From Nitrospira sp. (GTDB lineage Bacteria; Nitrospirota; Nitrospiria; Nitrospirales; UBA8639): a stretch of DNA of 64,000 nt. This document shows positions 1 to 64,000 of the stretch, in pieces. The stretch lies in contig WTGX01000034.1 in assembly GCA_011523385.1 (NCBI GenBank), positions 1 through 64,000 on the forward strand, given 5' to 3'. The translations under genes were made by a program, and so were the position numbers. The notes beneath the pieces are model-generated. The model saw only the letters and a program-made list of their open reading frames with translations, searched no databases and was not told where the DNA came from. Numbering within the stretch: position 1 is the first letter of the stretch; every line of letters begins with the position of its first letter.

Positions 1-1
1 C

Positions 2-2266
2 GGCGGGGCCGCGGGCTCCGGCACGGTGGCCTTCGCCATCCTGGAGCCGCTGCCGGAGATTGCCATCACAGCAAAGACAGCGTCCATCACCGAGGGCACG
101 GGGGCGACTTTCACGGTGACCACGAACCGGGTTCCGGGGGCGGACCTGACGGTCAACCTTACCGTGTCGGAAGCCGCTGGCAGCGACATGGTGGCCGCCG
201 ATGACGAGGGCGCGGCCACGGTGACCATCCCCAAGGGCAAGACCGAAGCCGCATTCACCGTGGCGACGGTCAACGACAACCGGGACGAGCCCAACGGCAC
301 AGTGACCGCCACCCTGACTGCCGACGGCAGCAAGGACACCCGCTACACGGTGGCCGCGGCGCCGAAGGACGCCGCCTCGGTCTCCGTGGCCGACGACGAC
401 GCGGCGAGCGCCGTCACCCTCTCCATCGAGGACGCGCAGGTCCGGGAAGGCGACATGATCACGTTCCAAGTGGAGCTGTCGGCCCCGGCGCCGCACGAGG
501 TGCGGGTCCGGTGGAACACCTTCGCGGGGACGGCGAAGTTCGGGTACGACTTCGAGTTCGGCTCGGGGATGCTCCGGTTCCGTCCTGGGGTACTCAGGCA
601 AACCATCGACATCTTCACCATCGACGACCTCATCGACGAGGCCCCGGAGACCTTTGAGGTGGAGCTGCGCAATGCGCAAGGGGCGACCATTGCGGACGGG
701 GTGGCGGTGGGCACGATCGTGAACTCCGACCCGATGCCGCAGGCGTGGCTGGGCCGCTTCGGACGGACGGTAGCGCAGCAGGCCCTCGACGGGATTGCGG
801 GACGGCTAACGGCGCCGCGCACCCCCGGACTCCACGGCACCGTGGCCGGCCAAGCGCTCACCGCGGTGTCCGGCGCCGCGGATGCCCCGCTCTTGGGGCC
901 CTCCGGGCCGCTGACCCTCTCCGCCCGCGCACTCGGCCTTGACCCCATGCTGGCGCCCGCCGCGTCTCCGTTGACCGAGGCTGGACCGGGCCGGACGCTG
1001 CGCGACCTGCTGCTCGGCAGCCACTTCTCTCTCACCGGCGCGCCAAACGCGTATGGCGGAAGTGTTGCCCTCTGGGGGCGCGGGGCGCAGGCCACCTTCG
1101 ATGGACAAGACGACACGGTCAACCTCGACGGCGAGGTCACCACCGGCATGCTGGGCGCGGACTATACCCATGGGCACTGGCTGGTCGGCCTGGCGCTGAC
1201 GCAGAGCACGGGCACCGGCGCCTATGCCGACCCCAGGGACACACCCGAGCAGAGCTCCCGCCGTCGCGCGAACGGCTCGGTCGAGTCCACCCTCACCAGC
1301 GTCCTGCCTTATGCCGCGGTCCAAGTCGCTGACCGCCTCCGCCTCTGGGGGACGGCCGGCTACGGGGCCGGCTCGGTGACGGTGACGTCAACCACCGGAG
1401 CCGCCAACGCGGCTCCTCCTTCGCCCGACTCCAGTCAGGTGATACAGGCGGACACCGCCTGGCAGATGGCCGCCGCGGGCGGCCAGGGCACCCTGTTCGC
1501 CCCCACCGAGGGCAGCGGCCCCATGGTGGCGGTGACTTCGGATGCCCTGTGGACCCGCACCACCTCAGAGAAGACCGCGAGCCTCGCGGACTCGGATGCC
1601 GACGTAACCCGGCTCCGGCTGGGCCTCACCGGTCGGTGGGCCGTGGCCATGGACCATGGCGGCACGCTCACCCCGAAGCTGGAGGTCGGTGGCCGCCATG
1701 ATGGCGGGGATGCCGAGACCGGCTTTGGGGTGGAACTCGGCGGCGGCCTCGCTTGGACCGAGCCGAAACTCGGCCTCAACCTCGACGTGACCGGCCGGAC
1801 GTTGCTCACCCACCAAGCGGACGGGTTCCAGGACCAGGGATTTGCGGCGGCGCTCCTCTTCGACCCGGACCCGATTTCGACCCGCGGTCCGTCACTGGCG
1901 TTGCGCCAGGAGTGGGGTGGCAGCGCCACTGACGGCCTGGCCGCGCTGTTCGCGCCTACTCCGCTCCTTGCCCAAGGCCCCGCGGGGGCCCTGTCCAGCC
2001 GCTGGACCGCCGAGGCCGCGTACGGCCTCCCGGCCTTTGACGACCGCTTCACCAGCAGCCCGCACGTGAACCTGGGCCTGGCCGCCGGCACCCGGGAGTA
2101 TGCGCTCGGCTGGCGGCTCGTGGCGGCATCGGCGCAAAGCGACGGGCCGACACGGGCGATCGGCTCGGGGACGGCTCTTGCGTTCGACCTCACGGCCTCG
2201 CGGCGCGAGACCGACGGCACACAGCCCGACCACGGGTTCCGGTTAGAGCTCAGTGCCCGGTGGTGA
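2..2266 (+). CDS. Calx-beta / autotransporter beta-barrel protein, 5' partial
   Basis: The frame is open from the first bases of the window, so the true start lies upstream and only the last ~755 residues are seen. About the first 245 residues form two Calx-beta-like repeats, rich in V, T and D with acidic 'DDD' turns typical of calcium-binding extracellular beta-sandwiches. A short linker leads to a ~400-residue Gly/Ala-rich C-terminal part with alternating hydrophobic strands that ends in an aromatic residue (...LSARW), as outer-membrane barrels do. Likely role: surface-exposed adhesin or autotransporter. The barrel assignment rests on composition and the C-terminal signature. The passenger part upstream is not visible. 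Confidence 0.75.
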   Translation, partial: GGAAGSGTVAFAILEPLPEIAITAKTASITEGTGATFTVTTNRVPGADLTVNLTVSEAAGSDMVAADDEGAATVTIPKGKTEAAFTVATVNDNRDEPNGTVTATLTADGSKDTRYTVAAAPKDAASVSVADDDAASAVTLSIEDAQVREGDMITFQVELSAPAPHEVRVRWNTFAGTAKFGYDFEFGSGMLRFRPGVLRQTIDIFTIDDLIDEAPETFEVELRNAQGATIADGVAVGTIVNSDPMPQAWLGRFGRTVAQQALDGIAGRLTAPRTPGLHGTVAGQALTAVSGAADAPLLGPSGPLTLSARALGLDPMLAPAASPLTEAGPGRTLRDLLLGSHFSLTGAPNAYGGSVALWGRGAQATFDGQDDTVNLDGEVTTGMLGADYTHGHWLVGLALTQSTGTGAYADPRDTPEQSSRRRANGSVESTLTSVLPYAAVQVADRLRLWGTAGYGAGSVTVTSTTGAANAAPPSPDSSQVIQADTAWQMAAAGGQGTLFAPTEGSGPMVAVTSDALWTRTTSEKTASLADSDADVTRLRLGLTGRWAVAMDHGGTLTPKLEVGGRHDGGDAETGFGVELGGGLAWTEPKLGLNLDVTGRTLLTHQADGFQDQGFAAALLFDPDPISTRGPSLALRQEWGGSATDGLAALFAPTPLLAQGPAGALSSRWTAEAAYGLPAFDDRFTSSPHVNLGLAAGTREYALGWRLVAASAQSDGPTRAIGSGTALAFDLTASRRETDGTQPDHGFRLELSARW

Positions 2267-2310
2267 GGCGCCGCCGGCCGGCCGTGATTGCCGGGGGCCT
2301 GGAATCCTCG

Positions 2311-3201
2311 TCACGCGCGCGGCGCCACAGGCGGAGAGGCCGGGCTGCTGATCCGGGTAAACCCCTCCCGGCTCACCCCCACCCGCTCATGGCCCCCAAA
2401 GACGCGACGGAACACCTCCACGATTTCGTGAAATTTCTTTAGCGTCGTCCATTCGGCGTAACCCGCCTCCCGTAACAGCCGTGGGAACGCCGTCTGCTTC
2501 GTCCGTTGCCCTTCTTTGCTCCCATCCCCGAGCAGGTAATGATCCAGGATGACCCGCGTACAGGCCTGCTCCAACTCACCGGCAAATCGCAGGGGATCGT
2601 CCAGCGGCAACAAGGGACTCACCGTGGCCACCGAATCCAACCCCGCGGCTCGCAGGGCGTGCAGGGCCTGAATCCGGGAACGGGGCGAATAGGCCTGGTT
2701 CGGAAAGGGAGCCGGCAATTTCGGTTTATCCGTTTCCACCGTAATGTGCACGCGCACGTCGCACCGTTGCTGAAGTTGTTGCAAAAGAGAAAGATCCTCG
2801 ACCACCAACGGCGTATGCGATTGAATGGCCAGGACATCCGGCGGTCGCTCGACCATGGCTTGAAGCAACGCCCGCGTGCATCGCAGGGTCCGTTCCTGGG
2901 GCGGATAGGGCTCGGTGACGCTGGACATGAAAATCCTGATGGACTTGGGATTAGCTGGGGCCTTCAGCCGGTCATATTGCGCACAATAGGCTTGCACGGC
3001 TCCTGCCTTGACGTCCAGGAACCGTCCCCACGTCCGTCCCCGCACGTGATAGGGATTCCACTGCGCATAGCAATACACCCCGCAGAGCGTGTTGCCGAGC
3101 GCACAACCCCGATACAGGTTGATGGTATGGGTAAACCCTTGACCCAAGAATCCCCCCGTGGGATTCAGAATCGTTTTGCACGGAATCGCTGTGGGTTCCA
3201 T
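2311..3201 (-). CDS. Radical SAM protein, SPL/Rv2578c-like
   Basis: A 296-residue protein. Near residues 31-46 it carries the block RGCALGNTLCGVYCYAQ, which resembles the cluster-binding region of spore photoproduct lyase-like radical SAM proteins (RGCxHxCxYCYA). Here the three cysteines are spaced C-x6-C-x3-C rather than C-x3-C-x2-C. Downstream are SSVTEPYPPQE and VHITVETD strands expected of the partial TIM barrel. It should bind a 4Fe-4S cluster and SAM; the substrate is unknown. It is transcribed convergently with the autotransporter gene and divergently from the small exported protein at 3277. Confidence 0.8.
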   Translation of the reverse strand: MEPTAIPCKTILNPTGGFLGQGFTHTINLYRGCALGNTLCGVYCYAQWNPYHVRGRTWGRFLDVKAGAVQAYCAQYDRLKAPANPKSIRIFMSSVTEPYPPQERTLRCTRALLQAMVERPPDVLAIQSHTPLVVEDLSLLQQLQQRCDVRVHITVETDKPKLPAPFPNQAYSPRSRIQALHALRAAGLDSVATVSPLLPLDDPLRFAGELEQACTRVILDHYLLGDGSKEGQRTKQTAFPRLLREAGYAEWTTLKKFHEIVEVFRRVFGGHERVGVSREGFTRISSPASPPVAPRA

Positions 3202-3276
3202 GAGAGGTGTTCACGGGAATTGATGAAAAACGATAACCCGTATACTCTAGCAGAGTGAAGGTTGGATGAACCAGCA

Positions 3277-3741
3277 ATGACACGTTTATTCTCAATGACG
3301 ATGTGCTTGGGAGTCTTGGCCCTGGCCTTGTTCTCGCCGGCAGCGCAGGCCGAGGAACAGTGCCCTGAAACCCTGTCTCACCTGAGCGAAGAAATGGACG
3401 CGCTATTCAAAGGCGTGCACGTCAAGGAATTCAAACGCACGATGCGCTCCGTCTTGCAGGCGTCCATCCCCCGGGCCATACGGCGGGCCGACGGGATCAA
3501 GGCGCAAATGGCCTTTCTTCGGAAGGAAATTCAACACCAGGTCCGGGTGGAAAAAAGCGCCGACTTCATCGCCCGCGACGTCTCCGACAATCCGGACGGG
3601 CCGTTGAAACCGTGCAAGCGACCCGAGGAGACCGGATACTGCAACACCGTGGAGCGGTACTATATGGCAAAAGCCGCCAACCTGGCGAATCGCGCGTTTC
3701 TCAAAGCCCTGGAATGCTACCAGCGCCAGGGCTACCAGTAA
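3277..3741 (+). CDS. Small exported protein of unknown function
   Basis: I do not recognise a family. From the ATG at 3277 the protein has about 154 residues and a clear signal peptide (MTRLFSMTMCLGVLALALFSPAAQA). The mature part is basic and helical, with four cysteines (near the start, CKRPEETGYC in the middle, and one near the C-terminus), suggesting one or two periplasmic disulfides. A TTG start at 3262 is also possible but would add acidic residues before the signal peptide. The gene is solitary, with convergent mscS downstream. Confidence 0.6.
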   Translation: MTRLFSMTMCLGVLALALFSPAAQAEEQCPETLSHLSEEMDALFKGVHVKEFKRTMRSVLQASIPRAIRRADGIKAQMAFLRKEIQHQVRVEKSADFIARDVSDNPDGPLKPCKRPEETGYCNTVERYYMAKAANLANRAFLKALECYQRQGYQ

Positions 3742-3760
3742 CGGCCTGCACGGCATGCCC

Positions 3761-4930
3761 TTAAGCGGGGCGTGAGGGAACTTGCTCCGGGCGGACCTGA
3801 CCGGGAAGCGGGAACGTCTCGGGTTTTCCGAATGGAAGCGTTTCGACGTAGAGCGAGGTCGAGGGGAATGCAAACGCCGCGCCGTGGCCTTCGACAATTT
3901 CTTTGACCTTGTAGGCCAGACGCTCCTTACAGGCCAGCCATTCTCCCCACTCCGTGGTTTTGGTAAAACAGTAGAGCATGATATTGATACTGGAGGCGTC
4001 AAAGGCATCCACGAAGACAAACGTCTCGGTTCGTGCGGAATCCGTTTCAAAGTCCTGGTGGGATTTCAAATATTCCAGCATATCGTGAACGATCAGACGC
4101 AGTTGGTCCCGGGTCGTGCGATATTCGACACCGATGGTCCAATAAATTCTTCGATTGGTCATGCGGGAAAAATTCACCAGCGCTTCTCCCGCCAACCGCG
4201 AGTTCGGAATGGTCACCAGGGCTTTGTCGAATTGTCGAATTTTGGTGGCGCGAAAGCCGATGTCCTCGACGACCCCGTCCACGTCCGGTGTGCGTATCCA
4301 GTTGCCCTTCTCGAACATTCGATCCAGGAAGATGGTGAGTCCCGCGAATAAATTTGCAATGAACTCTCGCGCGCCCAAGGCGACGGCCATGCCGATCAGT
4401 CCCAAACTGCCCAGCAGCGCCGCCACGTTGAACCCCCACTCCTGAAACACGGCCGCGATCCCCAGGCAGATCACGACGAACTTGGCGAGTTTCACGAAGA
4501 AGCCCTTCATGGTATCGCGCATGCTGGAGCTGCCCAGCATGGCGATCCCGCGATCCATGAGGGAAGACAGGGGATCGATCGCCCGGAACAGCACCCAGAA
4601 CAACGTCAGCGAGATCAGGGAGCGGATGAACGTGTCGAACGTGTCACTGGCGGCCGCGGACATGGGAAGGATCTGTCCGCCCAGGTAGAACCCCACGACC
4701 ACAAACCCGAATTCCAGGGGTTTTTCCACGGCGTGGAGCACCAAGTCATCCAGTTCCGATTTGGTCTTCCTGGTCACGGTCCGGAGCGAGGACACCACGA
4801 ACCGGAAAAAGACGCGGCGCAGGCCCAGAAAGACCAATACCACGAGAATGGCCGTCACGACGGCACCGAGGCTGACCCCGAGTACGCCCGTTTGCCATAC
4901 CTCAGCGACGTGTATGCCGAAATCCATCAT
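3761..4930 (-). CDS. Mechanosensitive ion channel, MscS family
   Basis: A 389-residue inner-membrane protein with about five hydrophobic segments. The last is the Gly/Ala-rich MscS pore helix (GLIGMAVALGAREFIANLFA, near residues 180-200), followed by the beta domain (EKGNWIRTPDVDGVVEDIGFRATKIR, then PNS) and the alpha/beta cytoplasmic cage. It would open under membrane tension to release solutes during hypo-osmotic shock. It is longer than E. coli MscS (286 residues) because of extra N-terminal membrane helices, as in YnaI/YbdG-type channels. The start could be either of two adjacent ATGs. Confidence 0.9.
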   Translation of the reverse strand: MMDFGIHVAEVWQTGVLGVSLGAVVTAILVVLVFLGLRRVFFRFVVSSLRTVTRKTKSELDDLVLHAVEKPLEFGFVVVGFYLGGQILPMSAAASDTFDTFIRSLISLTLFWVLFRAIDPLSSLMDRGIAMLGSSSMRDTMKGFFVKLAKFVVICLGIAAVFQEWGFNVAALLGSLGLIGMAVALGAREFIANLFAGLTIFLDRMFEKGNWIRTPDVDGVVEDIGFRATKIRQFDKALVTIPNSRLAGEALVNFSRMTNRRIYWTIGVEYRTTRDQLRLIVHDMLEYLKSHQDFETDSARTETFVFVDAFDASSINIMLYCFTKTTEWGEWLACKERLAYKVKEIVEGHGAAFAFPSTSLYVETLPFGKPETFPLPGQVRPEQVPSRPA

Positions 4931-4994
4931 CGTGGGCCTTTCAAGACCGTTAATCCGCGTTCACGAATACCGTTTCCGTCACCAGAAGTCTATC

Positions 4995-5231
4995 TCACTC
5001 CTTACTTAAGAGTCCAGAACCGCGGCGACCGTTACAATCGACGGTTCGTCGCAAACCGGGACGTTCGATCTCCACGTTGACATGCTTGCAGCCGAAGGCT
5101 TCAAATTGGCGTTCCACAAAATGAGAAGCCATGCCGGGGAGGAGCATCCAAAGCGCGAGGCCGAGCGACGCCAATACCCCCAGACCCCAAACCACCTTGC
5201 CCCAAAAGGGAATTGAACGTTTGACCGCCAT
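4995..5231 (-). CDS. Short membrane-anchored protein, possible truncated remnant
   Basis: This is a 78-residue reading frame with one hydrophobic helix (VVWGLGVLASLGLALWMLLPGM) and then about 40 polar residues (FEAFGCKHVNVEIERPGL). This is the layout of the N-terminus of large YdbH/AsmA-like envelope proteins, where a membrane anchor precedes a beta-rich domain. At 78 residues it could be a remnant. Its ATG overlaps the ATG of the divergent oxygenase at 5230 on the other strand, so one of the two starts may be wrong. Confidence 0.35.
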   Translation of the reverse strand: MAVKRSIPFWGKVVWGLGVLASLGLALWMLLPGMASHFVERQFEAFGCKHVNVEIERPGLRRTVDCNGRRGSGLLSKE

Positions 5232-5961
5232 GATGAGATCGCAGCGAAACCTCGCGTCAGGCCTTCCGAACTTTCATGCCGTGGATTGGATTCGTGTCGA
5301 ACATTCGATCCTCACGAGTGGGCATGCCCATTTGCCGCGCGTTGTGCAATCCCCGGCTTGTCGATCCCTGCGAACCCTCTACGACGACGACCGCTGGTTT
5401 CGATCCAGGATCGTCATGGGCCGGTATAATTTCGGACAGGGAGAGTACTCGTATTTTGCGTATCCGTTGCCGACGCTGGTTTCTCATATACGAACGCACT
5501 TGTATACGCATCTGGCCCCCATTGCCAACCGCATGATGGACCGTCTGAACCGCTCCCCGCGATACCCCGCAACCCTCACGGCCTTTCACAAAGACTGTCG
5601 CCGCCACGGACAAATCCAACCCACTCCCTTGCTGCTCCGGTATCACGGCGGAGATTTCAATTGTTTGCACCGGGACGTCTATGGCCCAACGCTCTTTCCC
5701 CTGCAAGCCATGGTCATGTTGAGCCGGAAAGGACAAGAGTTCGAAGGCGGTGAATTCGTGCTCGTCGAAAACCGGCCTCGACAACAGGCCCGCGTGACCG
5801 CGTTCAATCCGGATTTGGGAGACATCATTATCTTTCCCGTTCATGAACGGCCAGTCCGGGGGAAGCGCGGATACGTCCGGGCTTCGATGCGGCACGGGGT
5901 CAGTCCGGTCAGGACCGGTCAGCGCTACGTGCTGGGTGTTATTTTTCACGAAGCGCAATAG
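5230..5961 (+). CDS. 2OG-Fe(II) oxygenase
   Basis: From the ATG at 5230 the protein is 243 residues. It contains the iron-binding facial triad of 2-oxoglutarate dioxygenases: His147 and Asp149 in CLHRDVYG, and a distal His222 in MRHGVSP. Arg follows about ten residues later in GQRYVLG and would bind the 2OG carboxylate. The FEGGEFVLVENRP and GDIIIFP blocks match the double-stranded beta-helix of prolyl-hydroxylase-like members. The substrate is unknown. An in-frame extension upstream to 5131 lies antisense over the neighbouring small gene and is unlikely to be translated. Confidence 0.8.
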   Translation: MMRSQRNLASGLPNFHAVDWIRVEHSILTSGHAHLPRVVQSPACRSLRTLYDDDRWFRSRIVMGRYNFGQGEYSYFAYPLPTLVSHIRTHLYTHLAPIANRMMDRLNRSPRYPATLTAFHKDCRRHGQIQPTPLLLRYHGGDFNCLHRDVYGPTLFPLQAMVMLSRKGQEFEGGEFVLVENRPRQQARVTAFNPDLGDIIIFPVHERPVRGKRGYVRASMRHGVSPVRTGQRYVLGVIFHEAQ

Positions 5962-6145
5962 CTGATAAAACGGAAATTAAAGCACGGTTCCGCTCCCACT
6001 GAGGTCGGGGACGCCCCCGCCTTCCTGGAGCTTGAGGCAATTGTCAACATCGCTTTGACTAAATTCTCAACTCGAACGAAAATACCGGATTGCGACGGCT
6101 CGCGGTTTGCCGAAACGGTACGCGCCGTAGCGACTACCTTGTCTA
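5962..6145. other. Intergenic stretch without a recognisable gene
   Basis: Between the oxygenase stop and the MITE there is about 180 bases of mixed composition. I see no coding frame with family resemblance, no convincing hairpin-plus-T-tract terminator and no tRNA. With the MITE that follows, the gene-free stretch before the peroxidase is about 390 bases. Confidence 0.5.
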
Positions 6146-6287
6146 GGAACCTCTGATTTATTGTGATAGCGGGATGCAGGGCAAGGCGTCCCGGAGCGAA
6201 ACCCGAGGCTTATCATAAAGATAGGTGAGGGTTGAGCGAGGACACAACGCAGCCCTGCGCCCGATAGGGCATTAAATCAGAGGTTCC
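6146..6287. mobile_element. MITE-like element, copy 1 (142 bp)
   Basis: The element is bounded by perfect 15-bp terminal inverted repeats (GGAACCTCTGATTTA at the left, its reverse complement at the right) and flanked on both sides by the direct repeat TCTA (6142-6145 and 6288-6291), which looks like a target duplication. The interior is itself an imperfect palindrome (GCAGGGC near the left pairs with GCCCTGC near the right) and has no coding capacity. A second copy lies at 57561-57729. It is probably a non-autonomous element moved by a transposase encoded elsewhere; the parent IS family cannot be named from this window. Confidence 0.85.
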
Positions 6288-6352
6288 TCTAATGAAGATA
6301 GAGAATGCGCCACCCCATTGCCATCGATGATTCGCTAAACAGGAGGCACGAC

Positions 6353-7456
6353 ATGACCGGCAACAAAGCACAGAAGGGGTTTCTCCACGTCCTCAAAGAT
6401 TCTCGCCCTCGATGGGTTCTGATCGCAGGAGTCCTGCTGCTCTTTGTCAGCATTCAGACCGGCATGACCCAGGCAGATTCTTCGTCAGGCTCAGGGCACG
6501 CTCCCTTTCAGCTGACCCTCCCGTTGGGATTGGACAAAGACAGCCTCGTGATCCCCGAGGACAACCCCCTAACCACAGAAAAAGTGGAACTGGGGAAACT
6601 GCTCTTCTTTGATAAACGGTTGTCGGCAAATGATACGATCGCCTGTGCAAGCTGTCACATGCCGTCCCTGGCCTTTACGGACGGGCAACCGGTCTCCGCG
6701 GGCATTCATGGACAAAAAGGCGGACGCAGTGCTCCGACGGCCATCAACCGGGTCTTCAGCTCGGCCCAATTTTGGGATGGGCGGGCAGCCACGCTCGAGG
6801 AGCAATCCGTTGGGCCATTCGCCAACCCCATCGAGCATGGATTCAAGGACCACGACGAACTCGTGGCCAAAGTGAAGGGCATTGCCGGCTATGGCCCTTT
6901 ATTTGAACGGGCCTTCGGCTCGCCTGCCATTACGACTGAGCTGATCGGCAAAGCCATTGCCAGTTTTCAACGCACCCTCCTTTCCGGGAACAGCGCCTAT
7001 GACCGCTTCACCATGGGAAACGAGGAGCAGGCGTTATCGGCCAACGCCCAAAACGGGCTTCGTGTGTTCCTGGGGAAGGGACAGTGTCTCCGCTGTCATT
7101 TCGGATTCAATTTTACGGACGAGCAATACCATAACCTTGGGGTCGGCTCGAACAAAAAGGAGAGCGACGTCGGTCGCCAGGCCGTGACGAAGAAGGCCGA
7201 AGACACGGGCGCGTTCAAAACGCCGACTCTTCGTGAAATCGCCAAAACGGCACCCTACATGCACGACGGCAGCCTGGCGACTTTGCGCGAGGTGGTCGAT
7301 TTCTACGATCAGGGCGGAATCCCGAATCCCCGGCTTGATCCGGTAATCAAGCCCTTGAAGTTGACGGAGCAGGAAAAGAAAGACCTGGTGGAGTTTATGG
7401 AGTCACTGAACGGGGAGGGTTGGAACGTCACGCCGTCAACCCAATTCCCCCGGTAG
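6353..7456 (+). CDS. Di-haem cytochrome c peroxidase (CcpA/MauG family)
   Basis: The start at 6353 follows a strong AGGAGG at 6341; the in-frame ATG at 6305 has no such site. The 367-residue product has a basic N-terminus and a hydrophobic signal segment (VLIAGVLLLFVSIQTGMTQA). It has two haem c motifs, CASCH at about residue 98 and CLRCH at about residue 245, and conserved blocks (FFDKRLSANDTIACASCH, FWDGRAATLEEQ, FKTPTLREIAKTAPYMHDGS) of bacterial di-haem peroxidases. It should reduce hydrogen peroxide in the periplasm with electrons from a small cytochrome or cupredoxin; a MauG-like oxidation role is the alternative. MITE copy 1 lies just upstream and may affect its promoter. Confidence 0.92.
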   Translation: MTGNKAQKGFLHVLKDSRPRWVLIAGVLLLFVSIQTGMTQADSSSGSGHAPFQLTLPLGLDKDSLVIPEDNPLTTEKVELGKLLFFDKRLSANDTIACASCHMPSLAFTDGQPVSAGIHGQKGGRSAPTAINRVFSSAQFWDGRAATLEEQSVGPFANPIEHGFKDHDELVAKVKGIAGYGPLFERAFGSPAITTELIGKAIASFQRTLLSGNSAYDRFTMGNEEQALSANAQNGLRVFLGKGQCLRCHFGFNFTDEQYHNLGVGSNKKESDVGRQAVTKKAEDTGAFKTPTLREIAKTAPYMHDGSLATLREVVDFYDQGGIPNPRLDPVIKPLKLTEQEKKDLVEFMESLNGEGWNVTPSTQFPR

Positions 7457-7477
7457 GAGACGAGTCTTGACGACGGC

Positions 7478-8347
7478 TTACCGCACGCCGGATAACAAGG
7501 CTCCGCTGAACCGTCCCTGATACACCTCGGTGACGGGACCTTTCAGGGTCAGGCTGTACTGGGCATCCACCGTGATGTCCAGTCGGCCGCCGGGAGCCAG
7601 CACCTTGACCGGACTTTTCACCAACCCCAAGCGAACCCCCGCACTGGCCACCGCGCAGGCGGATGAGCCGGACGCCTGCGTCTCTCCGGCACCCCGCTCC
7701 CAGATCAAAATGGACACGGCGTGAGGGCCCGTGGGAAACGCCAGTTGCACGTTCGTGCGCTTGGGAAAGGTGGGATGGGTTTCCAATTCCGGTCCCATGC
7801 GAAGTAGATCCTCTCGCGTCCACGGCCCGCCCCGGTCCCTGAACACCACACAGTGCGGGTTGCCGACACTCACCCCTGTGAATCGCAGGGACTGCCCGAC
7901 GGCCTTGATCGGTTGCATGATCAACTCCGGGGCTTTGATGGTGCAGGGCAAGTCCCTCGGACTGAACGAGGCCCGCCCCATATCCACGGTTGCGCCGTTC
8001 ACCCGCCCTTTCCCGTCCAACGTCAATTCCACGCGGACGAGCCCACCTTTGGTTTCAACTGAAAAAGACCGGCGCTTCGTCCTTTTCGTGGCATAGAGGA
8101 AACAGCCGAAAATGCGCAAGCCGTTTCCCGACTTTTCCGCTTCACTCCCATCCGGGTTGAAAATCCGCAACCCGAAGTCGGCCTTTTTGGAGGGCACCAG
8201 GGCCAGGATCCCGTCACTCCCCACCCCCCAATGTCGATCACAGATTGCCCGAATGGTTTTGGCGGTCAGTTTGAACGTCAACTGTGCGGGCTCAAGGGCA
8301 ATATAATCATTGCCCAACCCGTGGCCTTTGAAAAAGGTATTGCTCAT
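7478..8347 (-). CDS. dapF: DapF-like epimerase homologue with both catalytic Cys replaced by Ser
   Basis: The product has 289 residues from the ATG at 8347. The fold signatures of diaminopimelate epimerase are intact: FKGHGLGNDYI at the N-terminus, FNPDGSEAEKSGNG, VGNPHCVVF and ERGAGETQASGSSACA. In characterised DapF the two racemising bases are cysteines in 'CGNG' and 'ACGSGACA'. Here these positions are Ser73 (codon TCG) and Ser226 (codon TCC). All other substrate-binding motifs look conserved. DapF interconverts LL- and meso-diaminopimelate for lysine and peptidoglycan. This protein may be a weak epimerase, act on another substrate, or be non-catalytic. The symbol marks family only. Confidence 0.8.
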   Translation of the reverse strand: MSNTFFKGHGLGNDYIALEPAQLTFKLTAKTIRAICDRHWGVGSDGILALVPSKKADFGLRIFNPDGSEAEKSGNGLRIFGCFLYATKRTKRRSFSVETKGGLVRVELTLDGKGRVNGATVDMGRASFSPRDLPCTIKAPELIMQPIKAVGQSLRFTGVSVGNPHCVVFRDRGGPWTREDLLRMGPELETHPTFPKRTNVQLAFPTGPHAVSILIWERGAGETQASGSSACAVASAGVRLGLVKSPVKVLAPGGRLDITVDAQYSLTLKGPVTEVYQGRFSGALLSGVR

Positions 8348-8362
8348 TGTCTCTCGCAATCA

Positions 8363-9079
8363 CTACGCATGTCGTTGTTTTCGCCACATTAACACTCCCA
8401 TGATAAAAATCCACACGGTCAGGAGACTTGAGAAACTTGCGAATAAAACATTGGTCACTAAGACTGAAAGGCCCATATAGGCTTGCACGGTGCCATCTAC
8501 GAAAGAAGCGATACCTAAAACCACCGCCACCCATCCTAACCACTGAGGAAAGCTGGCACTCTTAGCTACCGCCAGTCCGAACAGACTAAAGGTCAGTCCG
8601 AAGAAGACGATGATGTACACGCTAAAAAGACCGACATCGATCTCCTCCATGGCTTCAGCCACGCGTAAGGCGATTGCCTTTTCTGCTTCAGGTGCGCTGG
8701 CCCACGCGGCATGAACGACCTTGGAAGTTATCCCGTCCAAGGCCATGAGAACCACCCAGAGACTCGTGCTCACCACAGCGAGGACATAGCCCAAGTATGC
8801 CCACGTTGCGCCAGGCCCAGTGAGGATGGAACGCTGAATGGCGATCAGGGCAGGCAGAAGAAGCACGCCTCCAAGGAGTAAGAGCAAGTGGTCTGTGACC
8901 CAAATGTTACTCTGGGCCACTGTCTCAATCTGGTTGACCGTTACCTGGATATTGGGCGAGCGTGGATGAACGATATTGGCAACCATGAACAGAATGGCGC
9001 CAATGATTCCGCACATGGCCCCAACCCGTATCAGAGCCCCGTTAACACTGGTGTCCTGTCCACTCATTGAATCCGACAT
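8363..9079 (-). CDS. Multi-pass membrane protein, DUF4386-like
   Basis: The start at 9079 is chosen because AGGAGG lies eight bases upstream; an extension to 9115 would include this site. The 238-residue product has about six hydrophobic segments. The first follows a short polar head; the others include LLLLLGGVLLLPALIAI, WAYLGYVLAVVSTSLWVVLMAL, FSVYIIVFFGLTFSLFGLAV and WLGWVAVVLGIASFV. Length and helix layout resemble DUF4386-type membrane proteins, whose role is unknown. It is followed 16 bases later by the DapF homologue in the same direction. Confidence 0.6.
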   Translation of the reverse strand: MSDSMSGQDTSVNGALIRVGAMCGIIGAILFMVANIVHPRSPNIQVTVNQIETVAQSNIWVTDHLLLLLGGVLLLPALIAIQRSILTGPGATWAYLGYVLAVVSTSLWVVLMALDGITSKVVHAAWASAPEAEKAIALRVAEAMEEIDVGLFSVYIIVFFGLTFSLFGLAVAKSASFPQWLGWVAVVLGIASFVDGTVQAYMGLSVLVTNVLFASFSSLLTVWIFIMGVLMWRKQRHA

Positions 9080-9148
9080 CACGACCTCCTTTTCGGCAAA
9101 AAACCGTGAGCCCAACCTGACTACATGTCATCAAAATATTGAGCGACT

Positions 9149-9577
9149 TCAAGCTGACCCACTCGCTGTCAGACGAAACCCAACCGTGCTGAATGTTAGG
9201 GCCAAGATCCACACAACAGGGCCGACGATCCCAGGGAATAATGGGATAAGACCTGGCCCAACGATAAAAAGCAAAAACCCTATATCGGTCACGCTTACCA
9301 CAGCCAAGTTCAGCCAATAGCCCACAGCGTCGTTTTTCCAATTGAGAGTGAGCGCAATCACGATGGCAAAGAGTCCCAGAAAAGCCAAGTTCCAGGCGTC
9401 TTGGAATATCCTTCCTTGGGCCAGAGCGAATTCAGTCGGAACCATGCCAGCTACAATAGAGACATCGTAGGACGCTTTCAGGTGCAGGAGGCCCCAAATC
9501 ACATAGAGTCCTGCCCCAATCTTATGGGCTTCTTTTATCACGTAATTCTTCTCTTCTACCCTCCTGTGGTGGGCCAA
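9149..9577 (-). CDS. Small four-helix membrane protein
   Basis: A 142-residue frame with about four hydrophobic helices (IGAGLYVIWGLLHLKASYDVS, NLAFLGLFAIVIALTL, YWLNLAVVSVTDIGFLLFIVG, IVGPVVWILALTFSTVG). No family recognised. The start is uncertain: a TTG at 9577, or a GTG at 9541 about 18 bases after an AGGAGG. It lies 70 bases upstream of the DUF4386-like gene on the same strand, and both are small polytopic proteins, so they may be co-transcribed. Confidence 0.5.
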   Translation of the reverse strand: MAHHRRVEEKNYVIKEAHKIGAGLYVIWGLLHLKASYDVSIVAGMVPTEFALAQGRIFQDAWNLAFLGLFAIVIALTLNWKNDAVGYWLNLAVVSVTDIGFLLFIVGPGLIPLFPGIVGPVVWILALTFSTVGFRLTASGSA

Positions 9578-9673
9578 AGCTCTTTATTTCTTGGCTGGGC
9601 TATGCCAGCAAAGGAAAAAGCGAAGAAACCAAGGTGCGGCTTTTCAATTTTCCCTTGACTCGTCTCATACGAC

Positions 9674-9707
9674 CACGGGCCTGCTTTCCCAAGAAAGCAG
9701 GCCCGTG
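9674..9707. terminator. Strong 15-bp hairpin
   Basis: A perfect 15-bp stem (CACGGGCCTGCTTTC) closes on a 4-base loop. No long T tract follows on either strand, so this is not a textbook intrinsic terminator, but its stability could stop or protect transcripts. It lies about 95 bases upstream of the small membrane gene at 9577 (minus strand). Confidence 0.5.
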
Positions 9708-10035
9708 TGAATCGTGCGCATCATGCGCTTTATTTTTTCTACTGTTATTGACCCGCTAGTGGCGCGGCCTCTTTTCTTCAGGATGAGCCGTTGCCCGAGG
9801 GAGAATTCTCTTCTGGAATTCTGCTTGTTCCGGCTGTTACTTGGTCGTTCCGACCGTGTGCTTCTAAGCACGGTCCGGAAGTATCGCCTCTCGGCAACGA
9901 TTTGAGCCCGCATTCCGAAGAAGGTGAAACCTTCGCTCGCTACGGGCCTTACGCTTTCGGTGGGCTGAGGTCATTCATGGTAGACCCCTCTTGTTTGGAC
10001 CAATAATTTCAGGAGAAAATCCTATGCCTCTTTTG
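9708..10035. other. Gene-poor stretch
   Basis: Short open frames exist on both strands (for example 9791-10006 on the plus strand and 9665-9913 on the minus strand). None shows a family pattern, a convincing ribosome site or a signal peptide. I read this as non-coding or decayed sequence next to the nucleotidyltransferase remnant. Confidence 0.45.
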
Positions 10036-10200
10036 CTACGGAGTCAAGACTGTTTTTGGATAGCGCCGGATATTTTCCCGTCCTTGGCACAAGGCGTTCA
10101 GTCTTGATTCTTCCCTTCCCATGGCATATGCGCCCACCACGAGAAATCTAACCCCGTGGGCGGATAAGCTTTGCAACATCTCTTTGTAGTCGTCGTTCAA
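10036..10200 (-). pseudogene. Truncated nucleotidyltransferase remnant
   Basis: Read from TTG at 10200, the minus strand gives about 54 residues. The first ~27 (LNDDYKEMLQSLSAHGVRFL, then VVGAYAM) match the N-terminus of MNT/DUF6036-type nucleotidyltransferases (usually 'ELLxxLNAHGVRYLVVGGYA'). The expected continuation with the catalytic 'GhPRAT.DiD' motif is missing: after VVGAYAM the reading becomes unrelated and stops. It overlaps the end of the upstream small ORF in another frame. The usual product is about 150-200 residues, so this is a broken copy. Confidence 0.6.
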
Positions 10201-10342
10201 CACCTTGCGGATCGGTCAAGCTCCATACCTCTGCCGTCAAGTCCCAGATCATGGACACCCGTTCGGCCGGTGAGCCGTCAACAAAGGGGGGGGCTTCCTT
10301 GGACATCTTTTTTAAAGCAATATATTGTTTTTGAACTCTCAT
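10148..10342 (-). CDS. Small partner protein of the nucleotidyltransferase pair
   Basis: A 64-residue protein. Residues 24-64 (SPAERVSMIWDLTAEVW then RRLQRDVAKLIRPRG) resemble short proteins often encoded just before MNT/DUF6036 nucleotidyltransferase genes, typically ending 'RLQRHVVRV.R'. The reading overlaps the start of the truncated nucleotidyltransferase by about 50 bases. In intact loci such pairs are thought to act as toxin-antitoxin-like modules. Here the partner is broken, so this may be an orphan. The second ATG (residue 13) is an alternative start. Confidence 0.45.
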   Translation of the reverse strand: MRVQKQYIALKKMSKEAPPFVDGSPAERVSMIWDLTAEVWSLTDPQGVERRLQRDVAKLIRPRG

Positions 10343-10410
10343 ACGTGCCTATTATAGTCCATGCGTCGTGGGTTTGGGAGATAAAAACCTGCCGGGGAAG
10401 GAGACTTGTC

Positions 10411-11412
10411 GTGAAAGCGATGATTCTCGACCATGATGGGGACGTGAGCACGGCTCCCTTGCACCTCCGGGAGGTGCCCATGCCGGAACCGGGACCCGGC
10501 CACGTGCGAGTGAAGGTGCGCGTGTGCGGGGTGTGCCGGACGGATTTGCACGTGGTGGAAGCCGAGTTGCCGCCTTCCACGAGACCCATTATTCCCGGCC
10601 ATCAAACGGTCGGAGTCGTGGATCGACTCGGAGTCGACGTGAACACCCTCAACCCCGGTGACCGAGTGGGGATCGCCTGGCTCCAGAATACGTGCCGGAC
10701 CTGTGAGTTTTGTACAGCGGGACGTGAAAACCTGTGCACGCACGCCACGTTTTCGGGCTATCACGTGCACGGCGGGTTTGCGGAATATGCGCTGGTGCCC
10801 GCACGCTTTGCATACCCCATTCCTTCGATATTTTCCGACGCGGAAGCCGCGCCGCTCCTGTGCGCGGGGATCATCGGGTACCGGGCGTTACGCCAGAGCC
10901 GGCTCAAGCCCGGACAACGATTGGGCCTGTACGGGTTCGGCGCATCCGCGCACATCACGATTCAGATCGCGCGGCACTGGGGCTGTCCGGTGTATGTCTT
11001 TTCACACCGGGAGGCTCATCAACGTCTCGCCGAACAACTGGGGGCAACGTGGGTGGGACATTCGACCGATTCACCGCCGGTCAAGCTCCATGCCTCGATC
11101 GTGTTTGCGCCGGTCGGTCACCTCGTACCTCATGCGCTGCAAGCCCTTGGCCGGGGCGGCACGGTCGCCATGGCAGGCATTTATTCGTCTGACGTTCCGT
11201 CGCTCGTGTACGACCGCGATCTGTTCCATGAACGGTCTCTCCAAAGCGTGACGGCTAATACGAGGCAGGACGGGCTGGACCTGTTCCGCATCGCGGCGGA
11301 AATTCCCGTTCGCACCCATACCCAAACTTTCAGGCTGGAGGAAGCGAACCAGGCCCTTCAAGCCCTCAAAGCCGGAACGATCAACGGCGCAGGGATCCTG
11401 ACTATCGGATGA
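10411..11412 (+). CDS. Zinc-dependent alcohol dehydrogenase (MDR family)
   Basis: A GTG start at 10411, preceded by GGAAGGAGA, gives 333 residues. The catalytic-zinc region is present (CGVCRTDLH near residue 37, PGHQTVGVV near residue 62), as is the structural-zinc four-cysteine loop (CRTCEFCTAGRENLC near residues 93-107). The nucleotide-binding motif (LGLYGFGASAHITIQIA) follows near residue 172. It should oxidise a primary alcohol or reduce an aldehyde with NAD(P)(H) in the cytoplasm. It resembles AdhA/'zinc-binding alcohol dehydrogenase family' members. The long in-frame extension upstream overlaps the remnant genes and is not used. Confidence 0.9.
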   Translation: MKAMILDHDGDVSTAPLHLREVPMPEPGPGHVRVKVRVCGVCRTDLHVVEAELPPSTRPIIPGHQTVGVVDRLGVDVNTLNPGDRVGIAWLQNTCRTCEFCTAGRENLCTHATFSGYHVHGGFAEYALVPARFAYPIPSIFSDAEAAPLLCAGIIGYRALRQSRLKPGQRLGLYGFGASAHITIQIARHWGCPVYVFSHREAHQRLAEQLGATWVGHSTDSPPVKLHASIVFAPVGHLVPHALQALGRGGTVAMAGIYSSDVPSLVYDRDLFHERSLQSVTANTRQDGLDLFRIAAEIPVRTHTQTFRLEEANQALQALKAGTINGAGILTIG

Positions 11413-11657
11413 CGGTGAGGGGCAGTAACCATTCTTATGACACCAGAACAGGAAAATAAGGCTGGCGAATTCAAGGCGATTCGCGAAGCTGTAGGCAAGA
11501 CAACATTCTTGTCCTCTATCTTTTCTGATATCTTCTCTCTGCGCTTTTTGTAGTTGCAGTAGAATAAGAGCGCAAGAGATCTTTAGACAACCGGTTGGCG
11601 TCGCTCGTCGCTCTTAACACTGAGATAAGCGGAACTGGTTCACAAAAGGACGGGCCT
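11413..11657. other. Intergenic stretch
   Basis: About 245 bases of lower G+C follow the dehydrogenase. I find no coding frame with family resemblance, no strong terminator hairpin and no RNA gene. Confidence 0.4.
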
Positions 11658-11903
11658 CTATGCCAGTAGATTATGCTCGTCTTGGAAGAGAACTGGTCGG
11701 ATTACCGTTGGGTAGTCTGGAATATGATCATGATTCGCAGCGAGATCCGTTGGCAGCTTATGCAGGTCGGGTTCGGGTATAGACTTGGCGATCTTCAGGA
11801 TTTCTGCCCAGACGGGTGTTATCGATTTTCGCTTGGAGGGACGTCGAGTGGCGACCTTTTGGGGACTCTTGGGGTCACGATGCGGGGAGCGAGAAGATGA
11901 CAT
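11658..11903 (-). CDS. Small basic protein, antitoxin-like, probably frameshifted at its end
   Basis: An 81-residue frame that starts 19 bases after the Phd-type antitoxin stop. After a basic Ser/Arg/Lys-rich head it reads PVWAEILKIAKSIPEPDLHK, then LPTDLAANHDH. This resembles a common family of small proteins ending 'WAKLPSDGAAQHDHYLYGLPKK'. Just after HDH the frame departs from that pattern, but the +1 frame continues as YSRLPNG and stops, which fits. A one-base change near 11705 may therefore have altered the C-terminus. Likely part of a two-gene unit with phd; no toxin is recognised. Confidence 0.4.
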   Translation of the reverse strand: MSSSRSPHRDPKSPQKVATRRPSKRKSITPVWAEILKIAKSIPEPDLHKLPTDLAANHDHIPDYPTVIRPVLFQDEHNLLA

Positions 11904-11921
11904 ATCAGGACAATTCTAGTT

Positions 11922-12167
11922 TTATTTCTCGCTATCTTCAAGCGTGACACCACGTCCGGCTCGTAGACTTCGCCTGGCCTTTTCAACGCGTTGGAGAAAG
12001 CGAGGATCGCGTTCCAGCCGATAATCGAACCATTCATCTTCTGATTCAAACCCGATCAACACGCCTGCCGGTTTGCCGTGCCTTGTGATCACGATTTTCT
12101 CTTTTTCAGCAAGTCGTAAGTATTTCGACAGGTCGTCTTTGACTTCTGACAGCGCAATTTCCTTCAT
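11922..12167 (-). CDS. Phd/YefM-type antitoxin
   Basis: From the ATG at 12167 (GGAGA ten bases upstream) the protein has 81 residues. The N-terminus (MKEIALSEVKDDLSKYLRLA, EKEKIVITRHGKPAGVLIGF) is the typical Phd/YefM DNA-binding fold; the C-terminal ~35 residues would be the toxin-binding tail. Such proteins repress their own operon and neutralise a Doc, YoeB or PIN-type toxin. No recognisable toxin lies next to it: the following gene at 11903 is a small basic protein. It may be an orphan antitoxin. Confidence 0.8.
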   Translation of the reverse strand: MKEIALSEVKDDLSKYLRLAEKEKIVITRHGKPAGVLIGFESEDEWFDYRLERDPRFLQRVEKARRSLRAGRGVTLEDSEK

Positions 12168-12207
12168 GGTGATTCTCCATATTGCCTGAGCCACTCGTAA
12201 GTCTCAT

Positions 12208-12257
12208 GTCGGGTTACGCTACGCCTGTCCTGAGCGTAGTCGAAGGGCTAACCCGAC
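12208..12257. repeat. Inverted repeat GTCGGGTTA ... TAACCCGAC
   Basis: A 9-bp perfect inverted repeat bounds about 32 bases that include CTGTCCTGAGCGTAGTCGAAGG. A related unit with the same right arm lies near 52012-52039, and the inner CTGTCCTGAGC...GTCGAAGG motif recurs near 61773. This looks like a dispersed intergenic palindromic repeat rather than a gene-specific site. Confidence 0.5.
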
Positions 12258-12266
12258 CTACCGCAC

Positions 12267-12824
12267 TCAGTCCTGCCCCTTATTTGCAGGCTTTGTCGCC
12301 TGCGGTATGCCGAGACTGGCGAGACCTGCCGCGGCGCAAGTTTCATCCAAGTGCCCCCCCGGAGCACCACCGACGCCGATCCCACCCACGACTTCGCCTT
12401 CGAGTTCAATCGGCAGACCTCCGCCAAGGATAAGAATCTTTTCGTTCATGTCCCGCAAGGCCTGGATACTGGGAACCTTGGTGATGAGTTCGGCCAGGTG
12501 CAGCGTGGAACGACGCAAGCTCGCCGCGGTATAGGCCTTCCGAAAGCTGCTGTCCGTGGTATGCGGCCCTGCCCCATCGCCGCGCAACAGGACCTTCAGG
12601 TTCCCTCCGCGGTCGGCGATGGCGACGCTGACCTTGTACCCGCCTTCTTCACATTTGGCCAAGCCTGCGGCCGCGGCTTGTTGGGCCAATGCCAAGGGCA
12701 GCACTGCTTCCCTTGGTAGCCGTTCGGCCTCAGCAAGGCCGCCTACTGTCACACCTAATACCGTCGCCCCCATAAGACAGAGATTGAGGCCGGATAATCG
12801 GCCCGATTTGTTCGTCTTATTCAT
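12267..12824 (-). CDS. Exported GlcG/HbpS-like haem-binding protein
   Basis: The ATG at 12824 sits seven bases after AAGGAAG and gives 185 residues. A signal peptide (LNLCLMGATVLGVTVGGLAEA) precedes the GlcG/HbpS (DUF336) domain: ALAQQAAAAGLAKCEEGGYK, VSVAIADRGGNLKVLLRGDG, FRKAYTAASLRRST, and the Gly-rich GGGLPIELEGEVVGGIGVGG loop. HbpS relatives bind haem and sense or buffer oxidative stress; the GlcG role is unknown. Its periplasmic location matches the two exported proteins downstream of it in the same orientation. The ORF extended upstream only reads through an intergenic repeat. Confidence 0.85.
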   Translation of the reverse strand: MNKTNKSGRLSGLNLCLMGATVLGVTVGGLAEAERLPREAVLPLALAQQAAAAGLAKCEEGGYKVSVAIADRGGNLKVLLRGDGAGPHTTDSSFRKAYTAASLRRSTLHLAELITKVPSIQALRDMNEKILILGGGLPIELEGEVVGGIGVGGAPGGHLDETCAAAGLASLGIPQATKPANKGQD

Positions 12825-12850
12825 TGCCATACTTCCTTTCGTTTGGAGCG

Positions 12851-12890
12851 CCCCCTCACCCCAACCCTCTCCCACGATGGGGAGAGGGGG
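12851..12890. repeat. CTCACCC/CTCTCCC palindromic repeat, copy A
   Basis: A palindromic intergenic repeat of the type CCCTCACCCCAACCCTCTCCC...GGGGAGAGGG. The CCCTCTCCC arm pairs with GGGGAGAGGG around a short loop. Relatives lie at about 14425, 45826 and 61721. It sits between the GlcG-like and PCMT genes and may form a hairpin in their transcript. Confidence 0.7.
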
Positions 12891-12900
12891 TTATACAACC

Positions 12901-13647
12901 CTACCGGCTCGACGAGCGAGTCTCCGCTTCTCCCGTCATCGGGACGAACGCGACCGGCAACAACTCTTTGCGCTGGATTCCCGACGACGTGTTGGTGAGA
13001 ATGATCAGTTTTTGCAATGTCTTCCCCAGGGGCAGAATCATGCGTCCCCCGGGCGCAAGCTGATCCAGCAAAGGTTGGGGAATATGCTCCGGGGCCGCCG
13101 TGAGAATGATCGCGTCAAAGGGCGCCTCTTCCGGCCAACCCTGATACCCGTCACCCGCCCTGCTGGTGATATGGGAAATGCCCAACCTGTCGAAGGTGTG
13201 GCGCGCGCGTTGGGCGAGTTCCTCGACAATCTCAATGGTGAACACATTCACTCCCAGGTTTGCCAAGACGGCGGCTTGATACCCCGAACCCGTACCGATT
13301 TCCAACACACGTTCATCGCCGTTCAGGCCCAGCGCTTCGGTCATATAGGCCACGATGTAGGGTTGTGAAATGGTTTGGCCGAATCCGATCGGCACCGGGT
13401 GATCGTCATAGGCTTCGGTTGCATCCTCGGCCGGCACGAATTCATGACGAGGCACTTCCCGCAGGGCTCGGACGACGGCCCGGTCGCTGATCCCGCGCGT
13501 GAGGAGTTGCGCCTTCACCATGTGGTCCCGTTCACTTTGCCGGGGATAAGGATGCGCGAGGGGTTCGAATTCCATGCTGATTCCGGTTGCGGGCGTCATG
13601 AATGACAGACCGAGCAAGGCAATGACAGATAACGCAAAGATTGCCAC
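12901..13647 (-). CDS. pcm: Protein-L-isoaspartate O-methyltransferase with N-terminal signal/anchor
   Basis: The GTG at 13647 lies six bases after GGAGGA and begins a hydrophobic segment (AIFALSVIALLGLSF) that looks like a signal peptide or anchor. A longer frame starts at 13719. The rest (about 225 residues) is a standard PCMT: MVKAQLLTRGISDRAVVRAL, HEFVP, IGFGQTISQPYIVAYMTEAL, the SAM motif VLEIGTGSGYQAAVLA, and APFDAIILTAA with LAPGGRMILPLG. It methylates isoaspartyl residues to start repair of aged proteins. Export would be odd for a SAM-dependent enzyme, so topology matters; signal-bearing PCMTs are known in several phyla. Confidence 0.88.
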   Translation of the reverse strand: MAIFALSVIALLGLSFMTPATGISMEFEPLAHPYPRQSERDHMVKAQLLTRGISDRAVVRALREVPRHEFVPAEDATEAYDDHPVPIGFGQTISQPYIVAYMTEALGLNGDERVLEIGTGSGYQAAVLANLGVNVFTIEIVEELAQRARHTFDRLGISHITSRAGDGYQGWPEEAPFDAIILTAAPEHIPQPLLDQLAPGGRMILPLGKTLQKLIILTNTSSGIQRKELLPVAFVPMTGEAETRSSSR

Positions 13648-13742
13648 AAGCAATCCTCCATTTTCACCTGAACCATCAAGCACGAATTTCTCCGCCTGCA
13701 GATTCGACTTATTGAACACCAGGAACCAGGCACAACCGGAGC

Positions 13743-14423
13743 TTATCTCAACGATTTCTTAGGAAACAGGGAACGGCCCGTCAAGCCCTGATAGGCTTCT
13801 TCCAGCGTCCCAACGCGTGAGACGTGCATGAGGAAAGGGGTGCGCCATTCGCCATCACCGGGATGTTGCTCATCAGGAATCAGGACCCGGTCCAGGCGTT
13901 CCGAATACGCTGCTGAAATTTTATACGGGATCCCGGCGACTTTCCCGATGTGGCCGTCCTCCGTAATCCTTCCGGTGAGCGTTCGACCATATACGATGGC
14001 CTCGTTTTTGGCTAGAGCCAGAACGCTTAACGCCACCATCGCCGACAGGCTATCGCCGTACAAGGTCAGCCCGGAGTATGGGAACGTCAAAACCACGGTC
14101 CACGAGTCATCCTGCAAATTCGCGGATCTTGCGACGCGGTCAATGGCGGTCGCCACGCCTTTTCTTGCAAGAGGTCCGAACCGGCCCGGGATTTTTCGAA
14201 AATGGACCTTGAGCCCATCGTGATCTGACCGTTGGTGAAAGTGAATCATCACGTACGTCACGATTCCAACGGGCTGCCTGGTCTTGTCCAGTGTCATCCC
14301 AAGTACGGGAATCGATTGGTGCAAAAACTGGCTCGGAGGCGGGGTTTCTGTAGCCGCGACGCGTGACCCCATCGACAGGATCGCCAGCGCAGCCATGATC
14401 CAAATCGTGAAATGCCGAAACAT
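13743..14423 (-). CDS. Exported Lon-type (S16) protease-domain protein
   Basis: The start at 14423 follows AAGGTGAGG. The 226-residue product has a signal peptide (FRHFTIWIMAALAILSMGSRVAA), a ~90-residue middle part, and a C-terminal S16 domain without any ATPase module. The Lon dyad is present: Ser125 in YGDSLSA (Lon GPSAG) and Lys168 in GIPYKISAA (Lon GGLKEKLLAA). Their spacing of 43 residues equals the Ser679-Lys722 spacing of E. coli Lon. TGRITEDGHIGKVAGIP and DRVLIPDEQ complete the fold. It is probably an ATP-independent periplasmic protease. Confidence 0.75.
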   Translation of the reverse strand: MFRHFTIWIMAALAILSMGSRVAATETPPPSQFLHQSIPVLGMTLDKTRQPVGIVTYVMIHFHQRSDHDGLKVHFRKIPGRFGPLARKGVATAIDRVARSANLQDDSWTVVLTFPYSGLTLYGDSLSAMVALSVLALAKNEAIVYGRTLTGRITEDGHIGKVAGIPYKISAAYSERLDRVLIPDEQHPGDGEWRTPFLMHVSRVGTLEEAYQGLTGRSLFPKKSLR

Positions 14424-14424
14424 C

Positions 14425-14460
14425 ACCCTCACCTTTATCCTCTCCCGTCAAGGGAGAGGA
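14425..14460. repeat. CTCACCC/CTCTCCC palindromic repeat, copy B
   Basis: CCCTCACCTTTATCCTCTCCC followed by a short loop and GGGAGAGGAG. It is a diverged member of the intergenic palindrome family seen at 12851. It lies directly upstream of the S16 gene, and its left arm supplies part of that gene's ribosome-binding region. Confidence 0.55.
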
Positions 14461-14468
14461 GATTTTTG

Positions 14469-15080
14469 TTATTGCTTTCTCATCAAACACAGATAGCGCA
14501 GGTAGTTGTCGAAGGGGACTTTTTCCAGTTTGTCGAAGGTGAAATGCGGTTCAAATGTACTCGCCAGTTCTTCCTTCCACAAAAGGGAGGTGATGGTTCC
14601 GGTGACCGGATTCATGAACGTGTTGGTCTTTCCAAACCGCGCTTCATCGTCACAGAACACGCACAGCATGAATTTTCCACCGGAGTTGAGAAGCGATGCC
14701 AATTGAAACGCGTATTCGTCTCTTTTCCCAGGTTCCAGATGATGGAGTAACGAGATGTCATAGATCAAATCAAATTGTTCACCAAGGGCACTCAGGTTTT
14801 CCGTGCTTTCGACCACGAATCGTAAAGACGGATGGCTGTTTTTTTCTTTCGCAAGCGCGATCGCCGTCTCGGAATGGTCGATACACAAAATCTCGTATCC
14901 TTTTTGTGCGAGGTGGAACGCATAATTGCCAACCCCACATCCCACGTCCAACGCCTTGCACGGGCTCATCCAACCTGAATTCACGACTTCCGTAAACCAG
15001 GTCGGCATTTTCTCCACGCACCACGGCAGGGCATGTCCCTGCGTCCGGTACAACCTGTTCCAGTTATCGACGTTGTGCAT
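14469..15080 (-). CDS. Class I SAM-dependent methyltransferase
   Basis: The ATG at 15080 follows GGGGAAG and yields 203 residues; an upstream extension to 15146 is less likely. Methyltransferase motif I (KALDVGCGVGNYAFHLA) is followed by the acidic loop (ILCIDHSETAIALA), motif II-like (FDLIYDISLLHHLEP) and LNSGGKFMLCVF. The 'NWNRLY..QG..LPW' head resembles thiopurine/tellurite-resistance-type small-molecule methyltransferases. The substrate is unknown. It is divergent from the enolase-superfamily gene at 15268. Confidence 0.8.
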   Translation of the reverse strand: MHNVDNWNRLYRTQGHALPWCVEKMPTWFTEVVNSGWMSPCKALDVGCGVGNYAFHLAQKGYEILCIDHSETAIALAKEKNSHPSLRFVVESTENLSALGEQFDLIYDISLLHHLEPGKRDEYAFQLASLLNSGGKFMLCVFCDDEARFGKTNTFMNPVTGTITSLLWKEELASTFEPHFTFDKLEKVPFDNYLRYLCLMRKQ

Positions 15081-15267
15081 GAGGCTTCCCCTTCGGGGGC
15101 ACGAAGCGAGGAGGAGCATGGGAACACGGCCATCGCCCGGAAACACGGCACGTCGAGCAAAATATCAGAGCAGCCTTGATGGGTCAAAGCGGACCGGCTA
15201 CCATGGCGCGTCCTGAAAATGTATTCCTGCGCGTTCCTATCCTGGCAATGACAGCCAGCGGATCAGA

Positions 15268-16653
15268 ATGATGGTCGCGATTCGTCCGAGCAGATCAGCG
15301 CTCTACTTCATCGACGTCCGGGCACAAGCGCCGTTTCGGTTCGGCAAGGAGACGCTCGATCGGGTCACGTGCGCCCGTGTGATGTGTGAAGTGGAGGAAG
15401 ACTCTCGCGGGTCCTTTCGAGGTTGGGGGGAGTCCCCGCTCTCCGCGCAATGGGCATGGCCCGGCGACGTTCCGTTACCGGAACGCGAGGCGGCTTTACG
15501 ACAATTCTGCCGTGAGGTGCTGGAGGCATGGTCGGCGTACGACGCAGGGGGACACCCGCTGGCGCTCGGATATGCATTTCTGCGCGAGGCGTTGCCCGGG
15601 TTGCTGGTTTCGTTCAATGCGCGGCAAAGCGCGGACAGCCAAATGCCTTACCTGGCGGCATTGATGTGCTGTGCGCCCTTCGATATCGCGCTTCACGATG
15701 CCTACGGCCACGCCACGGGCCGGCCGGTCTACGACTGCTATTCCTCTTCTGACATGCCCGAAGATTTAGCCGCCTACCTTGGAGGGGCCGACTTTAAAGG
15801 ACTGTACCCAAGCGACTTTCTCTCGTACGGCGCAAGCAGGATTCCCGCATGGCATGCCGTCGGGGGATTGGACGCGTTGTCCGGAGAGGCGACGGCTTCG
15901 GATGAAGCGGGAAAAGGGATTCCCGCGACTCTGGAAGAATGGATACGCAAAGACCAGTTGAGTCGTCTGAAAATCAAGTTGAGCGGCACCGATTTCGAGT
16001 GGGATTATGGGCGTGTGATGAACGTGGTCGACGTTTCGATGCCACGCGGGGTCACGATGTTGGGCGTGGACTTCAATGGGATGGTGACGGACCCCATGTA
16101 CGTGGAACACCTGTTCGAGCGCATTTGCCGGAACCGGTCCGACGTCCTGGACGCGCTTTGCTACATAGAAGAGCCGTTCGCGCCGGAACTGCTGGAACGC
16201 GAGACGGACGTGTCCGCCGTTGCCAAGTGGGCGCCTTGCGTCCTGGATGAAAGCGCCCATGACTGGCGTGTGATGGAAAAAGCGAGCACGCTCGGTTACT
16301 CGGGCGTCGTGGTGAAAACGTGTAAGACCCAGACGGAAGCGCTCTTGACGCTCAGTTGGGCGAAACACCACGGCCTGGAGGTCTTGACCCAGGACCTGAC
16401 CAACCCCATGCTTGCGCAAATCGCACACGCTCAACTCGGGGCGCATGCGTCACCCGGCATTGGCATCGAGACCAACTCCATGCAGTTTTATCCCGACGCG
16501 TCCGCACACGAAGCCAGGGTGCATCCGGGCTTGTATCAACGGGTGGGCGGGTGTCTCGACCTCAAGACAATCAGCGGTCCCGGGTTCGGGTACAGGATTC
16601 ATGAGATTGATCGCCAACTACCCCGACCCGCCAAGACTTTCAATGTTCACTGA
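15268..16653 (+). CDS. Enolase-superfamily enzyme (mandelate racemase / muconate lactonising type)
   Basis: A 461-residue protein. It has an N-terminal capping domain with RVMCEVEE and GWGESPLS, and a C-terminal barrel with a KxK-type base pair region (LKIKLSG, near residue 234), metal-binding Asp in LGVDFNG and Glu in YIEEPF. A third metal ligand lies in LDESAHD, and the second-side Lys in VVKTCKTQTEAL. It should abstract a proton next to a carboxylate, as dehydratases or racemases of sugar acids or dipeptides do. The substrate is not evident. It is followed 123 bases later by a Gfo/Idh/MocA dehydrogenase, suggesting a shared sugar- or cyclitol-like pathway. Confidence 0.8.
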   Translation: MMVAIRPSRSALYFIDVRAQAPFRFGKETLDRVTCARVMCEVEEDSRGSFRGWGESPLSAQWAWPGDVPLPEREAALRQFCREVLEAWSAYDAGGHPLALGYAFLREALPGLLVSFNARQSADSQMPYLAALMCCAPFDIALHDAYGHATGRPVYDCYSSSDMPEDLAAYLGGADFKGLYPSDFLSYGASRIPAWHAVGGLDALSGEATASDEAGKGIPATLEEWIRKDQLSRLKIKLSGTDFEWDYGRVMNVVDVSMPRGVTMLGVDFNGMVTDPMYVEHLFERICRNRSDVLDALCYIEEPFAPELLERETDVSAVAKWAPCVLDESAHDWRVMEKASTLGYSGVVVKTCKTQTEALLTLSWAKHHGLEVLTQDLTNPMLAQIAHAQLGAHASPGIGIETNSMQFYPDASAHEARVHPGLYQRVGGCLDLKTISGPGFGYRIHEIDRQLPRPAKTFNVH

Positions 16654-16683
16654 TTCGTTGACGGAGTAAGAGGCTGACGACAC

Positions 16684-16776
16684 CATCATTGTCATTCTGA
16701 ACGAAGTGAAGAATCTGCTTTTCCGGGCGTTCGGTTGTTGACCGAGAGATTCTTCGCCTCCGGCTCAGAATGACAA
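16684..16776. repeat. Inverted repeat of the GTCATTCTGA...TCAGAATGAC type
   Basis: The outer arms TTGTCATTCTGA and TCAGAATGACAA pair, and inner arms GAAGAATCT and AGATTCTTC also pair, giving a long imperfect hairpin of about 90 bases. It fills the gap between the enolase-superfamily and Gfo/Idh/MocA genes. Such repeats are common between genes in environmental bacteria; no gene is encoded. Confidence 0.7.
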
Positions 16777-17898
16777 ATGTTAGCGCCATTGGCTATTCTC
16801 ATACCGGGACGTAACGCTGCCTTGAAGAAGGACTTTGAACTCATCGGAATCGTCGGTTGCGGCAAGATGGGTCGCATCTATCGTCAGGTCTTCGACCCGT
16901 TATGCGACCGTTTCCTGATTGTTGACCCTCGGGAGACCGATAACCGGGAAACAGGGCCTTACGCGACGTTGGATGACGTGCCCGGAGACCAGTTCAATCG
17001 CGTTCAAGTCTGGTGCATTTGTACGCCTACGGAAAGCCACTTCCAGAGCCTTGAGACGGTGCTGTCGAGGAATCCACGCGCGCGGGTCATCGTGGAGAAA
17101 CCGGCTTGCCTGAGTTTTGAAGTCAACGCCTTCCAGGCGCTTCTCAAGAAACAGCGTGAGGCGCGCGTCCTGATCAACAGGCAGTACGCCGATTCCCGCG
17201 CCGTCAGGGAAATGGTACATGCCCTCAAGCGGTACGACGTTCAGCACGCGGACCTGATTCGGATCGAGTTCAGTAAGGATCGCCGGCCGGACATTGACGC
17301 GGGCCGGTTTGTCGACTCGCACTTCGGGGTTCTTGGATACGAATGGTCGCATATTCTGACGATTATTCAACAGCTCCTCGGCGAAAACGAGTGGGCGACG
17401 TACAGGGACACGCCGTCTGACCTGCGGGCGACCTTCGATCCCGTTCAATTCATCTCCGAACTTGAAGAACGGACCGTGTTACCTTCAGGAACGAAACTCG
17501 TGCTCAGATCGTCGATGCTGGGCCATTACGAGTTTGCTTCATTCGTTCCGTATGACCAATTGATCTGCCATCGTTACATTGAGGTCAACGCCGGAGCGTT
17601 CCGGTTCAGGATGCAACTCGAACCTCATGACGAGACGAGGTTCATCGGCCGGCTTTTCGAAAATCACTTCCGGATCGAGGATGGTGGCGACGTGTTGCAT
17701 GACTCCACCATCATGGACCCTTTTCTGCCGAGATTTCTGCAATTGACCCTGAACCAGCTTTTCCAGCCTGATTGTCCGCCGATCGACTGGACAACGCTGG
17801 ATCGAATCATCTCGACAAGGACTGCGATACGACGTCACGACGGTCTGAATACCCTGGTCGCGCCGGCAAAAACGGGATCGGGTGTCGACCCTGACTGA
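16777..17898 (+). CDS. Gfo/Idh/MocA-family oxidoreductase
   Basis: 373 residues. The Rossmann motif IGIVGCGKMGRIY begins near residue 22, so the functional start may be the TTG at 16822 rather than the ATG at 16777, which lies in the repeat. VWCICTPTESHFQ and RVIVEKPACLSFE (the catalytic EKP motif) are typical. A C-terminal substrate domain with the YEWSHILTI segment could supply the catalytic His. It probably oxidises or reduces a sugar or cyclitol hydroxyl with NAD(P). Pairing with the enolase-superfamily gene suggests a common pathway; the substrate is unknown. Confidence 0.8.
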   Translation: MLAPLAILIPGRNAALKKDFELIGIVGCGKMGRIYRQVFDPLCDRFLIVDPRETDNRETGPYATLDDVPGDQFNRVQVWCICTPTESHFQSLETVLSRNPRARVIVEKPACLSFEVNAFQALLKKQREARVLINRQYADSRAVREMVHALKRYDVQHADLIRIEFSKDRRPDIDAGRFVDSHFGVLGYEWSHILTIIQQLLGENEWATYRDTPSDLRATFDPVQFISELEERTVLPSGTKLVLRSSMLGHYEFASFVPYDQLICHRYIEVNAGAFRFRMQLEPHDETRFIGRLFENHFRIEDGGDVLHDSTIMDPFLPRFLQLTLNQLFQPDCPPIDWTTLDRIISTRTAIRRHDGLNTLVAPAKTGSGVDPD

Positions 17899-18152
17899 CA
17901 CGCGAGGGGTTCGGCATAGAAGACAACCCCTTTCCATCGACTTTTGAAACGAGACAGGTTAGGGTACAACACCACGACGCACGTCAACGAAAAACTGAAA
18001 ACGGAAACCATGGTGGCCAGTGCGGAGAGTCCCTGCATGAAAGTGTGCAATCTGTTCGCTCTTTGATCATTCGGACATGGAGTAAGCATTCTAAAAAAAT
18101 TTTAACCAAGTTATCCCCAGATTCTGGGGAAAGATTGTGTGGCTTTTGAACC

Positions 18153-19724
18153 ATGAACCACGACGAGCTGCCCACACTCCTTCTGGCCCTGCAGGACCCC
18201 CTTCTTTATCCCCATCCGGTCACCGATTTCGATCTTCGGGAAACCCATATTTCCTGGGTCCTGCTGACGGGATCCTATGCTTACAAGATTAAGAAACCCG
18301 TTGATTTTGGATTCGTGGACTTTTCTTCCCTCGCCCAACGCCAATTTTTTTGTCATGAGGAGATTCGCTTGAACCAACGGTCGGCGCCGGATATCTACGT
18401 GGACGTGCTTCCGATTTCCGGAACGCCCGAGCACCCGCGGCTGAATGGACAAGGGAAACCCTTCGAATTCGCCGTGAAAATGAGGCAGTTCATGGCCGAT
18501 GCCACCTTGGATCACGTGCTGGCCCAAGTTCGACCGGATCAGATCGACCGATTGGCCGGGGATATCGCAACTTTTCATCACAACGCGGCCGGAGCGGAAC
18601 GGGAGACGTCCTTTGGAAGTCCCGAATTGATAGCACAAGTCATCGCAGAAGTCTTTGAACAGATCCCCTCTGATGGCCGCTTTTCCGAACATTACCGATC
18701 CCTGGAACAACTTCGGCACTGGCTCTCGGGCTTTTACGCGGCCCATGCCGGTGCTTTCGAAAAACGCAAAGTGAGCGGGTTCATTCGAGAGTGCCATGGC
18801 GATCTTCACCTGGCCAATCTGGCGCTTCTAGACGACCGGATTATCGCATTCGACGGCATTGAGTTCAGTGAACGGCTGCGATGGATCGACGTCATCAACG
18901 ACGTGGCATTTACGGTGATGGATTTCCAGACCAGAGGACAGCCGGCAGTGGCAAGACGATTCCTGAATCGCTACCTCGAATTCACGGGGGACTATGAAGG
19001 CCTGGGACTTCTCCCCTTTTACGAAGTCTACCGGGCCCTCGTCCGGGTGAAGGTCGCTGCACTCGCTTTCGCCCAGGTCCGCGGGCAGCGGATTTCGTCC
19101 CACGCGGACGATTTCATCCGGTATCTCTCGGCTGCCCAATCCTTGACCGAAACTCAAGCACCGTGGCTTGTCATCATGCACGGAGTAACCAGAACCGGGA
19201 AATCGACCGTCTCGGAAACGTTGCTGGAACAGACGGGCGCCATCCGTCTCCGGTCTGACATCGAACGGAAACGCCTGTTCGGATTATCACCGTCGGATTG
19301 GAGTTCCGGGGAAATCAAGGAAGCCGTGTATGGAACGGAAACGACGCGAAAGACCTATGACCGCCTGCAAGCCCTTGCGCGGCAACTTCTGCTGTTCGGA
19401 TATCCGGTCATCGTGGATGCGACCTTTTTGAAGCGGCAGCATCGTGATGCGTTCGGAAAGCTGGCGGCCTCGCTAAACGTCCCCTTCCTGATACTGGACG
19501 TGCAGGCCAAGCCGGCCACTCTTCGCGAAAGGATCGCGGCTAGAGCCGTCGCGTCGGATGACGTCTCGGAAGCCGACCTGTCCGTGCTGGAACAACAGGA
19601 GCGGGACCAGGAACCGCTCGTGCCGGACGAACGAGTCTCGACTCTGAGGCTTCACTCAGACGACCCGTTTGACCCCGCCGAGGTCGTCGGCATGCTCGAA
19701 GCAACACGCGAGGAGAGGAAGTAG
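18153..19724 (+). CDS. Bifunctional phosphotransferase-like / P-loop kinase fusion
   Basis: 523 residues. Residues ~1-330 form an aminoglycoside-phosphotransferase-like fold: SYAYKIKKPVDFGF for ATP binding, the catalytic loop CHGDLHLANL, and metal-binding IAFDGIEF. Residues ~340-520 form a P-loop kinase with Walker A VTRTGKST (near residue 355) and a ZTL-like body (IRLRSDIERKRLFG, GYPVIVDATFLKRQHRDAF). This fusion is a widespread family of unknown substrate, annotated as bifunctional aminoglycoside phosphotransferase/ATP-binding protein. It probably phosphorylates a small molecule. There is no sign that it confers antibiotic resistance. Confidence 0.85.
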   Translation: MNHDELPTLLLALQDPLLYPHPVTDFDLRETHISWVLLTGSYAYKIKKPVDFGFVDFSSLAQRQFFCHEEIRLNQRSAPDIYVDVLPISGTPEHPRLNGQGKPFEFAVKMRQFMADATLDHVLAQVRPDQIDRLAGDIATFHHNAAGAERETSFGSPELIAQVIAEVFEQIPSDGRFSEHYRSLEQLRHWLSGFYAAHAGAFEKRKVSGFIRECHGDLHLANLALLDDRIIAFDGIEFSERLRWIDVINDVAFTVMDFQTRGQPAVARRFLNRYLEFTGDYEGLGLLPFYEVYRALVRVKVAALAFAQVRGQRISSHADDFIRYLSAAQSLTETQAPWLVIMHGVTRTGKSTVSETLLEQTGAIRLRSDIERKRLFGLSPSDWSSGEIKEAVYGTETTRKTYDRLQALARQLLLFGYPVIVDATFLKRQHRDAFGKLAASLNVPFLILDVQAKPATLRERIAARAVASDDVSEADLSVLEQQERDQEPLVPDERVSTLRLHSDDPFDPAEVVGMLEATREERK

Positions 19725-19730
19725 CACGCC

Positions 19731-19761
19731 CCGGGGTGGATCTGGCGTCAGGCCACCCCGG
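19731..19761. terminator. Hairpin between convergent genes
   Basis: CCGGGGTGG and CCACCCCGG form a 9-bp perfect stem with a 13-base loop between the converging kinase-fusion and CBS genes, overlapping the last codons of the latter. There is no clear T tract. It may act as a bidirectional terminator or mRNA 3' stabiliser. Confidence 0.5.
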
Positions 19762-20518
19762 AGTAGTAGCGCAGAATATCCGACACGGAAATCAGGCCGA
19801 TGATTTTACCGCTTTCCGTCACGCACACGTGACGGGTCGCTTTTTCTTTCATGAGCTGCACGGCCGCCACCACCGACTCACTGCTTTCGATCGTGATAAG
19901 CGGTTCCCGCATGCAGGTTTTGACGGTCGTTGTCGCGGGATCGACCCCGTTGGCGACCACTTCCCGGCTCAATTCGGTTTCCGTAATACTTCCGATGAAG
20001 TCATCGCCGCCTTCGACCAACAGCGAGCCGATTTTCCACTTTTGCAAGGATTCTCCGGCTTCCCGCAGCGTGGCATCGTGCGGGACGGAGCGCATAGACC
20101 GGGACATAAATTCGCTCACGGTGGGGCCGCCCGTCGTCTGAGAGCGTTGACCGGCACTGGCCTGAGCCCTCCGGGCCTCCAAATCCGCGACGCAGCTTTC
20201 CAATACCCGTAGCCGTTGTCGCAGGGCTTCCCGTTCATTATCCAGACCCGCCCCTTCCGGAGCTTCATCCGATATATTGACGAGTCCTCCCGCTTCTCCC
20301 AACTGCGCATATTCATAGGCCTCCAACATACTCGAAGAACTGCCCAACACTTCGGCAATGAGTTCCTCCATGGTCAAGTCAAATTCTTCGATGGATGATT
20401 GCGTGGATGAGCCTCCCATCACAAACGTCTTCAGGCTCGCAATTTGCTGACGAAACCGATCGATATTCTGATCGAGCGCGCCGCTTTTCTCCTTAACGGA
20501 CCCTTTGGTTTTATCCAT
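19748..20518 (-). CDS. CBS-domain protein with helical N-terminal half
   Basis: 256 residues with a strong ribosome site (TAAGGAGG) before the ATG. Residues 1-125 are helical and charged (NIDRFRQQIASLKTF, REALRQRLRVLESCVADLEAR). Residues ~130-256 hold two CBS motifs (TVSEFMSRSMRSVPHDATLREAGE..., and VKTCMREPLITIESSESVVAAVQLM...RHVCVTESGKIIGLISVSDIL). CBS pairs bind adenosine nucleotides and control attached or partner proteins. The N-terminal half has no domain I recognise. Divergent from the hibernation factor at 20731. Confidence 0.85.
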   Translation of the reverse strand: MDKTKGSVKEKSGALDQNIDRFRQQIASLKTFVMGGSSTQSSIEEFDLTMEELIAEVLGSSSSMLEAYEYAQLGEAGGLVNISDEAPEGAGLDNEREALRQRLRVLESCVADLEARRAQASAGQRSQTTGGPTVSEFMSRSMRSVPHDATLREAGESLQKWKIGSLLVEGGDDFIGSITETELSREVVANGVDPATTTVKTCMREPLITIESSESVVAAVQLMKEKATRHVCVTESGKIIGLISVSDILRYYSGVA

Positions 20519-20730
20519 GACGCCTCCTTAAAGCAATAGGAGTCGATGGTACCTCACGTGGCTTGGGTCACACAAGATTGAAATGACATGATTTTTCACG
20601 TTCGTGACGATTTTTCATCCTTCCGGCACACAATCTCTCATGACAAGACGAGAGCATTCGTGAGATAATATTTTGTAATTGGTGTCTCTAAACCTCGTGA
20701 TCGCGATGGACCCGGGCAAGGAGGAGGCCG

Positions 20731-21063
20731 ATGGATTTAAAAATTGACAGCCGGAACGTCGGTATGACGCCGAGATGGAAACAGGAAATCCAAGACCGGA
20801 TAACCACACTGCAAACCGAGTACGACAGCATCACTCACGCCCGAATCACGTTGACCAAAAACCCACACCATAAAAAGGGAGACGATAACGCCGAAGCGCT
20901 GATCGTGCTGAATCTTCCTCCACGTCATACCGTGACTGCACGGAAAGAAGCCAAGAGTTTCGAGGAAGCCATTCGCTCCGCGTTCAAAGCCGCGACGACG
21001 GAAATCAAGAAATTTCGCGAAAAGCCCGTTTCGCAGAAACCCGTCAAACTCGAGGCACTCTGA
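20731..21063 (+). CDS. Ribosome hibernation-promoting factor, HPF/RaiA (YfiA) family
   Basis: 110 residues preceded by AAGGAGGAGG. The beta-alpha-beta-beta-beta-alpha fold of HPF/RaiA is recognisable: MDLKIDSRNVGMTPRWKQEI, YDSITHARITLTKNPHHKKGD, EALIVLNLPPRHTVTARKEAKSFEEAIRSAF, and the basic C-terminal helix. It should bind the 30S A/P-site region and slow translation in stationary phase. It is the short form, without the C-terminal dimerisation domain. Confidence 0.8.
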   Translation: MDLKIDSRNVGMTPRWKQEIQDRITTLQTEYDSITHARITLTKNPHHKKGDDNAEALIVLNLPPRHTVTARKEAKSFEEAIRSAFKAATTEIKKFREKPVSQKPVKLEAL

Positions 21064-21253
21064 CTCGTTTAAACCTTTACAATCGGCCGTTCGGCAGGTA
21101 TCCTTAGGAAACTTGCCTTTTCGAGTGCTGCTTCATTAGAGCTATCGAGAAGAAGAATCCGGAAGTGCGTGAAGGGCAGCACCCTCCCTTTGAACAATTC
21201 TTCAAAATTTGGAATGCCGGTTTGTTCTCAAACCTGACTAGACCGATCACTCA

Positions 21254-22123
21254 ATGGATATGAACGCCATGTCGACTCTGACCGATACAAAAGCAGCCGC
21301 TCCCATCCCGCGGGCCACTGATCACTTGACCCTATCGATGTTCTGCGCCGTCACGGCCGGGGCCATCGTGGGACTGCCCACTTACGCCTATTTCTATGAT
21401 TATTCATGGCTGGCGTGGACCATGTTCGGGCTCCTGTACATCATCACGGGCCTTGGCATCACCGTGGGATATCACCGTTTATTGGCCCATCGAAGTTTTA
21501 CGTGCCCCGATTGGGTGAAGGGCGCGTTTTTGATCGCCGGGGGCTGGGCGTTACAAAATTCCGGACTCAAATGGGCGGCGGATCACATACGCCATCACGC
21601 GCGGTGCGACGAGGAAGAGGATCCGTATAATGCGCAATTGGGATTCTGGTACAGCCATTGTGGATGGCTCTTCTGGAAGGATCCCCATAAAGACGATAAA
21701 TATGCCACCAAGCTGAAGCAGGACCCCGTGGTGGTGTGGCAAAACCGGTATTATATCCCGATTGTTCTGTCCGGCCTGGCGCTGCCCTTTGTGGTGGGAT
21801 TCGTGTACGGCGGCTGGATCGAGGGATTGGGCTGTTTCCTGCTGGCCGGAGTCGGGCGAACCTTTTTCGTCCTCAATTCCACGTTTTGCATCAATTCCAT
21901 TTGCCACCTGTGGGGCGCCCAACCGCATGGAGACTCCGATTCCAGTCGTGACAGTTGGTGGGTCTCGCTCATCACCTTCGGAGAGGGGTACCACAACTAT
22001 CATCACATGTATCAGAGTGATTATCGGAACGGCCCCAAGTGGTACAATTTCGACCCGTCAAAGTGGCTCATCTACGGTCTTTCCCGCATGGGACTCGCCA
22101 GTTCTCTGCGCCGTTTTTCCTGA
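21254..22123 (+). CDS. Acyl-CoA/fatty acid desaturase
   Basis: 289 residues, integral membrane. All three histidine boxes of membrane desaturases are present: HRLLAHR (near residue 75), HIRHHARCDEEEDPY (near residue 112), and GEGYHNYHH (near residue 248). Hydrophobic hairpins lie before the first box and between boxes two and three. It should introduce a cis double bond (delta-9 type) into saturated acyl chains with O2 and a reductant, tuning membrane fluidity. Transcribed alone; the 190-base gap upstream may hold its promoter. A second ATG lies at 21260. Confidence 0.9.
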   Translation: MDMNAMSTLTDTKAAAPIPRATDHLTLSMFCAVTAGAIVGLPTYAYFYDYSWLAWTMFGLLYIITGLGITVGYHRLLAHRSFTCPDWVKGAFLIAGGWALQNSGLKWAADHIRHHARCDEEEDPYNAQLGFWYSHCGWLFWKDPHKDDKYATKLKQDPVVVWQNRYYIPIVLSGLALPFVVGFVYGGWIEGLGCFLLAGVGRTFFVLNSTFCINSICHLWGAQPHGDSDSSRDSWWVSLITFGEGYHNYHHMYQSDYRNGPKWYNFDPSKWLIYGLSRMGLASSLRRFS

Positions 22124-22202
22124 CCGATAACCATGTAAAAATCCGCCCCGCACAACGATCGTTGTGCGCGTCTTGGAAGGGACGAACCTCACGGGAGGGC
22201 GT

Positions 22203-22451
22203 CTACAACTTGAATAGCTGCGAGATCACGAGATAGGCCCAAGATGCCGCGAAGATGTAGGTGATTTCCTTTTCGCCGATGTCTTTGTAAATCAGGCGAT
22301 ACCCGACGACCGGAACCACGGCCACCAAGGCAGCCGAGAAAAAGTGCCCCACCACGTCGCCCAGTACCTCACCAATGGTCTCATTGCCCGGCAGAGCCAG
22401 AAACACGCTCGCTCCAACCAGGGGAACCCACAACCAGCGGACGTTGACCAC
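22203..22451 (-). CDS. Small membrane protein of unknown function
   Basis: 82 residues with two to three hydrophobic segments (WLWVPLVGASVFLALPG, FFSAALVAVVPVVGYRLIY, ITYIFAASWAYLVISQLF). I do not recognise a family. The reading is supported by its membrane-protein pattern and ATG start. It is convergent with the desaturase and lies downstream of the tRNA terminator on the same strand. Confidence 0.5.
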   Translation of the reverse strand: MVNVRWLWVPLVGASVFLALPGNETIGEVLGDVVGHFFSAALVAVVPVVGYRLIYKDIGEKEITYIFAASWAYLVISQLFKL

Positions 22452-22593
22452 TCCTCCCTCCCCGCGCGTTTCTCAAGAACACCTGAGACAGCAGCTTCCG
22501 GTATTCTATAAGAAACTTCTCCCCGGTGCGACCAGGCGAAATAGCACGGATGATCCCAGCCGATCCCATGAACCGTCACGGTCATGTTCAGGA

Positions 22594-22627
22594 CAAAAAA
22601 ATGGGACCGTCCCGAGAGGACGATCCC
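22594..22627 (-). terminator. Intrinsic terminator of the tRNA-fMet gene
   Basis: On the minus strand GGGATCGTCC and GGACGGTCCC form a nearly perfect stem with a short loop, followed directly by a run of seven T residues. It lies about 20 bases beyond the CCA end of tRNA-fMet, so it should end that transcript. Confidence 0.85.
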
Positions 22628-22646
22628 GTCAGACTGAAGAGCGTGT

Positions 22647-23005
22647 TGGTTGCGGGGGAGGGATTTGAACCCTCGACCTTTGGGTTATGCGCGCCACTAC
22701 AGCTTTCGCTGCCTGATGAATCCAGTTTGTGGTCCGGACTTTCTCTTCATCCTCGGACCGGCTTCGCCGCCGTTAGGATGCCTGCCGTCAAGTCTCTACA
22801 CCTTCTGCCGGAGCGCGACGGCTCCGCCAGCTTGGCTCGGGGTTACCCCGCTACCGGCTTCCCCGAATTTGACAGGTGATCGTACAGAAGTTTCCCCCTG
22901 CACAGCCCATTGATTGTTGGGAGGGGTTGCAAATGTTTCGAGCAACCAGCGGATCACTCCTCACGGTATTGAGCCCAACGAGCTACCAGACTGCTCCACC
23001 CCGCA
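22647..23005 (-). tRNA. Initiator tRNA-fMet(CAU) interrupted by a group I intron
   Basis: The exons at 22972-23005 and 22647-22689 join to a 77-nt tRNA with encoded CCA. Initiator marks are visible: anticodon CAU, three consecutive G:C pairs at the base of the anticodon stem (GGG/CCC) and A11:U24 in the D stem. Position 1 is U opposite A72, instead of the C1xA72 mismatch of E. coli. The 282-nt insert lies in the anticodon loop. Because CA is repeated at both junctions, splicing after CU, CUC or CUCA gives the same tRNA. Splicing after U33 leaves U before the 5' site and G as the last intron base, as group I introns normally have. Confidence 0.92.
22690..22971 (-). ncRNA. Group I intron, IC3-like, in tRNA-fMet
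   Basis: The conserved core can be read in order: P2 GUGAUC/GAUCAC, P3 CCUGUC with GGCAGG, the P4-P6 region GUCAAAUUCGGGGAAGCC ... CCCCGAGCCAAGC, GAAGGUGUAGAGACU, the P8 arms AUCC/GGAU, and the P7 strand GAAAGUCC, then AGCGAAAGCUGUAGUGG near the 3' end. These blocks closely match what I recall of the Azoarcus tRNA-Ile intron ribozyme. It has no internal ORF. CUCA/UGAG near the 5' junction could be P1; this would pair the 5' junction differently from the U33 cut, so exact splice sites need testing. It is probably self-splicing. Confidence 0.9.
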
Positions 23006-23010
23006 GGGGC

Positions 23011-23040
23011 ATCGTAGCGAAGCCTCGCGAACAAAGTCAA
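23011..23040 (-). promoter_or_regulatory. Promoter of tRNA-fMet
   Basis: On the minus strand TTGACT (23040-23035), an 18-base spacer and TACGAT (23016-23011) form a good sigma-70-type promoter. Transcription would start at about 23002-23006, almost at the mature 5' end of the tRNA, leaving little or no leader. Confidence 0.6.
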
Positions 23041-23141
23041 ATAACGTCTGTTACGACCGTCATGGATCACGTTATCGGCAACCAGCATCGGAAAGGACGG
23101 CTTCACAGGATCGGGGTCTGTTGTGCTATGGTGCGTGCACC

Positions 23142-23774
23142 ATGCTCCTGGCCGGAATCTTCGGAAGTATCCTGTTTGTACTGCTGCTTATCGGGGACTG
23201 GTATCAATTCACCAGCCTCCGGCCCTTTGCCGCGCAATACGGGTTCGGCATCGCCCGCCGGCGTGACCGCCTCGACACTCTCTCCCGTCAGTCCCTGATC
23301 AAGCGATTCGGAAAGCACGATACCATTGCCCTGCCCCACGGCGTCGCTCGCTGGTTCGACGCGCAGGAAGTCATTTCGCTTCGCCCCTCGTACCAGTTAT
23401 TCTCCATGCGATTCCGCACGGCGTGGCCGCTCAAAGGCACCATCACGCTTCATGACACCGGCGACGACGTGGAACTGCACCTGACCAAACGGGTGCCGTG
23501 GTCGTCGGGGCTGCTCACCCTGATCTGGCTGGGACTCGTGGCGATCGGCACCGTGGTCTTTCTGGTCACGTTCGGGATCGACGGCGGATTCCATTCAGCA
23601 AGCGGCTGGGCCCTGGCCTTGGGCGTGGGAGGCCTCGGCATCCTGGTCCTGCTCTTCGGGTTGATCCTGATCTCCCTGGCCTACCGGCTTGAAGATTCCC
23701 GATTGATGCAGGTATATCAAGAACTCCAGGACGCCTGGCACAATCAAAGTGTACAAATCTCGGACCCCTTGTGA
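23142..23774 (+). CDS. Membrane protein of unknown function
   Basis: The open frame begins at 22914, but the first 76 codons run antisense across the tRNA 5' exon and its promoter. The ATG at 23142 is therefore chosen, giving 210 residues. A hydrophobic N-terminal helix (LLAGIFGSILFVLLLIGDWY) is followed by a soluble ~110-residue segment and then two more helices (LLTLIWLGLVAIGTVVFLVTF, WALALGVGGLGILVLLFGLIL). No family recognised; probably an inner-membrane protein. Confidence 0.6.
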   Translation: MLLAGIFGSILFVLLLIGDWYQFTSLRPFAAQYGFGIARRRDRLDTLSRQSLIKRFGKHDTIALPHGVARWFDAQEVISLRPSYQLFSMRFRTAWPLKGTITLHDTGDDVELHLTKRVPWSSGLLTLIWLGLVAIGTVVFLVTFGIDGGFHSASGWALALGVGGLGILVLLFGLILISLAYRLEDSRLMQVYQELQDAWHNQSVQISDPL

Positions 23775-23832
23775 AGAAACAACAAACAAAAGTGGCTGTT
23801 TTCACTGATTCCGTCGACAAAGGAGTGAATAT

Positions 23833-24579
23833 TTACAATCCCGCCTCGTGAACGATGAAGGGGGCGGTGTCGTTGCGGACCCACAAGCAAAGCGACCGAA
23901 GAAGTCCGTCGTCAATGCTGTAGATCCAGCCGTGAATGTCCGGGCCCGCGCCGGCCGCCCAGGCGTCGCGCACAATGGTTGTGTTGGCCACGTTGCAGAT
24001 CTGCTCGATCACGTTCAGTTCGCACAGTCGTCGTACACGCGCCTCGCCTTCCAGGGAATCAAGTTCGGCGCGGTGAAGCCGCTGAACATTGCGGATGTGG
24101 TTGAGCCAGTTGTCGATCAGACCGTGCTCCGGCTTGGCCAGGGAGTCGCGGATACCGCCACAGCCGTAGTGACCGCAGAGGATGACGTGCCGAACCGCCA
24201 GCACCTCCACCGCATACTGCAGGACAGAGAGGCAGTTCAGATCGGAATGGACGACCACATTGGCGATGTTGCGGTGAACGAACACTTTGCCGGGGGGCAG
24301 GTCGATGATCTGGTTAGCAGGCACCCGGCTGTCGGCGCAGCCGATCCAGAGGATCTCCGGTTTCTGCTGTTTGGCGAGGTTCTTAAAGTAGTCTGGATCG
24401 GTCTCCTTCAGGTGCTTCGCCCACGCCCGGTTTGCCGCGAACAGAAGTCCGATCTGCGGCAGCGGCTCCTCCTCCACCGGTTCGTCCGGCTGCCATATGG
24501 CTGCGGGCTCTGGTTTTCGCAACGCCGTATGGGATTGTTCAACCTGTTTTCGCGCTTTGCCTGGTCCGGGTCTGATCAT
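23833..24579 (-). CDS. Beta-class carbonic anhydrase
   Basis: 248 residues. Zinc ligands are in CADSRVPANQI (Cys and the Asp-Arg pair, near residue 81) and HYGCGGIRDSL (His and Cys, near residue 139). VFVHRNIANVV and SVLQYAVEVLAVRHVILCGH are further beta-CA signatures. The first ~40 residues are a polar extension. The enzyme hydrates CO2 to bicarbonate in the cytoplasm, serving carboxylation and pH balance. It resembles the Can/CynT clade. Confidence 0.93.
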   Translation of the reverse strand: MIRPGPGKARKQVEQSHTALRKPEPAAIWQPDEPVEEEPLPQIGLLFAANRAWAKHLKETDPDYFKNLAKQQKPEILWIGCADSRVPANQIIDLPPGKVFVHRNIANVVVHSDLNCLSVLQYAVEVLAVRHVILCGHYGCGGIRDSLAKPEHGLIDNWLNHIRNVQRLHRAELDSLEGEARVRRLCELNVIEQICNVANTTIVRDAWAAGAGPDIHGWIYSIDDGLLRSLCLWVRNDTAPFIVHEAGL

Positions 24580-24754
24580 ACATCACACGCCGAGGATGAC
24601 GAGGCCGCCTGCGGGCTGTCGCAACGTCAGGCCGGAGACGCGCCACACCTCCGATGCTAAACCACTGGTATCTCTTGTTTAAGCACTTTACTTTTCAGAG
24701 GACAGCCTGTGCAACGCTTTGCACCAGGTTTCAACTTGAACCGGGTGGATAACC

Positions 24755-24904
24755 ATGCCTAAGGTCACTCTCACCGAGGCCCGCGTCAGGGCTCTCAGGC
24801 CCGGCAAGACCGTCCGCGATATCCCGGCGATCCGTTCAGCCAATCTGGGGAACTTGTTACCTAAAGTTAATATTCAAGACAATATCACAATCTATCTGGT
24901 ATGA
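24755..24904 (+). pseudogene. N-terminal fragment of a tyrosine recombinase/integrase
   Basis: A 49-residue frame. Its first 23 residues (MPKVTLTEARVRALRPGKTV then RDI) match the DUF4102 arm-binding head of phage/island integrases ('...LTDAxVRALKPGKKxRDIRD...'). After about residue 24 the sequence diverges, becomes AT-rich and stops. A full integrase would have about 400 residues, so this is a leftover. It is a sign of past integration near the export operon. Confidence 0.55.
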
Positions 24905-24912
24905 TAGTAGGG

Positions 24913-24948
24913 CTTATTTCGTAAATAATAGCAGAACTTATTTCGTAA
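24913..24948. promoter_or_regulatory. 12-bp direct repeats upstream of the export operon
   Basis: CTTATTTCGTAA occurs at 24913-24924 and again at 24937-24948, exactly 24 bases apart (just over two helical turns). The surroundings are AT-rich and lie about 70-100 bases before the HlyD-like gene. The spacing suggests a tandem operator for a dimeric regulator; no regulator gene is adjacent. Confidence 0.4.
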
Positions 24949-25016
24949 TTATTCTTAACTAATTTATCTAATGACATCACTTGGCGCCCGAAACGAGGAA
25001 AGGGGCTAGCCTGTGC

Positions 25017-26423
25017 ATGGCACATCGAGCAATGAAATCCGACGAAGTCACGCGACCCATTGCGGTGCCGTCTCGCCTTGAAGACCAGCGGCTCCAATCC
25101 CGAACATTGGTCAGAATTCCTAGACGATTGTACGGATGGTCACGATCAGCCCTTGTGCTGTCCATTGTCTTGGTCGCGATTGTGTGCTTTGTGCCATGGA
25201 CGCAAACGGTGACCGTTCAGGGCCAACTCTCGGCGTATTCTCCTACGGAGCGACCTCAAGAGATTCACGCGCAGATCAATGGGCGCATTCGCACTTGGCA
25301 CGTAAACGAAGGGCGCACGGTTCAGAAAGGGGACTTGGTCCTGGAACTGGAAGACGTGAATCCTCAATTCATGGCGGAGGATCTCCTTCAACGATTGGAT
25401 CAATCTCGCGAGGCTTTGAAACAGCGGCGACAGGCCGCTGGAGAGCGGGCAAAAATTCTGGCTGAACGCCTGGAAGAAATGACGACCTTGACGCAGGCCG
25501 CTACGGCTTCGGCCCAGGCAAGAGTTGCCGAAGCAGACAATAAGGTGCAAAGCGCAAAGCAACGTGTGACCGCAGCCAACGTCGCTAAGGAGACTGCTTT
25601 GTTAAACCTCGACCGGTCACGTATCCTGGAAGCTGAGGGGTTACTCTCTCGACGTGACCTTGAACTTGCCATTCAAGCGGCAACGGCAGCCAAGGCGGAC
25701 GTGAAGGCGGCCTGGGCCTCGCTTCGTGAAGCTCAACAAGCACGGCGCGCTTTGGCGCACAATCGTGAACGCGTCGATGCGGAATTGGTGCAACGTCAAC
25801 TAGAGACAAGGGTACAGCGGGCTTCGGCGCTAGGTGAGGCCGCCGAGGCTTCGAAGGCTTTGGCGGATTTGGAATTGACTCGATCCAATGCGCTTCAGAG
25901 ACGTATCGCCAGCCGCGTCCTTGCCCCGCTTGACGGCACGGTTGTCCGTCTGACGCGGATCGGTTCTGGTGAAATCGTACATCCCGGGGATCTGTTGTTT
26001 ACGATTGTGCCTCTCAGTGCCACGCCAGCCGTTGAAATGTGGGCCCATGCCATTGATGCCCCTTTGTTAAGGCCAGGGCGTCCCGTTCGATTACTGTTCC
26101 AGGGAATCCCGGCAATCCCTCTCCCGGCATGGCCGGAATCCATGGTCGGTACGTATGACGGCCGAATTCAAGTTGTCGATCAATCGGCGTCCACCAATGG
26201 CCAATTCCGGCTGTGGGTAGTGCCTGATACTGAAGGGCGAAACTGGCCTTCTCATGTCAATATTCGACAGGGAGCGCAAGTGATGGGCTGGGTCATCTTA
26301 AATCGTGTTCCGCTGTGGTATGAAATTTGGCGTCGGTTTAACTTGTTTCCGTCGGATTATGGATCAGCCGAAAAAAGTTTGAAGGACGTGTTTATCCCAA
26401 CGATCGGACGAGCGGGTAGATAA
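25017..26423 (+). CDS. HlyD-family membrane fusion (periplasmic adaptor) protein
   Basis: 468 residues from the ATG at 25017. A polar cytoplasmic head is followed by one membrane helix (SALVLSIVLVAIVCFVPW), then a lipoyl half-motif (IHAQINGRIRTWHVNEGRTVQKGDLVLEL) and a long Ala/Glu/Arg-rich coiled coil of about 170 residues. The second lipoyl half (SRVLAPLDGTVVRLTRIGSGEIVHPGDLLFTIVP) and a beta-barrel end come next. It should bridge the inner-membrane exporter and the TolC-like channel. First gene of a three-gene operon. Confidence 0.88.
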   Translation: MAHRAMKSDEVTRPIAVPSRLEDQRLQSRTLVRIPRRLYGWSRSALVLSIVLVAIVCFVPWTQTVTVQGQLSAYSPTERPQEIHAQINGRIRTWHVNEGRTVQKGDLVLELEDVNPQFMAEDLLQRLDQSREALKQRRQAAGERAKILAERLEEMTTLTQAATASAQARVAEADNKVQSAKQRVTAANVAKETALLNLDRSRILEAEGLLSRRDLELAIQAATAAKADVKAAWASLREAQQARRALAHNRERVDAELVQRQLETRVQRASALGEAAEASKALADLELTRSNALQRRIASRVLAPLDGTVVRLTRIGSGEIVHPGDLLFTIVPLSATPAVEMWAHAIDAPLLRPGRPVRLLFQGIPAIPLPAWPESMVGTYDGRIQVVDQSASTNGQFRLWVVPDTEGRNWPSHVNIRQGAQVMGWVILNRVPLWYEIWRRFNLFPSDYGSAEKSLKDVFIPTIGRAGR

Positions 26424-26456
26424 ACAAACGAGCGTATCGTCGCGAAAGAGGCAGCC

Positions 26457-27944
26457 ATGAAACTTCTACAACCATTGAAACTTCTACAACTTGTGATGGT
26501 GGGGATGCTGGCGATCTGTCCCGGGACTTCCCTCTGGGCACGGGAATCCACACCAACAGCGGCAGAGAACTCATCGCCTTCCATGCTGACGTTGCAAACC
26601 GTGTTGACACGAGTGGAAGAGGACCATCCACTCCTTCGGGGGAGTCAGACACAGAAACTGGTGGCCAGCGGGAAGTTGCTGAAAGCACTGGGAAAGTTTG
26701 AACCGAATCTCGTCAACGATTGGGAGTTGGAACGACTCGTGAAGGATGGGAAGACGACAAATGTGGGATTCAATGACACGTTTGTGGAAATGCGGCACCC
26801 GTGGGGCATCAAAGGGTTTGCCGGATTTCGAGCGGGCATAGGGGACGTGGAAGTTGCAGATTTTGATATCAATACCTCGAATCAGCCGCTGTTGGGTATC
26901 GTGTTTCCTCTCCTTCGAGGGTTGATCACAAACCCAGCTCACGCGGAATTGCAGAAATCCTCGCTGGCCGATAAACAAGCGGAATTGGAAATTCAGCTAG
27001 CCCGACAAGATTTGTACCTTGGAGCCGCGACACAATATTGGAGTTGGGTGGCGACCCGAAAACTCATGGAATTACAAAAAAAGGCCGTGGCCGTGGCCGA
27101 AGCTCGTGCCTTGCAATTGTCGAAACAGGCTAAGGCCGGAGCGCGAGCGCAGTTTGACGTGGTTGAGGCGAATCAGGAAGTTCAGCGACGTCGAGAGCGG
27201 CTGATTAAAGCCGAACGTCGAGTGGATGAAGAGCAATATAAGCTCGCATTGTTCTTATGGAAAGATGACGATTTGCTCGTCCCTGAACATCTCACGGCTC
27301 CACCTTTTCCTTCCATCTTGTCAGAGCAGGCGTTTAAGCAAATCGAACAAGCGCAACAGCGAGCTCTGACCATCCGTCCGGAAGTCCGGCTCGTCCATTT
27401 GGAAGCCGAGTTCAATCATGTCGACTTGGAAGTGGCCGAAAATAATTTTCTCCCAAATTTGACCGCCGAAGCTCAGCCTTCGAGGAAACCCGGCGAATTC
27501 GTCCTAGGCCTTGGGTACCGGTTTGGGGTTCAGTTGAGCTTTCCGTTTCTTCAACGAGGGGCTCGCGGCGACCTACTTCAGATGGAGGGCAAGGCTCAAC
27601 GCCTCAAGTTTCTGCAACGTTATCGCCTGCAGCAGGTGGCTATGGATGTGGCGAATGCGCGATCAGCCATCATGCGCGCGCAGGATCGTGTTGAGGTTTC
27701 GCAACAAGCGCTTAAACTGGCACAGAAATTAGAAAGGGGCGAACGTACTCGATTCAGACTTGGTGCGACGAGTTTACTTCTTGTGAACCTGCGGGAACGC
27801 AATGTTCTTGCCGCGGCTGAAGGATGGATTAGGGCCATGGCCGACTATCAGAAAGCGCGCGCGCTGTATCGATGGGCTACTGGTGGGTGGATCAAGGCCC
27901 CATCGATCGCCGGCATTCAACAGGAAGGAGAGAAGGGCTCATAG
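26457..27944 (+). CDS. TolC-family outer membrane efflux protein
   Basis: 495 residues. A signal peptide (LLQLVMVGMLAICPGTSLWA) is followed by two repeated halves of long helices and short barrel strands. Typical TolC-family heptad-rich segments include LARQDLYLGAATQYWSWVATRKLMELQKKAVAVAEARAL (split here by position, near residues 180-220) and the second-half equivalent ending in RERNVLAAAEGWIRAMADYQKARALYRWATG. It should form the trimeric exit channel of the export machine. Starts 33 bases after the HlyD-like stop. Confidence 0.85.
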   Translation: MKLLQPLKLLQLVMVGMLAICPGTSLWARESTPTAAENSSPSMLTLQTVLTRVEEDHPLLRGSQTQKLVASGKLLKALGKFEPNLVNDWELERLVKDGKTTNVGFNDTFVEMRHPWGIKGFAGFRAGIGDVEVADFDINTSNQPLLGIVFPLLRGLITNPAHAELQKSSLADKQAELEIQLARQDLYLGAATQYWSWVATRKLMELQKKAVAVAEARALQLSKQAKAGARAQFDVVEANQEVQRRRERLIKAERRVDEEQYKLALFLWKDDDLLVPEHLTAPPFPSILSEQAFKQIEQAQQRALTIRPEVRLVHLEAEFNHVDLEVAENNFLPNLTAEAQPSRKPGEFVLGLGYRFGVQLSFPFLQRGARGDLLQMEGKAQRLKFLQRYRLQQVAMDVANARSAIMRAQDRVEVSQQALKLAQKLERGERTRFRLGATSLLLVNLRERNVLAAAEGWIRAMADYQKARALYRWATGGWIKAPSIAGIQQEGEKGS

Positions 27945-27951
27945 TCCAGGC

Positions 27952-29613
27952 ATGAATCACCCCGTTTTTTCCCTTCGAGAACACTTGGCTTCGTTAGGCC
28001 TGTTCTTAAGACAAGAGCGCCCCATTTTCCTCGTCATGCTTACCTATGCCGTTGTGGTAGGCGTGTTTTCTCTCATTATTCCCCTCACCGTTCAAGAATT
28101 GGTGAATACCTTTGCCTTTTCGGTCTCTCTAGTGATGGTCGTCACGATTGTCGGAATCATGGCCGTGATTTTAGTCTTTGTGGGGTTTTTTCGAGTCTTG
28201 CAATTTTATGCGATGGACATTCTCGAACGACGGGTCTTCGTTCATGTGGCCCTCATCTTAGCTCAAAGATTACCGCGATATCAGAAGGAGACATTTAAGT
28301 CTGAGGCCGTCAGTCGGTTTTTTGAAACCGTATTTCTCCAACGAGCGCTGTCGAGCTTTTTTGTCGATTTTATCAATGTGCTGGTGGGAGGGGTTATCGG
28401 AATGGCCTTGCTGGCAATCTATCACCCCTATTTTGTATTTTATGATGTCGAGCTGCTTGGGGCAATGATCCTCATCTGCATTCTTGGCAGGGGCGGGCTC
28501 CAAACGACACTTCAGATGTCCGGAGCCAAATATGATGTGTTTAATTGGTTTCAAGAGGTTGCCAACAATTTTTTACATTTCAAAACCGTCAATTCCTCTA
28601 ACCTCATCATGCGAAACGTTGATCGATTAGCATCGACCTATGTGCAAGCACGTCAATCCCGGTTTCGTATTTTGGTTCGTCAATACATTGGGTCATTGAC
28701 CCTTCAAGTGATCCTGCACGCGGAACTGCTGGGAATTGCGGGCTGGTTGGTCAGTCAAGGGGAATTGACCGTCGGGCAACTCGTGGCGGCAGAAGTGGTC
28801 GTCGCAAGTTTGCTCCTCAACTTTGATTCGGTTACGAAACGCGCGTATATCGTGTTTTATTTTTTTGCAGCTTTAGCGGAATTGCGTTATTTGTTGTCAT
28901 TACCTCAAGACAAGTTCCTGGATGGATCGAGCTTGTCAATGCCTGAATCCCACGAGGGCGGCTTGCATCTGACGTGCAGCCAACTGGGTTGGGCGCACTC
29001 AGGGTCGCCTGCCCAAGACGTCCACTTTGAAGCCCTGCCAGGAGAAAAATGGGCGTTGATCTGTCCAACGCCATCGACAGGTCATCGTCTATCGTTGGTG
29101 TTGGCCGGGTTACTACAACCGCCGTCGGGAGCCGTGCGGTATAATGGCGTCGATCTACGAAGTCTCTCCACCGACCAGATTAACGGACAGCGAAGTATCG
29201 TATTTGAACAGAATCTCACTTTGTTTGAAGGATCTATCGCCGACAATATTACCATGGGTCGTTCAGGCGTGCAGTCGGAGGATTTGATATGGGCGTTACG
29301 CGCTGCGCAATTGGAGGAAGACCTCGAAGCGTTGCCTGATGGGCTGGCAACTGTCTCGAAGGAAGGCGGAAGAGACTTCACGCCCGGGCAACGACTCAGA
29401 ATTTTACTCGCTCGTGCCATTATTACGCGTCCATCGCTCTTGATCTTGGATGGAGACTTGCATGAGATTGCCAGCCATCTTCGAAAACCTATTCTTCATC
29501 AGCTTGGTTCCAAGGATTGTCCTTGGACGTTGGTGATCCTTACGATCGATCCCTTTGTCAAACTGTATGTGGAAAAGAGCCTGGATCTTTGTGAAATGCC
29601 CTTGAATGTTTGA
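27952..29613 (+). CDS. Type I export ABC protein with degenerate ATPase domain
   Basis: 553 residues from the ATG at 27952, seven bases after the TolC-family stop. Residues ~1-320 form a six-helix exporter domain of the type I secretion kind. The C-terminal ~220 residues align with an ABC ATPase but lack its catalytic residues. The Walker A region reads CPTPSTGHRLS with His378 in place of the Lys. The signature is FTPGQRLR instead of LSGGQ, and Walker B ends LILDGD with Gly501 in place of the Glu. FEQNLTLFEGSIADNI still matches the Q-loop region. It may be driven by a partner or act as a channel only. Confidence 0.85.
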   Translation: MNHPVFSLREHLASLGLFLRQERPIFLVMLTYAVVVGVFSLIIPLTVQELVNTFAFSVSLVMVVTIVGIMAVILVFVGFFRVLQFYAMDILERRVFVHVALILAQRLPRYQKETFKSEAVSRFFETVFLQRALSSFFVDFINVLVGGVIGMALLAIYHPYFVFYDVELLGAMILICILGRGGLQTTLQMSGAKYDVFNWFQEVANNFLHFKTVNSSNLIMRNVDRLASTYVQARQSRFRILVRQYIGSLTLQVILHAELLGIAGWLVSQGELTVGQLVAAEVVVASLLLNFDSVTKRAYIVFYFFAALAELRYLLSLPQDKFLDGSSLSMPESHEGGLHLTCSQLGWAHSGSPAQDVHFEALPGEKWALICPTPSTGHRLSLVLAGLLQPPSGAVRYNGVDLRSLSTDQINGQRSIVFEQNLTLFEGSIADNITMGRSGVQSEDLIWALRAAQLEEDLEALPDGLATVSKEGGRDFTPGQRLRILLARAIITRPSLLILDGDLHEIASHLRKPILHQLGSKDCPWTLVILTIDPFVKLYVEKSLDLCEMPLNV

Positions 29614-29746
29614 TACGCCCGAGAGAGTCATTGCGATTATGGGTTCGTTGAAAGATCGTTCCTTACGGGATTGTTCCGTGCGATGGGGGTTTTATCGGTG
29701 GGCTTATGTAGGTAATTTGACAGCGATTTCACGAAAGGAGATTCCG

Positions 29747-30106
29747 ATGAAAACGCTCTTTGCGCTGTGCTTCGTGCTGGCCCCGGAATGGAACGGCGTG
29801 TCATGCCTCAGTGAAACCATCACCATAAGGCATGCCCCTGTCTCCAAACGGGGATGCCTCGGCTACGAAAGCAAAAGAGAGAAGAGAGGTGTCTCTTATC
29901 AGTCGGATGTCTTGAGGAGATCTTGGGGTTTTTTGAGGAGGGTGTCGGCGCGGAATTTGGGGATGACGTATACCCAGGCCCCGACCCGTTTGTTCAGGGC
30001 TTCGATTTCGGCTTTGACTTCGGCTTGCGGCTTGATCTTGGGTTGCTCTGGTTTGGCAGCGTCTTTTTTGTCCCGAGCCTCTTGTTCCGCTTGTTCGCCG
30101 CCTTGA
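29747..30106 (+). CDS. Possible small exported protein, doubtful or truncated
   Basis: An ATG at 29747 follows AAAGGAGA at ideal distance and opens with MKTLFALCFVLAPEWNGVSC, a plausible short signal peptide. After about 35 residues the frame runs antisense into the 3' end of the DUF4340 gene, where its composition is not protein-like. The real gene may have been truncated here. Its place after the export operon would suit a substrate or accessory protein. Confidence 0.3.
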   Translation: MKTLFALCFVLAPEWNGVSCLSETITIRHAPVSKRGCLGYESKREKRGVSYQSDVLRRSWGFLRRVSARNLGMTYTQAPTRLFRASISALTSACGLILGCSGLAASFLSRASCSACSPP

Positions 30107-31062
30107 GGTTCTGATTCTCCTTCCGGTGCGGGTTCTTTTTCCGGCTCCGATTTCCAGATCAGCTCGGCATTGAAAGCTGCCGAGACCGTCACGTAATCCT
30201 TGTCGTCCTGTCGAAGCAATTGCACGGTCCCTTCGAGGCCATCGAAGGTTTGGAACACCGCGGTCACGACCGGTTGCGCGTCGAGCGGGACTTCGTTCTG
30301 CGGCTTGACGTCGTCCAACGAAAGGGAGGTGACCGTGGACACGATGTTGTTCACGGTGAATTGTGACTCTATTTCCAAACCTTCCGGCAGGTCGGCCACT
30401 TGATAGTCGAGATCCGCGGGCTTGGCTTTCTTCACGACCAGCCGGGTCCTGTCCGGGTGGGTCACGGTCAGGCGCCTCACTCGTTTTGTTTCGATCTGAA
30501 CGAGTTCTTTGTTCAACCATTGACCCGGATTCTTCTCGACCGTGAGTCCGCCCTCGGCCAGCCAAGTCTGCGGATCTCCCGGCTTGCGGATAAAGATTTC
30601 CTTGTGGCCGCTTTTTCCCTTGGCCGGTCGATTGTTCCCGAGAATGACCTCGGCCAGGGTTTTCCCTCCCGCATCCTTGAGGGTGATGCCCGTGGATAAC
30701 GAGCCTTCGGCTTCCACGTCCTGCAACCCCAGCTTCTCGTAGAGTTCCGGTTTCCGGGTTTTGGGTTCGAGTGTCGTGAGTTCCGCGAGGCCGATAAGCG
30801 TTTCCCGCACGGTTGCAAGGTCGGCCGGGTAGTCATATTTTTCCTTGACGCGCCATATATCTTCCCGCCGGTGAAGCGTGATGGTGCCGCTTTGCGTATC
30901 CACGCTCAGCTCCGTGACGTCGTTGATCACGGTCTTCAGTTCCGGGAAGACGGGTTGGCCCATCGCCGGGGCGCCGGGTTCTTGTTGTTCGGCCATGAAC
31001 ACCGCCACGATGATCAGGACGGCAGCGATGATGGCCAGCATGCTGAGGGTCTTGAGCTTCAT
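29899..31062 (-). CDS. DUF4340 protein of the Gld-type ABC operon
   Basis: 387 residues. One N-terminal membrane helix (LSMLAIIAAVLIIVAVFMA) anchors a periplasmic beta-rich domain with repeated 'TITLHRREDIWRVKEKYDYPAD' and 'ELTTLEPKTRKPELYEKLGL' modules typical of DUF4340. Then follows a low-complexity Glu/Pro/Gln/Lys stretch (near residues 305-350). It is the last gene of a four-gene operon, 28 bases after the GldG-like gene. DUF4340 proteins usually accompany GldG/ABC-2 systems of unknown substrate. Confidence 0.85.
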   Translation of the reverse strand: MKLKTLSMLAIIAAVLIIVAVFMAEQQEPGAPAMGQPVFPELKTVINDVTELSVDTQSGTITLHRREDIWRVKEKYDYPADLATVRETLIGLAELTTLEPKTRKPELYEKLGLQDVEAEGSLSTGITLKDAGGKTLAEVILGNNRPAKGKSGHKEIFIRKPGDPQTWLAEGGLTVEKNPGQWLNKELVQIETKRVRRLTVTHPDRTRLVVKKAKPADLDYQVADLPEGLEIESQFTVNNIVSTVTSLSLDDVKPQNEVPLDAQPVVTAVFQTFDGLEGTVQLLRQDDKDYVTVSAAFNAELIWKSEPEKEPAPEGESEPQGGEQAEQEARDKKDAAKPEQPKIKPQAEVKAEIEALNKRVGAWVYVIPKFRADTLLKKPQDLLKTSD

Positions 31063-31089
31063 GGGTTTGTGCCGACTTCAGGTCCCGGT

Positions 31090-33021
31090 TCATGAACTAC
31101 GCTGGCGGCGGCGCATATTCCAAGCGCCGAGCACGACACTGCCCACGGCGATCACCAGCGGCATCAGGCCGATATTCAGAAACTTCACGAGGGCTTCGAG
31201 GCTATCGATGTTTTTCTGCAATTCGTGCTGAACGTTGCGCAGGGCTTTTCTGGTTGCCACCAAATCCTGTCGGAAGCCTTCCAGCGCGGCTTGTTGTTCG
31301 GGGCTCAGAATGATGGTGGTCTGGTCTTCTTTGCGTCTCTGCAGGTCCTGGATTTTGCGTTCGGTGTCTTTCAGGCGCTGCTGCAGGGCTTGTTCTTTTT
31401 GCCGGTACCGCGCTTCGGCTTCCTGTTGGATGGCCCTGACCAGCGTGAAGGGGCGCGCGAAGTTTCCCCGGTTCCTGACGCTGATCAGGTCGTGACTGCC
31501 GGTCAGGTTGTCCAAGGCATTGGTGACGAAATCGTTGTTCGCGGCGGTAGGGATTCCGATCCGCTGTCCCAGAAAGTTTTGGGATTGGACCCAAAACCGG
31601 TCCTGTAGCATGTCGGTGTCCGCCACCACGATGACGTTGATCGGCTCCGCGGATTCGGCCACGTGCGAGCGTTGTTCGGTTTGCTTGTCGTTCTTGGCAG
31701 TCTCCGGTTCCTTTGGTTCGTCCGTTTCCTCCGCGGGCGGACGACCGTCGGGAAAGGCTGTTTTCACCTTGCCGGTCAGGCGGGCGGCTAGCACGAGTGT
31801 TTCGTTTCCCGGCTGATAGTCTCGCAGGATCCCTTCGACGTCAGGCATGAACTGCAAGCGGGCGGCGTCGATTTGCATGGCCTGGTCATCGGTTTGAACC
31901 AGGGGTGTCCACTCGGTCGCGCTGTCTTCTTTTTTGCGCAGGAGCCCGGCCGAGGCCATGGTGAGATTCGGGAGCTTGGCGGTTACGACGTCCTCGGCGT
32001 TCAACTGCCGTGGCGTCAGGTCGATCCACACGGGGTAGTCCGCGACCGCCATCCGATCCTGTTTTTGGAAGTTGACTCGTTTGGCCAAGGGGAGATCGGC
32101 GACCACTCTTTCTTCAACCAGTTCGATTCCCCAGGCGTCGAAGACCCGGTCCAGATCGGAACTGCGCGGGCCTTGCATGCCCATGGGGTTTTGGGCATTG
32201 GGCAACACGCGGTCGGCTTCACTGTGGGGATCCACGAAGACTACGGTGCGGCCACCGCGCAACACGAACTGGTCGATGGCATAGAGGGTCGTTTCGCCCA
32301 GCCGCTTGGGATGCACCACCATGAGCACGTCCAGGTCTTCGGGGACGTCGTTGACGGCCTTGTCCAGGACCTTGACTTCCATAACCTCCCTGATGCTGTC
32401 CATGATCATCCAGGGCTGTCCTCCGCCTGCGGCCTGTGAAAAAGGCATTTGCGGGCCACCGTCCAAGGGCAGGGTACTCAACAGGCCTACGACTTTCTGT
32501 TTGGGATTGGCCAACCGGTACACGAGTTTGGTGAGGTCGTATTCCAGAAATTCCTCACGGCTCTGTTGAAAGAACGGAATGAGTTCCCGGTCGTCCGTCG
32601 CATTGGTGCCCACGAGTCCGAAATAGAACTGCGCGTTGCCCTGATCGATCGGCACGCCTTGGAGTCCATACCCGACTGCACGGTCCTCTTCTTCAGAAAA
32701 AGGTTCAGGATCGATGACGTGCAGGACCAGGTTGCCACCGGCAGCTTGCTCATATTCCTGCAACAGTTCCAGCACCCGGCTGGTATAGCCCCGAATGCCA
32801 GCCAGTTCCACCACCAGCTTCTTCGACAGGTAAAACCGCAGGGTCACCGGCTCGTCGAGCCCCTGCATGATGTTTTTGCTGCCCTCGGACAGGGTATAGA
32901 GGCGTTGTTCCGTGAGATCGATACGGGCCGACCGAAACGCCACGTGACTCAGGACGTTCACCGTGAAGAACAGGACCACCGCAATAGCCAGTCCACTTCC
33001 TGTCAGAAGCCTGGTGTTCAT
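31090..33021 (-). CDS. GldG-like auxiliary ABC transporter component
   Basis: 643 residues from the ATG at 33021 (AAAGGA upstream). An N-terminal helix (GLAIAVVLFFTVNVLSHVAF) leads to a large periplasmic domain with the GldG/ABC-type uncharacterised pattern (RIDLTEQRLYTLSEGSKNIMQGLDEPVTLRFYLSKKL is the start of it). DVLMVVHPKRLGETTLYAIDQFVLRGGRTVVFVDP follows. A coiled coil (RYRQKEQALQQRLKDTERKIQDLQ...) and a C-terminal helix close the protein. It probably forms the extracytoplasmic part of an ABC-2 machine with the neighbouring permease and ATPase. Confidence 0.85.
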   Translation of the reverse strand: MNTRLLTGSGLAIAVVLFFTVNVLSHVAFRSARIDLTEQRLYTLSEGSKNIMQGLDEPVTLRFYLSKKLVVELAGIRGYTSRVLELLQEYEQAAGGNLVLHVIDPEPFSEEEDRAVGYGLQGVPIDQGNAQFYFGLVGTNATDDRELIPFFQQSREEFLEYDLTKLVYRLANPKQKVVGLLSTLPLDGGPQMPFSQAAGGGQPWMIMDSIREVMEVKVLDKAVNDVPEDLDVLMVVHPKRLGETTLYAIDQFVLRGGRTVVFVDPHSEADRVLPNAQNPMGMQGPRSSDLDRVFDAWGIELVEERVVADLPLAKRVNFQKQDRMAVADYPVWIDLTPRQLNAEDVVTAKLPNLTMASAGLLRKKEDSATEWTPLVQTDDQAMQIDAARLQFMPDVEGILRDYQPGNETLVLAARLTGKVKTAFPDGRPPAEETDEPKEPETAKNDKQTEQRSHVAESAEPINVIVVADTDMLQDRFWVQSQNFLGQRIGIPTAANNDFVTNALDNLTGSHDLISVRNRGNFARPFTLVRAIQQEAEARYRQKEQALQQRLKDTERKIQDLQRRKEDQTTIILSPEQQAALEGFRQDLVATRKALRNVQHELQKNIDSLEALVKFLNIGLMPLVIAVGSVVLGAWNMRRRQRSS

Positions 33022-33028
33022 GGATCCT

Positions 33029-33763
33029 TTATTCCGCTTTCTTCCATTCCAGCATGAGTGCCGTGGCAAACAGCCAAAAGCCGATGAGCGAAAGGAAATA
33101 CACCAGGTCGCGCAGGTCGACGACCCCGCGACTCAGGGCGTTGAAGTGTGTCAGGAAACTGAACGAGCTGATGAGTTCCACCACGAATCGCGGGGCCCAC
33201 CCGCTGAACAGATCCAGCACCATGGAAAAGCCGCTGAGGACGAACCCCAACCCGACGGCCACGCTGATCACAAAGGCAATGACTTGGTTCTTGGTGAGGG
33301 CCGACATGCATGAACCGATCGCCATAAAACCGCCTGCCATCAAAAAGCTGCCGAGGTAGCTTGCCAGGATGACCCCGTTGTCCGGCTCTCCCAGGATATT
33401 CACGGTCACCCACATGGGAAAGGTGAGCGCCAACGCAATGCCGGTAAAACACCAAGCGGCCAGAAACTTGCCGATCACGGCTTCCCATAAGGTCACGGGT
33501 AGCGTGAACAGCAATTCGATGGTCCCCCCGCGCCGCTCCTCAGCCCAGAGCCGCATGGCCAGGGCCGGGATCAGAACCAGATAGAGCCATGGGTGAAAGT
33601 CGAAAAAGGGAATGAGATCCGCCTGGCCACGGGCAAAGAAATCTCCCAGGTAGAAAGTAAAGGCCCCGGCCAGCATCAGAAAAATGATGATGAACACCGC
33701 GGCAATCGGGGTGGCGAAGTACCCGGTCAATTCCCGTTTGAAAATGACGCCGATCCTGCCCAT
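33029..33763 (-). CDS. ABC-2 type permease (GldF-like)
   Basis: 244 residues with six hydrophobic segments (IAAVFIIIFLMLAGAFTFYL, FLAAWCFTGIALALTFPMWV, VILASYLGSFLMAGGFMAIGS and others). The WAEERRGGTIELLFTLPVTLWEAVIGKFLAAW stretch is characteristic of ABC-2 permeases of the GldF/NosY kind. Seven bases separate it from the GldG-like gene. Confidence 0.88.
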   Translation of the reverse strand: MGRIGVIFKRELTGYFATPIAAVFIIIFLMLAGAFTFYLGDFFARGQADLIPFFDFHPWLYLVLIPALAMRLWAEERRGGTIELLFTLPVTLWEAVIGKFLAAWCFTGIALALTFPMWVTVNILGEPDNGVILASYLGSFLMAGGFMAIGSCMSALTKNQVIAFVISVAVGLGFVLSGFSMVLDLFSGWAPRFVVELISSFSFLTHFNALSRGVVDLRDLVYFLSLIGFWLFATALMLEWKKAE

Positions 33764-33814
33764 GTCCTGTTATCTTGCCGGTCCTTTCCGCAGTCCGTTC
33801 CTGCCGAGCTTTTT

Positions 33815-34798
33815 CTACGTGAGGGCCTGGGCGGGCATGGTCAACGAGCGAAATACTTCGTCCAGGTGCCCGTGTTCCACGGACAACTCCACCACGTCCC
33901 AGTTCTGCCGATGTACGCACTGGCTGACGGCTCCGATGATGGGTTGCCCGTCCTTGGGAAGGATCCGATATTCCGGCGCGGTTCCGTCGAGGGCCTCGAC
34001 CCGCTCAACGCCGGGCACCCCTTCCAGTGTCGCCTGCACCCCATCGGGGAGCGGCCCCCGCAATCGAAGGAGCACCGCATTGTGATACCGGGACCGGGCC
34101 TCCAACTCCGCCGGCGTTCCGTCGGTGATCACCTTGCCCTTGGCGATGATCATCGCACGGGTACACACCGCATGAACCTCTTCCAACACGTGCGTGGACA
34201 GGATAATGGCCTTTTCTCGCGCCATGGTTTTGATGAGCCCGCGCACTTCATGTTTTTGGTTGGGATCAAGCCCGTCGGTCGGTTCGTCGAGAATCAACAC
34301 GGACGGATCATGCAAAATAGCCTGGGCCAGGCCCACCCGCCGTTTGAATCCCTTGGAGAGGGTGTCGATGGGCTGATATGCCACCCCCTCCAGATTCACG
34401 TTTGCCATGGTCTCCGCCACCCGGCGATGCAACTCCTTTCCCCGAAACCCACGCATTTCACCGACGAACAGCAGAAAACTCAGCGGCGTCATCTCCTCAT
34501 AGGCAGGAGCTCCTTCCGGCAAATATCCCAGGCTTCTTTTCGCTTCGAGCGGCTGTTCCCGCATGTCGAAGCCGTTGACCTTGACGGTGCCTCCGGTCGG
34601 GGTCAGAAATCCCGTAATCATTTTCATGGTTGTGGATTTTCCCGCGCCGTTGGGCCCCAAAAACCCCAGCACCTCGCCGCGACCGACCGTGAACGACACC
34701 TCGTCCACCGCGACGATCGGCCCGAATGTTTTCCGAAGTTGTCCCAGCTCAACCATCGCGTCCATCGTTTTCTCTATTCCCATTTCCGGGGTTTTCAT
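33815..34798 (-). CDS. ABC transporter ATPase (GldA/CcmA type)
   Basis: 327 residues. Walker A GPNGAGKSTTM, Q-loop GYLPEGAPAYEEMT, signature LSKGFKRRVGLAQA, Walker B SVLILDEPTDGLDPNQ and the H-loop ILSTHVLEEV are all intact. A C-terminal regulatory extension of about 90 residues follows. It should energise the ABC-2 permease and GldG-like protein encoded downstream in the same operon. In other bacteria such sets serve gliding, export of polysaccharide, or unknown envelope functions. Confidence 0.92.
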   Translation of the reverse strand: MKTPEMGIEKTMDAMVELGQLRKTFGPIVAVDEVSFTVGRGEVLGFLGPNGAGKSTTMKMITGFLTPTGGTVKVNGFDMREQPLEAKRSLGYLPEGAPAYEEMTPLSFLLFVGEMRGFRGKELHRRVAETMANVNLEGVAYQPIDTLSKGFKRRVGLAQAILHDPSVLILDEPTDGLDPNQKHEVRGLIKTMAREKAIILSTHVLEEVHAVCTRAMIIAKGKVITDGTPAELEARSRYHNAVLLRLRGPLPDGVQATLEGVPGVERVEALDGTAPEYRILPKDGQPIIGAVSQCVHRQNWDVVELSVEHGHLDEVFRSLTMPAQALT

Positions 34799-34916
34799 CC
34801 TGTTTCATAATATAACCACGTGTGCCGGAGTCAAGAGTCCTGCACCGGATTTTTCCCGTACACGATTTGCGGGTTCTCTTTAAGTGGCATTGGCGGATTT
34901 TGAGAACGTCGAGGGG

Positions 34917-35279
34917 TTAGATTTCCGAGGGACGATCCGCATCCACAATGACCAGCGTCCCACGCATGATCGGATGCAGCATGCAGTGGTAGGGATACTG
35001 TCCGGGTGGCAGTTGAGCCAGTTCAAACACGCCATCCGGCCCGATGGACCCGGAATCGAAGGCGCAGGCACCGCTTCCCCGGCATCCGTCATGCGTAATC
35101 GTGTGATGCGAGCCGGTGGGATTCTCCCACCGAATCGGGTTGCCAGCCGTCACCGTGGCGGTGACCGGGGCGAAGTACGGCGACCACGATTCCATTTGAA
35201 TCCTGAACGGTACCGACACGGCGCCGACCCAGGAGGCGGTAAGGAGCACCACCAGCATGCCCAGTGCGGAGTATTTCAT
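34917..35279 (-). CDS. Exported cupredoxin (type I copper protein)
   Basis: From the ATG at 35279 the product has 120 residues with a signal peptide (YSALGMLVVLLTASWVGAVS). Upstream in-frame ATGs at 35300 and 35327 are possible. Type I copper ligands are clear: His in GSHHTITHDG and the C-terminal loop YHCMLHPIM (Cys, His, Met). The G-rich insert with CRGSGAC may carry a disulfide. It is likely a periplasmic electron carrier, possibly for the respiratory chain or peroxidase. An AT-rich block lies upstream. Confidence 0.85.
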   Translation of the reverse strand: MKYSALGMLVVLLTASWVGAVSVPFRIQMESWSPYFAPVTATVTAGNPIRWENPTGSHHTITHDGCRGSGACAFDSGSIGPDGVFELAQLPPGQYPYHCMLHPIMRGTLVIVDADRPSEI

Positions 35280-35381
35280 GACTTTATTGCGTTGCTGCAT
35301 TCTTCGGTTTTTCGACGGGCCATTCATATCCACAGTATACACCCGGGCTGAAACGGAGCGCCAACCCTTGGCCAAGACCGC

Positions 35382-35462
35382 CAATTTTTTAAAATTTGCA
35401 ATATATTTTAACATTTTTAAATATTTTATTTTTTGTCATATTTTTTAAAGTTTGTAACATAT
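35382..35462. promoter_or_regulatory. AT-rich island upstream of the cupredoxin gene
   Basis: About 80 bases made almost only of A and T with runs of T and A. It stands out sharply from the surrounding GC-rich sequence and lies 100-180 bases upstream of the cupredoxin start. It may be an UP element, a nucleoid-protein site, or a curved promoter region. Confidence 0.45.
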
Positions 35463-35468
35463 GAAGAA

Positions 35469-36635
35469 CTACTCAGGCTTGGTCTTTGTTTTCAGTTGGC
35501 GTAATTCATAAAAGGTGCCGCGCCAGACGATACCTCCCCGCCAGAGCGCCAATACCGCCGAACGGCATTGGATATAGACCAACAGGCCAATCGCGAGGGG
35601 AAGTAACAGGCCCTGCCAAAATTTCACCCCGAATGGCCCCATGGTGACTCCAAAGCTGACGATCATCATGGCGATCGTCACGGCGTACCCGGCCTGAGGC
35701 CACCCCCCGGTCACCCAGACCCCGATCCACGGCCAGATGTGCATAACCAAGGCAGCCAGTGTCGCCGCAATCACCAAAGAGACGTCGTACCTCATTCCCG
35801 CAAACATGTTCTTCATGAGGCCGTCGATGAGTTCCGCGACCGACCGGTACCATTCCACCGAGACCATTCCCCTCCCGTTCAGCACGTCCTGCCTGTAGCC
35901 GTCGTCTTTCACCAGCTTTCCGAATTTCAGATCGTCGTCCGGCCGCAGGGCCACCGGCCCATGGCCGCCCAGAACGCGGTAGACTGACGTCCGGATCAGG
36001 TTAAACGCCCCAATGCCCATGTAGCGCCGGCTCTGCGGATCTCGGGCTTTCCACGGCTTGAAGATGATGAACATGAACATCCCGAAGGTAGCCGACACCG
36101 TCGTCAGGAAACTCCCGGGCATGGTGCCTTCCGGAATCAGGGTCACGTGATCGAACCCGTTCGCCTGCGCGTGCGCCACGGCTTTTCTGAGCGCGGATGG
36201 GTGAAACACGATATCCGCGTCGGTGAAGAGGATGTATTCGCCTTGAGCGTGTTGGGCTCCCGTGTGTAACGCGTATGGCTTCCCGATCCAACCGGCCGGC
36301 AGGCTTTCAATCGTCACCACGGCGAGCCGGGCATCCCGTCCCAACATCCTGGCAAGTATCGCCCCGGTGGCGTCGGTTGATCGGTCATTGACCACAATGA
36401 TCTCCAGGTCCGGATAGTCCAAAGCCAAGACCGATTGCAGCGCATGTTCCAGGTTTCGTTCTTCGTTGCGGGCCGGGATCACAACGGACACTGCGGGGAG
36501 TGCGTCCTCGTCTTTAACCGATACAGACGCCAGCACCGTGAGCGCGTGCCGCTTACTCATGAGCCAGATGCCAGCCGGCACCCAAAACCCCGCAGCCAAG
36601 ATCGCGAGGCTCAAATGGATGGTGTGCGTGTCCAT
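35469..36635 (-). CDS. Membrane glycosyltransferase family 2 (HpnB/CrtQ-like)
   Basis: 388 residues. An N-terminal helix precedes a GT-A domain with VSVVIPARNEERNLEHAL, IIVVNDRSTDATGAIL, the DxD-type YILFTDADIVF and RPDDDLKFGKLVKDDG. Three or more C-terminal membrane helices follow. The GWIGKPYALHTGAQHA motif is shared with HpnB (hopanoid-associated) and CrtQ-like transferases. It likely moves a sugar to a lipid acceptor at the inner membrane. No hopanoid genes are adjacent, so the substrate is open. Confidence 0.82.
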   Translation of the reverse strand: MDTHTIHLSLAILAAGFWVPAGIWLMSKRHALTVLASVSVKDEDALPAVSVVIPARNEERNLEHALQSVLALDYPDLEIIVVNDRSTDATGAILARMLGRDARLAVVTIESLPAGWIGKPYALHTGAQHAQGEYILFTDADIVFHPSALRKAVAHAQANGFDHVTLIPEGTMPGSFLTTVSATFGMFMFIIFKPWKARDPQSRRYMGIGAFNLIRTSVYRVLGGHGPVALRPDDDLKFGKLVKDDGYRQDVLNGRGMVSVEWYRSVAELIDGLMKNMFAGMRYDVSLVIAATLAALVMHIWPWIGVWVTGGWPQAGYAVTIAMMIVSFGVTMGPFGVKFWQGLLLPLAIGLLVYIQCRSAVLALWRGGIVWRGTFYELRQLKTKTKPE

Positions 36636-36693
36636 GGCTCTCGTTGCCTAAAATGCTTGCCTCAGAATGGGTTCAAGCCCCAAACGCCAATCC

Positions 36694-36720
36694 TTGCACT
36701 AACACCAATAATGATATAAT
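36694..36720 (+). promoter_or_regulatory. Promoter of the BrnTA module
   Basis: TTGCAC (36694-36699), a 15-base spacer and a perfect TATAAT (36715-36720). The ATG of brnT is at 36730, only nine bases past the -10 box, so the transcript would be leaderless or nearly so. The -10 region is embedded in an AT-rich imperfect palindrome (GATATAATTTCTATACC) that could be the BrnA operator. Confidence 0.6.
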
Positions 36721-36729
36721 TTCTATACC

Positions 36730-37002
36730 ATGTCTGATTTTGAGTTCGACAAACGGAAAAGTCAGATTAATCTGAAAAAACATGGGATTGATTTCGGTCA
36801 AGCCCAGGCTCTGTGGAAGGATCCCGGTGTCGTTGAAGTCCGAGCAAAAACGGAGGACGAAACAAGGTTTTTAGTCATAGGACGCATCAGGGGCAAACAC
36901 TGGTCAGCCGTTGTCACGCCTAGAGGAGGCCGTATTCGAATTATTTCCGTTCGCCGGTCTCGCGCAGAGGAGGTATTGATCTATGAAAGCCAAGAAATTT
37001 GA
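36730..37002 (+). CDS. brnT: BrnT-family toxin
   Basis: 90 residues with the full BrnT (DUF497) pattern: FEFDKRKSQINLKKHGIDFGQA, ALWKDPGVVEV, ETRFLVIGRIRGKHWSAVVT, RGGRIRIISVRRSRAEEVLIYES. BrnT is a RelE-fold ribonuclease that stops translation. The gene overlaps brnA by 20 bases, so the two are translationally coupled. Confidence 0.92.
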   Translation: MSDFEFDKRKSQINLKKHGIDFGQAQALWKDPGVVEVRAKTEDETRFLVIGRIRGKHWSAVVTPRGGRIRIISVRRSRAEEVLIYESQEI

Positions 37003-37222
37003 TTCAGACTTTGATAGAGGTAAAGACGTCTCTCATGCGTTGGATGTATCAAAAGCCCGCAGACCTCTGCAAGGACAGAAAAGAGTCAACGTTGATTTTC
37101 CCGTTTGGATGATCGATTCGCTGGACAAGGAAGCCGGCCGGCTCGGCGTGACGCGCCAATCCATCATTAAAGTCTGGCTGGCCGAGCGTCTCGAGCAAGC
37201 AGCCTCTCACAACACGCGCTAA
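36983..37222 (+). CDS. brnA: BrnA-family antitoxin
   Basis: 79 residues with a ribbon-helix-helix region (RVNVDFPVWMIDSLDKEAGR, LGVTRQSIIKVWLAERLEQA) in the C-terminal half and a charged, Lys/Asp-rich N-terminus expected to bind BrnT. It should neutralise the toxin and repress the promoter at 36694. Order toxin-antitoxin is normal for this family. Confidence 0.88.
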   Translation: MKAKKFDSDFDRGKDVSHALDVSKARRPLQGQKRVNVDFPVWMIDSLDKEAGRLGVTRQSIIKVWLAERLEQAASHNTR

Positions 37223-37423
37223 GGACGACCCAACATCAAGCCGGAAAATCGCCTCAATCCCCACTCTCGCGAACGCAACCTCAAGGATGGGAAAGTGGGA
37301 TTCGGCTCTTTGGATTGACATGTGGAGAACGTGTCAATAGGGTTATCCCACGTCGAAACTGTCTCCGTTGCGGAATGTCTCCGATTGCCCTTCATCCGGT
37401 TCTCAAGGTGAGAGGAAAGCGTC

Positions 37424-38587
37424 ATGCTCATTCAATCCATCAAATTGACCAACGTGCTCTCGTTCGGTCCTGACACGCAAGAGCTTGAACTCAAGCCCTT
37501 GAACGTGCTGATCGGTCCGAACGGATCCGGCAAGTCGAATCTCATTGAAGTCATCGGACTGTTACAGGCTGCCCCCAAGAACCTGCTCACTCCTATTCGC
37601 GAAGGTGGCGGAGTCCGCGACTGGATCTGGCGGGGAGAGCCGAAGGCCAGATCAGCTCAAATCGAGGCGATTCTGTATTATCCGAAAGGCCAGGCACTCC
37701 GATACTGCCTCGGCTTTGCTGAGAAAGGTCAATGGTTCGATTTGACTGAAGAGCGATTACAAAACGAACGCGCCGACCCCGGTCACTCAGAGCCATACTT
37801 CTATTACGAGATGAAGAACGGTCGTGCCGTCCTGAACTACAAGGATGAGGGCCAACGTGATTTACGCCCCGAGGATATCGATCGGGAGCAATCCATCTTC
37901 GCTCAACGCAAGGATCCCGATCATTATCCCGAACTCACCTACATCGGGAATCAGTTTGGCCAAATACGTAGCTACCGGGAATGGTCCTTCGGCCGGAACA
38001 CAACGCCGCGGTTGCCCCAAAAGCCCGACCTTCCCAATGACTTTCTCATGGAAGATGGAAGTAACCTCGGTTTGGTTCTGAACCGTCTGAAACGAGAGCC
38101 GCAAGCCAAAAGTCAACTTTTAAAAGCATTGCGTCAGCTCTACGAGGGCATCAACGACCTCGACGTAAGCATTGAAGGCGGCACCGTCCAGGTTTTCCTC
38201 GATGAAGGCAAGATCATCGTCCCTGCCACTCGGCTGTCAGACGGCACGCTCCGCTACCTCTGCTTGCTTGCCATTCTCTGCCATCCAACGCCGACGCCGC
38301 TCGTTTGTATCGAGGAACCGGAATTGGGCCTCCATCCCGACATTCTCCCTGGTCTCGCCGAGTTGCTGCGAGAAGCCTCTGAACGATGTCAGTTAATCGT
38401 CACCACTCATTCGGACGTGATCATCGACGCCCTAACCGATACGCCGGAAAGCGTCGTCATCTGCGAGAAGCAAAAAGTACAGACCATTTTGAAACGTCTG
38501 GACAAGGATGACCTTGCCCATTGGCTCGAACGTTATCGGCTTGGAGATCTGTGGACCTCCGGCGAACTTGGAGGGAATCGATGGTGA
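37424..38587 (+). CDS. AAA family ATPase (OLD/ABC-ATPase-like) of a two-gene module
   Basis: 387 residues. N-terminal IKLTNVLSFGPDTQELELKP and Walker A GPNGSGKSNL (residues 31-40) are of the RecF/SMC-like AAA_21 type. The C-terminal part has LSDGTLRYLCLLAIL (signature), Walker B PLVCIEEPELGLHPD and LIVTTHSDVIIDAL. It overlaps the next gene by seven bases (ATGGTGA). AAA_21-type ATPases with TOPRIM-like partners form several phage-defence systems (PARIS, AbiL, OLD/Gabija relatives), so a defence role is likely but not shown. Confidence 0.85.
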   Translation: MLIQSIKLTNVLSFGPDTQELELKPLNVLIGPNGSGKSNLIEVIGLLQAAPKNLLTPIREGGGVRDWIWRGEPKARSAQIEAILYYPKGQALRYCLGFAEKGQWFDLTEERLQNERADPGHSEPYFYYEMKNGRAVLNYKDEGQRDLRPEDIDREQSIFAQRKDPDHYPELTYIGNQFGQIRSYREWSFGRNTTPRLPQKPDLPNDFLMEDGSNLGLVLNRLKREPQAKSQLLKALRQLYEGINDLDVSIEGGTVQVFLDEGKIIVPATRLSDGTLRYLCLLAILCHPTPTPLVCIEEPELGLHPDILPGLAELLREASERCQLIVTTHSDVIIDALTDTPESVVICEKQKVQTILKRLDKDDLAHWLERYRLGDLWTSGELGGNRW

Positions 38588-39195
38588 ACGTGAAGGTCTA
38601 CGTGGAAGGAGGCGGAGACGGGTGGGAATTGAGAGCAAAATGTCGTGCGGGTTTCAGCACCTTTTTCCGCAAGACTGAATTGGCCGGACAGATGCCACGA
38701 GTCATTTCCTGTGGCGCCAGACAAGAAGCCTACGACAAATTCCGTACAGCCTTGACTAAGGCCACGAAAGACGACTTTTTCGTTCTGTTGGTCGATAGCG
38801 AGGGGCCGGTGGTTAAGGACATACCGTGGCTCCACCTGAAAAATTGTGACAACTGGGACAAACCTCCAGGCGCCACGGACGATAATGCCCATCTGATGGT
38901 TCAGTGCATGGAAGCCTGGTTTATGGCTGATAAGGTAGCATTAGCCGAGTTTTTCGGCACCGGCTTCAACGAGGGAGGTCTTCCGGCTCGGCCAGATGTC
39001 GAAGGCATTCCAAAAGACGACATCAATAACGGCCTGCGCATGGCGACCTGCCAATGCAAGCCAAAGGGTGAGTACCACAAAGGCCGACACTCGTTCGCTA
39101 TTCTTGGCCAATTGAATCCCGAGAAAGTGTTTGAAGCCTCGCCTCACGCGCAACGGCTTGTCAACACCTTGCTGGACAAATCATCTTCCGGATAG
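38581..39195 (+). CDS. DUF4276-like TOPRIM-fold partner
   Basis: 204 residues from the ATG inside the previous gene's stop region. VKVYVEGGGDGWELRAKC (Glu9) and FFVLLVDSEGPV (Asp72, Glu74) are the two acidic motifs expected of a TOPRIM-like metal site, and HLMVQCMEAWFMADKVALAEFF is the DUF4276 helical core. In related systems such partners are nucleases or RNA-targeting effectors held in check by the ATPase. Substrate and trigger are unknown. Confidence 0.75.
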   Translation: MVNVKVYVEGGGDGWELRAKCRAGFSTFFRKTELAGQMPRVISCGARQEAYDKFRTALTKATKDDFFVLLVDSEGPVVKDIPWLHLKNCDNWDKPPGATDDNAHLMVQCMEAWFMADKVALAEFFGTGFNEGGLPARPDVEGIPKDDINNGLRMATCQCKPKGEYHKGRHSFAILGQLNPEKVFEASPHAQRLVNTLLDKSSSG

Positions 39196-39241
39196 CTGGA
39201 ACCGATATCCAAGTGCGGCTTTCTCTGTTGAGCGGCGTCCT

Positions 39242-39529
39242 TCACGCCACCTCGAACTGCTTAACCGCGATCTGATCGACGCGGTCGCGGGCCTGCCAGA
39301 GATCATAGGCCATCTGCATACCGAGCCACGTTTCCGGGGTGGAGCCGAACGCCTTGGACAGACGAATCGCCATGTCGATAGACACGCCGGCGTTCTCATT
39401 GACGAGATCGGAGAGGGTTTGACGCGTGACGCCGAGACCCTCCGCAGCCCGTGTGACGGATAAGCCGAGCGGTTCGAGGCACTGTCGTCTTACGATGCCT
39501 CCCGGATGGGGGGGATTGTGCATGGCCAT
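39242..39529 (-). CDS. higA: HigA-family antitoxin
   Basis: 95 residues from the ATG at 39529, preceded by GAGGT. The pattern is classic for HigA: NPPHPGGIVRRQCLEPLGLSVTRAAEGLGVTR, QTLSDLVNENAGVSIDMAIRL, SKAFGSTPETWLGMQMAYDLWQA (given in parts). A helix-turn-helix domain binds the operator and the toxin. Encoded 13 bases after the toxin gene, in the HigB-HigA order typical of this family. Confidence 0.93.
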   Translation of the reverse strand: MAMHNPPHPGGIVRRQCLEPLGLSVTRAAEGLGVTRQTLSDLVNENAGVSIDMAIRLSKAFGSTPETWLGMQMAYDLWQARDRVDQIAVKQFEVA

Positions 39530-39542
39530 AGTTTGTACCTCT

Positions 39543-39821
39543 TCAGTGATAGTCAACGTAATCGACGTCGACCGCCGATCCATCCTTAAAGCGAAAGATC
39601 ACGCGCCAGTTCCCCGACACCGTGACGGCAAAGTAGCCTTTCATCGCGCCTCTCAATGCGTGCAGTTGAAATCCCGGCAAATCCATACCATTGGGTTCGC
39701 GGCTTCGATCCAGCGCGGCCAAAATATCCCGAAGTTTCCCGACATGTTCGGGCGCGACTCGCCGCGCCGTCCGGTCCTCGTAGAGGGCTTTCAGGCCGCG
39801 GTGCTTGAACGAGGCGATCAC
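39543..39821 (-). CDS. higB: HigB/RelE-type toxin
   Basis: 92 residues. IASFKHRGLKALYEDRTARR, LRDILAALDRSREPNGMD, FQLHALRGAMKGYFAVTVSG and NWRVIFRFKDGSAVDVDYVDYH (read in consecutive parts) are the usual HigB core with the conserved 'NWRV.F.F' strand. It should be a ribosome-dependent mRNA endonuclease neutralised by HigA. Closes the defence-type island that begins with BrnTA. Confidence 0.92.
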   Translation of the reverse strand: MIASFKHRGLKALYEDRTARRVAPEHVGKLRDILAALDRSREPNGMDLPGFQLHALRGAMKGYFAVTVSGNWRVIFRFKDGSAVDVDYVDYH

Positions 39822-39929
39822 AACGAGAGTATAACGTGTCGCCTGTCACCTTACAACAGGCAGGGCAGGCTGCTTCAACGACTCCCTCCTACAGGTCGAT
39901 CTTTGTGTGAGAGAATTTGTTTCTTTCAC

Positions 39930-40145
39930 TCAACGTGGGATGAGGTATTTCACGAGCTTTTCCATGGTCAGGCCTTGGACCACGATGGAAAACACCACCA
40001 CGACGTAAGTCAGGGTCAGGATGACGTCGCGCTCCGCACCGGCCGGCAATGAGATGGTGACGGGTAATCGAATGAACTTGTGGTTGAGATACGAGAATCC
40101 GGCCGTCAGCGTAAGGACGATGGCGAGGATGTCGAACAAATCCAT
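39930..40145 (-). pseudogene. Internally deleted CPA1/NhaP-type Na+/H+ antiporter remnant
   Basis: A 71-residue frame joins two ends of one family. Residues 1-31 (MDLFDILAIVLTLTAGFSYL then NHKFIRLPVTI) match the first helix of NhaP-like cation/proton antiporters. Residues 32-71 (SLPAGAERDVILTLTYVVVV then FSIVVQGLTMEKLVKYL) match their last transmembrane helix. About 340 middle residues, including the ion-binding site, are missing, and the frame is preserved. It cannot transport. Confidence 0.6.
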
Positions 40146-40220
40146 GGAAGGAGGGGGAAAGGGGTTGCGCCGGGTTTCCTCAACGAGCCAATCGAAAAAA
40201 GAATGAGGAGCGGCCTGCTC

Positions 40221-41531
40221 TCATTTCTCCAGGAGAGGCTTCTCTTTCTTTGGCTTGAGCTCATCGAGATCATCGGGATCGGGAATCACCAGAAATTCGG
40301 GATACGCCTCAATGCCCAACTCCGCCACGTCCTGACCGAGTTCCTCCACGTGCGTCGAGACCCGCGCCCTGATGGTCATGTCGATGACCAGCCACAAAAC
40401 CCACGAGGTGATAAACACAAACGCGCCGACCGCCACGATCCCCAGGAGTTGGACCTCCACCTTACCACCGGCCGCAATACACACGGCCATGGTGCCCCAT
40501 ATCCCGGCCACGAGATGCGCCGGCACCGCCCCGACGACGTCGTCAACCTTCACGATTTCCAATAGCTTGATTCCCGCCGTACACAGCACCCCGCCCACGG
40601 CACCGATGAGAATCGCCCAGTGTGGCTCGACAATATCCGGTCCCGCGGTAATCGATACCAACCCGGCAATCGCCCCGTTGAGGCCCGCAAACAGATCGTA
40701 CCGGCCCAAAATGGGTTTGGACACGGAGATCGCCGCCATCACCCCAGCCGCCGCCGCCAGATTCGTATTCACCAGGATCATGCTGATAGCCACGGCATCG
40801 CTCACCCCCGCCAGCGCGAGTTGCGAACCTCCGTTGAACCCGAACCAGCCCAGCCAAAGGATGAACACTCCGAGGGTCACTGCGGGGACGTTCGACGGAG
40901 GCGTGGACTTGACGGTGCCGTCCGCCCGGAACTTCCTGAGTCTCGGCCCGATGACAATCGCCCCGGCCAAGGCCGCCCACCCGCCGGTGGAATGGACGAT
41001 AGTCGAACCGGCAAAGTCCTTGAACCCCATCTGATTGAGCCAGCCGCCACCCCATGTCCAGGCGCCGACGATGGGATAGATGAACGCGGTAAGGAGCAAC
41101 GTAAACAGGAAGAACGACCAGAGTTTCACCCGTTCGGCCAGCGCGCCGGACACGATGGAGGCCGTGGTCGCCACGAACACCATCTGGAAAAACCAGTCCG
41201 ACATGACGGCGTAGTCGTTCTCGACGACTGCTTTTTCCATGGAGGCATCGCCCTTGAGCAGGGCGATTTCTGCAGCGGAAGGACCGTAGAGGAATTTGAA
41301 GGAGCCTACCCACGACCCGACGTCCACGTACATCAGGTTGTAGCCGACCACGAAATAGGCGAGGCCCGCAATTGCGTACAGGCCGATGTTTTTCAGACAG
41401 ATGACGGAGGCGTTCTTGGTGCGGACGGACCCGGACTCGAGCATGGTGAAGCCCGCGCACATCCACATCACCAGCGCGCCCCAGATCAAGAACGAAAAGG
41501 TGTTGAGGACGAAACTCAAGGCTCCCTCCAT
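40221..41531 (-). CDS. amt: Ammonium transporter (Amt family)
   Basis: 436 residues, about 11 membrane helices. The twin-His pore is intact: GSTIVHSTGGWAALAGA (first His) and VPAHLVAGIWG (second His). DWFFQMVFVATTASIVSGALAER and the Trp-rich PIVGAWTWGGGWLNQMGF are Amt hallmarks. The C-terminal ~60 residues form an acidic and Lys-rich cytoplasmic tail. It conducts ammonium/ammonia for assimilation or, in a nitrifier, energy metabolism. No glnK/PII gene is adjacent, which is less usual. Confidence 0.93.
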   Translation of the reverse strand: MEGALSFVLNTFSFLIWGALVMWMCAGFTMLESGSVRTKNASVICLKNIGLYAIAGLAYFVVGYNLMYVDVGSWVGSFKFLYGPSAAEIALLKGDASMEKAVVENDYAVMSDWFFQMVFVATTASIVSGALAERVKLWSFFLFTLLLTAFIYPIVGAWTWGGGWLNQMGFKDFAGSTIVHSTGGWAALAGAIVIGPRLRKFRADGTVKSTPPSNVPAVTLGVFILWLGWFGFNGGSQLALAGVSDAVAISMILVNTNLAAAAGVMAAISVSKPILGRYDLFAGLNGAIAGLVSITAGPDIVEPHWAILIGAVGGVLCTAGIKLLEIVKVDDVVGAVPAHLVAGIWGTMAVCIAAGGKVEVQLLGIVAVGAFVFITSWVLWLVIDMTIRARVSTHVEELGQDVAELGIEAYPEFLVIPDPDDLDELKPKKEKPLLEK

Positions 41532-41572
41532 TGCCCGTAACTGCCGTCATCATAGCAGAAGAGGTTGCCTTG

Positions 41573-42379
41573 TCAATAAGCAGGATAGCGTTCTCTGTAT
41601 AGTGCGTAATCCACCTCTGCCGGAACCTCGATCATGGCGATACGCAGGGGCATGGCCCCCCCCGCTTGGATTACCAGCGAGCCGTTCTTCCCGGCATGGA
41701 CGACTGCAAAATATCTTGGCGCAAGCTTATGTGTTTCTGAACCGGTTTCATCGCTCAGCGTGCCTTCTCCATTGATCACCACCGTGGCCAATGTGCGGTT
41801 CGTGGAAAGTTCTCGCCGGTATCCATGGCCGGATGGAATGAGAATATCCTGCATCGCCGCTTCCGCTACGAGCGAGACCGGCGCGCCGTTCCCGATGACG
41901 TGTTTCAGGGTCACCCCGTCACGAACCTCAACGGGAAAATCTTCATGTCGAAACTCGGCATACGTCGGTGTGTGGTGGACGGTTTCTTTCAGGTTCGGCT
42001 CGAACCAGATCTGAAAGAATTCATTGTGATCGCTGACCGTTTCCTCTTCATGCGAGACGCCTGACCCCGTTTGCATCACCTGCGCGCCGCCGGCTTTCAC
42101 CCGGCTTCGATTGCCCATGGTGTCGTAATGGCCGATTTCTCCTTCGAGGGCATAGCTCATGATTTCAAAAGCCCGATGAGGATGAAGTCCTATTTTCCCA
42201 TACCCCTTGGCCGTGGCCCAGGCCCAGTAAAACAGGGGGCCCGTATGAGGAACGCTAGGACTTTCGTCGGGAAACCCGAGAGGCTTGATCTCCGTGATCC
42301 GCCCTCCATCGAACGCGCCGGTCCCTTGGACTTCAGGAGGGTAGATGGTGATATCCATGGGTTTCTCTATGAGATCCAT
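41573..42379 (-). CDS. Pirin-family protein
   Basis: 268 residues from the ATG at 42379, eight bases after AGGAG. The N-terminal cupin has the pirin metal site: GLHPHRAFEIMSYALEGEIGHYDTMGN and MQTGSGVSHEEETVSDHNEFFQIWFEP (two His near residues 58-60, then His and Glu about 45 residues later). The C-terminal cupin is degenerate, as in all pirins. Bacterial pirins act as quercetinases or modulate metabolic enzymes. Transcribed divergently from the GNAT gene. Confidence 0.88.
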   Translation of the reverse strand: MDLIEKPMDITIYPPEVQGTGAFDGGRITEIKPLGFPDESPSVPHTGPLFYWAWATAKGYGKIGLHPHRAFEIMSYALEGEIGHYDTMGNRSRVKAGGAQVMQTGSGVSHEEETVSDHNEFFQIWFEPNLKETVHHTPTYAEFRHEDFPVEVRDGVTLKHVIGNGAPVSLVAEAAMQDILIPSGHGYRRELSTNRTLATVVINGEGTLSDETGSETHKLAPRYFAVVHAGKNGSLVIQAGGAMPLRIAMIEVPAEVDYALYRERYPAY

Positions 42380-42500
42380 CGGGGCTCCTTTTTCAATTAA
42401 AAAGACAACGGCAAGTGGATGTAATGGCAATTTTTCTTGTCATTGCCGGAACAATCAAGTATAAATTTGCAAGTCATTTCTGTTCTGTCCTGCTGACCAC

Positions 42501-43253
42501 ATGCCTCCCCTTCCCTCAGTCCATGGACAAAGTCAAACCCTTTGGGAAAGAGAATCCGCTCGCCCGACACCGCCAATTTCTCAAAAGATTACGAGGTTCG
42601 CCGGTCAGGAAGCCGCTCGAAATGTAACTGTAACCGGGCTGGTTTCCAAAATTTTTAACGAGAGCTTTGGCCATAGACCGGACGGAAAACCGTACCGTCT
42701 TGGCCCAAAGTCCATGGCCGAAAGGTTAGCCTCGACGGATCTGCTCTTCATCGCCGGTGATGAACAATCAGGAATCGGGTATCTCTTTGGGAAAGAGATC
42801 CCTTCCATGAGCGGAAGAATCGCCTGGATCGAGTCAATGGCGGTCTTGCCACTCTACCGGAGACAAGGCATTGCCACTGCCTTGGTACAGAAATTTCGCC
42901 TTGCAACCAAGGGATCATCAAAAATCGGATGCGCAACCCCGAATCCCATTGCGGCTTTGGTGGTGACCAGAGCCGTACCCGGAACCGTGTATATCGGAAA
43001 TTGTCATCCGCCGTCCGCCGTGCTGGACATGCTTTGCGAAATCCGGCAGCACTGTTTCGATCTTCGTGGTTGTGCCATCCAGAAAAACACGTTGCAAATA
43101 AAAACCGGGTTCAGCCCGCTTTCCCGGTACGACGAACGGAAATGGAATCCCCGAACGCCTACTGATCCACCCTATTGGTGGAGCGAGCTTGAGCATTTAC
43201 CAAATACCTATGAGGCCCTTCTCGTTATTGAGAATATGAACAAAGCACGATGA
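42501..43253 (+). CDS. GNAT-family N-acetyltransferase
   Basis: 250 residues. The acetyl-CoA site is in IAWIESMAVLPLYRRQGIATALV (residues ~115-135), the Q/RxxGxG/A motif being RRQGIA. The first ~35 residues are unlike a GNAT start, so initiation may lie further downstream. A separate short frame at 42523-42627 has a better-looking ATG but stops early, which could mean a frameshift. The substrate is unknown. Its stop overlaps the DUF4160 start (ATGA). Confidence 0.7.
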   Translation: MPPLPSVHGQSQTLWERESARPTPPISQKITRFAGQEAARNVTVTGLVSKIFNESFGHRPDGKPYRLGPKSMAERLASTDLLFIAGDEQSGIGYLFGKEIPSMSGRIAWIESMAVLPLYRRQGIATALVQKFRLATKGSSKIGCATPNPIAALVVTRAVPGTVYIGNCHPPSAVLDMLCEIRQHCFDLRGCAIQKNTLQIKTGFSPLSRYDERKWNPRTPTDPPYWWSELEHLPNTYEALLVIENMNKAR

Positions 43254-43484
43254 GTCCAACGGTATTTCGAGAAAGAGGATACCGGTTTTTTTTCTTCTCG
43301 CGTGAAGAAGAACGGCGGCATGTCCATGTCTCATCAAGCGACGGAGAAGCGAAATTCTGGCTTGATCCAGAAATTGGCTAGAAACTCTCGCTATAGTCGA
43401 AGGCAAATTCACGATATTGAGTCACTTATAGAGAGGCACTACGATGAGCTTATCAGCGCGTGGCAAACACACTTCGGCCGTTGA
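43250..43484 (+). pseudogene. DUF4160 gene broken by a frameshift
   Basis: The first frame (MSPTVFRERGYRFFFFSREE, RRHVHVSSSDGEAKFWLDPEIG, stop at 43379) is a DUF4160 N-terminus. The C-terminus (LARNSRYSRRQIHDIESLIE, RHYDELISAWQTHFG) continues in another frame to 43484. At the junction the DNA reads GAAATTGGCTAGAA, while intact relatives have '...PEIELA.N'. Loss of five bases (one of two GAATT copies) would explain it. DUF4160 usually pairs with DUF2442, the next gene. Confidence 0.65.
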
Positions 43485-43728
43485 GGTGACAAACATATCA
43501 ACCCACGGCTTGTGGCTTTTGGCACATGACAAAGAGCTCTACCTGTCTTATGAAGATTTTCCATGGTTTCAAGAACAACCGGTGAGGTCGATTATTAATG
43601 TTGAAGAGCAATCCCCGGGGCACTTCTATTGGCCAGATCTTGACGTTGATTTATCGCAAGAAATTATCGAGCACCCGGAACGCTTTCCATTGAAAGCCGA
43701 GTCACGTTCCAACTTACGTAACTCATAA
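43444..43728 (+). CDS. DUF2442 domain protein
   Basis: 94 residues with the DUF2442 pattern (SAVEVTNISTHGLWLLAHDK, ELYLSYEDFPWFQEQPVRSI, PGHFYWPDLDVDLSQEIIEHP). Such proteins have a NifH-like or antitoxin-like fold and are often encoded directly after DUF4160, perhaps as a toxin-antitoxin-type pair. Its start overlaps the broken DUF4160 gene by 40 bases. Confidence 0.75.
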   Translation: MSLSARGKHTSAVEVTNISTHGLWLLAHDKELYLSYEDFPWFQEQPVRSIINVEEQSPGHFYWPDLDVDLSQEIIEHPERFPLKAESRSNLRNS

Positions 43729-43781
43729 TAGCCACCATGAAAGTGAACCTTATTTCTTTCATGATGTTGGCGATAGTGGTT

Positions 43782-43820
43782 TGACGCGCCCGGAGCGACT
43801 CGAACCCCCTACCCTCAACG
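43782..43820 (-). pseudogene. 3' remnant of a tRNA-Arg gene
   Basis: About 36 bases match the 3' end of the intact tRNA-Arg at 45150 at 32 positions, in the same strand and covering the T arm and acceptor strand (GGGCGCG end). The T stem is broken by substitutions, and CCA is changed to TCA. It may be the trace of integration at, or duplication of, that tRNA. Confidence 0.5.
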
Positions 43821-43823
43821 TTT

Positions 43824-45095
43824 TCACTCTAGTTTCAAGAGTTTGCTCGATTCTTCCTCCGGCAGGGCTTCGACGTCGCGGAGTTTTCGCTCCATGGCCC
43901 TGGTGCGGACTCCGGTTTCGTCAATGGTGCCGGACGCCGTTTCCAATTGTCTCTTAACCTTGTCCAATACGTCTCCGAATTTGCCGAATTCCGTCTTGAC
44001 CGCCGCAAGAACCTGCCAGACTTCGCTGGATCGTTTTTCGATGGCCAATGTCCGGAAGCCCATGCGCAAACTGTTCAGGATGGCGGATAAGGTTGTCGGA
44101 CCGGCGATGACGACACGATAGGTGTCTTGCAGTTTTTCAAGCAAGCCCGGCTGCCTGAGCGCTTCCGCATACAGGCCTTCAGTGGGTAAAAACAGGATGG
44201 CGAAATCAGTCGTGGCCGGTGGCTCGATGTATTTTTCCGATATGTCCCGGGCTGCATTCTCGATCGCACGGGTCAAGGCTTTCAGCGATTGCTCGACCGC
44301 ATTCGTGTCGGCGGCTTCACTGGCCTGGACGAGACGTTGGTAATCTTCCTGCGGAAATTTCGCGTCAATGGGTAACCAGACGTTCGTGTTCGCCTCACTG
44401 CCTGTCCCGGGAAGACGGATGGCAAATTCGACGAGTTCACCGGACGCGGGGCGGACCTTGACGTTTTTCTCATACTGGTCGGGGGTCAGCAGTTGTTCCA
44501 GAATGGTCCCGAGTTGGACTTCCCCCCACGTCCCCCGCGCCTTGACGTTCGTCAGGACCCGTTTGAGGTCGCCCACGCCCGTCGCAAGATTTTGCATTTC
44601 GCCGAGGCCGCGTTGCACAGCTTCCAACCGCTCGCTGACGATTTGAAACGATTCACCCAATCGTTTCTCCAGTGTACTCTGTAATTTTTCATCCACCGTT
44701 TGCCGGATTTGGTCCAGTTTCCGGTCGTTACTTTCCTGCAGCGCTTTCATTTTCGAATCCAGCGTGTCACGAAGTCCCCCGAGTCTGGTTTCATTCGTCT
44801 CACTCAGCGCCATGACTCTCTGCTCGATTGCGGCAAGGCTGTCCCTTTGAGATTTGTTCATCTCGCCGATGACCTTCATGACGGTATCGTTTGCGTTTTT
44901 CTGCGCGGCGGTGACTTCTTCTCGAAGACTACGGGCACTTTGCATGGCCTCGTCCCGGCTTGCGCGGATTTCTTGCCGTATGATTTCCTCTGTTTTTTCT
45001 CCGCTACGGGCCGAGACTTTCCAGCGGATGAGACTGAGCAGAACAACGATGACAATCGAAATGATGAGGGGCAGCCATGTCAGCAAGTCACTCAT
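43824..45095 (-). CDS. rmuC: DNA recombination protein RmuC
   Basis: 423 residues from the ATG at 45095 (AAGGAAG upstream). An N-terminal membrane helix (WLPLIISIVIVVLLSLIRW) precedes a long coiled coil (residues ~40-200). The RmuC core is then clear: NVKARGTWGEVQLGTILEQLL, YEKNVKVRPASGELVEFAIRLPG, LPIDAKFPQEDYQRL, TTDFAILFLPTEGLYAEAL and MGFRTLAIEKRSSEVWQVL. RmuC restrains inversions at short inverted repeats and has a PD-(D/E)XK-like nuclease core. Next to tRNA-Arg. Confidence 0.92.
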   Translation of the reverse strand: MSDLLTWLPLIISIVIVVLLSLIRWKVSARSGEKTEEIIRQEIRASRDEAMQSARSLREEVTAAQKNANDTVMKVIGEMNKSQRDSLAAIEQRVMALSETNETRLGGLRDTLDSKMKALQESNDRKLDQIRQTVDEKLQSTLEKRLGESFQIVSERLEAVQRGLGEMQNLATGVGDLKRVLTNVKARGTWGEVQLGTILEQLLTPDQYEKNVKVRPASGELVEFAIRLPGTGSEANTNVWLPIDAKFPQEDYQRLVQASEAADTNAVEQSLKALTRAIENAARDISEKYIEPPATTDFAILFLPTEGLYAEALRQPGLLEKLQDTYRVVIAGPTTLSAILNSLRMGFRTLAIEKRSSEVWQVLAAVKTEFGKFGDVLDKVKRQLETASGTIDETGVRTRAMERKLRDVEALPEEESSKLLKLE

Positions 45096-45149
45096 GTCAT
45101 CTTCCTTTGCGGCGGCCAGCGCCCATGGCTTGCCGATGCCCCCCAAACA

Positions 45150-45225
45150 TGGCGCGCCCGGAGGGAGTCGAACCCCCAACCCTCAGATCCGAAGTCTGAT
45201 GCTCTATCCATTGAGCTACGGGCGC
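45150..45225 (-). tRNA. tRNA-Arg(UCG)
   Basis: A 76-nt cloverleaf with encoded CCA. The acceptor stem is GCGCCCG/CGGGCGC, the D arm GCTC...GAGC, and the anticodon stem TCAGA/TCTGA with loop CTTCGGA (anticodon TCG). The T arm is GGGGG-TTCGACT-CCCTC. Confidence 0.95.
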
Positions 45226-45335
45226 GTCGGATCGTCTTTTTCACCTATTTTCAATGGGCTGTCAACCCGTGAGACCTCCAACGACGGCTGCCGATAACCC
45301 TATCATTGTGGATCTAAGAGAGGAAGGGAAAGACG

Positions 45336-45362
45336 CTGGATTCCTGCTTTCGCAGGAATGAC
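45336..45362. repeat. GGATTCCTGC...GCAGGAAT palindromic repeat
   Basis: ATTCCTGC and GCAGGAAT arms around a short loop, the common environmental 'TGGATTCCTGCTTTCGCAGGAATGAC' intergenic repeat. A copy in the opposite orientation lies at 63857-63885 and a diverged one near 61884. Confidence 0.7.
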
Positions 45363-45376
45363 CGCTTTGGGGCGGG

Positions 45377-45817
45377 TCAGTAGGTCTCGGGGGTTGGAAG
45401 ATCCACTTCGGGCTTGCTGGCTTCCGGGAGAATTTTTTCCAGGCGTCGTTGAAACTCGCGAATGCGGTCCTGCTCCGCGGAATTGAAACAGACTTTTTCT
45501 TCTTTGTGCAGATCCACCAACCGCTCGATCACCTGGAGCAGGGGCGGAACGGCATCGAAGATCCGGCCGGCTTCAAAGGCCTCGAGCGAATCCACGTAAA
45601 AGACGTAAAGGACCCTATACGGCGGTCCCGCCTGATCCCGGAACCGGTAGACAGCCGTTTCATATTTCTCGATGGCTTCTTCGGTCGGACGGATCCCTCC
45701 GGGAATCGCGCTGAACGACGTGGCCGGTACCTGTGCGGCCAACGCGGCCAACGCGGCGATGAGTTCGCCGAAGGCATCCAGCACTTGTGCGGTGTCCATT
45801 TCTTTTCGTGGAGTCAT
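45377..45817 (-). CDS. Small cytoplasmic protein of unknown function
   Basis: 146 residues from the ATG at 45817 (another ATG at 45799). It is mainly helical, with QVLDAFGELIAALAALAAQV, YETAVYRFRDQAGPPYRVLYVFYVDSLEAFEAGR and ERLVDLHKEEKVCFNSAEQDRIREFQ (in part). No signal peptide and no family I can name. It follows rluD on the same strand, with the palindromic repeat between them. Confidence 0.5.
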   Translation of the reverse strand: MTPRKEMDTAQVLDAFGELIAALAALAAQVPATSFSAIPGGIRPTEEAIEKYETAVYRFRDQAGPPYRVLYVFYVDSLEAFEAGRIFDAVPPLLQVIERLVDLHKEEKVCFNSAEQDRIREFQRRLEKILPEASKPEVDLPTPETY

Positions 45818-45825
45818 ACCATCCC

Positions 45826-45880
45826 CCCTCACCCTGGCCCTCTCCCTATTTCCCGCTTAATGCGGGAATGGGGAGAGGGA
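45826..45880. repeat. CTCACCC/CTCTCCC palindromic repeat, copy C
   Basis: CCCCCTCACCCTGGCCCTCTCCC ... GGGGAGAGGG with an inner palindrome TCCCGCTTAATGCGGGA. It overlaps the last ~17 codons of rluD, so this copy is partly coding. Confidence 0.7.
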
Positions 45881-46830
45881 GGTCTTCGGAACTGGCTGAT
45901 CACCTCCATCATATCGGCTGGCAGAGGGGCCACAAAATTCATGGCCTGTTGCGAGACCGGGTGGAGAAAGCCAAGCACCTTCGCGTGCAACATGACCCGA
46001 GGAATGACCACGTCGCGGACCGCAGTGACCTTCTTCCCGCCATACGTCGGATCGCCCAGAATCGGACACCCGATCGCCGACAAATGCACGCGCAGTTGAT
46101 GGGTCCGGCCGGTTTGGGGAAAGAGTTCTACGTGCGCCGCCAGTTTTTCAAACCGTTCCGTCACGCGGTATTTTGTGGCCGACGCCTTGGGCCGGGTCGT
46201 GCGCCCGGAAAATTTTTTCCGGTCCTTGGCATCCCGCCCGATGGCGACGTCGATCATCCCCTGAGCCTTTTTCGGGACGCCCCAGATCAAGGCTTCGTAG
46301 ACCCGGTCTATGGTATGCCGCTTGAACTGATCGACCAATCCCGCATGGGCTCGATCCTGTTTGGCCACGACCATGATGCCCGTGGTGTTCTTGTCCAGCC
46401 GGTGCACCATCCCCGGCCGTTCCTTGCCGCCGATGGTGGAAAACGACCCAGTCCCGGTTTGGAAATGGTACAACAGGGCATTGACCAGGGTGCCCGACCA
46501 ATTGCCGGGAGCCGGATGGACCACCAGGCCGGCCTGTTTATTCAAGACCAACAGTGCGTCATCTTCATAGAGAATTTCAAGGGGAATGGGCTCGGGCTGA
46601 ATGTCGAGCGGTTCCGCCCTGGGGACCCGGAGCACGATGACGTCGCCTGGCCTGATTTTGTGACTGGGCTTGGTGGGCTGCCCGTCGACGGTGACGTGGC
46701 CGTCGAGGATCAGTCGCCGGAGAATGGTTCGGGAGAAATCCGGATCACGGTTGGCCAGGAAATGGTCGAGGCGCTTCGGGCCTTCGCCAGGCGAAACGAC
46801 AATCTCCGTCCGCGTGTCAACGTACGGCAT
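45829..46830 (-). CDS. rluD: 23S rRNA pseudouridine synthase, RluD/RluA family
   Basis: 333 residues. The N-terminal S4 domain (RLDHFLANRDPDFSRTILRRLILDGHVTVDG) is followed by the catalytic domain with LVVHPAPGNWSGTLVNALL, the active-site Asp in HRLDKNTTGIMVVAK (near residue 140) and TGRTHQLRVHLSAIGCPILGDPTYGG. It converts uridines of helix 69 of 23S rRNA to pseudouridine. The last ~17 residues are encoded by the intergenic palindromic repeat, so the C-terminus was probably extended by repeat insertion. Confidence 0.9.
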   Translation of the reverse strand: MPYVDTRTEIVVSPGEGPKRLDHFLANRDPDFSRTILRRLILDGHVTVDGQPTKPSHKIRPGDVIVLRVPRAEPLDIQPEPIPLEILYEDDALLVLNKQAGLVVHPAPGNWSGTLVNALLYHFQTGTGSFSTIGGKERPGMVHRLDKNTTGIMVVAKQDRAHAGLVDQFKRHTIDRVYEALIWGVPKKAQGMIDVAIGRDAKDRKKFSGRTTRPKASATKYRVTERFEKLAAHVELFPQTGRTHQLRVHLSAIGCPILGDPTYGGKKVTAVRDVVIPRVMLHAKVLGFLHPVSQQAMNFVAPLPADMMEVISQFRRPPSPHSRIKREIGRGPG

Positions 46831-46852
46831 GGCCGCATCCGGGACGAACCGG

Positions 46853-47298
46853 TTACGCGCGCCCTTGCTTCTTGCGGCGCTCGGCCACTTTTTGGCGCAG
46901 GCGCGCTTTTTCCAGACTCACCCGGGCCTCTTCGACTTCCGACGGGAGCCCGCCGCGCTCAAGACGTTCTTCGGCTTTGACCACGGCGGCGTGGGCCCGG
47001 TCAACGTCGATATCTTCGGCTTTCTCGGCGATCTCAGCCAAGACGGTGACCTTACGGGGCGTCACGTCCACGAATCCCCACAGCACCGACATGTAATGCT
47101 CGGCTTCGCCCATCCGGTAGTGCAGTTCGCCGATCCGAAGCGTCGTCAGAAAATGACAATGGCCCGGCAACACGCCGAAGTCGCCTTCCGTTCCTGGCGC
47201 GGAGACCTGGTCCACGTATTCACTCACCAGGAGTTTGTCCGGTGTCACGACTTCCAACAGCAGTTTGCCCGAGGGCACGGTGTGACCTGTCTCCGCCA

Positions 47299-47299
<1 letters not shown>
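46853..47299 (-). CDS. atpC: ATP synthase F1 subunit epsilon
   Basis: 148 residues. GKLLLEVVTPDKLLVSEYVDQVSAPGTEGDFGVLPGHCHFLTTL (in part) is the epsilon beta-barrel, and VDRAHAAVVKAEERLERGGL begins the two-helix C-terminus that can inhibit ATP hydrolysis. The first base of its ATG coincides with the last base of the atpD stop (TAATG-type overlap). Last gene of the F1 operon. Confidence 0.93.
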
Positions 47300-49642
<2,343 letters not shown>

Positions 49643-49657
49643 GGACCGTGGGTTCGA

Positions 49658-51166
49658 TCAGAATTGTTTCGTCTGTTTGTATTCGGAAATGGCCTGCTTG
49701 AGCTGCCCGCCCAACTCATCGTCGATCTTCTTTTTGGTCACGACGCCTTCCCGCAGTTGAGGATGCCGTTCCTTGATGAACGCCAACAGGCCTTCTTCAA
49801 ATTCACGCACCTTGTTTACGGGTACGTCATCGACAAACCCGTTGACTCCAGCAAAAATCGACAGCACCTGATCCGCCACCGGCATGGGTTTGTACTGTTC
49901 CTGTTTGAGCAACTCCACCATGCGCGCGCCTCGAGCCAACTGGGCCTGAGTCGCCTTGTCCAGTTCACTGCCGAATTGCGCGAACGCGGCCATTTCCCGA
50001 TATTGCGCCAAATCGAGTCGTAGAGTACCCGCGACCTGTTTCATGGTTTTGATCTGGGCCGCCCCACCCACGCGGGACACCGACAACCCCACGTTGATAG
50101 CCGGGCGAATGCCGGAATAGAACAGGTCGCCGGCCAAGTATATTTGCCCGTCGGTAATGGAAATGACGTTGGTGGGAATATAGGCCGACACGTCGCCGGC
50201 CTGCGTTTCGATAATGGGCAGCGCGGTCAGACTCCCCGCGCCATTCTCTTCGCTCAATTTGGCGGCTCGCTCCAACAACCGGGAGTGCAGGAAGAACACG
50301 TCGCCGGGAAACGCCTCGCGGCCCGGAGGCCGGCGGAGCAACAGGGACAATTGCCGATAGGCCACCGCGTGCTTGGACAGGTCGTCATAGATAATAAGCG
50401 CATGCTTCCCGTTGTCCCGGAAGTACTCACCCATCGCCACCCCGGCATAGGGCGAAAAGAACTGGAGCGGCGCCGCGTCACTGGCCGTGGCCGAGACCAC
50501 GGTGGTGTAGGCCATGGCGCCATGGTCTTCGAGCGTCTTGACGACGCGGGCCACCGTTGACCGTTTCTGGCCGATCGCGACGTAGATGCAAAAAACGTCG
50601 AGCCCTTTCTGATTGATGATGGTATCCACGGCAATCGCCGTCTTGCCGGTTTGCCGGTCGCCGATGATCAACTCCCGTTGCCCGCGGCCGATGGGGATCA
50701 TGGCGTCAATCGCCTTCAACCCCGTTTGTAACGGCTCGCTGACGGACTGACGTTCCACCACGCCGGGGGCCCGCACTTCAATCAACCGGGTCTCCGAGGT
50801 TTGCACCGGGCCTTTCCCGTCGATGGGTTGCCCCATCGCATCAACCACGCGCCCGATGAGCGCGTCGCCCACCGGAACTTCGGCAATACGCCCCGTGCGT
50901 TTGACCGGGTCGCCTTCTTTGATGCCGGTGTCCGATCCCATCAACACGGCGCCGACGCTGTCTTCTTCCAGATTCAGCGCCACCCCGAACACGTCCCCGG
51001 GAAACTCCAGCAATTCTCCGGCCATGGCGCCTTCGAGACCATAGACTTTGGCAATGCCGTCACCCACCTGAATCACGTAGCCGGTCTCCGTCACATCGAC
51101 ACGCTGATCGAAGCCTTTGATCTTATCCTGAATGATTGAACTGATTTCTTCCGCCTTGATCTGCAT
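49658..51166 (-). CDS. atpA: ATP synthase F1 subunit alpha
   Basis: 502 residues. P-loop [15 protein letters not shown], the [27 protein letters not shown] segment, and the conserved [28 protein letters not shown] region with the arginine finger are clear. Non-catalytic nucleotide-binding subunit of F1. Separated from atpH by three bases. Confidence 0.97.
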
Positions 51167-51169
51167 GCC

Positions 51170-51706
51170 TTACCCCTTTACCAATTGAGCCCGCATCTTG
51201 TGGAGCCGGCCCCTGACCGTCCCGTCATAGACTTTACTCCCGATTTTTATTTGCACGCCCGCGAGCAAGGACGGGTCGGATTGAAAATCGACATCCACAT
51301 CCCCCTTGGCCGTAGCGCCTAACTGAGCAAGAATATCCTGTTTCATGGAGTCGTCGACGGGTCTCGCCGAGACCACGACAATCTGTTGCTTGCCGCCCTG
51401 CCGGATCATCAGCGCTTTGAAGGCCTCGGCTATTTCCGGCAGGAACGCGATCCGGTTCTTCTTCAGCAACTGTTCGCAGAACCGGCCCATGATCGGTGGG
51501 CAGTTCGTCCGTTCACACAATGCGGTGAGGACTTGGAGTTTTTCATCCAGGGTAAACACCGGCGAAGCCAGCACGTGCTTGAACGCCGCAGAGTCCTTCA
51601 ACGCCAGAGACAAGGCATGCAACCCGTCCTGGGCAGCCGTCAGGTCCTCCTGGCGTACCAAGCGAAAAAACGCCTGGGCATACCGCCGTGCTATGGCATT
51701 TTTCAT
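51170..51706 (-). CDS. atpH: ATP synthase F1 subunit delta
   Basis: 178 residues of typical OSCP/delta pattern: IARRYAQAFFRLVRQEDLTAA, FKHVLASPVFTLDEKLQVL, and the C-terminal DVDFQSDPSLLAGVQIKIGSKVYDGTVRGRLHKMRAQL (in part). It connects F1 to the peripheral stalk. It is the first gene of the operon here: no atpB, atpE or atpF precedes it, so the F0 part is encoded elsewhere. Confidence 0.93.
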   Translation of the reverse strand: MKNAIARRYAQAFFRLVRQEDLTAAQDGLHALSLALKDSAAFKHVLASPVFTLDEKLQVLTALCERTNCPPIMGRFCEQLLKKNRIAFLPEIAEAFKALMIRQGGKQQIVVVSARPVDDSMKQDILAQLGATAKGDVDVDFQSDPSLLAGVQIKIGSKVYDGTVRGRLHKMRAQLVKG

Positions 51707-51773
51707 GGTGAATCAGTTGTGAAGAAAAAGGCAAAACCCCGGTGTTTGCGCTGGTCGCGCAAAAAACGAGTCA

Positions 51774-51802
51774 CGCTATCATGTGGAAAATCCGGGTGTC
51801 AA
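51774..51802 (-). promoter_or_regulatory. Putative promoter of the F1 ATP synthase operon
   Basis: On the minus strand a perfect TTGACA (51802-51797) with a 17-base spacer leads to a weak -10 (ATAGCG, 51779-51774), 68 bases upstream of the atpH ATG. Only the -35 is convincing. Confidence 0.35.
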
Positions 51803-51907
51803 CCGAGGGTCCGGTTTGTGCCTACCTGAAGACGGATTAGAGGCGGCGGAGCCACTCGAGAAAGTCGGGATAGGCTGTGATAATGCGGGCTTAGCTGCAT
51901 GATGACA

Positions 51908-51931
51908 AGAATAACAACAAGTTGTTATTCT
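51908..51931. promoter_or_regulatory. 11-bp perfect palindrome
   Basis: AGAATAACAAC, two central bases, GTTGTTATTCT. It lies in the gene-free interval between the F1 operon and the giant helicase. It could be an operator or the end of a decayed mobile element; there is no T tract for termination. Confidence 0.4.
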
Positions 51932-52069
51932 CGCAAGGAGGGCACTTTTTGCAACAGGGCTTCCGGCACCAGATGGTGCTTGGCTAGGAGATGGAACCGG
52001 GCAGCAAGGCTGTCGGGGTACGCCGAAGGCTAACCCGACCTACCCGCCTGGGTGAATGGTTCACGGCGA
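51932..52069. other. Rest of the gene-free interval 51707-52069
   Basis: Besides the promoter and palindrome listed, this stretch contains a repeat unit (about 52012-52039, TAACCCGAC arm) related to the one at 12208-12257, and no coding frame with family resemblance. Confidence 0.5.
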
Positions 52070-52294
52070 CTATGCGAAAAGCGTTTTCAGAAGGGGCAAT
52101 ACCTCAGCGGCAATAACCAGTCCAACCATCCATTTTAAAACCAGGAGATCAGCCCTGAGCTTCAAGGGTTCCGTCTCGAGTTTAGCGAAGCGTGTGCCAA
52201 AATCAGCAATAGCTTTGGCAGCCTCAGCGGACTTTTCCTCACTCACGCCAGCCTCTCTGAAGGCATCGTACACTTCTTTGACAATGGCACTCAT
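52070..52294 (-). CDS. Small coiled-coil membrane protein (DUF1640/CCDC90-like)
   Basis: 74 residues. A helical head (VKEVYDAFREAGVSEEKSAE, AAKAIADFGTRFAKLETEPLKL) is followed by one C-terminal membrane helix (LVLKWMVGLVIAAEVLPLLKTLF). This layout is common in short bacterial proteins of the DUF1640/CCDC90 type, often with a longer coiled coil. Function unknown. Confidence 0.65.
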   Translation of the reverse strand: MSAIVKEVYDAFREAGVSEEKSAEAAKAIADFGTRFAKLETEPLKLRADLLVLKWMVGLVIAAEVLPLLKTLFA

Positions 52295-52422
52295 AAGATG
52301 ACAGCCTTTTTAGCCAATTCACTCTCGCCTATTTTATCAAGAATACTTGCACTTTCGCAGCAATGATCTCTACCTGACACAAGGAACAACTGCAGTATAG
52401 GGTAGCGTAACCCTGGTGGCAA

Positions 52423-55400
52423 ATGCCAATTGCAAGTTTTTCTCCCCGCTGCCTCTCATTGGACCTTGAAGTCGGTGTTCGGGGCCACCGCATTCATGCC
52501 TTCGCCGCGGTGCGTCCGGATAGCGATCACCCCTTGATCTTCCGCGGCGGAAACTTGACGGCGGCATTGGCGAAGCTCGACGACTTCGCTGCTGACGCGG
52601 ACTTTCTGCTCGGGCATAACCTGATCGCCTTTGATCTGCTCCATCTGACTGCGGCGAAATCGGACCTCCGGCTGTTGACGCTGCCGGCGGTGGATACGCT
52701 GAAACTGAACCCCCTTGCCTTTCCCCGCCATCCTTATCACCACCTTGTCAAACATTATCAGGACGGACAACTGAAGCGAGGGCGATTGAACGACCCGGAG
52801 CTCGATGCCCGTCTCACGCTGGAAGTCTTCCATGACCAGTGGCGCGCCTTGCAAGACATCACGCGGGACGCACCGGATCTTCTACTGGCTTGGCACTGGC
52901 TCACCACGGCGGAGAGTGAGAACAACGCCTTCTCAGAGAATGAAAAAGCTGGTTTCGGGACCTTTTTCTCTACCCTGCGGCAGTCGCAACGGCCGTCGGA
53001 CGCCGAGACGCACACGGCAATCAGGAACCGGCTAAAGGGCAGCGCCTGTCTGACACAAGGCCGCGAAATCCTGACAGACACGGCCTGCCATGGTTGGGCC
53101 CTGGCCTATGCGCTGGCGTGGCTGTCGGTATCCGGAGGCAATTCGGTCATGCCCCCCTGGGTACGCCACCAGCTCCCGGAGGCGGGAGAACTGGTTCGCC
53201 GGCTACGGGACACCGCTTGCGGCGAGTCCTCATGCGAGTGGTGTCAGGAGAGACACAACGCCTGTAAGGAACTTAAGCGTTGGTTTGGCTTTGCCGATTT
53301 CCGCCAGGAACCGGCAGACGAGGACGGCCGCCCCATGCAGCAGGCCATCGTCGAGGCGGCAATGGCCGGGGAACACGTGCTGGGGATTCTGCCCACTGGC
53401 ACAGGCAAGTCGCTCTGCTACCAGATCCCGGCCTTGTCACGCTACGACAAGACCGGCGCGCTGACGGTGGTGATCTCGCCCCTGGTCGCGCTCATGGCAG
53501 ATCAGGTAGCCGGTCTGGAAGCCCACGGCATCGGGTCGTGCGTCGCCATCAACGGGCTGCTGTCAATGCCCGAGCGGGCCGAGGCGCTCGACCGGGTCCG
53601 ACTCGGGGACGCGGGTATTCTCATCGTCTCGCCGGAGCAGCTCCGCAACTGGTCCCTGGTCCGGGTGCTGAATCAGCGCGAGATCGGGGCCTGGGTGCTG
53701 GACGAGGCTCATTGCCTCTCAAAGTGGGGGCACGACTTTCGGCCAGATTACCGCTACGTGGGACGCTTCATACGCGAAAGCGCCGGGGCGGGGCCGTTTC
53801 CGCCGGTGTTGTGCCTGACCGCGACCGCCAAGCCTGAGGTCAAGGAGGACATCCGGCAGCACTTCCGGGATGAACTTCGTATCGAACTGAAGGTCTTCGA
53901 CGGCGGTGCCCAGCGCACGAACCTGCATTTCCTGGTGGTGCCGACGACGGGAGGGGAGAAACTTACCCACCTCCACCAGATACTCATGTCTGACCTGCCA
54001 CCGGACATCCCCGGAGGCGCCATCGTCTACTGTGCAACTCGCCGGCAGGCCGAAGAGGTGGCGGAGTTTCTGCAGATGAAGGACGTCGCGGCTGACTACT
54101 TCCACGCCAAGCTGCCACCCGAGACCAAAAAGAACGTCCAGCAACGCTTCATCGACGGCGGACTCCGCGTGATTGTGGCCACCAATGCCTTCGGCATGGG
54201 CATCGACAAGCCGGACGTGCGGCTGGTGCTTCACGCTGACATCCCGGGATCGCTGGAAAATTACCTGCAGGAGGCGGGCCGGGCCGGGCGCGACTCGCAA
54301 ACGGCCCGCTGTGTGCTGCTCTATGCCACAGACGACGTGGAGAGACAATTCGGCATGTCGGCGCGCTCACGGTTGACCCGGCGGGAGATCCAAGGCGTGC
54401 TGCGGGCGCTACGCAACCTGGACCGGAAGAGGCGTCTGGACGGTGAGGTCGTGGCCACTGCGGGCGAGATCCTCGTAGAGGACGAGGAGAAAGTGTTTGA
54501 GCGTGACTCGGCCACCGACGATACTCGCGTGCGAACCGCCATCGCCTGGCTGGAGGAGGCGGGACTGCTGAACCGGCATGAAAACCGGGTGCAGGTATTT
54601 CCTTCGTCTTTGAAGGTGAACTCCGTAGAGGAGGCGCGCGCCAAGCTGGATGGAAATGACATGGCGGACGTCTATCGGCACAAATTGCTGACCATCGCCG
54701 AGACCCTGATCGACGCGGACCCGGATGAAGGCATCTCCACCGACGAGTTGATGGGGGTCTCGGGCTTGAGCCCTGAAGAGGTACGCGGCGCCCTGCATGA
54801 CTTGGAGCTACTGGGCATCGCCAGCAATGATACTGTGCTGACCGCCTTTGTCCACGAGGGAGTAGTGCGCAGTTCGCAGAAACGCTTTAATGAGGCGGTG
54901 GAATTGGAGATTGCCCTGATCGAGCACCTTCGCCAAGCGGCGCCCGACATGAGCAAGGGAAATACGTCCACCCTGCATTTGCGGGTCGCCGCGCAAACTT
55001 TGCGAGATGCGGGGATGACCGATCCGCTGCCGGAAAAGCTTTGGCGCATTCTCCGGAGCATCGCCCATGACAGCCGGAGCGAGGGGAGCGGCACCGGTAG
55101 CCTTGAGGTGCGACAGCAGGACGCGGAGACGGTGCGGGTGACGCTACAGCGCGAATGGTCGGCGTTGAAAGAGATCGCGGCACGGCGACGCGAAGGGGCA
55201 AAGCTCCTCCTGGATCACTTGCTCGACTGCCTGCCGCCTATGACCCGGGGCACGGACCTGCTGGCCGAAACCACCCATGGCAAACTCCTGGACGCGCTCA
55301 TGTCCGACATCATTCTGAAGAGCAGCGTCCGGAATCCGGAGAAACTGCTGAACCATGCCCTCCTCTGGTTACACGATCAGGATATCATTCGCCTTCACAA

Positions 55401-57561
55401 GGGGCTGACGGTATTCCGCTCGGCCATGACCATCCGTCTCGTGCAGGAGACGCCAAGACGCGGTTTCGCCGCAGCAGATTTCGAGCCGCTCAAACTCCAC
55501 TACCAGGGCCAGGTGAAGCAGATCCACGTAATGGTGGAATTTGCGCGGCGGGGTCTCAACGCCATGGCCGACTCCCTGCGTCTGGTCATGGACTACTTCA
55601 GCCTGAAGGAAGAGCATTTCCTTCGCCGCTGGCTGCCGGACCGGTACAAGGAGATCGAACGGCAGACCACTCCGGAATCGTGGCGGGCCATTGTCGAGAG
55701 CCTGAAAAATCCCGTCCAGCAGCCCATCGTCGCGGATAATCGGGAGCAGACAAACGTGCTGATACTGGCCGGTCCCGGCTCCGGCAAAACCCGTGTGCTG
55801 GTGCATCGTATCGCCTACCTGGTGCGTGCAAGGCGCGAAAACCCACGCGGCATTCTGGCCCTGGCCTACAACCGGCACGCGGCGGTCGAGATCCGGCGGC
55901 GCCTCGGGGACTTGATCGGCAACGACGCTCGCAGGGTAACCGTGCTCACCTGTCACGGTCTGGCCATGCGACTGGCCGGCGTCAGTTTTCAAGAACGAGA
56001 AAGGCGGCAGCTTGACGACCAGGCATTCCGGGAGGTGTTGCGTCAAGCAGTGGCGCTGTTGCGCGGCGATGGGCTGGAACCGGAGGAGGCAGACGATCAG
56101 CGGGAACGGCTTCTTGCGGGTTTCCGCTGGATACTCGTAGACGAATACCAAGACATCGGTGCGGACCAATACGAGTTGATCTCGGCCTTGGCCGGACGCA
56201 CCCTAAAGGATGAGGATCGCAAGCTTACCCTCTTCGCAGTAGGCGACGATGATCAGAATATCTACGCTTTCAATGGCGCTTCGGTGGAGTTCATCCGTCG
56301 TTTCGAAGCAGACTACGGGCCGAAACCCACCTATCTGATCGACAACTACCGTTCCACCGGACACATTATTTCAGCAGCCAACGCATTGATCGAACCGGCA
56401 CAGCAACGGATGAAGACCGGGCATCCCATCCGCATCAACCGGGCACGCGCGAAAGATTCGTCCGGTGGCGCTTGGCGGGAACTGGACCCGATCGCTCAGG
56501 GGCGGGTGCAGGTTCTACCGGCGCAGCAGGATTCGATCTCGCAAGCGCGGGTTGCGATGATGGAGTTGCAGCGCCTCGCCACCCTTTCGCCAGACTGGGA
56601 CTGGTCCACGTGTGCGGTGATCGCACGCGAATGGAAGTATCTGGACCCGGTGCGTGCATTCTGCGAAGTCCACGGTATCCCGATGCAGATGGCAAACGAA
56701 GACATTCCGAGATTCTGGCGCCTGCGTGAAACCCGGACGCTTGTTGAATGGCTGCGTGGACGCAAGACCCGCTTGGTGGACGGCGCAGCTCTCCGCGCTT
56801 GGGTGGATGCAGGTTCCCGGGGTCCCTGGATCGAACTGCTGCGGGAAGCTGTGGACGAGCACGAATTGGAAACCGGCGGTGCGGAAATGCCGGTGGACCA
56901 CTTCATCGAGTGGCTGGCCGAGTGGGGGCGGGAGATACGGCGGCGCCAGCACGGGCTACTGCTGTTGACTGCGCACCGCGCCAAGGGATTGGAGTTCGAC
57001 CACGTGGCCGTGCTCGACGGAGGCTGGGAGCGCGTCGGTCCCGACGAGGACCCGGACGCCCCGCGACGGCTCTATTATGTAGCCATGACCCGCGCACGAC
57101 AAACCCTCTCCCTCGTATGCTTTCCGGGGTCGCACTCATTCCAGGATACCTTGATGAGCCTCCCCGCGGTGCTGCGGCGCCAACCCGCCGAACTCCCTCC
57201 TGCAACGCCGGAACTTGCCCGCCAATATCGGCGGCCCGGTCTGAAAGAAATTGATCTGGGTTTCGCGGGTCGTCACGGCGCCGACCATCCGGTGCATCGT
57301 GCCATTGCCGCCCTGTCACCAGACGATCCGTTGAAGGCGAGAGTAAACGAAGAGGGACGGTGGGAATTGCTGAACCAATCGGGAATGGTGGTTGGGAGGC
57401 TTGCCAACGCCTTCCGACTCCCACCAGGGACGCGGTGCCACTCCGCGACGGTTTCCGCTATCGTGGTCTGGATCCGCGACACATCGGCACCGCTGTACAG
57501 AGACGGGGCGAAATGCGACGCCTGGGAGGTGGTGGTGCCGGAACTGGTGTTCGATCTTTAG
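52423..57561 (+). CDS. Exonuclease-RecQ-UvrD triple fusion (1712 residues)
   Basis: Three enzymes in one chain. Residues ~10-140: a DEDD 3'-5' exonuclease-like fold (SLDLEVG, FLLGHNLIAFDLLHL, LNDPELDARLTLEVF). Residues ~290-700: a RecQ-type SF2 helicase with Walker A LPTGTGKS (Lys329), DEAH at 427-430 and motif VI QEAGRAGRD (near 616). Residues ~1105-1600: a UvrD/Rep-type SF1 helicase with AGPGSGKT (Lys1122), VDEYQD (Asp1240), GDDDQNIYAFNG, LLTAHRAKGLEFDHV and YVAMTRAR. All motifs look intact. It may process stalled forks or invading DNA. MITE copy 2 begins within its TAG stop codon. Confidence 0.9.
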   Translation: MPIASFSPRCLSLDLEVGVRGHRIHAFAAVRPDSDHPLIFRGGNLTAALAKLDDFAADADFLLGHNLIAFDLLHLTAAKSDLRLLTLPAVDTLKLNPLAFPRHPYHHLVKHYQDGQLKRGRLNDPELDARLTLEVFHDQWRALQDITRDAPDLLLAWHWLTTAESENNAFSENEKAGFGTFFSTLRQSQRPSDAETHTAIRNRLKGSACLTQGREILTDTACHGWALAYALAWLSVSGGNSVMPPWVRHQLPEAGELVRRLRDTACGESSCEWCQERHNACKELKRWFGFADFRQEPADEDGRPMQQAIVEAAMAGEHVLGILPTGTGKSLCYQIPALSRYDKTGALTVVISPLVALMADQVAGLEAHGIGSCVAINGLLSMPERAEALDRVRLGDAGILIVSPEQLRNWSLVRVLNQREIGAWVLDEAHCLSKWGHDFRPDYRYVGRFIRESAGAGPFPPVLCLTATAKPEVKEDIRQHFRDELRIELKVFDGGAQRTNLHFLVVPTTGGEKLTHLHQILMSDLPPDIPGGAIVYCATRRQAEEVAEFLQMKDVAADYFHAKLPPETKKNVQQRFIDGGLRVIVATNAFGMGIDKPDVRLVLHADIPGSLENYLQEAGRAGRDSQTARCVLLYATDDVERQFGMSARSRLTRREIQGVLRALRNLDRKRRLDGEVVATAGEILVEDEEKVFERDSATDDTRVRTAIAWLEEAGLLNRHENRVQVFPSSLKVNSVEEARAKLDGNDMADVYRHKLLTIAETLIDADPDEGISTDELMGVSGLSPEEVRGALHDLELLGIASNDTVLTAFVHEGVVRSSQKRFNEAVELEIALIEHLRQAAPDMSKGNTSTLHLRVAAQTLRDAGMTDPLPEKLWRILRSIAHDSRSEGSGTGSLEVRQQDAETVRVTLQREWSALKEIAARRREGAKLLLDHLLDCLPPMTRGTDLLAETTHGKLLDALMSDIILKSSVRNPEKLLNHALLWLHDQDIIRLHKGLTVFRSAMTIRLVQETPRRGFAAADFEPLKLHYQGQVKQIHVMVEFARRGLNAMADSLRLVMDYFSLKEEHFLRRWLPDRYKEIERQTTPESWRAIVESLKNPVQQPIVADNREQTNVLILAGPGSGKTRVLVHRIAYLVRARRENPRGILALAYNRHAAVEIRRRLGDLIGNDARRVTVLTCHGLAMRLAGVSFQERERRQLDDQAFREVLRQAVALLRGDGLEPEEADDQRERLLAGFRWILVDEYQDIGADQYELISALAGRTLKDEDRKLTLFAVGDDDQNIYAFNGASVEFIRRFEADYGPKPTYLIDNYRSTGHIISAANALIEPAQQRMKTGHPIRINRARAKDSSGGAWRELDPIAQGRVQVLPAQQDSISQARVAMMELQRLATLSPDWDWSTCAVIAREWKYLDPVRAFCEVHGIPMQMANEDIPRFWRLRETRTLVEWLRGRKTRLVDGAALRAWVDAGSRGPWIELLREAVDEHELETGGAEMPVDHFIEWLAEWGREIRRRQHGLLLLTAHRAKGLEFDHVAVLDGGWERVGPDEDPDAPRRLYYVAMTRARQTLSLVCFPGSHSFQDTLMSLPAVLRRQPAELPPATPELARQYRRPGLKEIDLGFAGRHGADHPVHRAIAALSPDDPLKARVNEEGRWELLNQSGMVVGRLANAFRLPPGTRCHSATVSAIVVWIRDTSAPLYRDGAKCDAWEVVVPELVFDL

Positions 57562-57729
57562 GAACCTCTGATCCCCGATTAAGAACGTCGAGGACATGTT
57601 TATTGTGATAGCGGGATGTAGGGCAAGGCGTCCCGGAGCGAAACCCGAGGCTTATCATAGAGATAGGTGAGGGTTGAGCGAGGACACAACGCAGCCATAC
57701 GCCCGATAGTGCAATAAATCAGAGGTTCC
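57561..57729. mobile_element. MITE-like element, copy 2 (169 bp)
   Basis: The same element as at 6146-6287, flanked on both sides by TTTA (57557-57560 and 57730-57733). It differs mainly by a 27-base insertion just inside the left end, which splits the inverted repeat after GGAACCTCTGAT. Without it the length is again 142. One interior stem pair changed together (C:G in copy 1, T:A in copy 2). The first base of the element supplies the G of the TAG stop of the helicase fusion. Confidence 0.88.
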
Positions 57730-57750
57730 TTTAGCCTGGAGAAGAAACTT

Positions 57751-58896
57751 TCAGGCGCAGGTAGGGTTGGAACTTTCTGGAATTTCGCGTACTACCGACG
57801 AAATCCCGTGACGCTCGAATGGTTGGATGATCCCGCCGCCCAGCACACGGTCGCCTTGATAGAGGACTAGCGATTGGCCGGGGCTGAGGGCTTGTTGTGG
57901 TTCCTGGAATTCTATGGAGAGGGTGCCCGTCGTGTGCTGCCGAACCCGGCCGGAGACTGCCGGGGACGCATACCGGTATTTGATGGCCACGTGATCCAGG
58001 GTTTCGGGCAAGACATCGGTCAACCAATTCACATCCTGAACCGTGCAGGTTTGCCGGGACAGGTCTTCCGCCCGTCCCAGGACGACCGCGTTGGTTTCAG
58101 GGTTTACTTCCTTGACGTAGAGGCGTTCGCCGCGTGCAATCCCCAACCCCTTCCGTTGCCCGGGCGTATAAAAGGCAATGCCGCGATGCTCTCCGATTGT
58201 CCGGCCTTCAGGATCGAGGAAAGGGCCAGGCCGGAGTGCCTGCGGCGCTTCCGCGGTCAAGAACGTGCGATAATCGCCTTGGGTGACAAAACAGATTTCC
58301 TGGCTTTCTTTCATTTCATCGGCCGGCAGGTCCAGTTCTTCCGCACGCGCCCACACCTCGGTTTTCTGAAGATGCCCCACGGGAAACAGGATATGGGGAA
58401 GCCAGGTCGCAGGGAGCCTGTACAAAAAATAGGATTGCTCCTTTTTGCTATCGGCGCCGCGAAACAGACCGGTCCCCTCATCGACCGGTAACACCCGGGC
58501 ATAATGCCCGGACGCCACAAAGTCGATCCCGCGGGCTTTCGCCAGTTGGTACAACATCCCGAACTTCACCCGTTCATTGCATCGTACGCACGGATTGGGG
58601 GTGGTCCCACCCAAATAGCCGTCAATAAAATCGTCCACGACGTTTTTGCGAAAGGTCTCCCGGGTATCGACCACTTCATGCGGAATGCCTAATCGCCGCG
58701 CCACGTGCCGGGCCAGGCCGACTTTGCAACAGCCCCGTTCTTCCCATTTTTTCGTGACCACCGCGTCTGCATCTTCAGGTTCCCACACTTGCAGCGTCAC
58801 CCCTTGCACGTCATAGCCCTGCTCCGTCAGCAGTAACGCGGCGACTGAGCTATCGACGCCTCCGCTCATCCCGAGAAGGACTGTTGGTTTGGACAT
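57751..58896 (-). CDS. mnmA: tRNA-specific 2-thiouridylase MnmA
   Basis: 381 residues from the ATG at 58896; an ATG at 58938, five bases after AAGGT, is a serious alternative and would overlap the bactofilin gene. The PP-loop VLLGMSGGVDSSVAAL, catalytic Cys in TPNPCVRCNERVKF and second Cys in ESQEICFV (the two form the persulfide relay), and GHYARV are present. It thiolates U34 of tRNA-Lys, -Glu and -Gln. Fits with mnmG nearby, which modifies the same base. Confidence 0.95.
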   Translation of the reverse strand: MSKPTVLLGMSGGVDSSVAALLLTEQGYDVQGVTLQVWEPEDADAVVTKKWEERGCCKVGLARHVARRLGIPHEVVDTRETFRKNVVDDFIDGYLGGTTPNPCVRCNERVKFGMLYQLAKARGIDFVASGHYARVLPVDEGTGLFRGADSKKEQSYFLYRLPATWLPHILFPVGHLQKTEVWARAEELDLPADEMKESQEICFVTQGDYRTFLTAEAPQALRPGPFLDPEGRTIGEHRGIAFYTPGQRKGLGIARGERLYVKEVNPETNAVVLGRAEDLSRQTCTVQDVNWLTDVLPETLDHVAIKYRYASPAVSGRVRQHTTGTLSIEFQEPQQALSPGQSLVLYQGDRVLGGGIIQPFERHGISSVVREIPESSNPTCA

Positions 58897-58927
58897 GACG
58901 GGGCCGGCTGTGTTGACCTCAGTGGGC

Positions 58928-59356
58928 TCAGACACCATGCTGGACCTTTTCGACCTCGGCCGATGGCGAGGGGACGACATCTATTCCGCTGGCACCCATA
59001 TCGCACATGCCCTGGTACAGGACTCCCTCTTCCACGGAAAAAGAGGGGGTGCGAATGCTGCCGATCAGCACGGCCGGTTTCAGTAATTGGACTTTTTGGG
59101 AAGCAACAACATTTCCTTCAACCTTTCCGCTACAGATAAGAGTTTCACAGGCGATCTCGCCTTTCACGATTCCCTGTTCACCAATCACCAAGGTATCCTG
59201 CGAAAAAATCTGGCCGTCGAACTGGCCGTCGATTCGGACACTGCCGTCTAATTTGGCTTTTCCTTTGAAGTCCACACCTTTTCCAAGAAACGTATAGGAG
59301 CCTTCCTCCATAATCGTTTCCCATTTTTTGTCATTTTGGTCGGATGTCCCCCACAT
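58928..59356 (-). CDS. Bactofilin
   Basis: 142 residues from the ATG at 59356 (GAGAGGG upstream). After a 20-residue head, a repeated beta-helical pattern typical of bactofilins (polymer-forming cytoskeletal, DUF583) runs through TFLGKGVDFKGKAKLDGSVR, IDGQFDGQIFSQDTLVIGEQ, GIVKGEIACETLICSGKVEG, NVVASQKVQLLKPAVLIGSI. These proteins assemble into nucleotide-free filaments; in Myxococcus they position ParABS, which matches its place directly after parB. Confidence 0.9.
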   Translation of the reverse strand: MWGTSDQNDKKWETIMEEGSYTFLGKGVDFKGKAKLDGSVRIDGQFDGQIFSQDTLVIGEQGIVKGEIACETLICSGKVEGNVVASQKVQLLKPAVLIGSIRTPSFSVEEGVLYQGMCDMGASGIDVVPSPSAEVEKVQHGV

Positions 59357-59407
59357 AAGAATACCCTCTCTGTACCAGGACCCCCCTACCAAGGTCCTGT
59401 TGGATGG

Positions 59408-60247
59408 TTATGATAGAATCACGTCGACAATTCTCGTCAAATCCTCCTGGGAATAGTAGCTGAGAATCACTTCACCCTTCTGCTGTTTCGAGCGAATCAC
59501 GACTTTCGTTCCCAAATGTTTTCGGAGGCGATCTTCCACGTCGGCATGGAGGGATTGTCCAGCCGTTCGCCGGGACCTCGCCTTGCCGGACCCTTTTTTA
59601 ACCAATTGCTCGACCTGCCTGACGGAAAGCTGGTCGCGAAGAATTCGCTTCGCCAGGGTCAAGCGGTCTTCGGCATTTTTTATGCTCAGAATGACCTTTG
59701 CGTGACCCAATGTCAATTGACCAGAAGCCACCATGCCCTGCGCCTCCTTGGGCAAGGAAAGAACTCGACAGATATTGGCGACCGACGCCCGGTCGCGCCC
59801 CACCCGCTCGGCCACGGCTTCCTGGGTCGTCCCCAGTTCGTCCATCAGTTGGCGATAGGCCTTGGCCTCTTCAACCGGATTCAAATTGCTTCTCTGAATA
59901 TTTTCAATTAGGGATAAAATCGTAGATTCTTCATCATTCGATTTTCGGATTACTGCGGGTACTGCAGGCAGTTGCGCCATGGCGGCTGCCCGGAACCGCC
60001 GTTCTCCTGCGATGAGTTCATAGCGATCTTCGCTCTTTCGCCGTACCAGGACAGGCTGAAGGATCCCGTGCCGCTTGACGGATTCCAGCAATTCCCTGAG
60101 ATCTTCTTCCACAAACGTTTTCCTGGGCTGATTTTTGTTAGGCACGATTTGCGCCAGGGGAATCATGTGAATCGATTGCCCGCTCTCCTTGGCTTCGCCC
60201 TCCGGCAAAAGGGCCGCGAGGCCTTTACCCAGTGCTTTCTTTTCCAT
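59408..60247 (-). CDS. parB: Chromosome partitioning protein ParB
   Basis: 279 residues from the ATG at 60247. N-terminal [15 protein letters not shown] is the ParA-stimulating peptide. The CTPase/ParB box includes [12 protein letters not shown] and [12 protein letters not shown] (GERRxRA). The helix-turn-helix is in [23 protein letters not shown], and the C-terminal dimer domain ends the chain. It loads at parS and spreads as a clamp. It overlaps parA by 23 bases. Confidence 0.95.
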
Positions 60248-60995
60248 TTGCCAACAGCTCCTTTGCAAAATCCATATAGGCCTTGGCGCCAATCGACGCC
60301 GAATTGTAGAGCAGCCCCGGGCGTCCATAACTCGGGGCTTCGGCCAATGCCACGTTTCTCGGAATGACTGATCGATACACTTTATCCGGGAAAAATTTTC
60401 TGACTTCCTCCGAGACCTGCCGGGAGAGGGTGAGCCTGGCGTCACACATCGTCAAGAGGATCCCTTCGACCGACAAGGCCTGGTTGAAGTTGCCGCGTAC
60501 TCTCTCGATCGTGGACATCAGCCTTCCCAAGCCTTCCATGGCATAGTATTCACATTGAACCGGGATCAACACCGATTGTGCTGCCGTCAGCGCATTCACC
60601 GTCAGGAGTCCCAGGGCCGGCGGGCAATCCAGAATGATGAAATCATACTGATTCCGAATGGTTGAGAGCATACGCTTCAAGCGTTCCTCCCGTTGCGCCA
60701 CCTCGGCCAATTCGAGTTCCGCTCCGGCAAGATCCGGCCCTGACGGTAAAAGGTCCAACTGCGCAATGGCAGTAGCCATAATCGAATCGGTGACTGGAAT
60801 GCCTTTGAACAGACAATCATACAGCGTGTGCGCCGGCCCTTCGACACCCACGCCGCTGGTGGCATTGGCCTGCGGGTCAATATCAACCAACAGGACCTTC
60901 TGTTCGCTCAGCGCCAGCGCGGCCGCAAGGTTTATGGACGTCGTTGTTTTTCCGACCCCGCCTTTTTGATTGGCTACGGCGACGATTTTATCCAT
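60225..60995 (-). CDS. parA: Chromosome partitioning ATPase ParA (Soj)
   Basis: 256 residues from the ATG at 60995. The deviant Walker [30 protein letters not shown] and [18 protein letters not shown] are intact. The longer frame up to 61034 begins inside a parS site and is not used. It forms the nucleoid gradient that moves ParB-parS complexes, with parB directly downstream. Confidence 0.96.
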
Positions 60996-61017
60996 TGGCG
61001 GTATTCTCCCGTCACGA

Positions 61018-61033
61018 TGTTCCACGTGGAACA
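61018..61033. promoter_or_regulatory. parS site 1
   Basis: TGTTCCACGTGGAACA, a perfect 16-bp palindrome of the bacterial parS type (consensus TGTTTCACGTGAAACA), between parA and rsmG. Confidence 0.9.
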
Positions 61034-61055
61034 TTTCACGGAAACCGGCGCTCCG

Positions 61056-61703
61056 TTATACAGAACCTATAACACTGAGGATCCTTTTCCCCAACCCGAA
61101 CGGCAATTCGTAAGGCATTTCATTGACCACGGAAAACCCTTTCGGCAGGCGGTTCTGGAGCAGAGATTCGGCCCGGCAAAACACACACCTCCCAGACTTT
61201 GCCAGCACCGGTGTAACATAGGCCAAACAGACATCGAATCTCAATGCCTTCGTGAACACCCAATCGAATTTTCCATGATATTCCGGTTGCTTCGAAAATT
61301 CTTCGATCCGGTACGGTTCCACGCGAACGTTCTTCAAGCCCAGCGAACCGATAATATGATGCAGAAACGCCACCTTCTTCAAATTCGGTTCGAGCAGGGT
61401 GACGTTGTGTTGCGGAAAGACGATGCCGATGGGAATCCCTGGAAACCCGGCGCCGGTTCCGATATCCAATATCGAACAGACCGTGTCCGAGGGAAGAGCC
61501 CTGGAACAGGCCAGAGAGTCCATAAACAGGTTCCCGATCATTTCCTCTTCCTTTTTATGCCCGGTGAGGTTTGTCTTCTCATTCCATTTCACAACTTCTT
61601 GTAAATAAAACACAAATTGATCGATCGTTGCCTGGTCACAGGCCATTCCGATGGCCGCAAATCCTTTCCGAAAGAGTTCTTCAAGTTGTTCGGTTTTCAT
61701 CAT
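61056..61703 (-). CDS. rsmG: 16S rRNA (guanine-527-N7) methyltransferase RsmG
   Basis: 215 residues from ATG 61703 (or the next ATG at 61700). VKWNEKTNLTGHKKEEEMIGNLFMDSL, the SAM motif ILDIGTGAGFPGIPIGI, and VTLLEPNLKKVAFL are diagnostic. It methylates G527 in the 530 loop; its loss gives low-level streptomycin resistance. It lies next to mnmG as in most origin regions. The start abuts parS site 2, so ParB binding could affect its expression. The longer frame upstream is only repeat sequence. Confidence 0.95.
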   Translation of the reverse strand: MMKTEQLEELFRKGFAAIGMACDQATIDQFVFYLQEVVKWNEKTNLTGHKKEEEMIGNLFMDSLACSRALPSDTVCSILDIGTGAGFPGIPIGIVFPQHNVTLLEPNLKKVAFLHHIIGSLGLKNVRVEPYRIEEFSKQPEYHGKFDWVFTKALRFDVCLAYVTPVLAKSGRCVFCRAESLLQNRLPKGFSVVNEMPYELPFGLGKRILSVIGSV

Positions 61704-61719
61704 TGTTCCATGTGGAACA
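61704..61719. promoter_or_regulatory. parS site 2
   Basis: TGTTCCATGTGGAACA, one base from a perfect palindrome, directly upstream of the rsmG start codon. With site 1 it brackets rsmG, about 670 bases apart. Confidence 0.8.
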
Positions 61720-61720
61720 T

Positions 61721-61923
61721 TCTCTCTCCCTCTCCCATTGGGAGAGGGCTGGGGTGAGGGTGAATTGTCAACGCCTGTCCTGAGCCTGTCGAAGGAAGGA
61801 ATCTGCTTTTTCCCTTCTTTGTCATCCTCGACATTCTTAATCGAGGATCCAGAGTCTTTGTTTTTTCCTGCGTTCGTGAAGCGAAAGACCCTGGATTCCC
61901 GATGAAAGCTGTCGGGAATGACG
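61721..61923. repeat. Composite of three intergenic repeats
   Basis: In order: a CTCTCCC...GGGAGAGGG palindrome with CTGGGGTGAGGG (copy D of the family at 12851), then ACGCCTGTCCTGAGCCTGTCGAAGG (also inside the repeat at 12208), then a pair of CTGGATTCC...GGGAATGACGG-like arms. It fills the gap between rsmG and mnmG; no gene is present. Confidence 0.7.
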
Positions 61924-61959
61924 GATTGGAAGGGGGCTTGCAGGCAACGATCTGAATAT

Positions 61960-63837
61960 CTAGGCGACGCTCGCCGACCGCTGGGACCGTTCCAGGGCCA
62001 CAAGCAACAACGAAATGGCGGCGGGCGTCATGCCGGAAATTCTCGAAGCCTGCCCCACGGTGGCGGGTCTGACTTTTGACAGCTTTTCGGCAACCTCGTT
62101 TGAAAACCCGGTTACCCGGTCATACCGGAAGGTCGCGGGAATGATTTTCCCTTCCAGCTTCTGAAATTTCTCAATCTGTTCGAGTTGCCGTTTGATATAC
62201 CCGTCATATTTTATTGCAATTTCAACAAGTTCGCCGATTTCCGTGGTTGCCAGGTCCGCTTCTCCGGCGATCTCCATCAAACGGGCGTAGGTCAGTTCCG
62301 GCCGTTTGAGCAATTGCGCCAGCGTGGCGCCGGGATCGGGCAATTTGGGCTCTATTTGGGTCCACCGCTCTGCCTGTTCCGTGGTCCAAGGGAGCCTGGT
62401 CTGCGACAGGCGACGAGTTTCATTCTGCACAACACGTTGTTTTTCTTGATATTTTTCATACAAATCGTCAGACACCAGGCCCAGCCGGTGTCCTGTTTCC
62501 ATCAGCCGCTGATCGGCGTTGTCCTCGCGCAACAGGAGCCGGTACTCCGCCCGCGAGGTGAACATCCGGTACGGCTCCCTGGCGTCCTTCGTGATGAGAT
62601 CGTCGATCAACACGCCGATATAAGCCTGGGATCGATCCAGGATCAGCGGCGGTTCCCCCTTGACCTGCAGGGCCGCATTGATCCCGGCCATGATGCCCTG
62701 CGCCGCGGCCTCCTCATACCCCGAGGTCCCGTTGATCTGGCCGGCATGGTACAACCCCTTCACGTTCTTGGTTTCGAGGGTTTGATGGAGCTGGTATGGC
62801 GGAAAGTAGTCGTATTCGATTGCATACCCGGGCTTCAGCATGGTCGCGCGGTCGAGGCCGGGGATGGTCTTGAGGATGGCGGCCTGCACGTCCACCGGCA
62901 GACTGGTCGAAATGCCGTTGGGATAAAACGACGGGGAATCCAGTTCCTCGGGTTCCACAAAGATCTGATGCTGGGTCTTATCCTGAAACCGGACGACCTT
63001 GTCCTCAATCGACGGGCAATACCGCGGCCCGGTGGAATCGATCACTCCCATGTACATCGGAGACCGGTCCAGGTTGTGGCGGATGATGTCGTGCGTTTGT
63101 TCATTGGTATACGTGAGGTGACAGGAGATTTGCGGATTCGTGATGCGCGACGTCCGCAATGAAAACGGGCGCGGCGGCACGTCGCCTGGCTGTTCGCCCA
63201 TGACACTGAAATCGATCGTATCCCGGTGCAGGCGCGGAGGCGTGCCGGTCTTCAGGCGACCCACTTCAAAGCCGAAATCTCTCATGCAATCCGAAAGGTG
63301 CTCGGCCGGTGCCTCGCCGGCCCGGCCGCCGGGCATATGGCTCATGCCGATATGGATCAACCCCTTCAAGAACGTGCCGGACGTGATAATGACCGCCTTG
63401 GCGTGGACGGTCTCCCCGGAATCCGTCACCACCCCGCGGATCGCGCCGCCTTTTGTCAACAGGAGATTGGCCGTACCTGACACGATTTCAAGGTTGGCCT
63501 GGTGCGCCAGCGTATCCTGCATGGCCTTACGATACAAGGCCTTATCGCACTGCACGCGCGTGGCCCGCACCGCCGGGCCTTTCCTCGTATTCAGCATGCG
63601 GAACTGAATGCCCGCTTTATCCGTGTTGCGGCCGATTTCCCCGCCCAGCGCATCGATCTCCTTGACCAGATGCCCCTTGCCGATTCCGCCCACCGCGGGA
63701 TTACACGGCATGTGCGCGATTTTGTCCTGATCGATGGTCAGCAGAAGCACCCGGCACCCCATCCTGGCCGCAGCCAGCGCGGCCTCGCACCCGGCATGCC
63801 CGCCGCCGATGACGATGATGTCACGTTCAACTGACAT
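61960..63837 (-). CDS. mnmG: tRNA uridine-5-carboxymethylaminomethyl modification enzyme MnmG (GidA)
   Basis: 625 residues, complete. The FAD-binding [78 protein letters not shown] and [20 protein letters not shown] blocks are diagnostic, and the C-terminal domain (YDGYIKRQ) binds MnmE. It builds the cmnm5 group on U34 of tRNAs with MnmE. Gene order mnmG-rsmG-parA-parB is typical near oriC. Confidence 0.97.
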
Positions 63838-63856
63838 GGGTATAATTACTTAATCC

Positions 63857-63885
63857 GTCATTCCTGCGGAAGCAGGAATCCAGGG
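63857..63885. repeat. GTCATTCCTGC...GCAGGAATCCAG palindromic repeat
   Basis: Opposite-orientation copy of the repeat at 45336-45362. It lies 20 bases upstream of the mnmG start. I see no gene between it and the window end at 64000. Confidence 0.7.
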
Positions 63886-64000
63886 TTTTTCTCTTTCCTT
63901 TCATCCCTTGGTGTGGAGACGATAGTCAGCACGGGAGATGCCTGCAATAGCAGGCCCCAGTCAAATAGCCTCTTCATATAAATCCTTCCAAGTAGGATTC

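What the first reader, a model, noticed from the sequence alone, without database searches (positions are those of the whole stretch)
7478..8347. DapF homologue with both catalytic cysteines changed to serine
DapF and relatives use two cysteines as acid and base. Here they align exactly with Ser73 (KSGNG) and Ser226 (ASGSS), while all surrounding motifs are kept. Such a double change is not random decay. It may mark an enzyme with altered chemistry, a different substrate, or a regulator. If this is the only DapF in the genome, meso-DAP must be made in another way.
Basis: partly seen in the sequence, partly recalled or inferred. Interest (0 to 1): 0.72.

Follow-up and report, generated by a model that had tools for sequence, protein, structure and literature searches.

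The report
DAP epimerase with serines replacing cysteines
Many bacteria from over a dozen phyla carry a version of the cell-wall and lysine enzyme DapF whose two essential cysteines are both serine, and gene-order evidence says it has replaced the normal enzyme and does its job, although textbook chemistry says serine should barely work there.

Summary
In detail: the DapF at 7481-8347(-) has Ser73 and Ser226 where all studied DAP epimerases have the catalytic cysteines. It is not a local oddity. All 80 nearest loci in public genomes are Ser/Ser, from Nitrospirota to Aquificota, Bacteroidota, Bacillota and Chloroflexota, and they form one clade (99/99). It is the only DapF in this complete genome and in 41 of 45 named genomes tested, including closed Nitrospira moscoviensis. 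Those examined keep LysA, nearly all DapL-type aminotransferases, and a DAP-type MurE, without a convincing meso-DAP dehydrogenase, so they still need LL-DAP to meso-DAP epimerisation. In Nitrospirota the canonical dapF lies next to lysA in 17/17 genomes that have it. In 30/30 Ser/Ser genomes it is cleanly missing there (lysA-dapA gap 47-204 bp). Flavobacterium panacis is a separate replacement. Substrate-contact residues are intact. Best reading: a functional Ser/Ser DAP epimerase that displaced the Cys/Cys enzyme. Activity is untested, and Cys-to-Ser mutants of Cys-type enzymes are nearly dead. Nitrospirota also hold natural Ser/Cys hybrids. No paper describing this was found in the library. 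New variant of a known kind.

The parts
7478..8347 (-). Ser/Ser-type dapF, 289 aa plus stop, sole DapF of the genome
   Evidence: TIGR00652 225.9 bits; PF01678; AlphaFold2 model pLDDT 94.7 with DapF fold
8129..8131 (-). Ser73 codon (TCG), in place of the first catalytic Cys; N-cap of helix 74-86
7670..7672 (-). Ser226 codon (TCC), in place of the second catalytic Cys; N-cap of helix 227-239
8132..8134 (-). Lys72 codon; Lys in 40 of 41 Ser/Ser representatives (Arg in one), Met or Phe in Cys/Cys enzymes
8303..8305 (-). Tyr15 codon; Tyr in 41/41 Ser/Ser, Phe in 33/33 Cys/Cys
7661..7663 (-). Ser229 codon; Ser in 40/41 Ser/Ser, Gly in 32/33 Cys/Cys (the position whose backbone NH bonds the thiolate in canonical DapF)

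Best explanation
This is a working LL-DAP to meso-DAP epimerase that uses a Ser/Ser pair instead of the Cys/Cys pair. Its clade arose once and spread among phyla. In Nitrospirales it replaced the canonical dapF that sits between lysA and dapA. INFERRED: DAP epimerase activity itself. INFERRED, less sure: one serine hydroxyl (alkoxide character stabilised by the helix N-terminus, and perhaps by the clade-specific Lys72 and Tyr15) takes the alpha-proton from one face while the other serine hydroxyl gives a proton on the opposite face. My estimates: about 0.75-0.8 that it is a DAP epimerase in vivo; about 0.55 that the two serines are the direct acid/base pair.
For: Only DapF in the genome and in 41 of 45 named genomes. 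DapL over its equivalog cut-off, LysA, DapA and DNPR-type MurE present, no meso-DAP dehydrogenase over cut-off in 38 genomes. lysA and dapA directly adjacent in 30/30 Ser/Ser genomes; dapF next to lysA in 17/17 others, between lysA and dapA in 16 of them. Separate replacement in F. panacis. Operon-like dapL-lysA-dapF(SS) in L087 and dapL adjacent in L090 and L099. All DAP-contact residues kept. One clade with 99/99 support, purifying selection. Ser opposite Cys is catalytic in a related 4-hydroxyproline epimerase (PMC4113996).
Against: No activity has been measured. Cys-to-Ser mutants of Cys-type enzymes keep under 0.1% activity (PMC8225329; also HisR, PMC11602996), and a hydroxyl is a far weaker acid than a thiol. 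E. coli dapF mutants are viable (own knowledge), so lack of a good epimerase need not be lethal. Six genomes carry both a Ser/Ser and a Cys/Cys gene. The 30 versus 17 genomes are related and represent few independent events.
Confidence: 0.75

Rival explanations
1. It is a DAP epimerase, but the serines are not the acid/base pair. Clade-specific residues such as Lys72 and Tyr15 (or an invariant Cys such as Cys36) do the proton transfers and the serines only position the substrate or a water.
For: Tyr15, Lys72 and Ser229 are fixed together with the two serines and differ from Cys/Cys enzymes. Canonical DapF has no basic residue within 4 A of the thiols (PMC12039745), so Lys72 is a real change.
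Against: Both serines sit at the N-caps of the two helices, where the cysteines sit in canonical DapF, and are invariant in 41/41 representatives. Cys36 is equally invariant in Cys/Cys enzymes, and Cys231 is Ser in 4 of 41.
Confidence: 0.2
2. The clade has another substrate (another amino acid racemase or epimerase), and meso-DAP is made by an unrecognised enzyme.
For: The DapF fold hosts racemases of other amino acids (7vdy, CntK, HisR). Six genomes hold a Ser/Ser and a Cys/Cys gene side by side.
Against: All distal-end DAP contacts (Asn64, Asn163, Asn199, Glu217, Arg218) are kept. The gene and canonical dapF exclude each other in nearly all genomes, in two unrelated settings. It adjoins lysA and/or dapL in other phyla.
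Confidence: 0.13
3. It is a catalytically dead paralogue kept as a binding protein or regulator (for example an RppH partner, as DapF is in E. coli).
For: E. coli DapF binds RppH (6d13, 6vck), so a non-catalytic role exists in the family.
Against: A dead paralogue should sit beside a live DapF; 41 of 45 genomes have no other. Invariance at both helix N-caps and all DAP contacts implies an active site under selection.
Confidence: 0.05

Closest known systems
Canonical Cys/Cys diaminopimelate epimerase DapF (TIGR00652; H. influenzae, E. coli, Anabaena 9mro, P. aeruginosa 8qzy)
   Same: Fold (Z 33-38), about 35-39% identity to the best bacterial structures, all DAP contact residues, DAP/lysine pathway context
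   Different: Both catalytic cysteines are serine; fixed Tyr15, Lys72, Ser229, Ile79 and others; one separate clade
Ser/Cys 4-hydroxyproline 2-epimerase B9JQV3 of the proline racemase superfamily (PMC4113996)
   Same: Same overall fold; a natural two-base epimerase with Ser on one face
   Different: Keeps one Cys, other substrate, 11-15% identity; the present enzyme has Ser on both faces
[quoted passage not shown]
   Same: Related fold, no cysteine at either position, catalytic Ser
   Different: Needs one base only (dehydration), not stereoinversion
O-ureidoserine racemase (7vdy), CntK and HisR histidine racemases
   Same: DapF-like fold
   Different: Cys/Cys enzymes for other substrates; the present protein keeps the DAP distal-end contacts
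Engineered C73S and C217S mutants of H. influenzae DapF (2q9h, 2q9j)
   Same: Ser at one of the same two positions
   Different: Laboratory single mutants; none of the other clade-specific changes

Membership tests
DAP epimerase DapF (Cys/Cys type) | Sequence match over the curated cut-off (TIGR00652, PF01678) | tested here: met
   225.9 vs 114.65 bits; 168.9 vs 34.7 bits
DAP epimerase DapF (Cys/Cys type) | DapF fold with two pseudosymmetric halves | tested here: met
   Model pLDDT 94.7; 9mro Z 37.6, 1.8 A over 270 residues
DAP epimerase DapF (Cys/Cys type) | Two catalytic cysteines (thiol/thiolate pair) | tested here: not met
   Ser73 and Ser226
DAP epimerase DapF (Cys/Cys type) | DAP contact residues (Asn13, Asn64, Asn163, Asn199, Glu217, Arg218 and helix N-terminal backbone positions) | tested here: met
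   Contacts taken from PMC12039745; conserved 40-41 of 41
DAP epimerase DapF (Cys/Cys type) | Place in the DAP/lysine pathway of the genome | tested here: met
   Sole DapF, DapL, LysA, DapA and DNPR MurE present, canonical dapF displaced
DAP epimerase DapF (Cys/Cys type) | LL-DAP/meso-DAP epimerase activity | not testable with these tools
   Needs enzyme assay or complementation
Ser/Cys members of the proline racemase superfamily | One Ser and one Cys at the two acid/base positions | tested here: not met
   Both positions are Ser here; the related Nitrospirota hybrids L145, L245, L246 and L252 do have Ser/Cys
PhzF family / proline racemase superfamily | Sequence match at the family level | tested here: not met
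   No NCBIfam PhzF or hydroxyproline-dehydratase match for the window protein; a relative, L083, gets only sub-cut-off matches of 22.3 and 19.8 bits; fold relatives share 11-20% identity

The most novel reading that the evidence does not exclude
A natural, widespread cofactor-free amino-acid epimerase with no catalytic cysteine, running a two-base reaction with a serine/serine pair tuned by Lys72, Tyr15 and Ser229, which has displaced the Cys/Cys enzyme in a central pathway more than once. It would be insensitive to thiol-directed DapF inhibitors and to thiol oxidation.
Probability: 0.5. Interest if true: 0.85.

Novelty: new variant of a known kind. Interest (0 to 1): 0.72.

Why it matters
The thiol/thiolate pair is taken as the defining chemistry of cofactor-independent amino-acid racemases, and Cys-to-Ser mutants are nearly inactive (PMC8225329, PMC11602996). 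A clade spanning over a dozen phyla that relies on Ser/Ser would show that deprotonating an amino-acid alpha-carbon can be done without a thiol. It gives a ready comparative system (Cys/Cys, Ser/Cys and Ser/Ser, all natural) for how. Annotation pipelines call the Ser/Ser form simply DapF, so it passes unnoticed. It also matters for DapF as an antibacterial target: inhibitors that alkylate the cysteines should miss these enzymes.

Tried and rejected
Sequencing or assembly error: rejected, all 80 loci agree and both codon families are used at position 73. A second canonical DapF in the genome: none, and closed genomes show the same. Meso-DAP dehydrogenase bypass: none over cut-off; sub-cut-off full-length matches in G037, G053 and G068 (116-129 bits vs 180.6) were not pursued, and the own genome has none. 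Canonical activity through other cysteines: Cys231 is Ser in 4 of 41 representatives and Cys36 is equally invariant in Cys/Cys enzymes, so neither looks like a replacement base, though Cys36 cannot be excluded. Recent local mutation: rejected by the tree. Gram-positive type DapE in the own genome: no match, consistent with the DapL route. Papers on peptidoglycan composition of Ser/Ser organisms: none useful. Papers on Ser/Ser DapF: none found, in a library without most subscription journals.

Full report
1. Observation. The window lies in a 2.5-Mb genome rated 100% complete (G000). Its relatives are Nitrospirales and Nitrospira MAGs. The gene at 7478-8347(-) encodes a 289-aa protein that scores as DapF (TIGR00652 225.9 bits, cut-off 114.65; PF01678). 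Against solved DapFs the two catalytic cysteines align with Ser73 (codon TCG at 8129-8131) and Ser226 (TCC at 7670-7672). The surrounding motifs are kept.

2. It is a clade trait. The 80 best loci in 84,980 GTDB species genomes are all Ser/Ser (L086 is truncated at the second site). By record title and taxonomy they come from Nitrospirota, Gemmatimonadota, Latescibacterota, Myxococcota, Dadabacteria, Aquificota (Persephonella, Sulfurihydrogenibium), Bacteroidota (Flavobacterium, Apibacter), Ignavibacteriota, Bacillota (Neobacillus, Clostridium), Dictyoglomota, Methylomirabilota, Rokubacteria, Armatimonadota and Chloroflexota. Among 179 distinct DapF sequences read here, 131 are Ser/Ser, 44 Cys/Cys and 4 Ser/Cys; this set was drawn around the query, so these are not natural frequencies. 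In a tree built without the trait's own columns, Ser/Ser is one side of a branch with 99/99 support and needs a single change. Position 73 uses both AGY and TCN serine codons and position 226 only TCN. Same-genus copies show dN/dS of about 0.06-0.11.

3. It is usually the only DapF. The own genome has no other PF01678 match. Of 45 named genomes with a Ser/Ser gene, 41 have exactly one TIGR00652 match. The four exceptions carry a Cys/Cys copy as well: a deltaproteobacterial MAG, Neobacillus cucumis, Clostridium sp. LS and a Bacillota MAG. In the phylum survey two further genomes (G109, G118) hold both forms. Absence elsewhere is not an assembly artefact, since single-contig genomes (G009, G010, G053, G164, G192, G196, G198, G200) and closed N. 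moscoviensis (NZ_CP011801, G067) show one DapF only.

4. The pathway is intact and still needs epimerisation. The own genome has an LL-DAP aminotransferase over its equivalog cut-off (G000:C25, 622 bits), LysA (526 bits), DapA (376 bits) and DapB (63% identical to the G055 copy). Its MurE carries the DNPR motif, as do all 11 MurE read; that DNPR marks DAP-adding MurE is established knowledge. No genome of 38 tested has meso-DAP dehydrogenase over its cut-off, and the own genome has no match at all. DapL makes LL-DAP while LysA uses meso-DAP (established knowledge), so an LL-to-meso step is expected. In other phyla the Ser/Ser gene lies beside pathway genes: dapL-lysA-dapF in a Bacteroidales MAG (L087), and dapL adjacent in Ignavibacteria (L090) and Chloroflexota (L099).

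5. Displacement, the strongest evidence. In Nitrospirales with Cys/Cys DapF (G038, G044) the order is lysA-dapF-dapA-dapB-dapL; in G038 the arg genes lie upstream (G044's contig begins inside lysA). In 47 Nitrospirota genomes, the 17 without the Ser/Ser gene (13 Cys/Cys, one of which, G224, is classed by identity only; 4 Ser/Cys) have dapF near lysA (41-684 bp), and in 16 it is between lysA and dapA (gap 918-1670 bp). The 30 Ser/Ser genomes have lysA directly followed by dapA (47-204 bp), with the Ser/Ser gene at least 50 kb away or on another contig (Fisher p about 1e-11; the genomes are related, so this counts few events, not thirty). A second, independent case is F. panacis. Of 120 Flavobacteriaceae searched it alone has a Ser/Ser DapF, and it has no other, while 29 of 29 others read are Cys/Cys.

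6. Active site. An AlphaFold2 model (pLDDT 94.7) matches closed, inhibitor-bound DapF best (9mro Z 37.6, 1.8 A over 270 residues; 3ejx Z 36.5). Ser73 and Ser226 directly precede helices 74-86 and 227-239, as the cysteines do in DapF, where helix N-termini are thought to lower their pKa (PMC12039745). All listed DAP side-chain contacts are kept. Comparing 41 Ser/Ser with 33 Cys/Cys representatives, the clade has fixed Tyr15 (Phe in 33/33), Lys72 (Met or Phe), Ser229 (Gly in 32/33), Ile79 (Cys in 32/33) and others. Tyr15 is two residues from Asn13 on the same predicted strand, so it should face the same way; the matching Asn contacts the amine at the reacting centre. Lys72 adjoins Ser73. Ser229 replaces the glycine whose backbone NH bonds the sulfur. 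Canonical DapF has no basic residue within 4 A of the thiols, so Lys72 is a candidate tuning residue. Distances could not be measured here.

7. Mechanism and its weakness. The proposal is a serine/serine two-base epimerase. Against it, Cys-to-Ser mutants of Cys-type enzymes keep under 0.1% activity (PddB, with M. tuberculosis DapF cited as similar, PMC8225329) or are strongly impaired (HisR, PMC11602996). For it, an active 4-hydroxyproline 2-epimerase of the related proline racemase superfamily uses a Ser opposite a Cys (PMC4113996), so a serine can serve on one face in this fold. The Ser/Cys DapFs found here, in the canonical locus of G055, G194 and G216 and next to lysA in G214, are natural parallels. 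A Ser/Ser epimerase has no precedent in the papers I could search.

8. Verdict. The likely meaning is a functional DapF variant with changed acid-base residues, rather than loss of meso-DAP synthesis, a new substrate or a regulator. Enzyme activity is the untested step. It works like DapF; by the rule that DapF has two catalytic cysteines it is not a Cys/Cys DapF, and I file it as a Ser/Ser sister clade.

Noticed in passing
L145 and L176:7459-8289 (G055), L245 (G194), L246 (G216), L252 (G214): Natural Ser73/Cys226 hybrid DapFs on a Cys/Cys-type background, in or next to the canonical lysA locus; the tree needs two changes for them. They also share GGDG where Cys/Cys relatives have GADG.
   Followed up: partly
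L093 (Flavobacterium panacis): The only Ser/Ser DapF among 120 Flavobacteriaceae searched, lying between a DUF5686 gene and an inorganic pyrophosphatase gene; looks like a fairly recent transfer that replaced the Cys/Cys gene.
   Followed up: partly
L235 and L236 (G127): One Nitrospirota genome (family f18) carries two different Ser/Ser dapF genes.
   Followed up: no
G012, G013, G035, G056, G128, G217: Genomes with no DapF match at all although several are rated 95-99% complete; assembly gaps or true absence.
   Followed up: no
window 6305-7456 (+): MauG/MbnH-like di-heme protein gene converging on dapF; a relative lies beside the Ser/Ser dapF in at least nine related loci.
   Followed up: no
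window 5131-5961 (+): 2OG-Fe(II) oxygenase of family PF09859 (Oxygenase-NA, described as acting on damaged DNA).
   Followed up: no
L158 (Neobacillus cucumis second copy): Cys/Cys DapF homologue on a very long branch (3.7 changes per column) with an unusual ACGTAMSA motif; may be a different racemase.
   Followed up: no

Follow-up and report, generated by a model that had tools for sequence, protein, structure and literature searches.

The gene at positions 23005 to 22647 on the minus strand of the 64,000-nt stretch analysed here (the window; contig WTGX01000034.1 of a draft Nitrospira sp. assembly) raises the question whether the initiation of all translation in a bacterium can depend on a ribozyme. 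An earlier note, made from the letters of the window, had placed a group I intron in the anticodon loop of its only evident initiator tRNA and left the splice junction undecided. Whether the insert is such an intron, where it would be spliced out and whether the cell possesses any other initiator are addressed in turn.

The split gene and the identity of its insert

The minus strand encodes an initiator tRNA (fMet, CAU) from U1 at 23005 to the A of the encoded CCA at 22647, interrupted at 22971-22690 by a group I intron of 282 nt; the outer coordinates of the earlier note were correct. ARAGORN missed the split gene when run on the window and recognized a normal tRNA-Met(CAU) in the joined exons, which exhibit the initiator-type GGG/CCC anticodon stem. 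The 77-nt joined exons differ at a single position from the intact initiators that further genera of the family carry (L059, L060, L063), which reveals the empty site and shows the insertion to be clean. The first tRNA nucleotide (position 1, window 23005) is a U able to pair with A72 (window 22651); among relatives of this initiator the position is occupied by U, C or A, and the initiators of E. coli have a C1xA72 mismatch.

Table 1. Position of the tRNA exons, intron elements and flanking signals in the window.
Feature	Position	Strand	Basis
Sigma-70-like promoter match upstream of the tRNA, TTGACT-18-TACGAT	23011..23040	minus	9/12; consensus match only
5' exon of tRNA-fMet, U1 to U33, 34 nt	22972..23005	minus	sequence; ARAGORN on joined exons
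P1 5' strand, exon GGCU ending in splice-site U33	22972..22975	minus	conservation in 27 homologues
Group I intron, 282 nt, starting CAAUACC and ending with terminal G, without endonuclease ORF	22690..22971	minus	RF00028, homologues, structure counts
Candidate P10, AUG just before the guide, pairable with the 3'-exon anticodon CAU	22910-22908	minus	92.6% paired
Internal guide GGCU, directly 5' of P2	22904..22907	minus	homologue alignment, P1 pairing
P2 hairpin, GAAA tetraloop	22882..22903	minus	both-side changes in 9/9 pairs among homologues
Catalytic core: P3, P4-P6 (no P5abc), P7 (guanosine site), P8	22737..22876	minus	pairing in 27 homologues
P9 region: CCAC/GUGG closing helix, variable hairpin, GAAA-loop hairpin (GCAGCGAAAGCUGU)	22691..22733	minus	helices 11-13 of the structure test
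3' exon of tRNA-fMet, C34 to encoded CCA, 43 nt	22647..22689	minus	sequence; ARAGORN on joined exons
Intrinsic-terminator-like hairpin with U run, some 20 nt beyond the tRNA 3' end	22603..22627	minus	11 pairs, tail ATTTTTTT; consensus match only

The Rfam group I intron model (RF00028), proposed in the earlier note as a check, matched the intron over the full model length with 47.4 bits (E 9.6e-10), though 2.6 bits under the gathering score of the family; the fMet intron of the cyanobacterium Rhizonema (L096) obtained a comparable 47.5 bits. No further group I introns were found in the genome. An Rfam tmRNA match at 22647-22726 (19 bits, under the cut-off) was discarded, as it consists of the tRNA 3' half and the intron end. 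The former label "IC3-like" is retained on the basis of the missing P5abc rather than of a subgroup-specific model: in L047, P5 ends in an 8-nt stretch with no P5abc extension, and IC3 introns are devoid of P5(a-d) (PMC11835236).

The conserved fold was evaluated in an alignment of 27 homologous introns (from the genus, other Nitrospirota and other phyla) against a named structure of 64 pairs. In the homologues, 96.4% of the cells were paired compared with 87.4% after shuffling, and changes on both sides were present in 36 of the 64 pairs (17 expected); none of the 500 shuffled alignments reached any measure of the real structure, and sliding one strand by 1-3 columns reduced the pairing to 34-44%. 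Within the core, P3, P4, P5 and P7 were paired in 100%, P6 in 98.8% and P8 in 96.3%. Minimum-energy folding of the 302-nt precursor (z -2.2) favoured a CUCA/UGAG hairpin that the earlier note had regarded as P1; for this reason, thermodynamic folding alone was left unused for the structure. Since the covariance model, the conserved fold, the homologous introns and the empty sites all agree, the initiator tRNA gene almost certainly contains, as the earlier note had claimed, a group I intron of the bacterial IC3 tRNA type; its site is U33|C34.

Splice junction, P1 and candidate P10

From one sequence alone the junction is ambiguous, since the first two bases of the intron usually repeat the CA of the anticodon; the earlier note had offered U33|C34 as one option and considered the junction impossible to fix. 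The option stands and the unresolvability does not, as the comparison of homologues determines U33|C34 as the splice junction: two introns (L055, L057) read GGGCUCG at the exon end, so that the exon cannot extend to A35, and two others (L124, L137) read GGGCU|UAAC, so that the exon there stops at U33. All 11 introns of the genus, whose detection did not depend on this base, terminate in a G followed by CAUAACCC; the multi-phylum scan described below presupposed this terminal G and is no independent evidence for it. A U.G wobble marks the 5' splice site and a G the last intron base, as expected of a group I intron, and after splicing at U33|C34 the joined exons are predicted to read GGGCUCAUAACCC across the junction.

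The proposal of CUCA/UGAG as P1 has to be abandoned: only 69.8% of its cells are paired in the homologues, a value reached by 258 of the 500 shuffles, and the real P1 is formed by the exon GGCU and the guide GGCU in front of P2. The P1 pairs U33.G, C32-G and G31-C are kept in 27/27 homologues and G30.U in 23/27; being invariant, the former show conservation, not covariation. The AUG/CAU pairing is likewise mostly invariant and remains a weak candidate for P10.

The initiator complement of the genome and the genus

The assembly (G000, 38 contigs) yielded 43 tRNA matches, two of them with a CAU anticodon besides the split gene, which were assigned from acceptor and anticodon-stem features to elongator Met (L018) and Ile2 (L040). 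An intact initiator anticodon arm (up to 3 mismatches) was absent from G000 as well as from the single-contig genomes G009 and G010 of the genus, the one match in G000 being the junction of the split gene itself. The statement that the window holds no other initiator therefore extends to the whole assembly. The tRNA-Ile(GAU) and tRNA-Ala(UGC) genes are also missing among the 43 matches; both are usually part of the rRNA operon, a region possibly absent from this draft.

Within the genus, the intron is present in 11 of 14 genomes including the two single-contig ones (10 of 13 besides this genome), and an intact initiator gene in 0 of 14; sister genera carry intact initiator genes. Of 296 genomes sampled from the phylum, 14 displayed the split-gene pattern (8 of this genus, 6 of other genera) and 226 the intact one; the two were never found together, the intact pattern being present in 226 of the 282 genomes without the split one. 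If genomes were drawn at random, such a lack of co-occurrence would have a probability of 6e-10, and of 7e-5 when the six genomes outside the genus are taken alone, both values being too small on account of shared descent. The second, intronless fMet gene that the earlier note had recommended looking for was thus encountered neither in the assembly nor in the genus (n=14) nor in the 14 split-gene genomes of the phylum sample, and this absence lends genetic support to its suggestion that initiation would depend on the ribozyme.

The split gene could instead be a dead copy, with an intact initiator elsewhere supplying the cell, and a draft of 38 contigs leaves some room for such a gene; its concealment in an assembly gap is, however, unlikely because the closed relatives G009 and G010 have none either. 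The strict exclusion of intact copies in the genus and of mixed patterns in the phylum speaks against a dead copy, and so do the exons and helices, as a dead copy would not keep the former identical across the genus and the latter compensated; this explanation is very improbable.

Draft quality also bears on the question whether the insertion could be an artefact of assembly or binning, with a contig of cyanobacterial or other origin misplaced in the bin, since the named members of the genus are mostly metagenome bins as well. Yet the intron, flanked by the exons of the genus, recurs at 79-97% identity in ten other, separate genomes (two of them single-contig), and its nearest relatives are introns of Nitrospirota; an artefact is already largely refuted and its probability practically nil.

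Several genomes deviated from the simple pattern. In G006, G007 and G013 of the same genus (estimated completeness 90-100%), no initiator tRNA was found, either split or intact, for which an assembly gap is a more likely cause than biology; the flank in G013 matches the window up to 22643, four bases off the tRNA 3' end, and continues with other sequence, as if the locus had been rearranged at the tRNA. The initiators of G025, G028 and G031 proved intact despite a single half being listed at first, and G033 contains a run of N inside the initiator gene, after an intact anticodon arm.

Related introns, possible mobility and the proposed splicing pathway

One genome per species was scanned for exact matches to the initiator 3' half preceded by G, which resulted in at least 115 stretches; a 5' half lies within 1000 nt upstream in at least 92 of those listed. 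Among the matches listed, and going by the titles of the records, at least 43 split fMet loci belong to Cyanobacteriota, the others to Nitrospirota, Omnitrophota, Chloroflexota, Uhrbacteria, Methylomirabilota, Acidobacteriota, Elusimicrobiota, Planctomycetota, Chlamydiota, Bacteroidota, Actinomycetota and several proteobacterial groups, so that the U33|C34 site is occupied in Cyanobacteriota and more than 10 other phyla. Many of these records are metagenome bins, and single odd placements are therefore unsafe. Records matching the genus of the window include 'Nitrospira sp. bin75', 'Nitrospira sp. SB0662_bin_26' and 'uncultured Nitrospirales' (OX638327.1); Nitrospira bins such as the first two presumably derive from sponges. 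In the intron tree, the genus groups with introns of other Nitrospirota and Methylomirabilota (SH-aLRT 91, not starred), which would fit an older acquisition followed by vertical inheritance within the genus.

Seven Acidobacteriota loci (L087, L101, L103, L110, L150, L161, L182) have another 3' intron end in common, with GGTGAGTCAGATCG in front of CATAACCC. Two of these, L087 and L161, have a 238- or 251-nt insert at the fMet site (RF00028 57.3 and 52.5 bits) and form a very long branch in the intron tree; the acidobacterial introns possibly represent a second, distinct group I type at the same site.

Group I introns in tRNA-fMet were described in 1994 (Biniszkiewicz et al. 1994; also Paquin et al. 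1997) and are reported for the cyanobacteria Dermocarpa, Scytonema, Synechocystis PCC 6803 and Gloeobacter, as cited in PMC8450103 and PMC5733544. The cyanobacterial introns compared here (L096, L178, L123) have the gene, the U33|C34 site and the P1/P2/core/P9 layout in common with the intron of the window; the latter differs in its Nitrospirota host, in its own longer P1-loop extension of about 60 nt, in having no endonuclease ORF and in its place in the Nitrospirota and Methylomirabilota group of the tree, apart from the cyanobacterial ones. As proposed in the earlier note, the core would also resemble that of the IC3 intron in Azoarcus tRNA-Ile(CAU), which we take to be equally small and without P5abc and to differ in the tRNA, the exon end and the guide.

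The Synechocystis fMet intron encodes I-Ssp6803I, which was the first PD-(D/E)XK homing endonuclease (PMC1995217) and is, according to Bonocora and Shub 2001 as cited in PMC1995217, specific for the anticodon region of the fMet gene. Most of the 600-700-nt fMet introns among the matches listed encode a relative of this enzyme, starting in the P1 loop of long homologues from other Nitrospirota and further phyla; the one compared, that of L153, matches the I-Ssp6803I structure 2ost with E 4.2e-66 and the Pfam family PDDEXK_5 (PF11645). An I-Ssp6803I-type ORF is absent from the 282-nt intron of the window, in contrast to these homologues. Short members of the fMet-intron family among the matches listed are mostly devoid of such an ORF too, and the absence of the ORF is therefore irrelevant to membership in the wider fMet family. 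Candidate endonuclease remnants in the P1 loop and upstream of P2 were rejected, as the matches represent the RNA core into which the ORFs of the long homologues run. In the 952-nt fMet intron of a Desulfatirhabdium bin (L137), a LAGLIDADG endonuclease (PF03161) replaces the PD-(D/E)XK type, i.e. two unrelated endonucleases colonized introns at one site.

From the conserved elements, a guanosine-dependent, two-step self-splicing in the cell would be expected. The pre-tRNA, probably transcribed as a single-gene unit, would fold around P3-P7/P8 and P4-P6; pairing of the guide GGCU with the exon-end GGCU would bring the U33.G wobble into the active site, where a guanosine bound in P7 would attack after U33. 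The freed 5' exon would then attack after the terminal intron G, the anticodon CAU being held on the AUG of the guide (P10), and the joining of the exons would deliver the cell's sole initiator tRNA. The intron itself has probably been kept by descent in the genus; the endonucleases of related introns could spread these into empty fMet genes, an ability that the intron of the window would lack at present, and its own past mobility may be assumed by comparison with them.

A sole, essential and ribozyme-dependent initiator would also allow that the intron is removed mainly with the help of host proteins, as some group I introns need such helpers (PMC3984707), or that the splicing rate sets the initiator supply, e.g. 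via guanosine nucleotides. The complete core helices and the GAAA-capped P2 and P9 hairpins are as expected of an efficient small ribozyme and argue against the former, and for regulation there is no sign of any kind here; both possibilities are considered quite unlikely. Because the only initiator of the genus passes through the ribozyme, splicing efficiency might even turn protein synthesis as a whole up or down like a switch, in response to guanosine nucleotide levels or Mg2+, which could explain the keeping of the intron in the genus; we regard this idea as quite improbable.

Introns of this kind are already known from initiator tRNAs. The literature searched, mainly outside subscription journals, contained no description of an fMet intron in Nitrospirota. 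As far as this literature goes, four points are new: the Nitrospirota host, the fixation in the genus, the fact that intact copies are strictly excluded, and the wide range of hosts sharing one site. A ribozyme-dependent start of translation, known from some cyanobacteria, would accordingly be fixed across a genus of Nitrospirota, with the identical site recurring in more than ten phyla among the matches listed, and the split gene accounts for the apparent lack of an initiator tRNA in the standard tRNA annotation of such genomes.
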